Assembly (NCBI RefSeq): GCF_025602895.1
Contig: NW_026516212.1
Span: 930,001-994,000 of the forward strand
Length of the DNA stretch: 64,000 nucleotides
Source: Polychytrium aggregatum
Lineage: Eukaryota; Chytridiomycota; Chytridiomycetes; Polychytriales
Direction: 5' to 3'
The translations under genes and the position numbers were made by a program. The first letter of the stretch is position 1; each line of letters opens with the position of its first letter. The notes under the pieces were generated by a model. It ran no database searches. It worked only from the letters and a program-made list of their open reading frames with translations, and was not told where the DNA came from. Positions 1 through 64,000 of the stretch are shown here, piece by piece.

Positions 1-3000
1 GACATGTCGTCCTTGTTCTCGAACTTGGTATGTTCTTGGCGCGACAGCTTCAGGTCATCAAAGATAGGGAAGAGCACGCCCTTGGCAATGACCTCCCAAA
101 AGTCCTTGGGGAACTGGGCGCCATTCTGCTTGAGGGTCTCGAAGAGGTAGGTCAGACCTCGCGTCCGGACCTCCAGGTCGCAGGTCATTACGACCTCGTA
201 CATTCCAAAGAGAACCGGAAACCAGTATTTGTAGTTGACATCGTCTTCCGAAATGCTGGCCGGGACGCCCGACATGACGCTCAGCAGCGCGGCGCTGCTG
301 AGCTTTTGCGCAACAAGCGGCGTGTTGGTGTTTGGCTCATCGCCGGGCTTGGCGGTAGACGGGCGCCGCACATCCGCGCTCTGCTTGATGATCTCTTGGA
401 TTCGAGGAATCGACTGGCGGAGCAACTCGATTGAGTGGAGACTCGTCTTGGCCAGCTTGCGGTTCTTGCAAAACTCGACCAGGCACTGAACAAAATCAGG
501 GAACGTGCCGTACGACGTGATGCTCTCAAAGTGGTTCTTGAATATGTGCTTGATGATGTCAAAGGCCAGGGTGACGATTTTGTCTGATCGAATGCGGGGT
601 ATTGTGTTAGTGATCCAGTCGGAGCATTGGTACCCTCGTAACACGTCATCCCATCACCATACTGGCCATGGATCCCGGAGGCAGAGTCCGGGATCGTTGT
701 AGACATCGCCATTCACACCCACAGCTCCATTCACGCCCACATCTCCATTCGCCCCCCACGCTCCGTACTCAGTCCGGCAATCGCAAACACACACTCTTAC
801 CATGCGGCTCCTTTCCAGCGCGCGAAAACGCTGAAAACATCGTTTTCCAACCACTCTTCAGGCTCTTTGCCTTGGCTTGCACCATCTGCTGCAGGCAGGC
901 CAGAACCATGTCTTTGATGCTTGGGTCTGAGTTGTTGCCCACGATATGGTCAAATGGCTTCAGGAAGTCTTTCTGGAACTTGAAGTTGGGCAACTCCTCG
1001 AGCTCAAGGAACTTCATCGAAAGCTGGCGCAGCTTGTCCAGGGCAAAGAAACCGACATTTGAGTTGGCGTGGCAGCCGACTTGGTTGAAGTGCTCGCCGA
1101 GGATGGCCCAGATATTGCTCCACTCGACACGGATACGCTTCATGTTGTAGTAGCTGATCTCGACCAGTCGCTGTAGGCAGTACATCCTCGGGTGCTCCTT
1201 ATCTGAAGTGGCGCTGATCTCCTCCCACGAGACCTGACAGAGCGCCCTCACAAATTCGACGATGGCGCCGCCAGAGAGCTTGACGCTGGCTGTGAAGATT
1301 TTGTCGACCATGATGGTCATGCCTTGGGACGAGGCCTCGGCTGCAGCTTCATCGATAAATCCTCGCGCACCACCGCGTGTTTGAGCAGCTTCCCGACGAG
1401 CCTGTCCGGTAGATCTACAGAGCACCCCCCCCCACGTTGCAAGTATGCCGATGGTACAGTTTCAGCTCTCGGCGCATCTGCTAACATTCTGATGCATCGA
1501 CTTTGCGCTTATGGGGGCGGGCCAGGATGTTTGCTCCAGAGCACTATCTTACCGGTCGTCTGCGCCGGCTTGATTCGATTGCAACTTCTCCACGAGGCTG
1601 ACGCACAGCACAACCTCTCTCCAGCTGTCGCGAAGATGGTTGCCCTCGGTGTTGCCAATCTCGATGAGGGACTTGATGGCCTCGAGGTTCTTGGGCTTTA
1701 TCTCGTTATAGTTGGCCAGCAGACTGAACTTGCTGAGGGTGCTGATGAAGGCCTTGCGCTCCAGTTCCATATCAAAGAGGCACGAGATCTTGATGGCGTA
1801 CCTGAATCCCTCCAGCGCGAGCATGATCGTTTCGAGATCCTCGCTCTCTTGCAGCGGACCCGAGAGCCCCGTGAGGACCGCGGTCCAGATGATCTGGAAC
1901 ATGCCCTTGACGTGCTCGTACTGAGAGGCCGTGATATACGTTGCGCCGGAGACGATCTCGCTGCCTTCCAGCGTGCCGGTGCCGTTGGTGAGCATCTGGT
2001 TGAATAAGGCCTCGGTCTTTTGAACCATCGATTCACTCGCCAAAGCAAACTGGGCTGCCTCCTTGTTGTTGCGGTACCGCTGAAGGTCCTCGGGAGAGGC
2101 CGCAGCCGCCGCTCCGCCCGACGGCTTTTCATCCTTCAGCACAATCTCCTGCTTGGCGATTTCGTCAAAGACACCTTCGAGGAACGCCTGGGGAAGATCT
2201 TTGCCCTCATCGATGCCGCGGTTGTTTTTCAAAAAGTCTCCCTTGGTCATTTTTTGCTTGACCTGGGTGTTGTACATGTCCGTATTGAGCATGATCACGG
2301 AGTAGGCAAGGACATACGGCGTGTCTGGAGTGGCGCGTGTGGATGGATGATCCGATCGTTTAGTTGGCCGCCCATTAAGTTCGGCTGCGTACTCTGACTC
2401 AAGGCCGCACATATCCCATCGGGAACAGTAACAGGCAGAGCTGCCTCGCGGACGAGACTGCGATGCAACATTGTAAAGCAACACTCTCAACAGTCCTCTG
2501 GGACATTCGGCCGATACAGTCACGCCGCACGCTGAACACAGCTGAATCACACTACGCATCAAGTAGAGCGTCGGCCACCCTTGTTCATTGGCAACGGCAT
2601 TCCCCTCCTGCCAAATTGCCGGATTGGCACATCGCTCTGCTCCGACTGACCTGCTGAGCTGAAGCTGCCAGGATTGCCAGTGAGATACCGCTCCGCAAAC
2701 TTGAGCATAAATCGGTCAATCTTCTGGGCCTCGCCGGGCAGACGGAAGCATTGCAGGAACGCCCGCAGAGCATCGACAAATCCGAGGCCGGTAAAGTCCA
2801 GAGCATCGACAAAGGCATGCATGATGGCAATGTTTTCTTCGTCGCTGTGGATATGCGTTGTTGCAGAGGCAGTAGAAAAACGGGCTCAGCTCAAAGGACC
2901 ACGACGTTTTGGAACACAGACTACGGCGCAGACCTTGATGGGCCACGACTCGGTGGCGCATTGAAAGGCGACCGTGCATGCGACAAAGTAGCCTGGACGA

Positions 3001-6000
3001 CGGCGATGTCGTGCAGGCGGATAGGCACTCACCCTTCACCAAGGAACTCGCCAATCATGGTCTTGTTCAGGCCCTCGGTGTGCAGCAGGAAGTTGCCAAT
3101 GTCCTTGGGCGTACGCGAAGGAATACACCCCGAGTCAAGCAGGTACTGCATGCCCTTTTTGGGCTTGAAGTTGAAGCGACGAATGCCCTCGAGCAGCACT
3201 TGCTTGCGGTGCTTGTAGGTCTCGAATGCATGCGGGTCGTCCTCGATGCCTCGGCGAGCAGACTTTTTGCCTTCTTCCTCCGACACCAGGCCGAGACTGC
3301 CGGTGTCGTTGTCAACGGCCGAGTCTTCGCTCTTGCGGACCCCCTTTGGCGAGCTGGCGATCTCATCTTTGGTATTCCGCACGGCATCGCACCAGCGGAC
3401 CAGGGATTTGAGAATCCCGCGCACAAGCAGCTCCAATCCGCGCCGCTTGAGCTCATTGTAGTCGCCCGTGGCTGAGTACAGGCCCTTGACCTGCTCTTTG
3501 GTAAGGCTGGCCATACCAGCAGTCGTCATGGCAGGAGGGAGGCCCTTGCTGCTCAAGGACGGCGCCCCGGTGGTGGGCGAAACCGCTTGGGATGGACCCG
3601 AAGCATCGCTTGAGTAGTGGAGCGTCATGACTCGCGACAGTGAGTTGATGGTCCTCTCCCAGAGATTCTCGCGCATTCCGGCTTCGACATCACAGTCGTA
3701 GTTCAGATAGATCTCAACGAGGACGCGCCCGCCATCCGAGGCCGGGTCGGAAAGCGTGGCTTGCAGATTCTTGAGCAACGAGACACGCTGGTGGAAGGTG
3801 ATCGTATTTTTGGCTTCGATGATTGGCAGCACGATCTCTGTGACGATGACCGAAAGCTCTTGCTGCCGGTTGTGGACATAGTGGAAAGGGGCGACCAGAT
3901 CGAGACAGTATTGGGTGCATGGGTCAGATCTCTGAGTGTCACGCTATAATTGCGCCTGCCGAGCTCGCTGATGGAGGTGCCATGATCGGTTCTTACCTTA
4001 AGAACGGATCTGAGACCCACCAGGACCTTGCCAAAGATCTCCATGGCAACATCAAAGACCTGTGGCACAACGTTGACTGCGTTTCTGGTGAGCGCGAGGC
4101 ACAGATATTGCTTGACGGCATGGATGAAAAGCAGCGACGTGCTGTTGGACTTGCTGACGTTGAAGAGCACGGGCGATGGCGTAAAAAACACATAGAGATG
4201 GGATGACAGGATGGTGGACACGAGATGAAGAGCCAGGAGCTTGGATCGCATCGCATGAGATTTGAGGTCCGTGGCACTGTACCAGATGTGTCAGATCGAT
4301 GCGGTCGAACAAACTGTTAGATCCAAAGCCATTGAATGTCACGGGTGATCAGCAGTCGCGCCAGGTACTCTGGTCGCTGTCGACAGACACGAAGTCGCCA
4401 GTGCGTGCCGAACACACAGATCCAATTCAAGCTATGAACGCCAACGCATCATCGAGAGGACAGGCCCCAACCACGTGCCGGGATGAGAAAAGAACGCATC
4501 TGCCAAGCAGCACCCGTTACCGTCGCGGATGGCGACACCTACCCCTCAGGCGTGGGTACGGGCTTCATGCTGAGCTTGGAGAGCGCCCGGAATACCAGGT
4601 ACGCATCCTTGATGTACTCATCGACGGTCGGGTCGCGATCGGCATTTTTATCTCGTCCGGTGCTCGAAAGAATGTCATGCGATGTTCGAATGGACGATCC
4701 TTTGCCGAGAGAGTGGATTGCGGCCGTCGCGGCGTCTTTATCCTCGATAGTTGAGCTACGCGGATTTGGTGCCAAACGACACAGTGCAGTGCCAGAGGTT
4801 AAATGGCGAGCAAGCGCCCCGATCCAGCGCAAAGTAGCTAGCGCCCACTCCTGTGATCAAAATGCCAGGAGAGGTACAGCAACCCCGAGGGCCAGATTCA
4901 AGCCATCCAGGGCGGCACTCCGAAGCAAGTCAGCGACTGATACATATCACATGAAGCCATCGCTTACAAACTGTCGACGCTTGATGCACCCCGAGTGAGC
5001 GATGCTGTGTCGCTGATTCCACTTGGCTGGTTGACTTCGTGGCCAGACTGGTTCATGACCTCATCTTCTCGAATTGCCGACAACGTCGATGGCTGCTGGA
5101 TCAGGATTCTGGGTGGCGCCAGCTTGACTTCCTTGGGCACTCGGCTAAAGACGGCCTGGACCATCTGCGTGAGTGTCGCCTGTGCAACGATCTGCGTGCT
5201 GGACGACTTGGAAATCAAGAATATGTTGTATGTTGTTCGGATGGCCTTCAGAAGCAGGCCCCCGTGGATGCAGGAAGCAGGATCGACTGACGAAACCGCG
5301 GCAAGCAGGGCCTGTGTAAACGAGACACGAATTAATGCAAGGTACTACCAATGCGACTGCACAACGACGCCTGGGGAGCGCCCTCATTCGCCGATTCATC
5401 GCCCCGCGTGGACAGAGCGCTTTGTCAATCCATAGCCAGGGCACTTACTTTCACAATCTGGAGCTGAACCTTCTCGTCTGTTTGGTCGCCAGCCGAGAAG
5501 CAATCGCAGATGGTGTCGACGACAAGCACGACGACACCAGTGTTGACTATGCTGGATTCGTCAAAGCTACTTTCTCGTTCCTCGTCCACGCTTGTGTTCC
5601 GGCTGCTCTTGGTGCCTGTGGCTGTTCGTGAATGCGTGCCCTCTACCTTCAGCGATGAGTCGTCCGATTCATATCCCGCGGCCGATGCCTTGGCCGGCGA
5701 GGCAGTCTCGAACTTGCCCCAAAAGTCGTACGAGAACAGCTTTGCTAGACAGTCAATCGCAATCGAAACGAGGTTGGGTTGTCGGCTCTGACATGCAAGC
5801 TGGAAGGGAGTGAATATGGTGTTGAGGAAGGCTTTTCCTCCGGCCGGATCCACAGGCGGAGGTGCATCGAGGGCCGCTGGAAAGGTCGCACGAACAGAAA
5901 GACGAATCGACAAGATTAGAGGCAGCCAGGGCGTGAATACGCGACATGCCGGATGGTTGACGTGGTGTCCAATTACATCCGACCGATGAGCACGTATTCA

Positions 6001-6239
6001 CAACAATGCGTCGTCGTTGGAGACGTGGGTGCATCGGGGAGAGTGGATACATGGATCGGCGGGAGCAGCGAACCTGTTGCCTCCTTGATGGCATCCTTGA
6101 GAGGTGCAAGCTTCCTAGACTCTTTGGCCTCGCCAATTTGCTCGAGGGCCCGCTTGATGAAGATGTCGGCGGATGCCCCGCCCAACGAAGGGCTTGTGTG
6201 CGAGGAAATGGCCGATGGGCGTCTGTTGGCGGACGCCAT
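1..6239 (-). CDS. SEC7: Sec7/BIG-family Arf guanine-nucleotide exchange factor (3' part cut by window edge)
   Basis: Large Arf-GEF that loads GTP on Arf at the trans-Golgi. At least ten coding blocks read right to left: about 6239-6065 (start Met, MASANRR), 5890-5447, 5310-4965, 4760-4546, 4290-4000, 3850-3037, 2840-2650, 2330-1555, 1350-790 and 605-1. The Sec7 domain begins at the end of the 3850-3037 block with [15 protein letters not shown], which carries the glutamic-finger Glu. It continues through the 2840-2650 block and into [16 protein letters not shown] at about 2290-2240. Upstream blocks match the DCB/HUS regions (YLNYDCDVE is the HUS-box type motif) and downstream blocks the HDS regions. 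The frame is open to base 1, so the C-terminus lies outside the window. The gene is divergent from the OLA1 gene across 575 bp. Family assignment is secure; exon edges are approximate because several acceptors were not fixed. Confidence 0.93.
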
Positions 6240-6814
6240 GCTGCACCGGTCTATGACAAGCTTGGCAGTGTTGTTCTGGCACGCCTCAGAGACGAATGAT
6301 GGCTATTGAGATAAATGCTGCGCCAAGGCTGCTGCTCGCTAGGTGAGTTTGGACTGGGACCAGGATCTGCCAGTCGCGAGCGGATTGGGTGGTATGCGGT
6401 TGAGGAGAACCGGGCCGATGCGGGCAGATGGCCGCGATATAACGGGCTCTGATCGCGCCTCTGCGCTGCCGAATGAGCTGGCGGTCTCCGGGTCGATAGC
6501 CCCGGAAGATGGGCGCGGCGGCTGGCTGGAGGAGTCGGCCGTGGGTTTGGCCAGGGGGGGGGGGCAGGCGACGGAGGAGCAAGCAGGCCACCAAAGAAAG
6601 CATCGAAGAAAAGCGATGTGGCTGCCGAAAACGGCGATGCCGGACACGTGAGCGAGGAGGGAGCGAGGACATATCGCTCCCCGTTTCTCGGCCTCGGCGA
6701 TTGTGTCTTTGCCGACAGCCGATCCGATCGGCAGTGTCCTCTGTGGCATCCCATCGTACTGCACCGCCCTGCACTGCCCTGCACTACCCCGAGCTGCCTG
6801 CTGTCTCTGTTGCC
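6240..6814. promoter_or_regulatory. divergent intergenic region between SEC7 and OLA1
   Basis: 575 bp separate the two start codons and must hold both promoters. I see no gene here. An uninterrupted run of 11 G lies at about 6554-6564, and the stretch before the OLA1 start is rich in C and CT. Open frames across it have no recognisable content. Confidence 0.5.
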
Positions 6815-8834
6815 ATGGCTCTGCTCCGACACATCCGGTGTCTCCGCGGCTGCCACTCTCCCCTCGCTGCCGCCGCTGCCCTTGCAGGCCGGATTGGACA
6901 GTCCAGCGCTTCGGTTGCCCAAGCAAGATCGTATGCCACGCCTGCGCAAAAGAAAGCCAAGTCGCAACCAGACTCGGAGCCACGCATCCTGCTCGGCCGG
7001 CCCGGCAACAATCTCAAAATGGTAACGATCCCATCCGCTAAAGCCATGTCCAGGGCAACCAACCGCCCGGCCTGCCTGCGACGACTGAATTGCATGTCTG
7101 GGCTTTCCTGGCTCCCTCCATCGCTCGCTCAGCGCGCGATCCTGTGTCCTCGATCCATCAACGCCGCATCTTCTTGTCCGACTCACTCAGCACTGCTTGG
7201 ATCCCGGTTGTCTCATGTTGTACGCGCTCCTGAAATCATGGCGATTGCAACAACGTCGGACCGGTTTCAAAGGGCATCGTTGGCCTCCCAAATATCGGAA
7301 AGTCGTCGTTTTTCAACTCGCTGACCAACAGCGCCGTGCCCTCTGAGGTATAGTGAGTGGTGGATTTCTTGATTTTGAGGCTGCAGAGCCATGTCGATTG
7401 TGTCCCGGTGCTGCACCTTCTCATGGCAGGACATCTCGCGATCGCAATGGCCATGACTGGTTGCTTGTCATGGGCTCACGGATTAATTTGTCAAGCTCTC
7501 TGCGGCCGCCGATCTCCCGGTAGAACTATCCCTTTTGCACCATCGACCCGTCAGAGTCGCGGGTTATCGTCCCAGACGAGCGATTCGACTGGCTCTGCAA
7601 CCATTACAAGACTCGATCAGCAGTGCCTGCGTCCCTGACTGTGACCGATATTGCCGGCTTGGTCAAAGGTGCTCATGAGGGTGCCGGCCTCGGAAACGCA
7701 TTCCTGTCCAACATTCAAGCGGTCGATGGCATCTTCCACCTGTGTCGAGGGTTTGAGGACAAGGATATAACCCATGTCGAGGGAAACGTCGATCCCGTTC
7801 GAGACCTGATGATCATCCACGACGAGCTGCGGCTCAAGGACGAGGCCCAAATCGAGAAGCTGCTCGAGGCCCGCAAGAAGGACATCGCCAAGTATGGCCG
7901 GAACATGGCCAAGGAAAAGCTCGAGGAGTACGATGTTCTCAGCAAACTCTGGGACGTCTTGAGCGTGCAGCAGCGTGACGTCCGCGACCACGAGTGGTCC
8001 AATCCAGAGACCAAGATCATCAACGGCCTCTATTTGCTGACCGCCAAACCCGTCGTCTACCTCTGTAACCTAAGCGAGCGCGACTACGCTACCCGAGACG
8101 ATCGCTATCTCTCTGCCATTCGAAAATGGGTCGACGAGAACCATCCCGGAGACGGCGTTATTGGATACTCGAACGATGTGGAGTACACCCTCTCTGCCTC
8201 TGAAACGGACGAAGAACGAGCCGAATACCTCGCCGAGGTGCAGAACAAGTACGGCATCTCCGAGCCGGTAACAAGCGCCTTCAAGGATATCATCAACTCG
8301 GGCTACAATGCCTTGAGCCTGTTCTACTGTGAGTTTGCCCCGAGCATGCAGCTGATCCGAGAGAGCGAGCATCTCAACATCTGCTGCCATGTCTTCCTGA
8401 GGCCAACTGCTACCCAACATGGCTTGGCTTGCATCCATTCTGACCATTCTGTCGTGATTGCAACTACCTTTGGTTTGCGTTGCCAGTCTTCACCGCCGGC
8501 GAGCAAGAAGTACGAGCGTGGACCATCCGCAAAGGCACGAAGGCACCCCAGGCGGCCGGTGTCATCCATTCCGACTTTGAAAAGTCATTTGTGACAGCAG
8601 AGGTATTTCAAATTCGCACTTTGCCGCTCGGTGTCCCGTCCCCCACCTCTTCCGACTGGTGCTGCCTCCCTTGGCTGATTCAGTGCCTTGCTACAGACGA
8701 TGAAGTTTGAGGACCTGAAGGCCCTTGGAAGCGAGGACAGTGTCAAGGCTGCCGGAAAATACGCCCAAAAGGGCCGAGACTATGTCGTTGAGGACGGCGA
8801 CATCTTCCACTTCAAGGTTGGAAAGCGCAAGTAG
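6815..8834 (+). CDS. OLA1: Obg-like ATPase OLA1/YchF with N-terminal leader
   Basis: P-loop ATPase of the YchF subfamily, linked to ribosomes and stress responses. Five exons: 6815-7021, 7273-7347, 7524-8328, 8487-8602, 8697-8834; total 1341 nt, 446 aa, phases consistent. Order: leader (about 1-55), [12 protein letters not shown]1 motif [12 protein letters not shown] (about 72-84), G3 DIAGLVKGA, the NLSE motif that replaces NKxD and marks the ATP-preferring YchF group, then a TGS domain ([14 protein letters not shown] onward) ending in FHFKVGKRK. The usual family length is about 395 aa. The extra N-terminus is rich in Arg, Ala and Ser, almost free of acids, and ends near [12 protein letters not shown], which resembles a mitochondrial presequence. 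A shorter product from a downstream start is possible but no Met lies close before the G domain except the one at its border. Confidence 0.96.
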
Positions 8835-9029
8835 AGGTGGCTCGCCGAGTGATGCCATGGTTTGTTTATATCGTCATGACCGCTGTGTCGAGCGTCCCGA
8901 AATACTACCACTCCAATAGACACTCTCATTGTATCTTGGTAATATATATCATCCTTTCTGAAATGCCGAGCTCCCCAAAACGACCTGTGCACGGGCTCGG
9001 CTCGATATCGCGGCGCCTCCTTTGCGACC

Positions 9030-11996
9030 CTATTCATCCAGTCCTGGGAGCTGCAGCGGGGTCGATATCGAGAAGGTTCGCATTGGAGAATAGTCGATAC
9101 TGAGTCGATGTAGCGACCGGCGCGAGCTGTTCGCACTGGAAACGGATGCTTGTCTGCGCGGAGATAGCTGGGCCATCGACGATGCCGGTGGTAGTGAATC
9201 TGCGTGGCTAAAGATCGACATGGATCGGGAGGAAGTCACCGGCTCAGTACGGCTAAATGCTGATATCGACCGAGGAGGGGACTGAACAACAACATCCTGC
9301 AGAGCCAATTGATCTGCCTTTGCGCGATCCTCGATCATCTGCTTTAGCTTTTCAACCACGAACGAGCTTCGCGGTACATCCGGATGCACGGCGTAAATGC
9401 CGGCATGCTGTGCAACGGCCACGATGGTGGAAATCGAGTTGGAATGGTAAGCCAAGAAGCCATGGCACGAATGGCTGTACTGTGCGCCAGCAGTCACAAC
9501 GTTGGTACGGGTTCTGAGTGCTCTACGCAGGCCACAAAGGCACCTCGACTCCATTACTTTGATCTCCGGGTTGGTTCGCTTGTCAAGGACTGCCTTCCAT
9601 TTGCTGGGAACGATGTACCAGGGACCGTACTAGCCGTGTCGGGGTAAATGCTCATCAAATCAATGGTACAGCTTCGCCTTTGAGCTTCCTGACTTTCGGT
9701 CCCTCTCCTCAGCGCATGCGTGCAGTTTGGCAAACAGCATCTCGAATGTGCGATAAGATCCATCTCATTGAGACGATCGGAGTACACTGCCTGTCCGAAT
9801 TGACAGCAGCTCCAAGAGGGCCTACCGCAGCACGTCTGTCTTTGTCGCTCATCGCATGTTTTGCAGAAACCTCTTCGCCTGGGTGCGATGATCAGGTCGA
9901 TTCCAAACCAATGTCAAATCAGTGTCACTCGGTGCGAAGAGATGGAAACTCATATATCCATACCATTGCCACCACTGAGGTCACCAATTCGAGTTGATGG
10001 CGGCTTGCTTGTTCGTCTTTCCGCTGTCGATGAATGCGGTTAGATCGTCGTGGCTCTGTGTGCGATTACCCATAAATACACCCCTGCCAGCGATATAGAG
10101 AGATCTGGAGTAACAGGGAAACTGTGGCGCTGAAGCTGCGGCCGAGACCCTCACCTTTCTTGACTTTGTCGAGGAGGACCTTGGGCGGACGTGCTTCGAC
10201 CTTGACAGTGGCTTTGCTGGAGTTGCTCTCCACAACGGGTCTCCAGGAGCTCATGAGACAATCGAACTCGCCCCGACAAACGGACTGGTCCAAGTTCTGG
10301 GCTGGAGGCGGAGTGCGAAGCTCGATATGACCCTGCGCAACATGAGCCTGTTCAAGCTCGGTTGGAAGATGTGACTCGGTCCAAGACTCGAAGCCAGGGC
10401 AAAGTCTATGGTCGACCCACCATTCCAAGGACTGAATCACTGCGGGAAAGCATAGGTTGTGCCGAATGGATTGAATGATCGCTATCTGCGGTTCAAATGC
10501 GTTGCCATGCCCCATTCCCATCCAAGGCAAAACTCAATTGTGAACCATTCTGCTGCAGCGCACCCCTAACTGGTTTGGAAATGTCCTGCCAAGAACGGAC
10601 ACCGAGGCATGGACCGAGGCATGGACCGAGCCAAGACATGCAACCGCTCCAGTGCGTATCGGCCAAGCTTGACGATAATGGAGGACCAAGCACTCCGTGA
10701 TTGCTTGCGCAAGCTTCATGCCTCGATTGCGCAATTGACATACCTTCGCTCAGCTTCAAAGCGGCATCGCTATCGACTTGCGTGTCATGGCTGCAAGAAG
10801 CAGCGATGGCTCGCTCTTTGAGAGTCGTAGGGGCAGTCACTGGCCTTGGCTTGAAGCCACGGGCAAGGCCCGAGTATTTGGTGGCCAAGAGCTTGGGAGT
10901 TGATGCGGGGGGCTGCTTTTGCTCGTGGCCAATTGTCACTGCGCATGGGAGCATGGCCGAGCCATGAATACAGCCACCACGGCCGTTTCATTCAGCGAAC
11001 GCTGACCGGCGGCCGCAGGAGCCGCTATCGCCCTCCAAATCCCGCCATCAAACACACTATTCGTCGGCGATGGCTTACCGGCTTGTGCTGCCATGGCCCC
11101 AGCTGGAGGCTGTGGTACCGACATCGAGGCCCTTGGCCGGACACTTTCGCGAGTGCTGTGTCGTCTCGTAACTGAACGAATTTGTTCAGCCTCAAGTTGC
11201 CGCAGATGCACTTTGAGTCTGTATTCAGCCCCATCGTCGGACGAGAGAGATGGCAGCGAGGGAAAGCTAGTGAAGCTCGAGTCGTCAGACTCAGATCCGC
11301 TTCCAGGTTCCTCCTTGGAGTCCGCACTATGGGGCTGCGTCGCACTGGGCGAACGTCTCTCAACACGCAGATCCCTCGTAAGGATGTTTTGGAGAATCTG
11401 GGCCTTGGCTGGGGTGATGCCAGCGAAATCAAGGCTCTGTTCATACCAACGGGAAAGGTGTGAGACAGTAGCCAAGTCGTGTGGACAGATCAGTCGTAGA
11501 GCATAATAAAGAGATGCCGCAGGCCAACGGAAGCGGATCGGGTAGTATCTCATGCTCAGTCAGATCGAGAGCCTTACCAGTTTCTTGACAATTTCTTTCT
11601 CCAGATCCTGTGCTCTCTCGGATTTCTGGATTTGCCCGGGATACTTTCGAGCGCTGGGACTGCGATGAACCGACTTTGCGCTCGGGACTCGCGATTGCAG
11701 GACGATTGCATCGCTCTCCAAAGGATCGCAGACTTTGTACAGCAAGCGGTAATTTGGGCTGTGGCCATGGGCAAACCAGCGTCAGCATGCATTTGTGGAC
11801 TGCAGTCGAGGATGCGCAGGTGAGTGATTTGTTGGATCCGGAACTTTCCAACGTCGTCAGCTGCATTCCCCGGGTGAGCCGACTTGAGTGGATCTAGGAT
11901 GGCTGTCACGAACCCGCAGTCTTTGACGTTTCGGAGGACCCAAGGGTTGACGGGCCGCGGTGGCGCTGACTTGACCGTCCTGGTTTCAGACGGCAT
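9030..11996 (-). CDS. unrecognised multi-exon protein, Ser/Pro-rich C-terminus
   Basis: I do not recognise this protein. The coding signal comes from several open blocks joined by good splice sites. Block 1 starts at Met 11996 (MPSETRTVKSAPPRPV). A later block ends at a GTAAGG donor at 11578 after the charged stretch KSERAQDLEKEIVKKL. Another starts near 11443 (SLDFAGITPAKAQILQN) and contains acidic runs of Ser, Asp and Glu. Further blocks lie at about 10910-10755 and 10500-10160 (the latter ends KVLLDKVKKG before a GTGAGG donor). The final block ends at 9030 and holds EKLKQMIEDRAKADQL followed by a Ser-rich tail closing in LPGLDE. No membrane segment or known motif is visible. Start and several exon joins are uncertain, and it may be more than one gene. 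Confidence 0.5.
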
Positions 11997-12618
11997 GATG
12001 CTGGACTAAGTGGCTGAACATCGATGTTTGTCAATGGCAGGATCCACAGGGACACATTCGGATTTAAAATGGTCGTCTGCCGTCGGCTCGACGGCCACCG
12101 AGGAATCAAATGCGTACAAATTACATAGAAATCAATGCACTGGCTCACCGCGGAGCCAGAGTTCCTCCATCAAACTCAAGTCCAGCGAGGACAGACTTAC
12201 ACGAGCCCTATTGTCACTGTCGATCCGACATGCAAGTGGCAAGGTCGCTGGCCCTGGGGCTGAGAAATAGCAAGACAGAAGTCTCCTTGGACGCTCTCTG
12301 ATATGCAACCGACTCGCAGTGTGCGTTTCTCCCATCCATCCCCTCCCCCAATTCTCCGAGTGCCCTTGCCCATCAGGCCCTTGCCCATCAGGCCACTCGA
12401 TCATGATGAGGTCACGCCCCTCCGGCACCCATGTCGCACACGCGCCGGCCAATCGCATGCCCCCACTCCCCAATTCAGATGCGGCGCAGCAGCCCGTCTG
12501 CGCCACAGGCATGCCGTCCCCGTGATCCACGCTCCGACTTCAAATGCGGTGCCCACTGCTCGTCCAGCAGCATCCCCAACGCTGTCCTGCGCGTCCCAGC
12601 TGCATCTGCCACATCGCC
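11997..12618. other. intergenic region, no gene seen
   Basis: 622 bp between the unrecognised gene and the E2 gene, divergent. Contains C-rich, CT-rich tracts at about 12330-12480 with an imperfect duplication (cccatcaggcccttg type). Frames crossing it have biased composition and no family signal. Confidence 0.4.
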
Positions 12619-13908
12619 ATGAACCACAAGAGCTCGGCCGTCAAGCGCCTCATGAAGGAGCTGCAGGACCTCAACGACGATCCCTCTCCCGAGTACACCG
12701 CCTCGCCCCTGGAAGACAACATTTTCGAGTGGTCCGTGCCAGCGCCGCATTTGGCAGCAACCCTGTCTGCACCACCGCACAGGGTGTCCGCCAGCACCGA
12801 GGTTCTGGGGCAGTCGCCCTGCGCCGCAGCTATACTCATGCATATCTGGGTTGGCCATTGATCTCTGGGTTGGCCATTGATATCTGTCTCTCCCCCTCTT
12901 TGGTGTCGATAGGCACTTTACGCTCCGTGGGCCAAACGAAGCAGGCTTCTCGGGAGGCCGCTATCACGGGCGCTTGATATTCCCTCCAGAGTATCCATTC
13001 AAAGTATGTGCATGCACTGAAATCACGCAGAACAGCATCGCCATCGCACCCACACGATTCGGGGGGCAGCATAGTGTCGCGTACGAACTGCACTCTGTTG
13101 TGTGGACCGCCTTGCTCTTCTCAGAGTCAGCGGGCTCATCAGGCTCAATCCCTCTCCTCCATGGATGTCGTCACAGCCTCCAAACATCTCCTTCCTGACC
13201 CCAAACGGGCGCTTTGAAGTCGGCAAAAAGATCTGCCTGTCTATCACGGGCCATCACCCAGAGTTCTGGCTGCCGGCATGGGGCATCCGGCTGGCATTGA
13301 TTGCCTTGATATCCTTCATGCCCACCCAAGGCGATGGCGCCATTGGTGCTCTCGACCACACCGAGGAGGAGCGGGCAGTGTTGGCCAGGCAGAGCCGGCA
13401 CTGGAAATGCGAGATCTGCGGGAGCCGAAACTCGGATGCACTGCCGGATGAGACCGAGCGACCGGTCGAACCCATGGCCCCGAGCGGCGACATTGTCTTT
13501 TCGATCAAGGGCGATTCGCCTTCGACTCCCACACAGAACCCACCGGCTCCCGCTGAGGCTGCATCAGACCCTTCAGTTGGATCCGACTCCACGGAACCAT
13601 CTGCAAGCGTAGCCCCTCTTGCTGCTACTGCCGGAATGCCGGCTGATTCGACCGGGTCGTCAAACCCGTCGACAGCATCGCCTCAGCCGAACCAAGTCGA
13701 CTCTGGTCCTCGCCACCGGCATATTCCGGCGCAAACTGACCGCAACCCAGCTGTCCCACCGACCGGAACCTCGCCATCGCCGGCTGCGTTGGCCCAACAC
13801 CGACAGCAGATTCGCGAGACTCTGGCTCTGCGCCGACAAGTGGAAACGGTGCTGGCAGCGGTACTCTTTGTCGTGGGCTTGCTGATTCTCAAAAAAGTCA
13901 TGTTTTGA
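12619..13908 (+). CDS. UBE2J1: UBE2J-type (Ubc6-like) tail-anchored ubiquitin-conjugating enzyme E2
   Basis: E2 enzyme of ER-associated degradation, anchored in the ER membrane by its C-terminus. Three exons: 12619-12731, 12913-13003, 13177-13908; 936 nt, 311 aa. The first intron splits the Trp codon of EWHFTLRGP. UBC fold: KRLMKELQDL helix (about 8-17), FEWHFTLRGP, PPEYPFKPP, then the catalytic Cys at residue 88 in GKKICLSITGHHPEFW. The HHPEFWLPAWGIR and FMPTQGDGAIGALD segments are typical of the UBE2J branch rather than canonical E2s, which have HPN before the active Cys. A Pro/Ser/Thr-rich linker (about 140-285) leads to a hydrophobic segment VLAAVLFVVGLLIL and the end KKVMF, a tail anchor with the active domain in the cytosol. 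Confidence 0.95.
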
Positions 13909-14221
13909 TCGTCAAATACAAGCCATTGACGAACTTTCTGCACCAAAACGGAATCATCCACATTGCGCCGCTGAATCGCCATCCTCGACTGCAATCGCGG
14001 GTGCGGCCGCGCGATGTAGAGCTCCGCAGCGCTACGGGCGGTTGAGCGGCTCGATATGGGCTGTGATCTGGATGCGAGCATATTTGTATCCAACTGAACT
14101 CGTCGGTCGAGTGTTGCCCGATCGGGTCCTCAAGGCACCGCCATGCGTATCAGGTGGCGAGCGGTGCTGTATATTCAAGAGCCAAACCAATAGCCCTCCT
14201 CGGGGTCACCGAGGCATTGGC
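13909..14221. other. convergent intergenic region, no gene seen
   Basis: 313 bp between the stops of the E2 gene and the cyclic-nucleotide-binding gene. No coding or RNA signal was recognised; it should hold both 3' ends. Confidence 0.4.
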
Positions 14222-16983
14222 TCATTTTAGACTGGATGTAATCTCAGCAACCACTTTGCGCTTGTACCCCTCCCAGTTCTTACGAGTGAGGAACTTTTCT
14301 TGAAGCTCCGAGATTGAGACCCCCAGCAAGCCCTCGTGCTCGATCATGGTTTTCAGAGACTCGAGATCGATGGCTCGCAAGAAATCGAGCTTGGTAAACA
14401 TGACACACTCCACCCTTTGTATCGTGATCACGGAGAGATCCAGCCCTGCTGCCATGTTTTCCATCATCGAAGTCTTGCGGTGGTTCCGAAGCCCCGGATT
14501 TGCGTTGAAATCACGCGAGGGCCAGGCTGTGATGCCAGCACACTTGAGTACAAACGCCAGCAGCAGATTAACAATCGCGATATCGACGTCCTGGCTGCGG
14601 TAGTAGAAGGAGTCTTCCTGGAGAATATGCAGTTTCGGGAAATAGTCACCAGGAATCAGATCACCAATGGCGAGCACCTCGTTGACGACCTCGTAACCCT
14701 CTGGAACTTGGGTTCCGAACTGATACGGAATCGGCTCCCGCGCAAGCGATGAGGATGAGAGCTTCAGAAACGGAACTATCCGCATGGCCCGGCATTGCCC
14801 ACGAAGCAGAATGAATACGTGCTCATGGCCGGCTCCGCCTGGCTTGACAATCGAGGCCCCCGGCTCGAATTTGACAATGTGTGAGACTTGGCAGAGTCGC
14901 GACAGCAACAGCTCATCTGTCGATGCGAAATAGGGTAGCTTCTGGAAAAACGACGCTCGGCTTCCAATCGAGGCCGGGTCGTTTTCGCCAAACATTGTAA
15001 TGTAATCGTCCTTGTCGATGCGGAGGAGCTCCACGGCGCTGAGGCTGCTCACTGTGACGGTTCGGATCTCACCCGGCGCGGAGAGGGAAAACTCGCCAAA
15101 CTGGTCGCCGGGTGAGAGATGGATGTGTTCGTTGATGTTGGTCAGGGTGGTGCTTTGACAAAGTCCAGTGACGATAAAGTACATGGAGATGGACGGGTAT
15201 CCGCGGCGAATGATGGTCCGTCCGGGCCCAAAATACTCCCAGTGCATGATCTTGGCCAGGTTCATTCGGAGCTTGCGGGAGAACTTTGAAAAGGAGGGCA
15301 GGCGACAAAGCAGTTGGTCCAGCAACTTGCGATCGTCATCAGTGCGATTCGCTGGTGGCATTGTTACAATGTGCTTGACCTTGGCGGCCATCAGAGACTC
15401 GTTGCGGACCTTCATCTCATGAAGCTGGTCCGACAGAGTAACGATCCGATTTGGATTTGTCGGGAGCAGGTTGGACTCCATGGCTGCGACCACGGTGCCG
15501 ATCGACGAGATGTTCTGCAGTGCGGATTTGTTTGCCGGGTTAACTGGATCCTTGAATGCATAGACGCTGCGTACCATTTTCATGACTCGGTGGAGCACAT
15601 AAGCTGGGAGAGTCGATGCCGGTGTGAGTGACGCTGTGGAGATGCTCTCAAGAAGCAGCATCCGGCTCCGCCTCTGGCACTCGGGAACATGAAGAGCAGG
15701 GACAGAACATGTCCAGCGGCACACATATTCTGCCTGCAGACGACACAGAGGGCCAGCTTACTCCATTTTTCCGAAGACGTTTGCATCGTGCCCTCAGTTT
15801 CAAGCTGTTGGGGAGGATCCACTTCATCCACAAGCGATGAAACAGACGTCCGAAGCGATGATTTCGACAGCTTGCTCGACTCTCCTCCAGAAGGGTCCAG
15901 ATGGATGTTGGAGCCGGGGCTCCTTTGTAAGCGCTGGTCTGATGAGCCGGTTGGCAATCGATGGTGGGAGCCATAAGGTCCCAGCAGCCCCGCGATGTTC
16001 TGGGCCGACTGGGCACTCGCCAAGTTCGAATTACTCTGGCTATGGTGCCTGGCGGATTTTCCACCAAGCTGCGACGAACTCAAATGCAGTCGACGATCCA
16101 TCAGCGACGATAGCGGTCGTGGCTCAAGAGGCTGGATCGCAGGATCGCTGTTGACATCGTGGCTGTCGGTGAGCGTCACGAGCGGCGACGAGCCCCGGCG
16201 AGATGAGCCTCCGTCTGCAGTCGCAATGTTTGGTCCTGGAGCAGATGCATCAGCGATGCCGCCGTCTCGTATCGATGGGCCAAACCGCCCGAGGGCTAGG
16301 AAACGATTTTGGTGCTGGCGCTCATCGAACTTGGGCCCCTCGTGATGCGCTATGTCCTCGGGCTGGCTCTGGTCGCGAACGGACTTGAGAGGCTGATGCT
16401 TGTTCAAGAGCTGCCTGGGCTCATTTTCGTTCTCGGACAACGGGCGCTGTTGACCAGCAGCCCTGTCCGCTGCAGCTTCGGATGCCTGAGTGCGTGGCGG
16501 CGGGACCATGGTTTCGAGAGATAGACCTGTCGGCGGCGGTGGAGGTTGGGTCAATCCTCTGTTTCGCCGCACGGCGACGGCCTCCAGACCCACTCTGGAA
16601 CTGCTGTTGAAGGAATTGGACTTGCGAAGGGGGTTTTGAGCATAATCAGCTCTGGATTTCGATGAAACAACCGATTGCGGCCGAAACGGCTGTGTTGGTG
16701 GCTGGGATGCTGGAGCAAGCGATGGCGAGCCTTCGGTCGAACCTGCCCCAGGTGTCTGCATCCGCTCGCATTTCGCACTGGGGGGCTGCCGGGCCGGTGT
16801 GAGATTTTTGAGCTTCACCAGGCTCGGCAGCTGAGGAGTCGAGCCCTTTCTCGAGTCGCCGTCAGGCTGGGATGGAGTTCCGGGCTTCGACACCAGAAGG
16901 GCCCGGGCTGGCCGGATCTTGCGGGGGTCGTCAGAGAGCAGCGGCAGCGGCATTGCAGCATTCGTCGATTTTCGTCGGCTCAT
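14222..16983 (-). CDS. cyclic-nucleotide-binding domain protein with long disordered N-terminus
   Basis: Two exons, 16983-15762 and 15633-14222 (2634 nt, 877 aa), joined across a GTAAGC donor. Residues 1-400 are rich in Ser, Pro, Gln and Arg without visible structure (start MSRRKSTNAAMP). The first cyclic-nucleotide-binding fold spans about 500-620. Its phosphate-binding cassette reads FGEFSLSAPGEIRTVTV (about 585), keeping the FGE and an Arg that in the family contact ribose and phosphate. A second, degenerate fold follows: RASFFQKLPYFASTDELLL begins it, and its cassette region (PGDYFPKLHIL) lacks the Arg. It is not a protein kinase or channel: no kinase domain or membrane segments are present. 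The layout resembles CNBD2-like proteins, an inference. Its 5' end faces CFAP144, and cyclase A ends 2 kb away, so it is a candidate receptor for the local cyclases. Confidence 0.88.
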
Positions 16984-17324
16984 TCTGTTCAGGGAGGACT
17001 ATGTCTTGAGGACGCAGGATTGCGGGCTGGGTCGGCTCTGCTCTGTTCTGTTCTCTACGCTGTTCTGCTCTGCTCTGTTCCGTTCCATTCTGGCTGCAGA
17101 CGAGTGCGCCTGAACCCCCCTGGCGAGAGTGTTGGAAGCAGAGATTGGCCCAATCATGCTGATCACCTTGCTGCCCTGCATCCCAACAATCGCAGCCCGA
17201 TGCTTTTGCTGAGGGCTTCGAGTTTGGTTGTCTGCACGGCCGAAAGCCCCGGGGTGAGATTTCAGTGTGTGCCCCGACCAACTTGTCATCAAACTAAGCC
17301 CCCAACCGCACAGTCGACATCGTC
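16984..17324. promoter_or_regulatory. divergent region between the CNB gene and CFAP144
   Basis: 341 bp shared between two start codons. It holds a pyrimidine/G repeat of tctgttc and tctgctc units at about 17036-17095. No gene seen. Confidence 0.45.
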
Positions 17325-18325
17325 ATGGGTGATAAAAGCGAGCCAGCCAACGACTCCTCAGGCAAGCGGCACTTTCCTCAATGTCTCGCATATATCCCAA
17401 GCGCCCTGGGCGGCGACAAGCTGTCGCACTGTGCCTGTTTGTCGGCGACGGAGAATAGCCTGCATCAATTCAATGCTCACCCCCGGCTTCATTTCTTCAT
17501 CATGTCGCAGCCGTCTTTGCCGACGCTATCTTTGCCGAGACGGTCCGCAAGGAGATGCGTGTCCACCGTCTCTATGAGCATTACATGCTGAGTCCCTCAG
17601 TCATCCACAGTAAGGAACAATCAGCTACCTTGAGCTAGGCCGACAGGTCAAAGAAGGATGGAATTGGACAATATGCTTGTCTTCGAGCACCATGGGCATG
17701 GACTGACTGCTTCTGGTTGCTTGGTTTGCTCGTTCTCAACAGAGGGACTGGTCTTGACCAACAAACCAACGAGCGCCGGAAAGGAGGGAAGGATCGAAAC
17801 GGAAGACGGTGGGTACTTTCGCAGACGATCGGCTCCCACGCTGATTCCCGGACCGGACATCTTGTGTTCGTGGATCCACCGCAACCCGAGATGGGTCTGT
17901 TTGCGATCTAGTTTCTCATCATTCCAGCGGCCGTCTAAACAGAGGATTACAAGAAGCTCTTGCTTTCAGCTTCCAAATCTCCCCGGGGAAAATACATGGC
18001 GCCCGTGACGTCGGCGCAGGTATGGGCCAGAGTATGCTGTGACCTGCGGGAAGGGCCAAAGGATTCGTTTGCGATTTACAATCGATCCTCCATTGCATCA
18101 CGGCGCTGCACGACTGCAAGACTGGAAGACTGCATCGATGGGGCTGGGCATAATTAGTAACCTCGAGTTGCTGGGCTTGGTCGGCATGCACTATCACTCC
18201 ATCTGCAGGAATGTGGCTGGGACACCGAGCCGCTGGTCCGAAACAGGGACTCTCGTTTCTATTTTCCTCGGAATCACACCGAAATCACAAAGATATACGG
18301 ACAGGCATTTGCCAAGAAGCTCTAG
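17325..18325 (+). CDS. CFAP144: CFAP144 (FAM183) cilia/flagella-associated microtubule inner protein
   Basis: Small axonemal protein. Five exons: 17325-17328 (ATG plus one base), 17511-17609, 17743-17808, 17943-18019, 18209-18325; 363 nt, 120 aa, all phases agree. Visible family blocks are AETVRKEMRVHRLYEHYML (conserved N-terminal helix), VLTNKPTS, and the hallmark ECGWDTEPL followed by RFYFPRNHTEITKIYGQAF and the end AKKL. Length matches the family (about 120-140 aa). The four-base first exon is the weakest part: it rests on a GTGATA donor and a good pyrimidine-AG acceptor at 17510, and a different upstream start exon is possible. The protein is known as a doublet-microtubule component in flagellated eukaryotes and is absent from fungi that lost flagella, so it supports a zoosporic host. 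Confidence 0.85.
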
Positions 18326-18970
18326 CTCCAAACCAAGGTGGCGTGTGGCCCAGAGAAGAAGCGAGATGATGCTATGCTGTCGCAGAAAATGGCGGCCATG
18401 TTATCGTGACTCGGCATTGAGGATCTATTCAAATGCGCATCTTGCCCTACTTCCTCAACGTGAATGGTCGCTGGGAGTGGAAGATGTAATTGCACTCAAA
18501 AGAAAAAACAACGACACACACTCCATTTTGGGAGCTCTTTGGTCAGATCCAACGATGTGTTTGTGCATAATTCAGCAGCGATGGATCGCATCTGTTCATT
18601 GCCCAGGGCCGCCACTCCGGAAGTATTGTGTTGAGCATGCGCCCATCCGTGTTGATGCAAACAGTCGCTGGAGATAAAATGCGTCGGCCGACTCAGAGGA
18701 GCTCCTCAGGGTCGGATATATGCAAAGCGGATTATCCCTCTATTGACTCTGTCATGCAAAAAGCGCCATGTTTTGTTCTAGAAGCTGTGAGGGCCGCGGA
18801 TGAGTGACTAATATTCGATGAGGAAGCAAATAAAGGAAGTAGTTTGGAAGAAAGAACGGCGAAAGTATGTCCCCGAAGCAAGCCGAGGCCAACGTATCTC
18901 CAATGACGATATAAGAAAGGTGCCAAACACGGGGATAGGTGGTCTTGGGGACCAATGGCCTACAGCGGTC
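18326..18970. other. convergent intergenic region, no gene seen
   Basis: 645 bp between CFAP144 and the end of cyclase A. It is more A/T-rich than its neighbours, has no long credible frame, and probably holds two 3' untranslated regions. Confidence 0.4.
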
Positions 18971-21900
18971 TCACTCAGGCGGCGCAGCGCCTTCGGCCTC
19001 CCGTCTGTTCTCGAGTAGCGTTGTCGTCTCGACTGGGAGGGGCTTTGTCAAGTTCTCCTTTCCGGCCAGCCAGTACGTGTTCATCAAGCCCTTGCCCTGA
19101 TGTGCATCGGACAAGGCAAAGGGCGGCAACCCCGCGAAGGGAATCGTTACTCGCCGTGCATGTCCCAGCATAGGCGTAGCACGTTATCTTGAGCGACACA
19201 TCGTCATCCCAACGCCCGAGCGACAATGACCAAATCCTGAAAACACCATGGGGCACAGTGGTACATACCTTGACCTTGGTCTCCCCGCGGCTGATCAGAT
19301 AGTAGCCTCCGGCTCGGTTTAGTGCCAGGTAACATGGCTCGCTGATCTGGATCTTCATGGGCTCGCCTGAAGACATCATGCGCGAAGCCACATTGATGGT
19401 ATCGCCAAACAAGCAATAACTGACAGGCCGGTGTCTGGTTAGCTAAGACTGCGGATCACTTGGCAATCGCTAACGGCCCATAGTTCGGAAACATGCGAGC
19501 ACACGCATACACATATGTATGCAAACATGTGCACGGACATGATACCGCACAAATGCACAAATGCACAAATGCACAAATGCACAAATGCAATCACAAGTAC
19601 ATGCACGAATATAAGGCGCGGAGAAGTGTGCAGCCCGAGATGTCGAATTATAGCATGATTATGAAACAGCATATTCGACCGGCAACTGTAGTCGAGCGCT
19701 TACTCACCGAGGCATCTTCAAGCCCACCACACCAGCAGCAATAGGGCCCGTGTTGACGCCGATTTGAACCTTGAGCTTGAAGTCTGGTCTCGAAGGCAAC
19801 TTGAAGCTCAGAGCAGCGGAGAGGAGGTCCAGAGCCAAGTCGGCGATCTCGGAGGTATGCAGTTGGCCATTGCGGTTGGGCAGTCCCGAGGCGACGACAT
19901 AGGAGTCATTGATGGTTTCAACCTTGTAGGCATCGTGTTGGCTGATGACCTGAATACGGGTACGGCATTGATCAGTTTGCATATCGAGGCGCATGCTCGT
20001 GGCAGAACCACATCACTCGGCTTGCGCTCACCTCGTCAAAGGTCGTGTAGAGACCGTTAAGGAGCTCAACCATCTCGAGGGGCGTGCTCTGCGCACAAAT
20101 GTCACTGTATCCGACAATATTGGAAAACAGGAGCGTGCACGAGTCGTATGACTCTGGGATAATCTGCTTGCCGGCAACGAGCTGCTTCTGTATAGCCGGC
20201 GGAAGCATTTGCGACAACAGTGAGTCTGACTTGGCCTTGGAGCGATCGACCTCGTGGATAAGATCCTCGATTTCCTTCTTCTTCTGGAGATCAGCCGAGC
20301 GCCGCTGTTCTTCTATGGCGACCTCCTCAGTGAGGTCTCGAACGATACCCGTGAATAGATGTGCGCCATCCTGTCGAGGCGAGGTTATAGGAGAATAAGC
20401 ATTTCGGATCTGGCAACGTGCCGAAACTCAACCGCACCCGGATTGCCGATTGGTGGAGGTCCCGAAATGAGACAGGCCCGCTCACAAAACAGAGCCAGGA
20501 AGACCACTTACATCGCGGACTTCTGAGACCGAAATGTGCACCGGGAAGAGCGAGCCGTCCTTCTTTTTTCCAAAGGCTCTGCGACCATACCCGATGATCT
20601 TTTTGATGCCAGTGGTGAGATAGTTGATCAGGAACTGGTCGTGGATACTGGCGATTTCTTCTGGCTGGAGCATCTTGATGTTTTTCCCAATGACTTCGGC
20701 TGCCTTGTAGCCAAACATAGCCTCGGCGGCGCTGGGCGAGGGATACGATATAGATATACAAGTGGTCAGTATCAGAGCGCCACTCGAAGCAGCGCCGATG
20801 TTACGCGACAATGGTGCAGACCACGGACAGCATTCAGTTTGGACAGCGCATCACCGACTCGATCGCCATTGCCCGAGAACCTATTTTGCCTCTCCCTACT
20901 CACTTGTTGAACCGGGTGATGATTCCAGTGGGGTCGATGTTAATGATACCGTTAATGACGGTGTCGAGGACAGAGTTGAGCACACGGCGCTCGACCATCA
21001 TCTTGGACTCAGCGTCGTGAACGGATGCCTCCATCTGGATCTCCTTCTCCTGCAAAGAGTACAAAGCCGACATTTCGCTTTCGTGCGCCTCCAGCATCTC
21101 GCGCATCTCCGCGGCCTGGTCCTCCTCCAGCTCCTTGGTTCGCTCGGCAATATCGCTTTCGAGCTTCTCGAGCTCGGACTTTTGGACTTCCAGCATCGAG
21201 GCTCGAGACTCACGATGCTTTTGCGTGAGTCGCTTGATCGAGGCCGCTTGTCGATCCGCAGCGCTGTTCTGCTGCTCGTCGTCGAGGTCTTCGTCCTCTT
21301 CGGCTTCTTCATTCAAGGCAACAGCACGAGAATCATCGCCGCGAGGGACTCCGGAGGCGACCGACATCACATCACTGCCAGCATCCGAACGATCATCGGC
21401 GCCCATGTCGCTGACGGAAGCAGTGCACGACGCACTCTGAGACTGAGCAACACTTCTAGAGATTCGATTCCCTCCGGCCTTTGCGCCTTTGATGGCACGC
21501 AGGCGGGTATCTTGCTGAGCACGCAAAGCGCGCACTTGTTGGCGATGAAGATAGCTGAGCTTCTTGATCTCAGAAGCATGCTGCGCCTCGAGTGAGGACA
21601 GTTTGGTCTGCTCCTTAATCAAGAGCAGGCGCTCCTTCTCTGAGTGCAGTTCCAGGGTCTGCTGGATGCCAAGTTCGGCGATCTGGCTGAAATGCTGAGC
21701 CTTCAAGGTTTGGACGTCTTCATAGGACTGGTACTCAAGATCAAACTTTTCCTTGGCCTACAATCATGCTCAATATGTCAAAAAGCTATCATCCATCCAC
21801 AATAGCTCCTGGTGAAGCAACCGACAGTATTGATGCTGAAGCATGACTGGAGACAATGTGGGAGACAGATGCGCATCCCGAAGGAAACCTCGGGTGCATT

Positions 21901-22959
21901 TGGATCCGCGGACTTACGTGCTTGAGCTCGAGCTGCTGGATCTCTTGCAGCTGGTCGGCAATGCGCTTGTCTGCGGCATTCTGGTGATTCATGCGAACCA
22001 TGAACTTCTTTTGCATGGTCCTTCTGACTTCAACCTGTCCGTGACAAAGTTGCACACGTTTGTGGGCAAATCCGGTTGACAGCGCGATAAAAGCACAGCG
22101 TTAGTGCAGCCGTATGGCAGCAAGGACCACTGCGACCCAGCACCATCAGACACGAAGCGAAACTGTCTGCGTCGCAACGGAGGCGGGATGATCGCGGATT
22201 TATGCTAGCAAACTGGGCGTGTCCATCAATCCACCAAATCCCACGCGTTTCTGTATGCTGGTGCAGCACCCGCAGCCGAATGGCAGTTTGGTTTTGCAGC
22301 AAGCCGCGGCTCCATTGCCGTTCACGTCGACCTACCCTTTCGTGCGAGTTTTGCATCTCATCCAACACTCGTTCGTACTGGATCTTTCGCTCTTGAGCGG
22401 ACGCCAGCTGGCGTCGCTGTTTCTCGTGTTTGTTCTCGAGAAAAGCCGTGAGAGCGTCGAATTGATTTCGCTTCGCTGTCAGCGTACTCTTGACGCGAGC
22501 GGCTTCTCGAGAGGCCGTCTCCTGCTCCATGATGGTTCGGTCTCGTCGCTTCATGTCGCGGATGGTCTGTCGCTGGAGCCGCTTGGCCTTTTTGCGGGCA
22601 TCGCGAGCTGATATGAACCGCTGGAAGGCCTCCTTCTTCTGGGCAAACTCGTTCTGCTGGAGCCCCTTCAAATGAGCCATTTCGGCATCATGTCGCTGGA
22701 TCAAATAGGCCTCCTCCTCCTTTCGCAGCACCTCCCGCTCGGACTCTTTCATAGCCTCCTCGATGCGGACACAGTCATTGCGCAAGTTCTCGTAAAAAAA
22801 CTTGGTCTGGGTCATCAGGACGGACTTGAAATGCTGTGTGATCTCATCGTTGGTCATCGGACCCTTCGATTTCAGCTGTTGGTTGAGTTCATCGTCGGCG
22901 GCGCTGGTTCCGACATCAGACTTGATCTCGTCGTGGGTGGTGATGGTTGGAACGTCCAT
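18971..22959 (-). CDS. PAS-guanylyl cyclase A: first metal Asp replaced by Asn
   Basis: Class III nucleotidyl cyclase, 890 aa. Eight exons: 22959-22336, 22034-21918, 21757-20904, 20731-20512, 20370-20032, 19949-19708, 19419-19269, 19096-18971 (2673 nt). Order: charged coiled-coil N-terminus (about 40-210, [19 protein letters not shown]), further coiled coil to about 500, PAS domain (about 505-615), signalling helix, cyclase domain (about 660-850). PAS resembles FixL: His562 (IHDQF) and Arg582 (IIGYGR) fall on the haem-ligand and distal-Arg positions. Cyclase residues: LLFSNIVGY puts Asn689 where the first metal Asp should be; Asp733 keeps the second; Glu729 and Cys801 are guanine-type selectivity residues; Asn808 and Arg812 are the transition-state pair. 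No membrane segment. It may lack homodimer activity but can supply the substrate half to a partner. Confidence 0.93.
19547..19588. repeat. 8-bp tandem repeat (gcacaaat x5) in an intron of cyclase A
   Basis: Five perfect head-to-tail copies of gcacaaat, inside the 19420-19707 intron. A simple repeat likely to vary in copy number; no function is implied. Confidence 0.95.
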
Positions 22960-23807
22960 TTCTCACGCTAGCTTGGCGGACAGCTGAGGAGCAGGCAAGG
23001 CGGGACGTTGGTTGTTCAGCAAACGCTTGTGGGTACGCAGCAGAAGGAGACGCCGATGGAAAAATGGGTTGAGAACTGAATGGTGGTCGAGAAGACAGAA
23101 GGCGGGATGGCGATGAAAGGAAGTCGAGCCTTAGTCGAGCACCCAAGAGCTACAGAGGTCCTGGTGATGGAGAAAGCCTTGCATCGACGTCGGTCTCTGC
23201 CGCAAAAGCCGGACTCGTCAGGCAGCAAGCGACGGACGTCACCCCTGAGGCGAATCAACAGTCGGTGGCATTGTCGGCGACTCCTGATCCGCCCGGGCTC
23301 GTTCAATCATGGGCGCCCTGCCAGTTCGCATTGACTATTGCGTTGTCAAGTGACGATATTGTCGTTAGCTGTCGCTGTCGGACGGCAACTCAGGCCGGTG
23401 GTCGCTGAGCCAGATTGGCTTGACTGAGTGCAGGATGACCTCAATAACGCAAAGGGCTCGACCGGGACGACAATCGCCGTTGAAGTCACCAGCGGATGCC
23501 TGAAGCACAGCTGGTTCATCAGCAGTAGAGCAGTGACTGGACAACCTATCATCAGATTCTCCTGCCGACCAGCAGCCATGCGGGCAGGAGTTGGATCTGG
23601 CATGTTGAGGCGGCCCGAGCGAATCCGCTGGGCAAAGCGAAAGGCGCCGAGTTTTTCCGCCAGCGAAGTGTATATGAATCGTGTCCCTCAGAGCCGACCT
23701 TGCCCTGAGCTGACCGCAGGAGACAGCGATCGCATCCAGATCGCATCCAGATCGCATTCAGATCGCATCCAGATCGCACGGTGGATCCAGAGGAGCCTCC
23801 AAGAATC
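22960..23807. promoter_or_regulatory. divergent region between cyclase A and photolyase
   Basis: 848 bp between two start codons pointing outward. Frames across it carry no recognisable content. It includes the 11-bp tandem array listed separately just upstream of the photolyase start. Confidence 0.5.
23728..23778. repeat. 11-bp tandem array upstream of the photolyase gene
   Basis: Four copies of gatcgcatcca (third has one change, c to t) plus a partial fifth, ending 29 bases before the photolyase ATG. The period is close to one helical turn. It could be promoter, 5' leader or neutral satellite. Confidence 0.9.
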
Positions 23808-26036
23808 ATGAGCCAGCCGCCTGTTGCCAAACGAGCCAAGATGGCTGACGTCCAGCCCAAAAACGGCCCTTCCCCCGCTGGAGGAACTGTCCTGATGTGG
23901 TTTCGGATATCGGATCTCCGAGTCCAGGTGGGCAACGCAAAGGTCCTGAGGCCGATCTGAAGCTTCGGTTTAGCGCATATCTGTCGACCGTTGCTGCTAT
24001 TCAGGGCGCTGGCTGCCAGTGCAACAGATGGGGCTGGATGTCTCCGATGCTGATTGTCGCTGTGGCCTCGCCTATCCCAGGACAACACTGCCCTGCACAA
24101 TGCGTCGCAGCATGCCACCAGCAACAATCTCAAGCTGATGGCCATGTTTGTCGTTTCACCGGTCGAGTGGGCCTTCCATGACGTTGCGCCTGTCCGGGTC
24201 GACTTTATCCTTCGCAATCTGCACGTCCTGAAGCAAAAGCTTGGTGCCCTGGCGATCCCGCTGGACATCCTCCAAGACGACGGACCTGTACCTGACGAGC
24301 ACATCCCTCGAAACCAGCGCATCGCTGAGATCAATGTCCGTGTTGCCGACCTGGTTGCCGCCAACGTCGCCCGATGGAATGCCAAGGCGGTCTTCTGGAA
24401 CAAGGAGTACGAGATCGACGAGACGTTCCGGGACGATCTGGTCAAGAGCCGACTGATGGGCACCGCCCTCGTTTGCGACTTTCATGATCAGTGCGCCGTT
24501 CCTCCAGGGATCTGCAAGACAGGCCAGGGCGGCCCCTACACCGTCTTCACGCCGTATAGAAACAGGTTGGTCTTGGTCGGTCGTGGTTGAGCGCTGCGAG
24601 CTGGGTGGTCCCTGTCGTCGGCAAAGTAGCCGGACTCACCGATAACTTGGCCACATTCAGATGGACAGAAGTTGCCACCAGGAACCCGGCCTATCTCACG
24701 GTGCTGCCCTCTCCCCAGGCAAACACCCTGCCTCTGCCTGAGCCTCTGCAGATGCTGTTGGATGCAGGAGGCTGCGAGATCCCTGAGCTTCCAAGCGCAT
24801 TCAAGGTTGAGCAGGAGCGGCTCGAAGCTGTGCGTCTACTATTCCCGGCTGGCGAGGATCATGCTGTCAAGCTCCTCCAGGATTTCATATCGACCAAACT
24901 GGATCGATACAAGGACCAGCGAGACCTTCCAGCAGCAGACGGCACCTCGACGCTTTCGCCCTACTTTTCTCTTGGGGTGATATCGGCACGCCGCTGTGTT
25001 TCTCTTGCCAGAGCCGCCAATGGCAACAAGATGGAGTCAGGCAAAGCCGGCGCTGTCCAGTGGATCTCCGAGGTTTGTTGGAGGGACTTTTACCGCAACA
25101 TCTTGGTCGAGTTTCCCAAGGTATGCAAGGGCCGACCATTCAAGCCCGAGACAGACAAGCTTGCTTGGTCCTACGACAAGACTGCTTTTCAGGCATGGTG
25201 CGAGGGCAAGACGGGCTTTCCGATTGTCGATGCGGGTGAGTTGAGGGATTTCGAGCGGCTGAGCTCATGGCGCTGTACAATCTTTGCATTGCGGGGCCCA
25301 CCATCACCAAAGGAATTGGTCCTAGTCGCGATCTCGGAAATCTGTGCACTGACGGTTGCAATGTCGATCCACAACGGCAACTACAATCGAAGGCATGAGA
25401 CAGCTGAACGCCACCGGCTGGATGCACAACCGTCTGCGCATGATTGTCGCAAGCTTCTTGACCAAAGACCTGCTGATCGACTGGAGAATGGGCGAGGAGT
25501 ATTTCATGAAGAGCCTGATCGACGGCGATTTCGCTTCAAACAACGGAGGATGGCAATGGGTAAGGCGCATCTACAGAAACATCTCGTGTTTTCAGGTTGA
25601 TGTGACCGGCTCACGGCTGATTCGCTCCTCTACGATTCAGACTGCTTCGACCGGTACAGATGCACAGCCGTACTTCCGAATCTTCAACCCATTTTCACAA
25701 AGCGAGCGCTTTGATCCCAACGGCCAATTCATCGCCAAATGGGTCCCGGAACTGGCAGGTCTCAAGGGCACGGCGGCTATTCATGATCCATTCAGCAAGC
25801 TTGACAAGAAGGCGTTTCAAAAGCTCAAGTAAGCCGATACCTGCCAGCGTTCCTAGACTGCTCGAACTGTAATGAATGAAGCGCAATGCTGACACCTTGG
25901 CTCATCCACTTGTGTTCTTGCGGTTACGCCTGCATGGTCTTTGGCACCGAATGACATCAGCTATCCCAAGCCCATGGTCGATCACAAAGTTGCGCGCCAG
26001 AAGGCGATCCAAGCCTTCAAGGCGCTAAAGAGCTGA
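23808..26036 (+). CDS. PHR1: class I CPD photolyase
   Basis: Blue-light flavoenzyme that splits cyclobutane pyrimidine dimers. Six exons: 23808-23927, 24081-24565, 24661-25235, 25393-25559, 25641-25828, 25961-26036; 1611 nt, 536 aa. N-terminal antenna-binding domain starts [20 protein letters not shown] (about 29-48). The FAD-binding half holds [43 protein letters not shown] and then the [19 protein letters not shown] block (about 440-455), which is characteristic of microbial class I CPD photolyases and contains Trp positions of the electron-transfer chain. It ends [15 protein letters not shown], the usual C-terminal helix. A short basic PVAKRAK near the start may be a nuclear signal. No cryptochrome-type C-terminal extension. 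It shares a divergent promoter region with cyclase A and converges on cyclase B. Confidence 0.96.
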
Positions 26037-26739
26037 TATGGCAGAGAATCACAAGACTCAGCCATGAGAGTAAAGCAGGGTAGACGGCCGCAAATACTGC
26101 ATGCGCAAAGTAGAATGGATTGCCCACTTGAATGGGGTGCGGTTGTGTAAGCCTGTATGGCATTTGCCCAAGAGCACCTACGCCATCCGCCGTTGAAATG
26201 TAACCGGTGCAAATGCCTCCATCTCGGTAATAGGATGCCGCGGACTTGTTGATCTCCGCTGGCTGAATAGCCTCCCACTCTCGCTAGTCGAATAGCCTCC
26301 CACTCTCGCTGGCAATGGCCGCTCCCTGTTGAGCACACCGCCGAGTTCCTGTGGTTGGTCCCGATAACATGTGGCCGGCTTGGATACAGTGATCTTGCCA
26401 ACATTGCAATATCGGTGGGATCTGAGTCCAGCGATACTGTTAAGCCCGCAGCGATGGAGCATCGCCGGGTGCTGAGTAAATGCCTTCCTCCTGGACTCGG
26501 TGCATACTATTTGTATTGCTTCTACAGTGTAAATCGTTGCATGTATTCAACCCAGCATAGGCGCGACCAGTGGCCACAATCATGGTAAACCATTTCGCTT
26601 TGTGGTTGTTACAACAAAGGCAAGCCGCCGCTCAGCATTGGTAAAGTAACCCCAGGTCGTGGAGGCGGATAGCAAATCCGACAAAAATAACGAGCATTGC
26701 AACGAAAAAAGGACTGAAATATCTGTTGCCTCTGGGCTG
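26037..26739. other. convergent intergenic region between photolyase and cyclase B
   Basis: 703 bp between two stop codons. No gene seen. It contains a 21-bp direct repeat (listed separately). Confidence 0.45.
26265..26310. repeat. 21-bp direct repeat, two copies 25 bp apart
   Basis: A perfect duplication beginning gaatagcctcccactc at 26265-26285 and 26290-26310, separated by four bases (agtc). Lies between two 3' ends. Confidence 0.9.
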
Positions 26740-29700
26740 TCAATCGATCTGCTGTTGTGGCTCAAGAGTCTCAGCAACCGTCGTGATCATAACCGAGGGC
26801 TCCCGAGAATGGCTGCCACCCAATCCCTCCTTGCCAGGAACAGAGAGTCGTCTGGCTGCCGGTGTAGCAGTATTGCTTGGGTTGGTTGAGAGACACTTGG
26901 TTTCCAGAGGTAGATCGAAGGGAAATCCATCCTTTCCGACCAGCCAATACGACCTTCTCCCTTTCTTGTCCTGCAATCAACGTTCCGGACACGTCAGCGC
27001 GGGTATGTCGTGGCAACGTGCGCTATTGTCGATCGCAGACAGAATAGCAGAATGCCTCAACCGAATACTTGCCCCAGTGAGCGGCATATCGGTCCTGCAT
27101 ACGAGCTCGTACGATCCGTCTCTTTGCAAGAGTCTGTAGGTTGTCTCGCTGACTTGGATTCGCATCGGCTGTCCCGACGACTCCATCTTTGAGGCATCAA
27201 CAACGGTTTCTCCCTAAGAGACGCAGTTGCACTGTCAGTCAGTATTACGATGGCGAATATGTCAAAAATTACACACAGAATATACTTACAAACAAGCAAT
27301 ATCTGCGGATCGATCAAGGGCAAATCAGATTCAGCCAAAATGAGATGAAAAACAGGCGTGGCCACCGGATACAGCGCGACATTGGGTCAGTGTTGTTGAC
27401 ATCCATAGAGTTGCACAGGCGACATGGTTGGTCCGGGTCAAAGTATGATGCTGAACCTCAGCAATGTGCCCACGAGTCGTGGTAATGCCATGAACAACTG
27501 TTACCGTCCCGCCATACCTTGGCATCTTGAGTCCCACGACGCCAGCTACCACCGGACCAGAGTGCATGCCGATGCGCATGCGAAGCTGGAGTTCTGGACG
27601 GTTTGGTACAACAAAGGAGTGGACGGCCGAGAGCAAATGCAGGGACATGTCGGCGATCTGGCAGGCGTGCATATCTCCATTGCGAACAGGGACGCCAGAC
27701 GCCACCATGTACGAATCGCCAATTGTCTCGACCTTGTAGGCGTCGTACTGGCTGATGATCTACACACAGGAGCGATGACATCGGGACAGTACGAGCCAAG
27801 CAAATTCCAACAATGTGTTGATGGGGATTTGTCAGTAAAGGGTCTGCTACCGCTCCAAAGGAACCCACGCGCTGTTGAGCGGTAGGAGCTTCCGAAGACA
27901 TAAACGAAAAATGATCATCGCCGCCATTGCCAGCCGAACAACCGCACGTTCTAGGGCCTTTCCGGCATCAACTCCGCGCTCATCAATGGCGAGAACACTC
28001 ACTTCGTCAAACATGGTGTAGAGACTGTTGAGTAGCTCAACCATCTGCATCGGGGTGCTCTTCGAGCTGATCTCGGTGAAGCCGCAGATGTCAGAGTATA
28101 GGATTGTGCATTTGTCGAACGACTCTGGCACGATCGACTTTCCGGCGATAAGCTGTGACTGAATCGCGGGCGGGAGCATCTGCCCAAGGATGTCGTCGGC
28201 CTTTTGCTTGGCAACGTCGAGCTCTTTCAAGAGAACTTCGAGCTCGCGCTGTTTCTGTTCGTCTTTCTCGCGCTGCTCTTCCTCCAGGCGAACTTCTTCG
28301 GTAAGATCTCGCACAATGCCCGTAAACAGATGGGCGCCCTCCTGTTGAGGTTTGCAGCATAAACACAGATTATGAGGCGTCGGATCCGCATGAAATCCCA
28401 AGGCACTCCAATTCAATTGCGAACATATCGAGGATGCTGCAGGTAAAGCGCACGCCATTAGTCGGCATCATGCCATCATGTGGCACAGGCTGCTCAGTAT
28501 GTACCTCCAGCACTTCAGACACTGAAATGTGCACCGGGAATGTCGTGCCATCCTTCTTGAGTCCAAATGCTCGGCGTCCGGAGCCAATGATTTTGGCAAT
28601 GCCGGTCGTCAGATAGTTGGTCAGGAAGCTGTCGTGGTTTCGAGCAATTTCTTCAGTCTGCAGCATCTTGACGTTCTTGCCAATCACCTCATCGGATGTA
28701 TACTGGAACATTTTCTCAGCAGCACTGAAAGGCAGATGGGGTCAACATTGTCAGCATTGTCGATGAGATCCCACGCAGTCACGCTCCACATGCAGAGCAT
28801 GATTTTCCAGCCGGATTTTCCAGCCGGAACCGCCAGCGCAGCCAACCTGTTGAAGCGCGTAATGGTGCCTTTGGGATTGATGTTGACGATGCCGTCGACG
28901 ACCGTCGCAAGCACAGAGTTCAGAACTCTTCGCTCGATAAGCATCTTGGCCTCGGCTTCGTGGACCGACTCCTCCATTTGGACTTCTTTCGCCTGGATGC
29001 TTTTGACAAATTCAATGTCTTTGTGGTGGCCATCGAGAAGCTCTCTCATTTCGGCCTGTTGGTTTTCTTCAAGCTCGCGCGTGCGCGAGGCAATTAGATT
29101 CTCCAGCTTGGTGAGTTCTGCTCTGTGCATCTCCTTCAGCGACGAGATGGCATCCTTGTGCTTTGAAGCCAGTTTGCGAATAACCTCGGCGCTGGAGTTT
29201 TGTTGATTCTCCTCGTCTCCGTTCTCATCTTCTTCCTCGTCGGTGACTCCAGAAACAGATGACATTGCCCTACGACCACCACCCGAGCGCCGGTCGCCGT
29301 GCATACTCGCAGTGTCCGACATGAGATCATCGTCGTCGAAGCCCGATGTACGGCTTTGGAACTTATCACTTGAAGTCGCACCGCCCGAGCTCCGACTTCC
29401 CAGGGCTGTTGGCAAATTGTCGGCGGCGCGGATTCCTCGGAGTCTGGATCAAGGAAAGGGCATTCGTGGGTGTAAGCACCGCGCCGAGTGAGCGATGCCG
29501 TGTGCGGATCGATTGATACCAACCTCAACTCTTGCTGTTGCTTCAGCGCTCGGAGTTGATCTCTGTGAGTCTTGCCGAATTTTTTCATTTCAATGACGTG
29601 GCGAGCCTCCAGGGTGGTAAGCTTGGTCTGCTCTCGGTGGGCAAGCAGTCTCTCCTTTTCGGCCTGGAGCTCGAGTATCTGGCTTGCCATGAGTTCCGAG

Positions 29701-30731
29701 ACACCTTTGACATGGAGGGCCTTGAGATTGTGGATATCCTCGTGGGACTGGAATTCCAGGTCAAAGGTTTCCTTGGCCTTCAAGGGGCCGCGACTGTCAG
29801 CACAAGTCCAACTGTTGTGCTGTCGGCGCATTCAGCTCCGACTTGCTCTCGTGGTGCCCTGCCCCTGCCTGCACACGCCAGTTCCGATGACCCCCAGCGC
29901 CGAGTGATCACGACAAGCGACTCACATGCTTGAGTTCCATTTGCTGGACCTCCCGAAGCTGATCTGAAATCCGCTTGTCGAGGGCTTTCTGGTGGGTAAG
30001 CTTGGCCTGGAATTTCTTTTGCATCGTCCGACGAATTTCGTCCTACAGCGAAGCAAGGCAGGGTTAAATCCTTGTAGAGCTACAATTTGTCGTTTTCGCG
30101 GAACAAGGAAGCTGACCCATTTGCACTCAAGACACCCGCAGAAATCGCTTTGCGCCACTGGCCCAGCAAACTGACTCGAGCGGCGGCTTACTCGCTCATT
30201 CGCGTACTGGATCCCGTCCAACATCTTCTCATACTGAATCCTTCTGTCTTGAGCCGCGTAGAGCTGGCGACGTTGCTTGTCGTGCTTGTTATCGAGATGA
30301 GAAAGAAGAGCATCGAATTGAGTGCGTTTGGCGGTGAGGGTTGATTTCACTCTCGCCGCTTCCTTAGAAGCGGTCTCCTGCTCCATGATGATGGCATCAC
30401 GGCGCTTCATATCCCGGATGGTCTGGCGGTTCAGCTTCTTGGCCTTCTTGCGGGCATCTCGGGCGGCAATATATCGTTGGAACTGTGCCTTGAGCTGGCT
30501 AACTTCGTCTTGCTGAAGTTTCTTAAGATGGGATATCTCTGCATCGTGTCGGTGCATCAGATAAGCTTCCTCCTCTTTGCGCAGGACCTCGTTCTCGGCG
30601 CCCTTCATGCCATCCTCGATTTTGAGGGCCTCATGGCGCAAGCCGTCGAAAAATTTGGACCCGGCATTCTGGGCTGTGACGCCCGCGGCGCCGGCCGAGT
30701 GCTTTGTGGGGCTTTGACTGGGCTGGCTCAT
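26740..30731 (-). CDS. PAS-guanylyl cyclase B: metal Asp kept, transition-state Asn/Arg lost
   Basis: Paralogue of cyclase A, 897 aa. Ten exons: 30731-30192, 30042-29926, 29777-29524, 29443-28847, 28724-28505, 28341-28003, 27759-27518, 27302-27290, 27213-27073, 26970-26740 (2694 nt). Same layout: coiled-coil N-terminus ([19 protein letters not shown]), PAS (His533 in NHDSF, Arg553 in IIGSGR), signalling helix, cyclase. Metal residues Asp660 (YSDICGF) and Asp704 (ETIGDSY) are intact; Glu700 and Cys772 fit guanine selectivity. But [10 protein letters not shown] has Val779 where Asn is expected and Lys783 where Arg is expected. Two splice oddities: a 13-nt exon coding the RYCLF loop, and a probable GC-AG intron (27072-26971), which alone keeps the frame into SYWLVGKD. 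The C-terminal tail after the cyclase is about 40 residues longer than in A. Confidence 0.92.
27290..27302 (-). other. 13-nt microexon of cyclase B
   Basis: Between an AG at 27304-27303 and a GTAAGT donor at 27289-27284. It completes an Arg codon and adds Tyr-Cys-Leu-Phe, exactly the residues A and C encode at this point inside longer exons. Without it, the cyclase would lose its selectivity Cys and the frame would shift. Confidence 0.85.
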
Positions 30732-31508
30732 GCTCTTGGGACTGGTGGGCTCCTGGCAAACTTTGGGGGGATTTGGTGCTGGGGCAAGTGGCAGGCGGGT
30801 GGGGAACGGATCGAAGGAGATAAACCCGGCTTTCGATGGTGGTTGGGTCCTAGTCGGGCTGAGATCCCATTGTAGCTTTGTTGCTCCAGCTGCAATTGTC
30901 TGCGACAGATAATGCTGGCCGGTGATATTTGGTTGTTCTTTGTTTTCCTGCGATCATTGAGGAGGACATATGTGGGAAGGCATTCATTGTGTAGCAGGAC
31001 AATCACGGGCAAACAGAGACATATCGGCGATCTTGCGCTGACCCGATGCCATTGTCCGACATATATGCCTGATTGAGGAAAGCCTGTGTCTAAGGTCCTG
31101 CATTCAATTGCCTCGATATTTTATTAGGCATTATGGCGGTCAGTGATTGGTGAACATACGGTTCGGGTAAAGCACCCGGCGGCACCTGCGGCTGACGCCT
31201 TGTCGAGCAAGGAACAATGCAAAACTCGGTGGCCCAATGATCATGGCCCTTGCGCACCAGCCTCGCCACGTCCTCGTCGGTGTTGCTGCCCTTGCTTCAT
31301 CACCAAGAAGCGAGATTTGGGCTCAGTTCGGCATCAAGCGCCTTTGAATCGCCGAGAGCACGCCCAGACTTTGGCTGAGGACAAGCCGGCAACAGATCTC
31401 TGGTGTACCCACCGCAAAGCGAGATTCCTTCATCTCAGCAGCCACCAAGAGTGGAGTGGACTTGTAATTCCCATCCAAACAGTCAGCAACCCAATAGCCT
31501 TTGCGAAA
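30732..31508. promoter_or_regulatory. shared divergent promoter region of cyclases B and C
   Basis: 777 bp between the B and C start codons, which point outward. A frame continuous with C extends upstream to 31143, but its content (many Pro, Arg, His) is unlike the start of A or B, so I place the C start at 31509. Confidence 0.55.
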
Positions 31509-34500
31509 ATGACCGAGGTTGCATCTGCAACTAGCGAAGCACCCGGTGGGGTTGATACCACGGGGTGTGTCGACTGGGGTACCGTTGCCAAGAGCAACGA
31601 CAGCATTCTTGACTACTTCAAGACCAACATGGGCCATAGAACCACTGACTTCTACAGTGCCTTGCGGGCAGACTGTGAAAGAATCGAAGAGTCAATGAAA
31701 ACCTCTGAGCATGAGGTCCTTCGTAAGGAAGAAGATGCGTACCTCGAACAGCGCAACAACGCGGAAGAAGCTCACCTGAAACAGCTGCACCAGGAAGAGA
31801 TCAATTATTACAAAGCTCGATTCCAGAGCTTCCTGGCGTCGAGAGATGCGCGTAAGAAAGCAAAGAAGCTCCAGCGGCAAACCATCCGGGACATGAAGCG
31901 CCGCGACATCCTGATCGCCGAGCAGGAGAGCGCATCGAAGGAGGAAGAGAGGATCAAGTCGACACAAACCGAAAAACGGGTCGCCTTTGATCGCTTGATT
32001 GCGTTCCTGAACAACAAGCATGACAAGCAGCGCCGACAGCTCTTGGCCGCCCAAGAACGAAAGATCCAGTATGAACGAGTGCTGGACGAAATGATGCACT
32101 CGCACGAAAAGGTACGAGTGATGCCTGCGAGTGAGCGAGTGCGATTGTGAGAGGGAGTATGATGAAGATTTGAAGTGTAGAGTTATATTGGACATGAGCG
32201 GGAAGTGCCGTGAAGGCAGTGATGTATCGCTTTGGCCATTGTCTTTCACTCACTCGCTCACTCACTCACTCACTTGCTCGCATTCTGGGCAACGAACTGA
32301 AACTCTCAGGTCGAAGTGAGAAGATCAATGGAAAAAAAGTCACTTGCCCGGATCAACCACCAGATTGCTGCAAACAAACGTGTTGCCGACCAGCTCCAGG
32401 AAGTTCAGCAGCTCGAACTCCAGCAGGTGGGCTCTAGCGCAGCACTTGAATGAGCTGCCTTAAAATCGTCCTGCATAGTCTCAATGCCATGAGTATTGTA
32501 TTGATATATGTGCATCAATCTTCTTCAACTGATTCCTAATGCTCTCATACTCTCGTCCACTTTGTCCAGCTCAAGGAAAAGTTTGACCTTGACTTTGAAA
32601 CCCTCGAAACTGTTCAGAACATGAAGATCACCCATGCCAAGCTTGTCGCCGAGGCCACATCGTCCAACTTGTCCGAGATCAACCAAGAAAAGGAGAAAAT
32701 CATCTCGCTCAAGGAAAAGCTCAAGCTTGAGCGATTGGAGCTGGAGCACGCTGGTAGCATGCAAACTTTATTGCACCGCCATATCGCCGAACTCCGCCAG
32801 CTCCGCGAAGCACAGAACATGAGGTATATCGATGCACAGTCGGATAGAATCCTTCGACACCATAAACTAACAGACCAAATCTGTTTCCAACAGCTCCATT
32901 GGATTAGCAAAGAAGGGCGATAACAGTTTCCTTGGATCGAACCTCAGTCTTGTTCACTCTGTCGCTTCCAAAAACGACAGCAACTTGGATTTGAGTCCAC
33001 CGCCCAAGGGCGATACTGCCTCCGAGCGTGGCGAGCCCGTGAGACTTTCCAAGACGAGTTTTCGAAGGGAAAAGTCCACTACTTCCCGAAGCGGAAAAGA
33101 CAGAGTAAACTCCATACAGTCCCAGGAAAGAGACAGTGTCACAAGCGAAGAGGAAGATCGGCGGATCCAACTCAAGGTTGACGGGTCCACCCTCGAGAGA
33201 CTCCGAGTCAAGCATTCAAACGCTCTCAGCATCCTCTATGATGCGCAAAAGGCCGAGATCGAAGAGGTTCAAGTCAACATGGACAAGCGCAAGCGAGAGC
33301 TTGAGGCATCACACGCCATTGAAATGCGAGAGCTCGTTGAATCGCACAACAGTGAGATCGAGACTCTGTACTCAAACCAAGAGAAGGAGATTCAAATGGA
33401 GGCATCCGTACACGAAGCCGAGGCCCGTATGCTTGTGGAGCGCAAGGTGCTCTACTCTGTCGTGGACAGCGTCATCAGCGGCATCATCACCATCGATCCC
33501 ATCGGAACTATAACTCGATTCAACAGGTGAGCCAAGGAGTGTGGGTTGGGTGGCACGATTCTCACTTTGAGCGCTTCCTGGGCCTCTGTTGACGAGGCTT
33601 CTGGCTGAGTTGCGACAAACGTTTCACCGATAGAGCGGCCGAGCAAATGTTTGGGTACCAGGCGAGCGAGGTTATTGGAAAGAACATCAAGATGCTCCAG
33701 CCCCACGAGATCGCTGTCCAGCACGACTTCTTCTTGTCGCGCTACCTCGAAACCGGAGTGCGTCGCATCATCGGCCACGGCCGAAAAGCGGAGGGCGTCA
33801 AGAAAAACGGATCTCGCTTCCCGGTGCACATCTCCGTGTCTGAAGTTCTGGAGGTATGAAAGCCCTTATCTTATAGTCTGTACCGTCATTGAATGGATTG
33901 ATCATCCAGTATCGAGGCCCGGTGATAATATGAATCGCGGTACTCGAATAGAAGGACGCCAGACGAAGGCCTAACAAGCATTCGGAATCATTTCTTATCA
34001 GGAGGGAATCCATCTGTTCACGGGTATCGTCCGAGACCTCACCGATATGGTTGAATATGAAAACAAGCAAGCCCATATCGCTCTCCAAAAGCAAGAACAG
34101 ATCAAATTGCTCCTTTGGGAACTAGACGAGACCAAGAAGAGATCGGATGTACTCCTTGCGGAGGTGATGCCCCCTTCGATCAGCAAAACACTTTCGAGCG
34201 GCAAGCCGCCTACTCCTGAGCAGTTCAGCTCGGCAACCATTTTGTTCTCGAGCATCGTGGGCTTCAGTGAAATGTATATCAGCACGACTCCAACAGAAAT
34301 CGTTGAGCTCCTGAATTTGGTCTACAGTACCCTCGACGAGGTAATTCTTTGGAAAGGTGTAACCTTGGTGTGGAGTGTTGCGACCTTTTCTATCGAGATC
34401 CAGTCGCTCTTACTTAGACCCAGTGAACGGATGGCGCTTTGACGCCAGGCAGTTTTACGATAGAACAGCGGTCCATTGCGTGCGCTGCGGGTCACAGTCC

Positions 34501-35228
34501 GCCCCAAGTTACTCGCTGAGTGACAATCCTTTGGACTATAGGTCATCAGCATGCACAACGTCTACAAAGTCGATTCTGTTCAAGGCTGCTACATCGTGGC
34601 CTCAGGTCTGGACAGCCAGAACAGTGGTGACCACGCTGCAGAGATTGCCAGCTTGGCACTAAGCTTTCTCTCGGTCGTAAACCAACTGTCGATCCCTACA
34701 CGAAACGACATGAGGCTGAAGATTCAGCTGGGCATTCATACCGGTCCAGTTATGGCTGGCGTGGTGGGCACTGCGCGCCCAAGGTATGGGCAATGCAGAT
34801 TTCACGATGCTGGTCCGCGTGCGAGCATAGTAAGCCGCAGCCAGCGATCTTGGGGACACCGCGGTCGCGGGCACAATCCATAGAGTCGAGCAGCGTGTGA
34901 CATAGTGTCATAGCAGCCACTCCAAATGCCTCCCGATCGACTGACACTTGACTTGACGACCCTTTGCTTATGTATTCCGTCCAGATACCGGCTCTTTGGT
35001 CAGACCCTGCAGACAGCATCGCGGCTGATGGACTCTGGCCTTCCCATGCGAGTTCAAGTCAGCGAGGACACCTACAAGCAGCTGTCTCAGTCCGGAGGCT
35101 TCAAGTTGGCGAAGCGAGGAGAAACCGTGGTGCGAGGAGAAGATGCCACTACCACCTACTGGCTGGTCGGCAAGGAGAACAGCTCCGAGCCACTTCCAGA
35201 GGAAACAACATCGCTTCTCTCCGAGTAA
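31509..35228 (+). CDS. PAS-cyclase paralogue C, predicted pseudocyclase
   Basis: Third paralogue, 883 aa. Eight exons: 31509-32111, 32310-32426, 32570-32823, 32894-33526, 33634-33853, 34002-34340, 34542-34783, 34985-35228 (2652 nt). Same order as A and B: coiled-coil N-terminus with [22 protein letters not shown] (His566 in QHDFF, Arg572 in LSRYL, Arg586 in IIGHGR), signalling helix, cyclase fold. The catalytic site is broken in the sequence: LFSSIVGF has Ser693 for the first metal Asp, VDSVQGCY has Gly737 for the second and Asp733 for the selectivity Glu, YRLFGQT has Arg805 for Cys, and Gln812 replaces Asn; only Arg816 remains. The frame is clean and the fold motifs (GIHTGPVMAGVVG, TYWLVGKENS) are kept, so it looks like a maintained pseudoenzyme, not a decayed gene. 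Confidence 0.92.
32246..32281. repeat. tcac tetranucleotide repeat in cyclase C intron 1
   Basis: About eight imperfect copies of cact/gctc in the 32112-32309 intron. Simple repeat. Confidence 0.85.
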
Positions 35229-36251
35229 ATGAGGAAGAAGGAGCAACGACGAATTATCGGCTGAGGGCTGCACGCAGTAACCGGGGGTTGTGGTGTGCAG
35301 TGCCCTCAAATCATTGAACGGACAACAACCCGCGTCAGCTTCGAGCCAACCACAAACTATCAGCATATGGCCGGAATGCTTCAGATAATGACATAATTTA
35401 CCCTGATTTAGGATATTGGAAGTAATTGTTCTTGCCTTGAATACATGCAATATTCCACATTGTGGAAACAGTGCAAAGAGTATCCACCGAAGCTGCGATG
35501 CATGCTCATTTCCTCATCAAGTTCACTCCCAGCCGACCACTCGATCCCGCCCACATCGCGTCCTGTTTGTTCTTGTGCACGTCTCGTTGCCCATCTCCTG
35601 TGGAGCATTAACCTTTTGTCGAGCACCCCAGTGTGAGCGGTCCAAGAATCAGCAGCAGCTTGAAGTATGTCAGGCAAATACACAGTCGTCGTATCCAACC
35701 ATAGCTTTGCACCAGATGCCACGGCGTCATCCGGCTGATCCGAGCGAGCCCACTGCTTTGGCTGTGGGATGGGCAAGGATCGTGCAGAGGCTGGGTGGTC
35801 TTTGCAGATTGGCGGGGCCGAGGCTGAAGGAATCGCCACTCTCTGCCTCGAGGACGAAGGAATCTCCAGCAACATCGATGCAGCCGCCAATCTGCTCCGC
35901 ACGATGACCGATCAAGTTGGCAGTGTCGCCAGAGATAGGTCTCGATTCATCTCTCAACCCAAGCATGTTGGCAATCGCGACGCCAGTGCAAGTGTATTTC
36001 CATCCTGAGGCATACAGCTGCTTCATGGACAATCGAACGACATCCCACGCCGCCCGCACAAGCCGCTACACTCATCAACAGAGAGTCCGATCGAGGAGCA
36101 GCCGCTCACATCGCGATTGCCCTCCGATGTCAGACCGCCTTCAAATGTGTCGGTGGCGGCCGACTAAATCAACCAGAATGCCGCTGAGCTGGCTAGCAAG
36201 CACTGCCAGCCTCTCCCCGAACAAGCAAACTAGGGTCCGCTGGGTCCACCG
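35229..36251. other. convergent intergenic region, no supported gene
   Basis: 1023 bp between the stops of cyclase C and the ABC transporter. Frames of 110-165 codons exist on both strands (for example 36059-35727 minus) but overlap each other, lack splice-supported partners and show no known motif. A very small gene cannot be excluded. Confidence 0.4.
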
Positions 36252-42895
<6,644 letters not shown>

Positions 42896-43963
42896 GGGTT
42901 GGCTGGATCGACGGATGGATCGATAGAGGAATCGACAGACGGATCAAAGAATGCGGCAGGTGTGAGTGCCAGCAGGCGAGTTGCGATGCAGCAAGAGACC
43001 GGCGATGATCAATCGGCCGGAGGGCAGGTCGGGAAAAGCGAAAGCGGCGGCCCCGGCGAGACAACGGAATGGGGGATATCAAAGACCAGAGGCCAGCACC
43101 CACGCGAGGCCCAAGCACATATGCCACGGCGCCGAACTCGGAAGAAACGTTTTGTCAGGGTGGCGGGAACAAACGAACGAATCCCGATTGTCCGGCATTC
43201 GGCGCCTTGTCAATCAAGCCGGGGCGATGTCCATCTCTGCCGTCCGTTTGTTTGCTGCTGGCCTGGCTGCCTGCGCGCTGGCTGGTCGATGGGACAATCG
43301 CTCAGCGTCGTGTTGGAATGGGACAATGGGATACATCATTTCTTTCGGGCATTGGCCCGCTGGACTTGCTATGGCTGCCCTGTCCTTGCATTCGGTAGCT
43401 CACACACCCTCATTCCTTCGTGCTCGCTCTTTCTCTCCATGCGGCGATGTTGCCGCTGGCCTGCAAGCCCATCCACGAGGCATCCAAAGGTGGTTCTGTC
43501 TCGGCCTGGCACGTTTCCACGGCTCCGCGACCATCCCCAGCCACCGCAGAACATCAGCCAGCACAGCAGCGCCCACGCAGGAATCCGGTGGGGGGTCAGC
43601 GGCAGCAGCAATGATGGCGGAGAGGATGCCGACAGCGGCGACAACATTTCGGGATCCACACAGGCGAGCCGTGTTCATCATGAATCGACATGAATTGCAT
43701 CTTCATGGGCACATGAACATGTTTGGGTTTCTGGTGTTGTGCATGAGCAACAGGCAGAGGAGTACATTTCGGCAGGCAGGCAAAACAGAGCACATCTCGG
43801 CAGAGCAGCTCGTCACAACCCTGCATAGGCAGCCGCCAGATGCTCGAAGCTGCCGCGGTGACGGCCACAGAACCCCCCCCCAAAAAAACAAGAGTATATG
43901 TCCAGAGTCGGTCAGCTTGTTGTTCATAGTTGTCGGGAAACACTAGCCCAGCTCTGGCGACTT
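42896..43963. other. intergenic region, no supported gene
   Basis: 1068 bp upstream of the ABC transporter and downstream of the SH3 membrane protein. Long open frames on the plus strand (up to 327 codons) are Ala/Arg/His-rich and look like base-composition artefacts. A run of C then A lies at about 43874-43890. Confidence 0.4.
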
Positions 43964-45588
43964 CTACGCGGGAGGCCTCAAGTGATTGAGCGGGACCATG
44001 CCGTGTTCACCCCTGCTGTTGACGACGTAGCCCCATCCGTCGCTAAACTGCTGCAGGACCGCCACGAGTTCGGCCGGATAGATCGTCAGCTCGTCGGTGT
44101 TGTTTGCGGTATAGGGCGCCTTGACTGTCCAGGGGATAAAGACGTGCGGGATGTCCGGAAGATTGCCCTGGGAGGGCGACATGACCTGCACAAGAGCATT
44201 GCGCTCCGTTTCAGTCATCGGAACCTTGCCGACAGGCTTGCCGTCCGACGTGACCGAGCGACGAACGAGGTTGCTTGCCATGAAGACAATCTCGGCCTCC
44301 TGGTCGGTTGAGGCGAATATGGACGAGCGTACACTGCCGGCAGAGCTATTGGTTTCGTTGCGATTCACGAGCGGCTCCGTCGAGGTTTGGGGTGCCGAGG
44401 GGCCGGTAACGAGCGACGGATCAACAACGAGCTGGTGCGGCAGTGACAGACTCGATGTTCGCCGAGGATACTGGAGCTGGTACTGCGAGCTGGGTAGGGT
44501 GGACCGCCGCTCCTCGTCGGCCGGGATGGTCGTCGGGACGCTCTTCAAAGTGTGCTTGTTGTAGATGAGATAGTAGAGCCCCAGGGTGAGAACAAAGAGC
44601 CCAAAGAGTGTGCCCACGATAGCGCCGATGATGATGGCCATGTTGCCAGAGCCGCCAGTGAGGTTTGCATCGACAGGTGGAGCATTTGTTCCCACAATGG
44701 ATGGTCCAGAGGACTTTGACGGCTGGGTCGCAGTCGGAGTCGGGGCCGAGGTTTGGATGTGCTGCAGATCGCTGTCGGTGATGATCAGCTGCGGGGAAGT
44801 GAGCTCTTGGCAGACCCAGCCGCCGTTGAGAGTTGCGCAGATCCGAACCGAATAGGGGCCCGCAGTGACGTTCTTGTTGAATGGGACGCTGACCGGGACG
44901 ATCCCTGGGGCTGAAGGCACCGGCAGAGTGGCCAGGGTGTTTTGGCCAGGCAATCCCTATGCGACAGATCAAACCAATGTGCGATGAAGTTGATTGGGTG
45001 AGGCCTAGTGTCATGTTGGCACTGACTATCCATCAGCAGCGATTTTTGGTCGAGGGACGCAGGGAAGCCGGTGTCTGTTGGCAATGGCCTCGGCGCCAGA
45101 CTATCGAGCCGGGTTTCCAGATGACAATCCGCCCAGAAGCCAAAAACTGCCGTGACGACCACCCAAAACAACCGCTTGGTCGGTTCTATCACCGAACCCA
45201 CCGGCAAGGCCCCGCCAGAGAACAGCCACCAGGCCTCGACCCAGCGCATGCCCCCCCCCTGACTTGACTCGAAGCGAGTTGATCAGTCAAAGGAGTCGAC
45301 CGATCGATCGATCAGCTCGACTCCATGGCGCCTCGGTCGGCCTTGATCGGCCTTGATCGGCGATATGCCACCTACCCAGAGACAAATGCTGTAGGAACTG
45401 CCTGGCGCCATTTCCCATGCGGTTTGGCTCTCAGACCATTGGATTGTAACGACAAACGAGGAGTTGGCAGGGTTGATGGTTGACTGGAGGGGTGGATCGG
45501 TGACAAACTGCGGGGTGAGCTGGGCTGCGACCAGCCCGAAGGGCAGGTGCAGCAGCACAGCGCAGAGAAGAGCGACAGAGAGTTTCAT
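43964..45588 (-). CDS. single-pass membrane protein with signal peptide and cytoplasmic SH3 domain
   Basis: Two exons, 45588-45376 and 44956-43964 (1206 nt, 401 aa). The first begins with a clear signal peptide (KLSVALLCAVLLHLPFGLVA) followed by an extracellular region with PPLQSTINPANSSF and MAPGSSYSICLW, the pattern of the fungal Ser/Thr-rich Kre9/KNH-like surface domain. The second completes that domain (AGPYSVRICATLNGGWVCQ), then a Thr/Pro-rich stalk, a transmembrane helix (MAIIIGAIVGTLFGLFVLTLG, about 185-205), a Ser-rich cytoplasmic linker, and a C-terminal SH3 domain (about 335-400: ELTIYPAELVAVLQQFSDGW, then GMVPLNHL). Likely links the cell surface to cortical actin or signalling partners; partner unknown. 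The gene at the right edge of the window has the same stalk-TM-SH3 design. Confidence 0.88.
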
Positions 45589-46489
45589 TGCGCCAGGACC
45601 ACGGCGGCCAGGGTCTGCGATGGAGAAGAGCTTTGGGAGATGGAGAACATGCGAGCGTGCGGGCGACATGCGATGGAGCGAGATGCGACCCAAGGCCGAT
45701 TTTGCAGGACAGGGGCGGTGGCGGTGCGAGGGAGGCGGGTCGGGGGGGCGGACTCGGCGCCTTGTCGCGTGTCTGGCCAGCCTCACAAGCTGCTGATCTT
45801 GATGCCATTGCTGCTGCTTTCCAAGCTGTCGCTGATGCGGCTCTCTGCTGTTCGTGCTGGCGAGAGTTTCGGCCACGGACGGCATGCTCCATCGTTTGGC
45901 GAGCTGTGCAGCTCGTCGCAGCTCGTTTGAAAGCATGTCTGCCCGGTGTATGGACCCGCCAGACTCAGCCCATGGCGGTTGAGGCGCAAGGCGCGCCGAA
46001 GCATGACCAGGCTCGATGCAAGTCACTTCCCTCAGCGAGAAACTGCCACCTGCTTCGGCCTGAGACGATCAACGGCATCGCCTCGGCCTCACCCAGCCGT
46101 CATCGCCAACGCAGCCACCGTGAGAAGGACTGGGAAAGACACGTTTGATTGCAAAGGCCTGACTGGGATTGGATTCAGGAAGAACGAAGACCAAAGGCAA
46201 CAAGGGCAGAGATTGGAGAGGACAAGCCGGGGACACGATTGGAAGACGGGCCTGCTCGGGTCATCGACGAAGGGACCAAGCCATTCCGGACGATTCTGCT
46301 TCTTGGAGGCGAAGGACTCACTTGAGCCAACACCGATACCCCAATTTACGAGTGCAGTGGCAAAGGGCAGTCCACAGTAAGTCTAGATGTTGCGTGCTGA
46401 GGGAAAGCTGCTTATGTCGCGGGCTTCGGTGCGAGATGACACTGGCGATAATGCAAGGTGAAGCCAGAGGGGACGCGTGAGTTTGAGCT
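45589..46489. other. intergenic region, no supported gene
   Basis: 901 bp, presumably the promoter of the SH3 membrane protein (reading left) and the 3' region of the first UPF0658 gene. A G-rich run is at about 45740-45752. Nothing recognisable is encoded. Confidence 0.4.
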
Positions 46490-48128
46490 TCAAGCCACCA
46501 CAGGAATATCGACCATGCCCGCTGGACCAGAGGGGCGATGACGCATGGGAGCGCACAGCTGGGAAGATATTGGGCGCAAAGCCGCTTGCCCGCTACCGCG
46601 GTCGCGGTACAACTTACGATGCTGCTTCATTCCACATCCAAAGCTTCGGAGACAGATGATGGCGTTGATAAAGGTCAGGATGCAGAGCATCAGCGAGATC
46701 GAGGCAAAGAAGGTGAGGAAATGGGCCGTGTCGAGGAATGAGGATGGGTCGGTGGAGATGCGGACGATCTTGAAGATCAGGTAGCCCATGCCAAGGGCCA
46801 GGCCCAAGAGGAACAGATAGGTGATGACCTTGTCTTCTTTCCGGATCTGATTTGGGCAGCGCAGGAATGGCGTGAGGAGCTGCGAGGACACGAGCAGGGC
46901 TTGGCCACGCCAGTGACAATCCAAGACGCCGAGACTGGATTACGCACCGGCGACATTTGCCATCAGCCATCAGCCAGCCAGCCAGCCAGCCAGCCCTCCT
47001 CCACCTCGATCACCCACAAATACGTACCGCGTAAACGGCCGCAGCCAGCAAGACCATCATGATGGGGAACATGATCACCGTCAGATAGAACTCGGCCGAG
47101 GTTGGATCCAAGATCAGCACGACATACTGGATTCCAAAGCCAAAGACAAAGAACACATCGAGCTTCAACAGCAGCAGCATGATCTGGTAGTATCGGTACA
47201 TGGCTGCAGGTGTGGTTAGGAGGAGGAGGAGAGTAGCAAGGTGGGTAAGTCGTCGTGAGACAGATGCCTTCCTAGATGACACAAGGTCGAAACTTGAGGA
47301 AAGCAGCGGCCTGGTCGGCTGGGGTAGCTCAGACGGATAGACATATCGCAAGAGCTGATGGCATCGGATGCCGCTCGAGGACTTGCAAAGCCCTCACAAA
47401 GTCGCCTCGGTATCATAGATGCGGTAGCTCTCCCCTCCCCTGATCAGCGTCGACGTACTTCTCATTTTGGGGTCAGCACCGATGGTTTTGTAAATCTTCC
47501 ATCCATACTCTTTGTAGAGCCGCCAGCCAAGGAAAAACAGCACGAACTGGAAGCTGAAGGCAATGACGGGCATGGACAGCAGGATACCGCGGGCCACTTG
47601 CAGATCCGTCGAAGGGAAGTTGTTGAAGATGGTCTGGATGGCCGACAGGATCTGGGTGTACTGGAAGATCGAGTAGCCGCAGATACAGAGGTTGAAGAGG
47701 ATCAAGCCGATGATTTGGATCGTGTTCTTGTGCCAGACCTGTCGATGCAAGGGGACCGTCATCGTATCGAGGCAGGAGAGCGGTGTGCCAATGATCAGCA
47801 AGGACCCCGTTGAGAGTGACAACAGTATGAACGATAGGCCACAGACACAGGCACAGTTGCGGTCGCTGGTCATGTCACCGCAGGACGGCCTGGGGCGAGA
47901 GCGAGCGCCAAGCAGCTTGCCGATGAGACCTACCGCATCCCAGCACAGAATAATCTGGAACAGCTGGGCGAAAATGAAGATCACCAGATAGACGGGGATG
48001 CCTCTGGCTGAGGTCTGGGCCAAAGGCGTCTCCTTGGCGTTGTTGACAAGCAGCGCACAGATGGTGCTCTCCAGCGCCGTGATGATGACACCCTCAACCA
48101 AGACGGCCCACAGCGTGACCCGACCAAA
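46490..48128 (-). CDS. UPF0658 Golgi-type multi-span membrane protein, copy 1 (N-terminal exon not found)
   Basis: Fungal family of unknown function reported as Golgi-located in fission yeast. Blocks: 48128-47934, 47738-47459, 47203-47028, 46846-46618 and a probable short last exon 46521-46490. They read through at least six hydrophobic segments. Landmarks: CWDAV joined to WHKNTIQIIG, then WRLYKEYGWKIYKTIGAD, RTMYRYYQIMLLLLKLDVFF and AIICLRSFGCGMKQH. The first block starts at an acceptor (TTTGGTCGG), so the initiator exon lies upstream. A GTGAGT donor at about 48374 could end it, preceded by a tiny ATTCCGCCCAGCAAA exon, but no start Met was fixed. Exon borders after CWDAV, after the KMR block and after MKQH match the second copy. 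Confidence 0.85.
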
Positions 48129-48965
48129 CTGGAGGGGGAGAGCAAGACGAAGATATCGATCAGCGCATGCAGAAGGTAAGGTGCTGAAGAAAGCGAGGTG
48201 CCGTCTGTGGACGCAGAGCGGGACTGTCGCTTGGTCGATGGAGGCGGGTGCGGCAGGAGTGCTCTCGAACACACGGCTGGCTGACCAGGCCTGCAATAGG
48301 GCCAAGCAATAGGGCCAAGCAATAGGGCCAAGCGAACAAATAGCAGTAACCGAAATATCCTAGCAGAAGGACTCACTTTGCTGGGCGGAATCTACCCGTC
48401 GAGTCGGTTGGCGAGACGAGGGCCGGAAAGAATAGGGCGGGTGAGGAGCGCCGTCAGAGGTCAGGAATCAACACCGAGCATCGCTGCTGGAGTCGGACGG
48501 GAGTGCGGCGAGAAACCGAAGCCAGCGCATACCATGGTTGCAGCAGCGGGCTCTGCACAGGTGCTTGGTTGCAGCAGAAACAAACGGATAGGCCGATGGG
48601 CTGATGGAGGCAGAGGCCAGAGAGGAGCTGGACTCGCCAGGAAGGTTCTTTGAGGGCCGCAAAGAGGAAAGCAAGCGCCCCACAGTGCGTGTGAGCGCGC
48701 AACAGGGCCGACAGTCTGTGTGCAGCGCAGCTTGATGGACGGCCGCACAAACGCGCCTCGGACGCGTCGCCACAGCAGCTCTGGGTCAACAGAGACAGCA
48801 GCAGTGTGCATCCTCACCACAACCACCGCCGTGACACCGCGCCACTCGTCACACTACATTGAGCTGCCTGCAATGGATAGCTCCACCGCAACACTCTGTG
48901 CACCACTTGGCGGGGATCTGGATGCCACTCGTGAGTCGGCATGGCGGGTCGTCGCAGTCCTATTT
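48129..48965. other. region upstream of UPF0658 copy 1
   Basis: 837 bp. Should hold the missing first exon(s) of copy 1 and the 3' end of copy 2. Contains a 13-bp triplicated repeat (listed). No other gene seen. Confidence 0.4.
48294..48332. repeat. 13-bp tandem repeat, three perfect copies
   Basis: Three head-to-tail copies of caatagggccaag, within the likely first intron of UPF0658 copy 1. Confidence 0.92.
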
Positions 48966-50675
48966 TCACTCCAGCGGCATCCGCATGGGCGCCACGGCCA
49001 GCTCGGCCACACTTCCTCCATAGATAAGCACTATCCGCAGGGCATCGTCAGAGACGTTAGAATCGCAACCACCCCCTCCAACTTGCCCATCAACGACACC
49101 AGTCCGTCGCTTGCGGGGTACTTACGATGTTGCCGCAGACCATTCCCAAAGTTCGCGAGACACACCCACGCATTGACCAGCGTCATGAGCACGACTGCAA
49201 GAGCAATCAGTGCTGGGAAGGAGACAGGCCGATCAGCGTGCGACTCTGGCGCGATCATCACAGCCAACCGGGCCGGGACATCCATCCAGATTCGCTCAAA
49301 ACGCATTCCCGTTCCTCACCAAAGAATGCCAAGAAGTACTGCACGCCTTGGTAAATGTCCGGCTGGGTATAGATCCGCACGACTTTGAAGATAAAGTAGG
49401 CTGTGCCCAGACATAGACATATCATAAACGCGTATACCATGGCCTTGTTTTCTCTGCGGACCTGCATGCGATGAAATCGCTGGGAGTCAGCTGGTCGCAA
49501 CAGTTCATCGGCTATCTGCCGTGTGGTACCGCAGCGGCTCGTCCGCGCATCATATCCCCATCCAACGTCGAAGCACACTTCTCCACAAACGCAAACGGCC
49601 AAGACGTACCCCCTGGATGCCCAGAACGAGCATCAGTATCAGAAACGGCACGGCCACGATTGTCGTCACAAACTCATAGTCGCTGGTGCTGATGATGAGG
49701 ATGAGAAACTCGATTTGAAAGCCAAAGACAAAGAATACATCCAGCTTGATCAACACGAGGTAGATTTGGTAGTTCCGGTACATATCTGTTGGGCATGGCC
49801 AGAGCCCGCCAACCCGCGAGAACGAGCGACTCAGCCCGGGTCAGTCCTGCGATCCGCACTCCGGCCCCATGTTTTGTTCCAACCACCTCCGTCCGCTTAC
49901 CTCGCATATGCAGATCCCCGCCGATCTTCTTATAGATCTTCCATCCATATTCCTTGTACAGTTTCCACGACAGAAAGCAGATCACCACGAGAAAGCCGCC
50001 CATCACCGCCGGAATGGCAAGGAGGCAGATGTCGAGGACCCGGACATCGTCGTCCGTCAAGTAGTCAATTTCCTGCGCGCTGACGAGATTCACGAGCTTG
50101 AACACCTGCACATACTGAAAGATCGTGTACCCAAGAACACATATGTCAAAGAGGGTGCAGGCTATGATCTGGATCGTGTTGCGGTTGTAGATCTGTTGGC
50201 GTCATCAGTAAGACGGGAACAGCAGTGGTCAGTCGCCTCAGCGGCAATGGAGCTCAACATCGCGCCAACGGCTCGGGAAGGCAGTGGCCACCCGCATGCT
50301 CAGTCGCTTGCCAGGGTCAGCGATACTGCCCGAGATATCTGCGAGCTACATCAGCACGTCAATCCAGGCATCTCATATTGCAACACACAGGTCTTTGCCC
50401 AATGCTCCCCACATCAACCTCAGGCGAGCACGAGAAGGATCCGCGCTGCGCTCATCCTGTCAACTGGCCAGACTTACCGCGTCCCAGCACAAGTAGATCA
50501 AATACAGGTGTCCGAGGATGAAGATGATAAGATATACGGGCACACCGCGTTCCCCAGTAATGCTGGGATCGGTGAATATCGCTGGATCGCGCAGCAGTAT
50601 CCGGCCGATGCTGCTTTCGATCGTGATGATGGTGACGGCTTGTAGGAGAATGACTGCAAGCGCCGATCTTGAGTA
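48966..50675 (-). CDS. UPF0658 Golgi-type multi-span membrane protein, copy 2 (N-terminal exon not found)
   Basis: Tandem paralogue of the previous gene, same strand. Blocks: 50675-50478, 50192-49901, 49785-49610, 49461-49320, 49212-49126 and a probable last exon 49030-48966, with consistent phases. Landmarks: YLCWDAV, YNRNTIQIIA, WKLYKEYGWKIYKKIGGDLH, MYRNYQIYLVLIKLDVFF, FGNGLRQH, end RMPLE. Relative to copy 1 it has one extra intron (49319-49213) inside the segment LAFFALIALAV. The acceptor before YSRSALAV at 50676 means the start exon is upstream; a short coding-looking stretch with Met at about 50968 (MSGIAGIVNTAVTDTIV) is a candidate but its phase does not fit. Function unknown. Confidence 0.83.
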
Positions 50676-52068
50676 CTGACCGGGCAGCCCATGCATTCAC
50701 GGCACCAAAGGATACATCGAAGAATGAGGTCAGCGATCATGGTGCCAAAGCAAGTGGGTGGCACAGTTGATGAGAGAAAGCTGGTGCGGTGGCGATCTAT
50801 GCACCCTGCTTGCAGATCGTGAGAATGGTAGCATGTGCAGCGAGCGACACTGAATAGATTGAACGATATCGACTCGAGGATGTGGATCTGCACATAAGTG
50901 TGCGGCTGCCCACCTTTGACGATGGTATCTGTCACAGCGGTATTGACAATGCCGGCAATACCCGACAAGATTCACGAGGAATGATGAGCAGTGCGCGTGC
51001 CATTTCATGCGAATGATTTTGCAAATCGCGAGTTGCCCACGCAGGAGATGATCCAGCATGACGGTTGCATGAGTCGATGTGGAATCGCGCGAGATATTGG
51101 TGGCAGAGCAGTAACAGGATGAGGTCGGGAGGTCGTCATCCAGTAACACCAGCTTGCGCCAGTATACTGCAGTCGGCCTGGCTAACGGCAGTGCGTCTGG
51201 AGAGACAGTCCATGATTTTGGTATATGCACCATGGATCGCATACTACGCCACGAGCATTGGCTCCGCACCGCGATGCCCCCTACCACATGCATAGCTGCT
51301 TCTGGAGCTTGGCCTTGAGCCGCAAGAACTCGAAGGGGCCAGGCTCATAGAGAGACCGTTGAGGAAGCGCGACGCCTGGTTTTGAGGCTCGGCGGGACGT
51401 TGAGCGAGCCGATGCGGGGAGAACTGAGCGATGGAGATGCAGAATCCAACCACGAGAAACGGCTTCGTGTCAGCAGGACAACAGCGATGGCGAGAAGCCG
51501 TGCAGGTTCGACCCGGACAGACGATCGTTGGCGGGGTGGACTGGACGCTGGAGAGAGCCAAAGTGGGATGGCTCCGAGGGCCCGGAATGATTGCTCACTG
51601 ATGCCAGGGACTGAGCGCTTAATCGCCACACAACCGCCCTCGTCGGGCCGCAGAGCAGATGCTTCTTGATGAACGAACTCGCATGCACTCGGTTGTCATG
51701 GCAAGCGAACCAACCGCTCGTCGAGCGACTCCGCCGCCTCGCTCGCATTGCCAAGCGCAACCCACCCCCATGCTATTGATCAGACGGCCTCCATCTGATC
51801 CGAGGCGATTCGCAGGTCGTGGCCGGTTCCATCGATGCTTGCGCTCGCCCCCCGTGCAGAATCCGCAGACCCCATGCGACTTGACCTGCGGGACTGCGGG
51901 TTGATCTGGAGTGGCCACGTTCGCCAATCAGACCAGCCCGCGCGGCTGCATGACGACTTCATGCCCATACAAATTGACGATCCCGCTCATCGCCTGTCTC
52001 TGCAACCCCTCTTCACCGCCGCTATCGTCCTTTCTTCGCTCTCTCTCTACAACACTCGCCCATCACCA
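50676..52068. other. intergenic region upstream of UPF0658 copy 2 and of the glycosyltransferase
   Basis: 1393 bp between outward-facing genes. Should hold the first exon of UPF0658 copy 2. A frame in line with the glycosyltransferase reaches back to 51835, but the signal peptide argues for a start at 52069. CT-rich tract just before that start. Confidence 0.45.
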
Positions 52069-54120
52069 ATGCTCGTGAAGGCCAGCATCCTCCGCGTCTT
52101 CGCGGCATTCGCCATCATCTGGGCATCTCTGGCTTCGGTTGCCTCGGCCATCGCCAACATTCCATTCGACGACGCTGTTCTTGGCCCAAAGAACATCCTG
52201 GTCGTCACCGCACCAGCTTCCGGACACGCCAACCCGCTGCTCGTTCTTGCCTATGAACTCGCCAGCCGTGGCCACAACATCACTTTTGTCACAAGCACCA
52301 GCTACTCCGTTCCCGAGTACGGAAGAAATTCGACCATCCACTTCCATCTGTTCCAGGAAGCAGTGCCCATCGCCGCGGCAATGGGTCAGGCCTCCAAGCA
52401 GATTTCGAGCTCGTCTTCATCCATGTTTTCGATCATAAGTCGGATCCAGAGCATTCGGATGATGTCGAAGATCTTGGGCCCACTTGAGTACCAGACGATC
52501 CAGGAGGTCATCACAAAGATCGACACAAAGTCCACAGATCTCATCATCGGCGGTATCTTCTTCGGACCAGTAAGTTGGCGTGGGTTCTGCTGGTGCAAAT
52601 CGGATCAAGGTAGCGTGGGTTTTACTGATGCAAATCCGACCAACGTGGCTCGAGCGACGACGGTCTTGCATGGATTACCACGAAATCCTTGCCCATCTCT
52701 AACGCCAGGTATCCATATTCTTCCAACCCCACCGCCCGATCGGTCGGTCGTCAGGGTGCGGATGTTCTTGGCGAGGTCCTCGGCATTCCCGTCATCCTCC
52801 ACTATCCGCTGAACTTCCGCAACCACCACAGCCCTTCGAATTTGTACCTGGACAGCCTCACCATCACCCCACACGACGGAGTCGCCGATCCCAAGCTGAC
52901 TGTCGCTTTCGTCCTCAAGGCGATTCCCATCCGCATCGTCGGTCTCGTGGGCAGGATCATGCGTCGGAATGATAGGCGTCAGATGTTCAAGTGGGTCAAG
53001 ACCACCCTATCCGAGCACCTTCCCCAGGTCCAGGGACCTCCTCAGCCCATCGTCGGTCTCATCAGCAACGAGTGGGGCTTCCATCCGGCCCAGCTGACAA
53101 ACCCCAGCATGCGCATGGGCGGCATCTGGGTGCCTGCTGCCCAAGATTTCCGCTTCCATCCGGAGCTGAAGGAGTGGCTCGACAGCGCCGAGCGGCCTGT
53201 TGTCTATGTCTCGACCGGCACCGTCGCCCAGCCCACGAACGAGACGCTGCTCGCCTTCTTTGATGCCTTCAGCACGACCACCGAGTTCCAGACCGTTTGG
53301 TCGCTCAAGAAGGGTCTCCAGAGCAACCTGAAGGAGCTCCTGGGCGACCGTGAGTGGCCCAAGCACGTCTACGTCCACCACTTTGTCCCGCAGCTTGCTG
53401 TCCTCGAGCATCCCTCTGTCAACGTCTTCTTCACCCACGGAGGCTGGAACAGCGTCTCGGAGGGTCTCTGGAGCGGCACGCCGATGCTGGGAATGCCATT
53501 CTTTGGTGAGTGACTGCTATCGACGACAGTGCGTCCCAGCGACTGATACATGGGCCATGGGTCGTGGGTTTGAGCTTGGGCTGGCTTGTCACAACAGACC
53601 ATGAGATGACGAACCAAGTTTTGGCCCCGTGCATGTGCTGCCGATTCCGCCAAATGCAGGGGCCTGTTCAGCCGTTGTTGACATACCTCCGATGCGATAT
53701 GCTGTTGCCGTCTTGACAGGTGACCAGAACTACAACGTAGCCCAGTCTGTGAAGCTCGGCCTCGCCCTCAGCATCGACAAAGCCATCATGACCACATCGG
53801 ACACAGCCGGCACCACCCATTTGATCCAGGAGAAGCTGCACTGCCTCATCCGCGAGCCGTCCTTTGCCGAGCAATCTCGCCAAGCCCGCCGCACCTTCCG
53901 GGCGATGGGCGGCGTCAAGAAGGGTGCCGATATCGTCGAGGAGATCCTCGAGATCGGCAACACCCGGGCGTACGCCTTCCCAGACAACCTGGATGCCGTC
54001 ACGGCTGCGTTTGAGATTCTGGCGGCCAGCGGTGCCATCGCAGCCTTTGGTACCTACAAGCTCGGCTCCTGGGGATTCAAGCGCTTGTTCAAGTCGGCCC
54101 CGAAGAAGAAGATTGAGTGA
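52069..54120 (+). CDS. UDP-glycosyltransferase (GT1/UGT family), ER type I membrane protein
   Basis: Transfers a sugar from a UDP-sugar to a small lipophilic acceptor. Three exons: 52069-52569, 52755-53505, 53720-54120; 1653 nt, 550 aa. Starts with a signal peptide (VFAAFAIIWASLASVASA), then VVTAPASGHANPLLVLAYEL, whose His is the expected GT1 catalytic base. The sugar-donor half contains RPVVYVSTGTVA, then HHFVPQLAVLEHPSVNVFFT joined to HGGWNSVSEGLWSGTPMLG (about 380-412) and GDQNYNV, the UGT signature region. A C-terminal hydrophobic segment (AFEILAASGAIAAFGTY) is followed by a basic tail ending KKKIE, a KKXX ER-retrieval signal. This is the animal-type ER UGT layout, catalytic side in the lumen. 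The acceptor cannot be told; sterols or xenobiotics are usual. Confidence 0.93.
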
Positions 54121-54600
54121 GAGTGCTGTGTCGGCGGCTGTCGTTTCGGTCGGCACAAGAGCAGTAACAGAGTCGATTTTCGCTTCGCTTTGTATCAAAT
54201 ACCGTAGTGCCTGGTCCATGGACCGGTATCAACATTGGCACCAGCAACACAACACTGTGGGATGAGCCTGTTTACTTGTCTTTTGGTTCAGGGTCCCGAG
54301 CACTGGAAGAGTCCGCCTTCACCCAGCACGACCAAGGGACACCGCCATTTGTTCAGAGTCCAGTGCTTGCTCGGGACAGCAGCGACGATGGAGTGTGAGC
54401 TCTCCGTCTCAGACTCGGCTGGATATGGAGCATTTTGATGGACTCATGTTGGCCGCCCTCCATTTGATGCAACTGTGTATTTGGCCCCATTTGGCCCCAT
54501 TTGGCCCCACGAAAATGCCACCACGAGCAACCTGTCTCGACGAACATTTGAGCAATGCCATCGGCTGTCTGTGCAGTCAGTGTCTGAACAATCAACCCAG
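54121..54600. other. convergent intergenic region
   Basis: 480 bp between two stops. Holds three copies of a 10-bp unit, tttggcccca, at about 54480-54509. No gene seen. Confidence 0.45.
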
Positions 54601-55740
54601 TCAATGGCCCAATCGACTTTTGTGGCCTGCACTGCCAGCGCCGGGTCGCCGCCGGATCCTTTGGAAGAACTCGGCCATCTTGTGAAAGAGGCCGGCGCAT
54701 TGCCCCTCCTCGGCGCTGGATGTATCGTCCTGCGGAACGTTGCTGGACCGAGCGGCAATCTCTCGCTTGACGCTGTCGATCTGGAGTTGCAGCTCGTGGA
54801 CACGGATGCGAAGGTCGGAATAATCGCCGGCTGTCGGTCCAGTGCCAATCTCGGAGGGGTGCTGCCCCGAGCAGGTCATTGACGATGAATATTCGAGCGA
54901 CTGCAGCTGTCGAAACTTTTGCGTTGCGCTGACTCGGCCGAGCACGTCTCGTCGATGATGCTGATGCTGGTCCATCATACTCTCCGTGCACGGGCGACCC
55001 ATTCGGTCGGTTGACATCCGATGCGATGATGCGAGGGAGCATTCCGATGCTGTCCGAATGGTGGGATCCAAGGAGCCATCGCTGAGAGCCTTGCGGTTCA
55101 CCGGAATACATCCCATCTCCAGCGACAGAGTCGGGCAAAGGTCTTGGCCTCGATCGACGAAACACTCGACTGCCGCTGGACTCGGGGCCGGCCACGACCG
55201 GCGGCGGGTTGTGGGAACTGGGGTTTCTGCACATCTCGCGGCATCAAGGGAGCCGGATGCCCGTGCTGACTTTTCTACCTGTGCTGGCGCTTCTGCCTGT
55301 GCTGGCGCTTCTGCCTGTGCTGGCGCTTCTGCCTGTGCTGGATCCTCTGTGTCGGAGGAGCAGCTGTATGTTGACGATTCTCGGCGTCGGGACATCAGGC
55401 TGGTGCGGATTCCAGAGGCAAGCTCATCCTTGTCGCTGGGCAGCAACGAGGCCACGGTTTGTTCTTGGGTCGGGCTCGACAACCCCGACCTTCCGGAATC
55501 GGGCTGGGCGGCGCTTGGGTCCAAGCCAAATGCCAAGTCTGCATCGGGGTCTTGCTTGAGCGGCGGCGCTACGGTTGGGATGGATGACAGTCGACTGAAA
55601 CCGAAGCCGACATTTGCGAGGTCATTCGCCTGGATGATTGCTGAGGCAGCAGTTGGTCGTGGAGGGACGAGGCCTCCTGGTGGCAGATCCCCGATATCCT
55701 CGATATCCCCGGGTGGTGGATTTGACGGCGGATCGCCCAT
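54601..55740 (-). CDS. hypothetical low-complexity protein with Ala-Gln-Glu-Pro repeats
   Basis: Single open frame, 379 aa, starting MGDPPSNPPPGDIED. Not recognised. N-terminal 130 residues are Pro/Ser/Asp-rich. Next come tandem PAQAEA hexamers (about 133-155) encoded by an 18-bp satellite. The middle is Ser/Arg-rich. A short coiled-coil-like helix sits near the end (YSDLRIRVHELQLQIDSVKR, about 310-330), followed by the basic tail FFQRIRRRPGAG. No signal peptide or membrane helix. It could be one large exon of a longer gene. Convergent with the glycosyltransferase. Confidence 0.6.
   Translation of the reverse strand: MGDPPSNPPPGDIEDIGDLPPGGLVPPRPTAASAIIQANDLANVGFGFSRLSSIPTVAPPLKQDPDADLAFGLDPSAAQPDSGRSGLSSPTQEQTVASLLPSDKDELASGIRTSLMSRRRESSTYSCSSDTEDPAQAEAPAQAEAPAQAEAPAQVEKSARASGSLDAARCAETPVPTTRRRSWPAPSPAAVECFVDRGQDLCPTLSLEMGCIPVNRKALSDGSLDPTIRTASECSLASSHRMSTDRMGRPCTESMMDQHQHHRRDVLGRVSATQKFRQLQSLEYSSSMTCSGQHPSEIGTGPTAGDYSDLRIRVHELQLQIDSVKREIAARSSNVPQDDTSSAEEGQCAGLFHKMAEFFQRIRRRPGAGSAGHKSRLGH
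55273..55341. repeat. 18-bp tandem repeat in coding sequence, about 3.8 copies
   Basis: Units of ttctgcctgtgctggcgc (first with one change) in the hypothetical gene at 54601-55740. In the coding strand each unit gives the hexapeptide AQAEAP, so copy-number change keeps the frame. Confidence 0.93.
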
Positions 55741-56338
55741 GAGTCAGCCCGCATTTACTTGCAGCGAAGAGGCAGGGAACAGGAGCACCAATGGCAAGTG
55801 GAATCAGCCTCACTTTGCTGGACCCATCGGGGCGATTGTCGCTGCGTTGAACGATTCGAGCGGATCCAGCTCGCTCACAAGACATTTGTCGAGGATTAGG
55901 CCCAATCACATCCGACTGAGTCTTGCCATTAAATAGACGGTCGAAGCTCACGTAGTGAACTGGACCGTCGTTGGCTACTTTGCGTTTCCTCATATCACAC
56001 CCAAGCTGTTGACTTTCATTGGGTCGATCGATACTCGCCTTTTGCAGGCAGCGATCTCTGCCCGGTGACACCCACCATCATATGTAGATTGTATTGGCAT
56101 TTTGATGCGCAACATCACACATTGGACACGGGATTTGCGAGTAGTCAGTACAAATGTGAATATGAAACGCATTCGTCGCTTATTGGGGCCGCCGCCGATC
56201 GCCAATCACAATGATGTCGATTACCCTGTTCCCTCTTTCCCCGATTACCCCGAGTGCCATCATTTGATATGTCCTCCAATGGCTTCGAGCCCTACCTCCG
56301 TCGGCTCCGCCCTTGACTCTCGAGGCAAGTTCTGAAAC
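55741..56338. promoter_or_regulatory. divergent intergenic region, no gene seen
   Basis: 598 bp between outward-facing starts of the hypothetical gene and the SEL1 gene. More A/T-rich around 55975-56180. No recognisable frame. Confidence 0.4.
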
Positions 56339-57673
56339 ATGGACCCAAGCGGCATCGATATTGTCATCACAAGAGCCTCGGAGGCAGGAAAGCTTCCCCC
56401 GCAGAACCCAAGTGCAGGAGACTCCGAGGTCCTCTTCCACCAGGGATGGGCCAACTTTCCGGACGGACCTAGCCACCATCACCCCAGCAGCAGCGAGTGC
56501 TGGAATAAGGCACATGCGTCGCGAAAGACAGGTGTCCAGGACGTGTATGCGTCCTTCAGCACTTTCATGCTGGGGTGGTGTTACTTGCAGGGCATCGGTG
56601 TGGCCAGAGACGAAAAACAAGCCTGCATTCTCTTTCAAGAAAGCATTGTTGATGCCTTCCAGCTGGGCAAGATGGTATTTGGTCCCGAAAACAACAAGGG
56701 ATACTACCACCTCGAGTCCGACTCCCATGCGGCAACGGTGTTCTTCGATCGCTGCAAGCTGGCCACCAGCATCTCCCCTTCATGGATATGCAAGCATCTC
56801 GTTGCCCTTTGCCACCTCTACGGATATGGGGTTGCACGATCAGAGGAGACCGCAGTTCAGGTACTGATGGATCTCGCCCATGAAGGGCACGATGTCAGCC
56901 AGACCGAGCTGGCCAAATGCCTCTACACAGGATATGGTGTAAGCAAGTACTACACTCGATCGATCTATTGGTTCCAAAAGGCAGCCGACATGGGCTACCA
57001 GGGAGGTCAGTTTGGCCTGGGTATCTCCTTTTACTATGGCAAGGGCAACGATCGAAACTACAAGAAAGCAGCCAATTTCTTTGAACGCTCGGCTCTCCAA
57101 GGGAACTCGGCCGCCCAGTTTTGTCTCGGCATCTGCTACAACTAAGGAAAGGGCGTTGACGTTGACCAGGCCAAGGCATTCAAGTGGTTCAGTGCATCCG
57201 CCAAGCAAAGCTATCCCGGGGGAATGTATGGCCTTGGCGTCTGTTACCACCGTGGAGAAGGTACAAAGAAGGATATGAAACAGGCAGTGCACTGGTACTC
57301 CAAGTCAGCAAGCCAGCATCACCCAGGCGGGCAACTGAGCTTGGGAACATGCTACGTCTATGGCGAGGGGGTTGCGAAGGACTATCGACGAGCCTTTGAG
57401 CTCTTTCGAATGTGCGCCGAACAGGGCAATCCCAGCGGCATCAACTTTCTGGGCATCTGCTACTTCCACGGGTATGGGGTCGAAAGAGACCAGCAGCGAG
57501 CCCTGGGACTGTTCGAAAAGGCCGCTTCCCAGGGAAACGAGGGAGCACAGCACAATCTCGAGTTCTGCCATCAGTCAGACCGGGGAACGGCGGCAAAGGA
57601 AAGTCGCGCGATGCTGGCATCCCCGTCAAGCCAGATGCATCTTCGGAAAGTGAGCTGTTTTCACAACGAGTAG
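56339..57673 (+). pseudogene. SEL1-repeat protein gene with an in-frame TAA
   Basis: SEL1 (TPR-like) repeats form a helical solenoid that scaffolds protein complexes. The frame starts at MDPSGIDIV and reads at least ten SEL1-type units (LYGYGVARSEETAVQVL, YTGYGVSKYYTRSIYW, FYYGKGNDRNYKKAANFF and so on). At 57143-57145 it meets TAA, directly after LGICYN. The very next codons continue the same frame with GKGVDVDQAKAFKWFSASA and four more repeats up to 57671. In SEL1 units the residue at the stop is normally Tyr, so TAC or TAT to TAA is the simplest explanation. Either the gene is broken or truncated (268 aa), the stop is read through, or the base is an error. There are no GT/AG sites that would remove it cleanly. 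No introns otherwise. Confidence 0.88.
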
Positions 57674-58409
57674 AGCAGTTCGGGCCGTTGAATACCTGCG
57701 CGACGATCTGGGCAGATATTCGTGATGGGCCGAGCTGCAGTTCACACAATCCGAAATGGAATGGTGACATTCTCTGAGCCCTGAATACACATCCATTGCG
57801 ATTGCCTTTGGGATGCCTCGTGGAAGCAAGGAAAGGGGATGTGCTTCAAGGAAGCGGCTGAATTGTGGGGAATGCAACGAAGCGCTGTCCCGGTTCTGTC
57901 TGCACGGGCAGCAAGCGATCCAATTCGCTTGGGCACATCTCTCCTGAATCCTGAAAACACACAGCCCCAGAATCGAGGGAGCGAAGGGCAGTTCCCCTGT
58001 GCCTTTGGCGCTCACGGGGAAACTCGGCTCGGCACAATCCTCGCTCCGGTTTCGCCGCGGTTGGTTCCGCCCATTCAGCCGCCGGTGCCGCCCGGCACTC
58101 TCTGCCCAGAAAACCCGGTGCCGCCGCCGCTTCGTTCTCTGGAGCACACGCAAATCCATTTCTCCCCGCCCCTGGTCCGTAAGTGCGGCACATGCCGAGG
58201 CGATGCTCGGAAGCCGGGTTGCGTCGAGTCCTGGGTCCTTCGTCGCTCCTGGCTTCCCTGGTTACCGTGGTGCTATCCCTCGATCTTCAGATAGAGTCCA
58301 ATGCTGAAATCCAGCGAAGCCCGAGGCAGCAATGGCGTTGGGGGCAGTTCGATCGCAAACATAACCAGAGCCATGAACCGGTTCTGCCCAGCCTTCATAA
58401 TAGGCTCCG
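57674..58409. other. intergenic region, no supported gene
   Basis: 736 bp between the SEL1 gene and the regulator gene. A Cys-bearing stretch RKCGTCRGDARKPGC at about 58170-58215 was examined as a possible zinc cluster but its spacing does not fit. An ideal GTAAGT donor lies at about 58172, so an upstream exon of the regulator is possible. Confidence 0.4.
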
Positions 58410-61243
58410 ATGAGTGTCCCCGAGATTGTCGCCAAGAAGCGCCGCCTTGACCAGACCACTCTGCTCGAGAGGAACGATACTGTCCCAGCGCCAGGGGCCA
58501 AGGTATCAACCCAGAGAGGAGCACAGCAGCAGCGGCAGCAGCGACGACGATATCGATGATGCTGACGATATCGACGATACTGACGATATTCCATCCCGGC
58601 GGCTCTTGATTCAGGACACCATCGAGCCGGTAGCCGCCGAGCTTGAAGAAGGTATTTCCGCTCGCTTCGATTCCGGCTCTCTCCTGGCTGTTGCTGGCTT
58701 GGGTGACCGGGCTCTCCATCATGCGGCGAATGCAAATCGCTGGCATGGGATCGCTGGCCCAAGCGAAATGCCCCTCGTCTTGCAAGAGCCGTCCCATGTC
58801 CATAGCATTGATCAACCGCAGGCTCCTTCCAGCCTTTCACTTCCTGCGACTGATCAACGTGGATACCCAATATGCACCTGGACAGGGCCTCCAAATATCG
58901 GATCGACGGACCGCTATTGGTGCCAAGCTCTATGCACAGGCTTGAGCTGTCAAGATACCATCGAGTCTGAGTCGGTGCTCTCATCCACGGAAATCCAAAT
59001 CGAAAGGCGGCTGTCGCTGCCCTTTGATGAGCCGACCACCACGAGTCTCGTCGTTCTGTTCTTTGAGAAGATGGCGCCTGTCACAAGCACACTCAATATC
59101 AACGAGTTCTTTGCAGAATACTACAAACCGTACCACACGGAGGTGTGTCGAGGCCGTTTCCACACCTTTGGTTTCGCTGGGTGTGGCTGGATGCTGCTTT
59201 ATTCCAGTGGATGCTTCGTCATTCGGGTCTGCTCTGGTACTGACTTGTCGACCTGCCAATGGGCCGTAGTCTTTCAGCTTGCTTATCCGGGTCATTTGCA
59301 CGATCATCTCGAATCAATCTCCAATCTTGAGGCGTGGCGAATCCTCTTCGCTAGTCGAGGCCCAGAAACGCCTGGTCGATGGCTGCGAAGCCTTGCTCGA
59401 GAAGCTATCGGAGGAGAGAAGCGTGTCGATGGCCCACGCTCTGGTCATTTGGAGTCTGGTATCTATCGATTCTGTCGACTATCTGTTTCAAAGGAGCCGA
59501 ACGTACATCAGTATGTATCCCTGCCAGTGCTATCTGCCTTGTTCATGGCTAACCACTTGATGGACACCTGATTCGTCGGCGGTAGTGATGACGACGCACC
59601 GCCGGAGGGGCGCTGCTGTAGGGATGCGTTGGTCCTGAACACAGTCCTCACTCCGCTTCGTTCTCCTGTTTTCATGCTCCAGCAATGGCATATTCCATCG
59701 TTCTTGACCTCGGATTCCACCTCGAACCATCTCGAACGATCGACGGCAGTCCGAGCTATGCCACACCGTACTCAAACCTCAGGAACACCTTTGTTCTGCT
59801 ATACATCTTGGATCGGCTCAGTGCCTTCTTGACGGGACGGCCTGTTTTGATCCCCGAGGACTGTGAGTGTCGAGCAGCTGCCATGTCGGAGTGCTCTCTG
59901 GATTGCATATCGACTCTGAAGTGTCGTCGACGGAAAGGACGCTTTCTCCCTGGGGCCGCCACTTGTTATTCATCACTCACTACTCTCACCCATCGTCCAC
60001 TACGGACGCTCGCCACCCAATGCCCAATGCCCAATGCCGCCGCACATGCCACATGTGTCTATCGGTTCTGCGGTTGCATCGGCTACAACCATTATCTCCT
60101 GCAGCATGGGACCCGTCCTTTCTTGGGGATGACCACCAAGTCAACACTGGCAGCCCTGTGATGAATGCCACGTTCCGTCTCTGTCAAATTTCGACGCCAA
60201 TGTTGAGCGTTCTTAACGGCCCCAAGCACCTCAACACACCTCCACGGCGCAGCGCTGTTGGGCGCAGAGCGCAACAAGAGCTTGAGGAGTGGTGGAGGGC
60301 GCTCCCAATATCGTTCAAGCAGACGTCTGAGTCACTCCCGCGAGGGTCTGTGCAGTCGTCGTGGCCAATGTCAAACTGGATGATCGTGCGCTACAACGCA
60401 TACAAGATCCTGGCACACCGCATGATATCCGAGCGCCACTCGCTTGGTGCAATCAAAAGCGCAAGAGAGATCGTCAACTGCTTCCGGAGCCATCCGGCCC
60501 TGTCGTCTCCCTGCCAGCATGTCTTCCAGCGTTCGCTCATGGTCCACTATGCCTTGATGACAGCGACGCTCATGATCGATGCCATCCTCGGTGCGCCAAC
60601 GAACAAGTCGCTCTCGAGGAAAGATCTTCTCTTTCTCGTCAACGACCTGAACGAGACGCTGTTGTTTCTGAGTAACCTTCATTCTGATGTCGTTGTGTTT
60701 TTGCGACTCTTGATCGATAAGTGCGTGCAAAGGCGCACAATGTTCAAGCCGTCGATCAGTACTCCCGAGCCCATCGCGCAACTACAATATGCGAGACAGC
60801 CTGCAAAGGAGAGCGTCCAAGCCGCTTTGGTGATCCCCGTTGACGAAGCCGCAGCACCGCTCATCATTGATGTCACTCCTGAGCGACTCATTGCCAAGCA
60901 AGATCCTGGGTTGCATCTCGTGTTGCCACGGCACTGGGCTGAACCTGTTGTTCGTGGTCAAAGCACAAGCCTGATTCCGTATGCGGGGACATCGCTGCTC
61001 CCATGGATGCCTTTGGACTTTGATGATATGCGAATGATTGCTCCGATTGGTTCGGCGGCTGTCCTCGAAGCCCCAGGGATGCCCAGCACCAGCGACTGCT
61101 TCATGCAGACGTTTGACTTGGGCACGATACCGAACATGCCGAACATGCCGAACATGCCGAACATGCCGCGTGTGCCGACTCAAGAGCCTCAGCAGTCCGA
61201 AGAGCTGCAGTTGGAGACTATTTTGCGAGAGCTCGAGGATTGA
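58410..61243 (+). CDS. Fungal_trans-domain transcription regulator (no zinc cluster seen)
   Basis: Regulator of the fungal-specific family (PF04082 type). Model: 58410-58502, 58615-59142, 59270-59510, 59683-59862, 60105-61243; 2181 nt, 726 aa, phases agree. The middle homology region runs from about 145: TSLVVLFFEKMAPVTST, LLIRVICTIISNQSP, MAYSIVLDLGFHLEP (the typical Leu-Gly-Leu-His element), NTFVLLYILDRLSAFLTGRP and LEEWWRALP. A C-terminal tail carries four Pro-Asn-Met repeats and ends LQLETILRELED, a possible activation segment. The N-terminus has a basic patch AKKRRLDQTTLLERND but no C6 zinc cluster, so either DNA binding was lost or an upstream exon is missing. The first two exons are the least certain. 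Confidence 0.78.
61130..61165. repeat. 9-bp coding repeat ccgaacatg x4
   Basis: Four perfect copies giving Pro-Asn-Met tripeptides near the C-terminus of the Fungal_trans protein. Confidence 0.95.
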
Positions 61244-61811
61244 GCTGAGCACCAAGTTGATTGTACAGACATGGGATGGCCGAATCCCTAGCAGCCGAAG
61301 AGTGGCTGCAGTCTCTACTGCAGCCCGCGATCTCAACGCGATGGCTTCCTTGGCCAGTATTGCAGCCCAAGCAGACACTTTGCAAGAGCTTGCTGGACGG
61401 AATGCACTCTTCCTGAATACATCGTTGTATGTTTGCGAATCATCTGCCATGAAAGTGCGCGAATTGGCACGCCGTCCCCACCCGACAAGGATCTAGGGCG
61501 CGCCCGCCACCATAGTTGCACACCGCCGCGTTGTGCGCGCGACGCATTCCCGGTGGCGCGGTCGGTGCCCAGAAAAGCGGCCGAAGCACCATTTCGCCGA
61601 GCCCATCGCCACCTTCCAGCCCCTCATCTCATCTTTTTCCCTCTGCCGCCCATCGCCCTCACCTCTCCTGTCGATGGGGCTACTGCAAGCACGCCTATAT
61701 CCCGGCGATGAGTACGCACCGGTTCATTTTCCTTGCAAATCCGTCTGCTGCAATCCTTGGCTTGGCACCGCCCCTCACACCCCGATCTGCCGCTCTATTC
61801 GTTCTCGTCAG
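61244..61811. promoter_or_regulatory. intergenic region and unresolved 5' end of the LRR gene
   Basis: 568 bp. Very CT-rich from about 61600 to 61670. Met codons at 61674 and 61708 begin hydrophobic stretches but neither is in phase with the first secure LRR exon through an obvious intron. The start exon with the signal peptide is expected here. Confidence 0.45.
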
Positions 61812-64000
61812 GTTCCGACTGCACCTTCCTCAACAGCAATTTCCCTGCTATTCCGTTGGCCTGCTGCGGCGATACCAGCGTGGTCAAATGTGACTCGGCT
61901 GGGAGCCGGGTTATCAGTCTGTAAGCGAGCTCGACTGTCGATGCCACCAAGGCCGGAGCGCCTGGCTTGTTGCTCAACTTGGATTATAACCGGCACAGGA
62001 GCCGCAAGGGGGCGTCATGACTGTGTCGGAGAGGGTCGCTGCCTGGAGGTGCAAGTGCGCTTGTCTCCCGCATGTCTTGCGGGAAATCGTCTCGAACTTT
62101 GGGGCATTGCAAAGCCGGTGCTAAATCTTGCATCCTGTTGTCGCCAGGATCATGGGCTCGATGCAGCTGACTGGGGGGATTCCATCAGGCATCAGCACTT
62201 TGACGAGCCTGCAAACCCTGTAAGCTCCGCATGCCTATCCGCAGTGGCACTTTTTCGTTCTGTGGCCAGTCTCGACGTATTGGCACAATACTATGAGTCC
62301 AAGAGACTGTTGCGTCCCCTGGACTGGTCTCGGGCCGGCAAGTTCTGTGGCTGATTCGTTCTGGCCTTCTTGACCCTCCCCTCGCTACTTTAGCCATATG
62401 GAGATCAACAACCTGACAGGACCGATTCCCGACAGCGTTGGTGGCCTTACTTCCCTCCTCTACTTGTAAGCACTGCGACTCATGCATCGCTATGCCCGCC
62501 TTGCCACTATCCTCGCGCTCTTCCTTCTCACTCACACTATTCGTTAACCTGCAAACTCACCTCACTCCCCGTTGACCATTGGATCAGGGATGTGCATCAG
62601 AATCAACTTAGCGGCCCCATCCCGGACAGCGTCGGCAATCTGAAAAACCTTCAGCAACTGTGAGTGAATCTGCCCATGGCTTCAATTCGTGGCAGCGTTC
62701 TTGAACCGAGCATGTTATGACAACAGTCTTGATACCTCGTTTCCATTCCTACCGGCACATGCAGCAATGTGGACGGCAACGCTTTGAGCGGCCAAATCCC
62801 CGCCAGCATCGGCCAGCTCACCATGCTGGCCAAGTTGTACGTGATTCCCGAACCGAGCAGGACGGTGCCAAGAGCAAACCCCTTAGTTGTCAATAACCTC
62901 AGAGTTGAGAAACTCGCACGACGCTGACATCTCTCATTTGCGTTGCTCCATTGATAGGAATCTCCACCAAAATCAACTGAGTGGCACTGTCGATTTGGAC
63001 TTTCGTAACCTCACCCTCTTGAAGTACTTGTGAGTCAGCGACCTGACGGGGCTTGAAGCAACGGCCATTGAGCCCCCGAAACTCCTGCAAGCAAGCACCA
63101 ATGTCTTGGGTCTCTCGTTTGCTCATACAAACTGCTTTGTTTCGCAACAGAGACCTCTCCAAGAACCCCGGCCTCAACGGCACAATTCGCTTGCCCAGTT
63201 GCAACCCTCCCTCGGGCAGCCAAGGATGGAACTTTGGCACCCTTAGCTGCACAACCGATCCTCCCCCTCCGCTTCCCGTGGCATCTTCCAACGACAGAAC
63301 GCCTCTTCCCCTCAGTCCTTCCCCGAGCCCCACCTCTTTGCCACCGACTGCATCGCCGCCAGTAGCCGCAATCGTCGGATCGGCTATTGGTGCAGTCATC
63401 CTTCTATGTGCTCTCGGAGCCATCCTCATCTATCGCAAGAGGGCTTCACGAGGAGCAGACCATCATGAAAATCCTCGGCACCCAAGCTTTGGCCAAGGAA
63501 GTCAAATTGGCCTGACGGATCTCAGTTCACCAACTGGAATTGAGCCCCCCCTGCCCAGCTCTGGAAGAACCCAGCCTCATAACTCCAGATCGACCGGTGT
63601 AGCCTACAGCTTGAACGCCGTGCCGACTGCGGCTCCTATAAAGCAATATGCTGCCTTTTCGACCAATAGCCCTCCTGCTGGTGGCTCTCTCGTGTCCTCA
63701 GACGAAAGCAGCGACACACCAACGGCGGTGCACGCTTCCTATCGAGCAAACTACAACCACGTCGATGCTATGCCCACTGGTCTCTGGGAATCCAAGAGTT
63801 CATCCCTGCCTCATATGGGCTATGAAAGCAAGCATGTATACAGCCCCTTGTCAGAGGACCCGCGCTCGGCAAGCCAAGCCCCCGTACCCTCCACTCGAAG
63901 CAAGGCAAACTACGAGGCCATCGAGTTCCATGACGCCAGCGGCATCGAGATCGAACTCAATGTCGGCGATCGTATCCAGCTCATCCGGGTGTTTGATGGT
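61812..64000 (+). CDS. LRR-transmembrane-SH3 receptor-like protein (both ends incomplete)
   Basis: Secure exons: 61812-61920, 62148-62219, 62394-62465, 62588-62659, 62765-62836, 62958-63029, and 63151 to the edge. The first encodes an N-terminal LRR cap (SDCTFLNSN, then ACCGDTSVVKCDSAG with paired Cys). Each of the next five is exactly 72 nt and encodes one 24-residue LRR of the plant-like type (NQLSGPIPDSVGNL). The last holds a final repeat (DLSKNPGLNGT), a Pro/Ser stalk, a transmembrane helix (VAAIVGSAIGAVILLCALGA), a basic stop-transfer (IYRKRAS), a Ser/Pro cytoplasmic linker and the start of an SH3 domain (ANYEAIEFHDASGIEIELNV) cut by the window end. No kinase domain is seen before the edge. 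A likely surface sensor for substrate or host signals. Confidence 0.88.

Follow-up and report, generated by a model that had tools for sequence, protein, structure and literature searches.

Two neighbouring genes on the minus strand of the window, the 64,000-nucleotide stretch of Polychytrium aggregatum DNA analyzed here, encode guanylyl cyclases whose catalytic sites are broken on opposite sides. Can such proteins make cGMP, and in what combination? A first-pass annotation had predicted an obligate heterodimer of the two, cyclases A and B. We derived gene models from DNA alone, using a spliced protein-to-DNA aligner restricted to GT-AG and GC-AG introns, and checked those of A and B by hand. 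Cyclase A (18971..22959, minus strand), with its presumed start codon at 22959 and its stop codon ending at 18971, is an 890 amino acid protein encoded in eight exons (22959-22336, 22034-21918, 21757-20904, 20731-20512, 20370-20032, 19949-19708, 19419-19269 and 19096-18971), with GT-AG introns, no internal stop and matches to PF00211 (7.8e-58) and PAS (1.3e-14). From the N- to the C-terminus, it consists of a coiled coil, an acidic linker, a FixL-like PAS, a helical linker and a guanylyl cyclase domain. Cyclase B (about 26929-30731, minus strand) has the same architecture (PF00211 1e-59, PAS_9 1.3e-14). Its exons lie at 30731-30192, 30042-29926, 29777-29524, about 29443-28847, 28724-28505, 28341-28003, 27759-27518, 27302-27290 (a microexon), 27213-27062 and 26956-26929 or beyond, the 3′ end not being fixed. 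A third paralogue with this architecture, C (31509..35228, plus strand; PF00211 5.9e-48), which was absent from the first-pass annotation, stands head-to-head with B, with 777 bp between the presumed ATGs. All three genes fall within 17 kb.

In A, both the alignment and the spliced model place Asn689 (20119..20121, minus strand) where the first metal-binding Asp should be, while Glu729, Asp733, Cys801 (codon start at 19415) and the transition-state residues Asn808 and Arg812 (19380..19394, minus strand) are retained. Apart from Asp733, which it did not list, these are the residues named in the first-pass annotation, down to their numbering. Two further changes had escaped it: residue 732 is Asn in place of Gly, and the metal-side phosphate-binding Arg is replaced by Gln. 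B keeps both metal Asps according to the alignment, Asp660 (28090..28092, minus strand) and Asp704 (codon start at 27717), as well as the guanine-type Glu and Cys. Alignment and exon reading agree that Val779 and Lys783 (27187..27201, minus strand), encoded within the single exon 27213-27062, replace its transition-state Asn and Arg. The spliced model thus reproduced the residue identities reported earlier for B; the numbering of Asp660 follows one of 27 possible intron choices in the linker exon (acceptor 29443), of which these identities are independent. C has Ser and Gly at the two metal Asp positions, Asp for Glu, Arg for Cys, Gln for Asn and only the Arg intact, and is predicted to be a pseudocyclase that has lost nearly all of its site residues.

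An exon-by-exon search of the genome, in which the best candidates alone were scored, extended the family to six genes, with D, E and F, also absent from the first-pass annotation, lying outside the window; a complete member may be missing from the assembly. PF00211 was matched in A, B and C, and exon by exon in D, E and F, whose models skip the linker (the N-terminal exons of D are spurious and the tail of E is uncertain). The PAS-cyclase portion of A gave 37 matches as a query, 30 of them inside the six genes; the other seven comprised three that fell in an adenylyl-type cyclase carried by three contigs similar to one another, and four at E-values of 8e-4 to 9e-4. The Glu/Cys pair was not seen in the remaining cyclase loci of the genome where these were readable, their models being forced by a distant query and, at C371, C168/C362 and C364/C385, unreliable beyond the matched exons. 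Searched with the six-protein alignment, viral contigs gave no match, and a genome-contig collection without eukaryotes yielded one distant bacterial cyclase (27% identity).

The alignment is gap-free around the catalytic sites. Read in the order metal Asp1, Asp2, Arg / Glu, Cys, Asn, Arg, A and F are N,D,Q / E,C,N,R and will be called A-type; the B-type members are B (D,D,R / E,C,V,K), D (D,D,R / E,C,T,R) and E (D,D,R / E,C,A,R). The metal side is therefore intact in B, D and E, and the base and transition-state side in A and F. None of the six members has a complete set in one chain, and each A-type plus B-type pair yields exactly one full site. The guanine-type Glu and Cys are present in all members but C. 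The A and F cyclase domains are 80% identical with a dN/dS of about 0.05, and dN/dS is about 0.08-0.10 for B against D and E, synonymous sites being near saturation in these comparisons. Complementarity is not rare among randomly placed lesions (30 of 147 placements, 0.20, or 36 of 441, 0.08); this statistic is weak and we do not use it as an argument. The weight of the split comes instead from its repetition in five genes that retain the other residues.

These comparisons bear out the earlier idea that A and B together hold exactly one full site in the manner of soluble guanylyl cyclase (sGC). The columns match human sGC beta1 (G,D,T / E,C,N,R) and alpha1 (D,D,R / E,C,T,K), including the metal-side Arg, which the first-pass annotation had not used. 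Its heterodimer logic gains from the recurrence of the split in F on one side and in D and E on the other, but an exclusive A+B pair is unsupported: with two genes of the A-type and three of the B-type, six pairings are possible. The Arg-to-Lys change, which it had counted as part of the lesion, does not belong to the class: among B-type members it is confined to B. Asn or Arg in orthologues at positions 779 and 783 of B had been taken to speak against the heterodimer; the paralogues D and E do have the Arg, which bears on this condition, although neither has the Asn.

The sensor end of these proteins, which the first-pass annotation had missed, resembles bacterial heme PAS domains. The PAS of A (20320..20979, minus strand, approximate ends, spanning two introns), the only one searched against the PDB, has FixL as its top match (6.4e-29), with DosP at 1.9e-15; that of B (28290..28922, minus strand, approximate ends) was identified by a profile match. 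The positions of FixL His200, which binds heme, and Arg220, which contacts the ligand, are kept in all six PAS domains. Two other pocket residues of FixL are mostly or wholly lost (Arg206 is kept in one of the six and His214 in none), and the output here is a cyclase domain rather than a histidine kinase or, as in DosP, a phosphodiesterase. All six domains are nonetheless probable heme sensors, with oxygen or nitric oxide as candidate ligands.

Taken together, the sequences point with fair confidence to a family of obligate heterodimeric, heme-PAS-regulated guanylyl cyclases, shaped by duplication and complementary loss, with one site per A-type/B-type pair. The duplication would have given rise to two lineages, an A-type that lost the metal side (Asp1 to Asn, phosphate-binding Arg to Gln) and retained Glu, Cys, Asn and Arg, and a B-type that retained both metal Asps and the phosphate-binding Arg and lost the transition-state Asn. 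Homodimers of either type would be inactive or nearly so, although the Arg kept by D and E may leave B-type homodimers some weak residual activity. In the heterodimer, the B-type chain would supply the metals of the GTP site and the A-type chain the residues for base and transition state; the second site would be degenerate and possibly regulatory. cGMP would thus probably be made only when an A-type chain pairs with a B-type chain. cGMP output would respond to a gas (O2, NO or CO) bound at the PAS heme, by way of a change in the coiled coil. We infer dimerization, catalysis, heme, ligand and choice of pairs from sequence. One counter-point is that the B-type retains Glu and Cys, and the A-type Asp2, all unneeded in the productive site; the same is true of sGC.

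Zoosporic fungi are already known to have heterodimeric guanylyl cyclases, the NeoR/RGC enzymes of chytrids, which differ from the present family in having a light sensor and only one broken partner. RGC1 and RGC2 retain every residue known to be important for cyclization (PMC8815786), and the RGC1 cyclase domain is active alone, while in NeoR both the Asn and the Arg are replaced (T455, K459), much like the B-type, and its cyclase domain is inactive alone (PMC12264004). Restoring Asn and Arg in NeoR did not bring back activity in R. globosum heterodimers (PMC12264004), suggesting that lesions of this kind may not fully account for the inactivity. The rhodopsin family had no match in A, B or C; the genome search for it was empty, as was its control everywhere, and we give that result no weight.

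Some class III enzymes tolerate changes at the transition-state Asn. The B-type proteins could accordingly be active homodimers, with A-type proteins and C as regulatory or inhibitory pseudo-subunits, and B, D and E do keep both metal Asps, Glu and Cys, with D and E also keeping Arg. We consider this unlikely: A and F have held Glu, Cys, Asn and Arg across near-saturated synonymous divergence, which a pure regulator would not need, C exemplifies erosion, and the cyclase domain of NeoR, whose residues at these two positions are Thr and Lys, is inactive alone (PMC12264004). The lack of a complete site in all six members, together with the plain degeneracy of C, might also mean that the family makes no cGMP and consists of pseudocyclases serving as sensors or scaffolds. 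The low dN/dS within both groups and the retention of exactly those residues a heterodimer needs make this quite improbable, as do the cyclic-nucleotide phosphodiesterase domains of the genome (PF00233, 40 exon matches), which may however serve cAMP. An error of gene modelling or assembly might be suspected, given models built from DNA only by an aligner that imposes its intron borders, and a B Cys codon inside the 13-nt exon. Yet a 13-nt exon recurs at the matching place in D and E, no other exon carrying an Asn motif turned up when the gene strand of the B, D and E loci was scanned for motifs, domain order is identical in the six genes without internal stops, and 52 of 54 modelled introns are GT-AG, a few terminal ones being spurious; we give an artefact almost no credence.

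Did the split come from animal sGC? The likeness is close: residues are lost on the same sides, A-type corresponding to beta1 and B-type to alpha1, which has Thr at the Asn position, as in D, and Lys at the Arg position, as in B. The alpha chain of sGC contributes the metal Asps and R574, the beta chain E473, N548 and R552 (PMC7289801). Both also place a heme sensor, putative in the six-gene family, ahead of a helix and the cyclase. The family differs in having a FixL-like PAS, not H-NOX, and a long N-terminal coiled coil. H-NOX (PF07700) had no match in A, B or C, and an exon-wise search of the genome found none, its control being detected in 1 of 14 genomes; HNOBA matches in A and B were weak, below cut-off and restricted to the helical linker. 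By sequence, the solved cyclase domains nearest to B are those of the receptor guanylyl cyclases NPR1 and GC-C (NPR1 3.5e-68 vs. sGC alpha 6.4e-46), although these are homodimeric membrane receptors with a full residue set.

In a tree with sGC, receptor guanylyl cyclases and adenylyl cyclases, the six members formed one group (UFBoot 86; 81 when 10 catalytic columns were masked), divided with moderate support (82-94) into A, F, C and B, D, E. As the tree sets the six apart from sGC, the split seems convergent and appears to have evolved separately from that of animal sGC. Inheritance from animal-type alpha/beta chains with a later swap of sensor, which the identical losses on matching sides might suggest, was mostly rejected by AU tests: grouping B, D and E with alpha1 was marginally disfavoured (p = 0.061) and not rejected at 0.05, but grouping A and F with beta1 was rejected (p = 0.007), as were both groupings together (p = 0.0025). 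The coiled coil, the PAS and, by eye, several intron positions are also common to the six, and we regard such inheritance as very improbable.

More tentatively, this zoosporic fungus may have its own gas-sensing soluble guanylyl cyclase, in which an obligate heterodimer of A-type and B-type chains, with an independently reached sGC-like split, is driven by a FixL-type heme PAS and tuned by mixing two A-type with three B-type chains, while C competes with the other subunits or regulates them. The available portions of the open-licence literature showed no fungal guanylyl cyclase with a heme PAS. If true, the family would have arrived independently at the alpha/beta design known from the nitric oxide receptor, with a putative heme PAS of bacterial type standing in for the sensor in a fungal genome where no H-NOX was found. 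It would also offer an example, open to testing, of complementary loss after duplication and, since P. aggregatum probably makes swimming spores, a candidate gas sensor for zoospore behaviour.

Gene models of the two cyclase genes A and B were built with a custom spliced aligner, and the sequence near every catalytic site was checked. Gene A (18971-22959, minus strand) starts at a presumed ATG (22959), its stop codon ends at 18971, and its modelled product carries Asn689, Glu729, Asn732, Asp733, Cys801, Asn808 and Arg812. The model of B (about 26929-30731, minus strand, 3′ end approximate) has Asp, Glu, Asp, Cys, Val and Lys at the catalytic positions, the Cys being encoded by a 13-nt exon and the Val and Lys by the next. 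The first Asp is residue 660 if the linker acceptor lies at 29443; given this acceptor and the alignment spacings, the remaining positions are 704, 779 and 783. The residues listed in the first-pass annotation were thus reproduced, as numbered there for A (Asn689, Glu729, Cys801, Asn808, Arg812) and, for B (Asp660, Asp704, Val779, Lys783), with a numbering that depends on the acceptor at 29443.

The genome searched is a 64.7-Mb assembly of 418 contigs, with the window spanning bases 930001-994000 of contig C2. A profile search gave 48 exon matches to PF00211 across the genome, and 15 regions outside the window were retrieved and examined for cyclase genes. Three of these hold members of the A/B family: D (contig C2, about 311.7-315.5 kb, minus strand), E (contig C2, about 705.0-708.5 kb, plus strand) and F (contig C90, about 587.7-591.7 kb, minus strand). 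A sixth member with a spliced gene model, C (31509-35228, plus strand), lies beside B in the window and is transcribed divergently from it. The PAS-cyclase portion of A matched the genome 37 times, 30 of them within the six genes; of the other seven matches, three hit a single adenylyl-type cyclase, which is present on three similar contigs, and four have E values of 8e-4 to 9e-4. In the remaining 12 regions there are about six additional cyclase genes, of which five recur on two or three similar contigs. The base positions of these additional genes, where readable and with several models forced, are Lys/Asp-type or other, not Glu/Cys. The site of the adenylyl-type cyclase on contigs C386, C17 and C135, as read on C386, is complete and of the Lys/Asp type, showing that complete class III sites exist in this genome. 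Other cyclase genes recur on the contig pairs C113/C405, C390/C397, C168/C362, C364/C385 and the trio C17/C135/C386, the contigs being mostly 97-100% identical there (91-99% for C135), as in an unmerged diploid assembly; A to F, unlike these, are each found once. Profile matches to chitin synthase (PF01644, 26 exons) and to DM10 (PF06565, 14 exons), a domain linked to flagella, fit a fungus bearing flagellated spores, in agreement with the earlier designation of the organism as a chytrid.

We compared seven catalytic columns, namely the metal Asp1, Asp2 and metal-side Arg, followed by Glu, Cys, Asn and Arg. NPR1 and GC-C read DDR/ECNR. A and F both read NDQ/ECNR, while B, D and E read DDR/ECVK, DDR/ECTR and DDR/ECAR, respectively, and C reads SGQ/DRQR. 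A complete site is therefore present in none of the six members, and exactly one is formed by each pairing of an A-type chain (A or F) with a B-type chain (B, D or E). The soluble guanylyl cyclase (sGC) subunits read DDR/ECTK (alpha1) and GDT/ECNR (beta1); in sGC, alpha supplies the Asp pair and R574, and beta supplies E473, N548 and R552 (PMC7289801). The complementary split between A and B proposed in the first-pass annotation extends to the metal-side Arg, which it had not used and which sits on the predicted side. It had also described the lesion of B as loss of both Asn and Arg; loss of the Asn is indeed common to B, D and E, but the Arg-to-Lys change is unique to B, D and E having kept the Arg.

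Lesions placed at random over the seven sites would be complementary with a probability of 0.20 (two in A, one in B) or 0.08 (two in each), so the lesion count is weak evidence. Persistence of the split under constraint is the stronger argument. By a simple counting method, whose values synonymous saturation leaves rough, the A and F cyclase domains (80% identical, synonymous differences near saturation) have a dN/dS of about 0.05, and B compared to D and E gives 0.08-0.10. The cyclase domain of C has a dN of 0.46-0.55 against A, B and F, compared to 0.24-0.28 for its PAS domain; its catalytic residues are nearly all substituted and its PAS heme positions retained. With a dN/dS of about 0.2-0.3, C cannot plainly be called a pseudogene. 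Between D and E, a 1046-bp block that covers most of the cyclase domain together with its introns is 96.3% identical; identity is 69.5% in the block containing the second coiled coil and the greater part of the PAS domain, and 91.8% and 79.5% in two blocks further upstream. This patchwork suggests gene conversion (the genes are about 390 kb apart) or unequal histories. Despite the 96.3% block, the Asn position differs, with Thr in D and Ala in E.

In a tree of 13 cyclase domains (the six members, NPR1, GC-C, sGC alpha1 and beta1, two AC8 halves and one adenylyl cyclase of this genome), the six clustered together (UFBoot 86); support was 100 for B,D,E, 92 for A,F and 94 for A,F,C. With ten catalytic columns masked, these values were 81, 99, 94 and 82, respectively. 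Joint placement of A,F with beta1 and B,D,E with alpha1 was rejected (AU 0.0025), as was A,F with beta1 alone (AU 0.007); B,D,E with alpha1 alone gave 0.061, above 0.05. Wider sampling could shift the tree. The solved structure nearest to the B cyclase domain is NPR1 (3.5e-68; sGC alpha, 6.4e-46). No H-NOX domain was found in an exon-wise genome search whose control was positive in 1 of 14 genomes. The family would work as sGC does, but it has no H-NOX and falls in a separate clade, and is therefore not sGC.

Pfam places a PAS domain in A, B and C, and D, E and F align over the same stretch; that of A matches FixL (6.4e-29) and DosP (1.9e-15). All six members have His, Arg and Ile at the positions of FixL His200, Arg220 (the O2 partner) and Ile215. 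At the Arg206 position C alone has Arg and the other five have Asn; Lys or Arg replaces His214, and Leu236 and Ile238 correspond to Ile and Val. Retention of the His200 and Arg220 positions makes heme binding by the family PAS likely; the equivalent of His200 (B. japonicum) in S. meliloti FixL, His194, ligates the heme iron (PMC10765370).

The proposed pairing resembles the chytrid NeoR heterodimers, but only one partner is broken there: RGC1 and RGC2 retain all residues (PMC8815786), and NeoR alone is without the Asn and Arg (PMC12264004). The latter study also reports that restoring the NeoR motif did not regain activity, which calls for caution with residue-only arguments.

An open frame (14222-15757) with a cyclic-nucleotide-binding domain (PF00027, 2.6e-15), a possible cGMP or cAMP effector, lies downstream of A in the same orientation. 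A DNA photolyase/cryptochrome-like gene (24560-25832, plus strand; PF03441, 3.2e-16, in frame 24560-25600) lies between A and B, and a multidrug-resistance-protein-type ABC transporter, judged by eye, lies at 38560-41434 (minus strand). A, B and C all lie in a stretch of 17 kb, B and C being head-to-head, an arrangement compatible with joint control, but D, E and F are located elsewhere.

We propose that A-type and B-type chains pair via their coiled coils and cyclase domains, with the B-type chain contributing the metals of the productive site and the A-type chain its residues for the base and the transition state. The second site would be dead and possibly regulatory, as in NeoR/RGC1, whose activity increased as much as ninefold when nucleotide binding at the non-catalytic site was disrupted (PMC12264004). 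Given the residues it carries, C is unable to complete a site in a pair with any member, and it may have a regulatory role. A ligand at the PAS heme would set cyclase activity.
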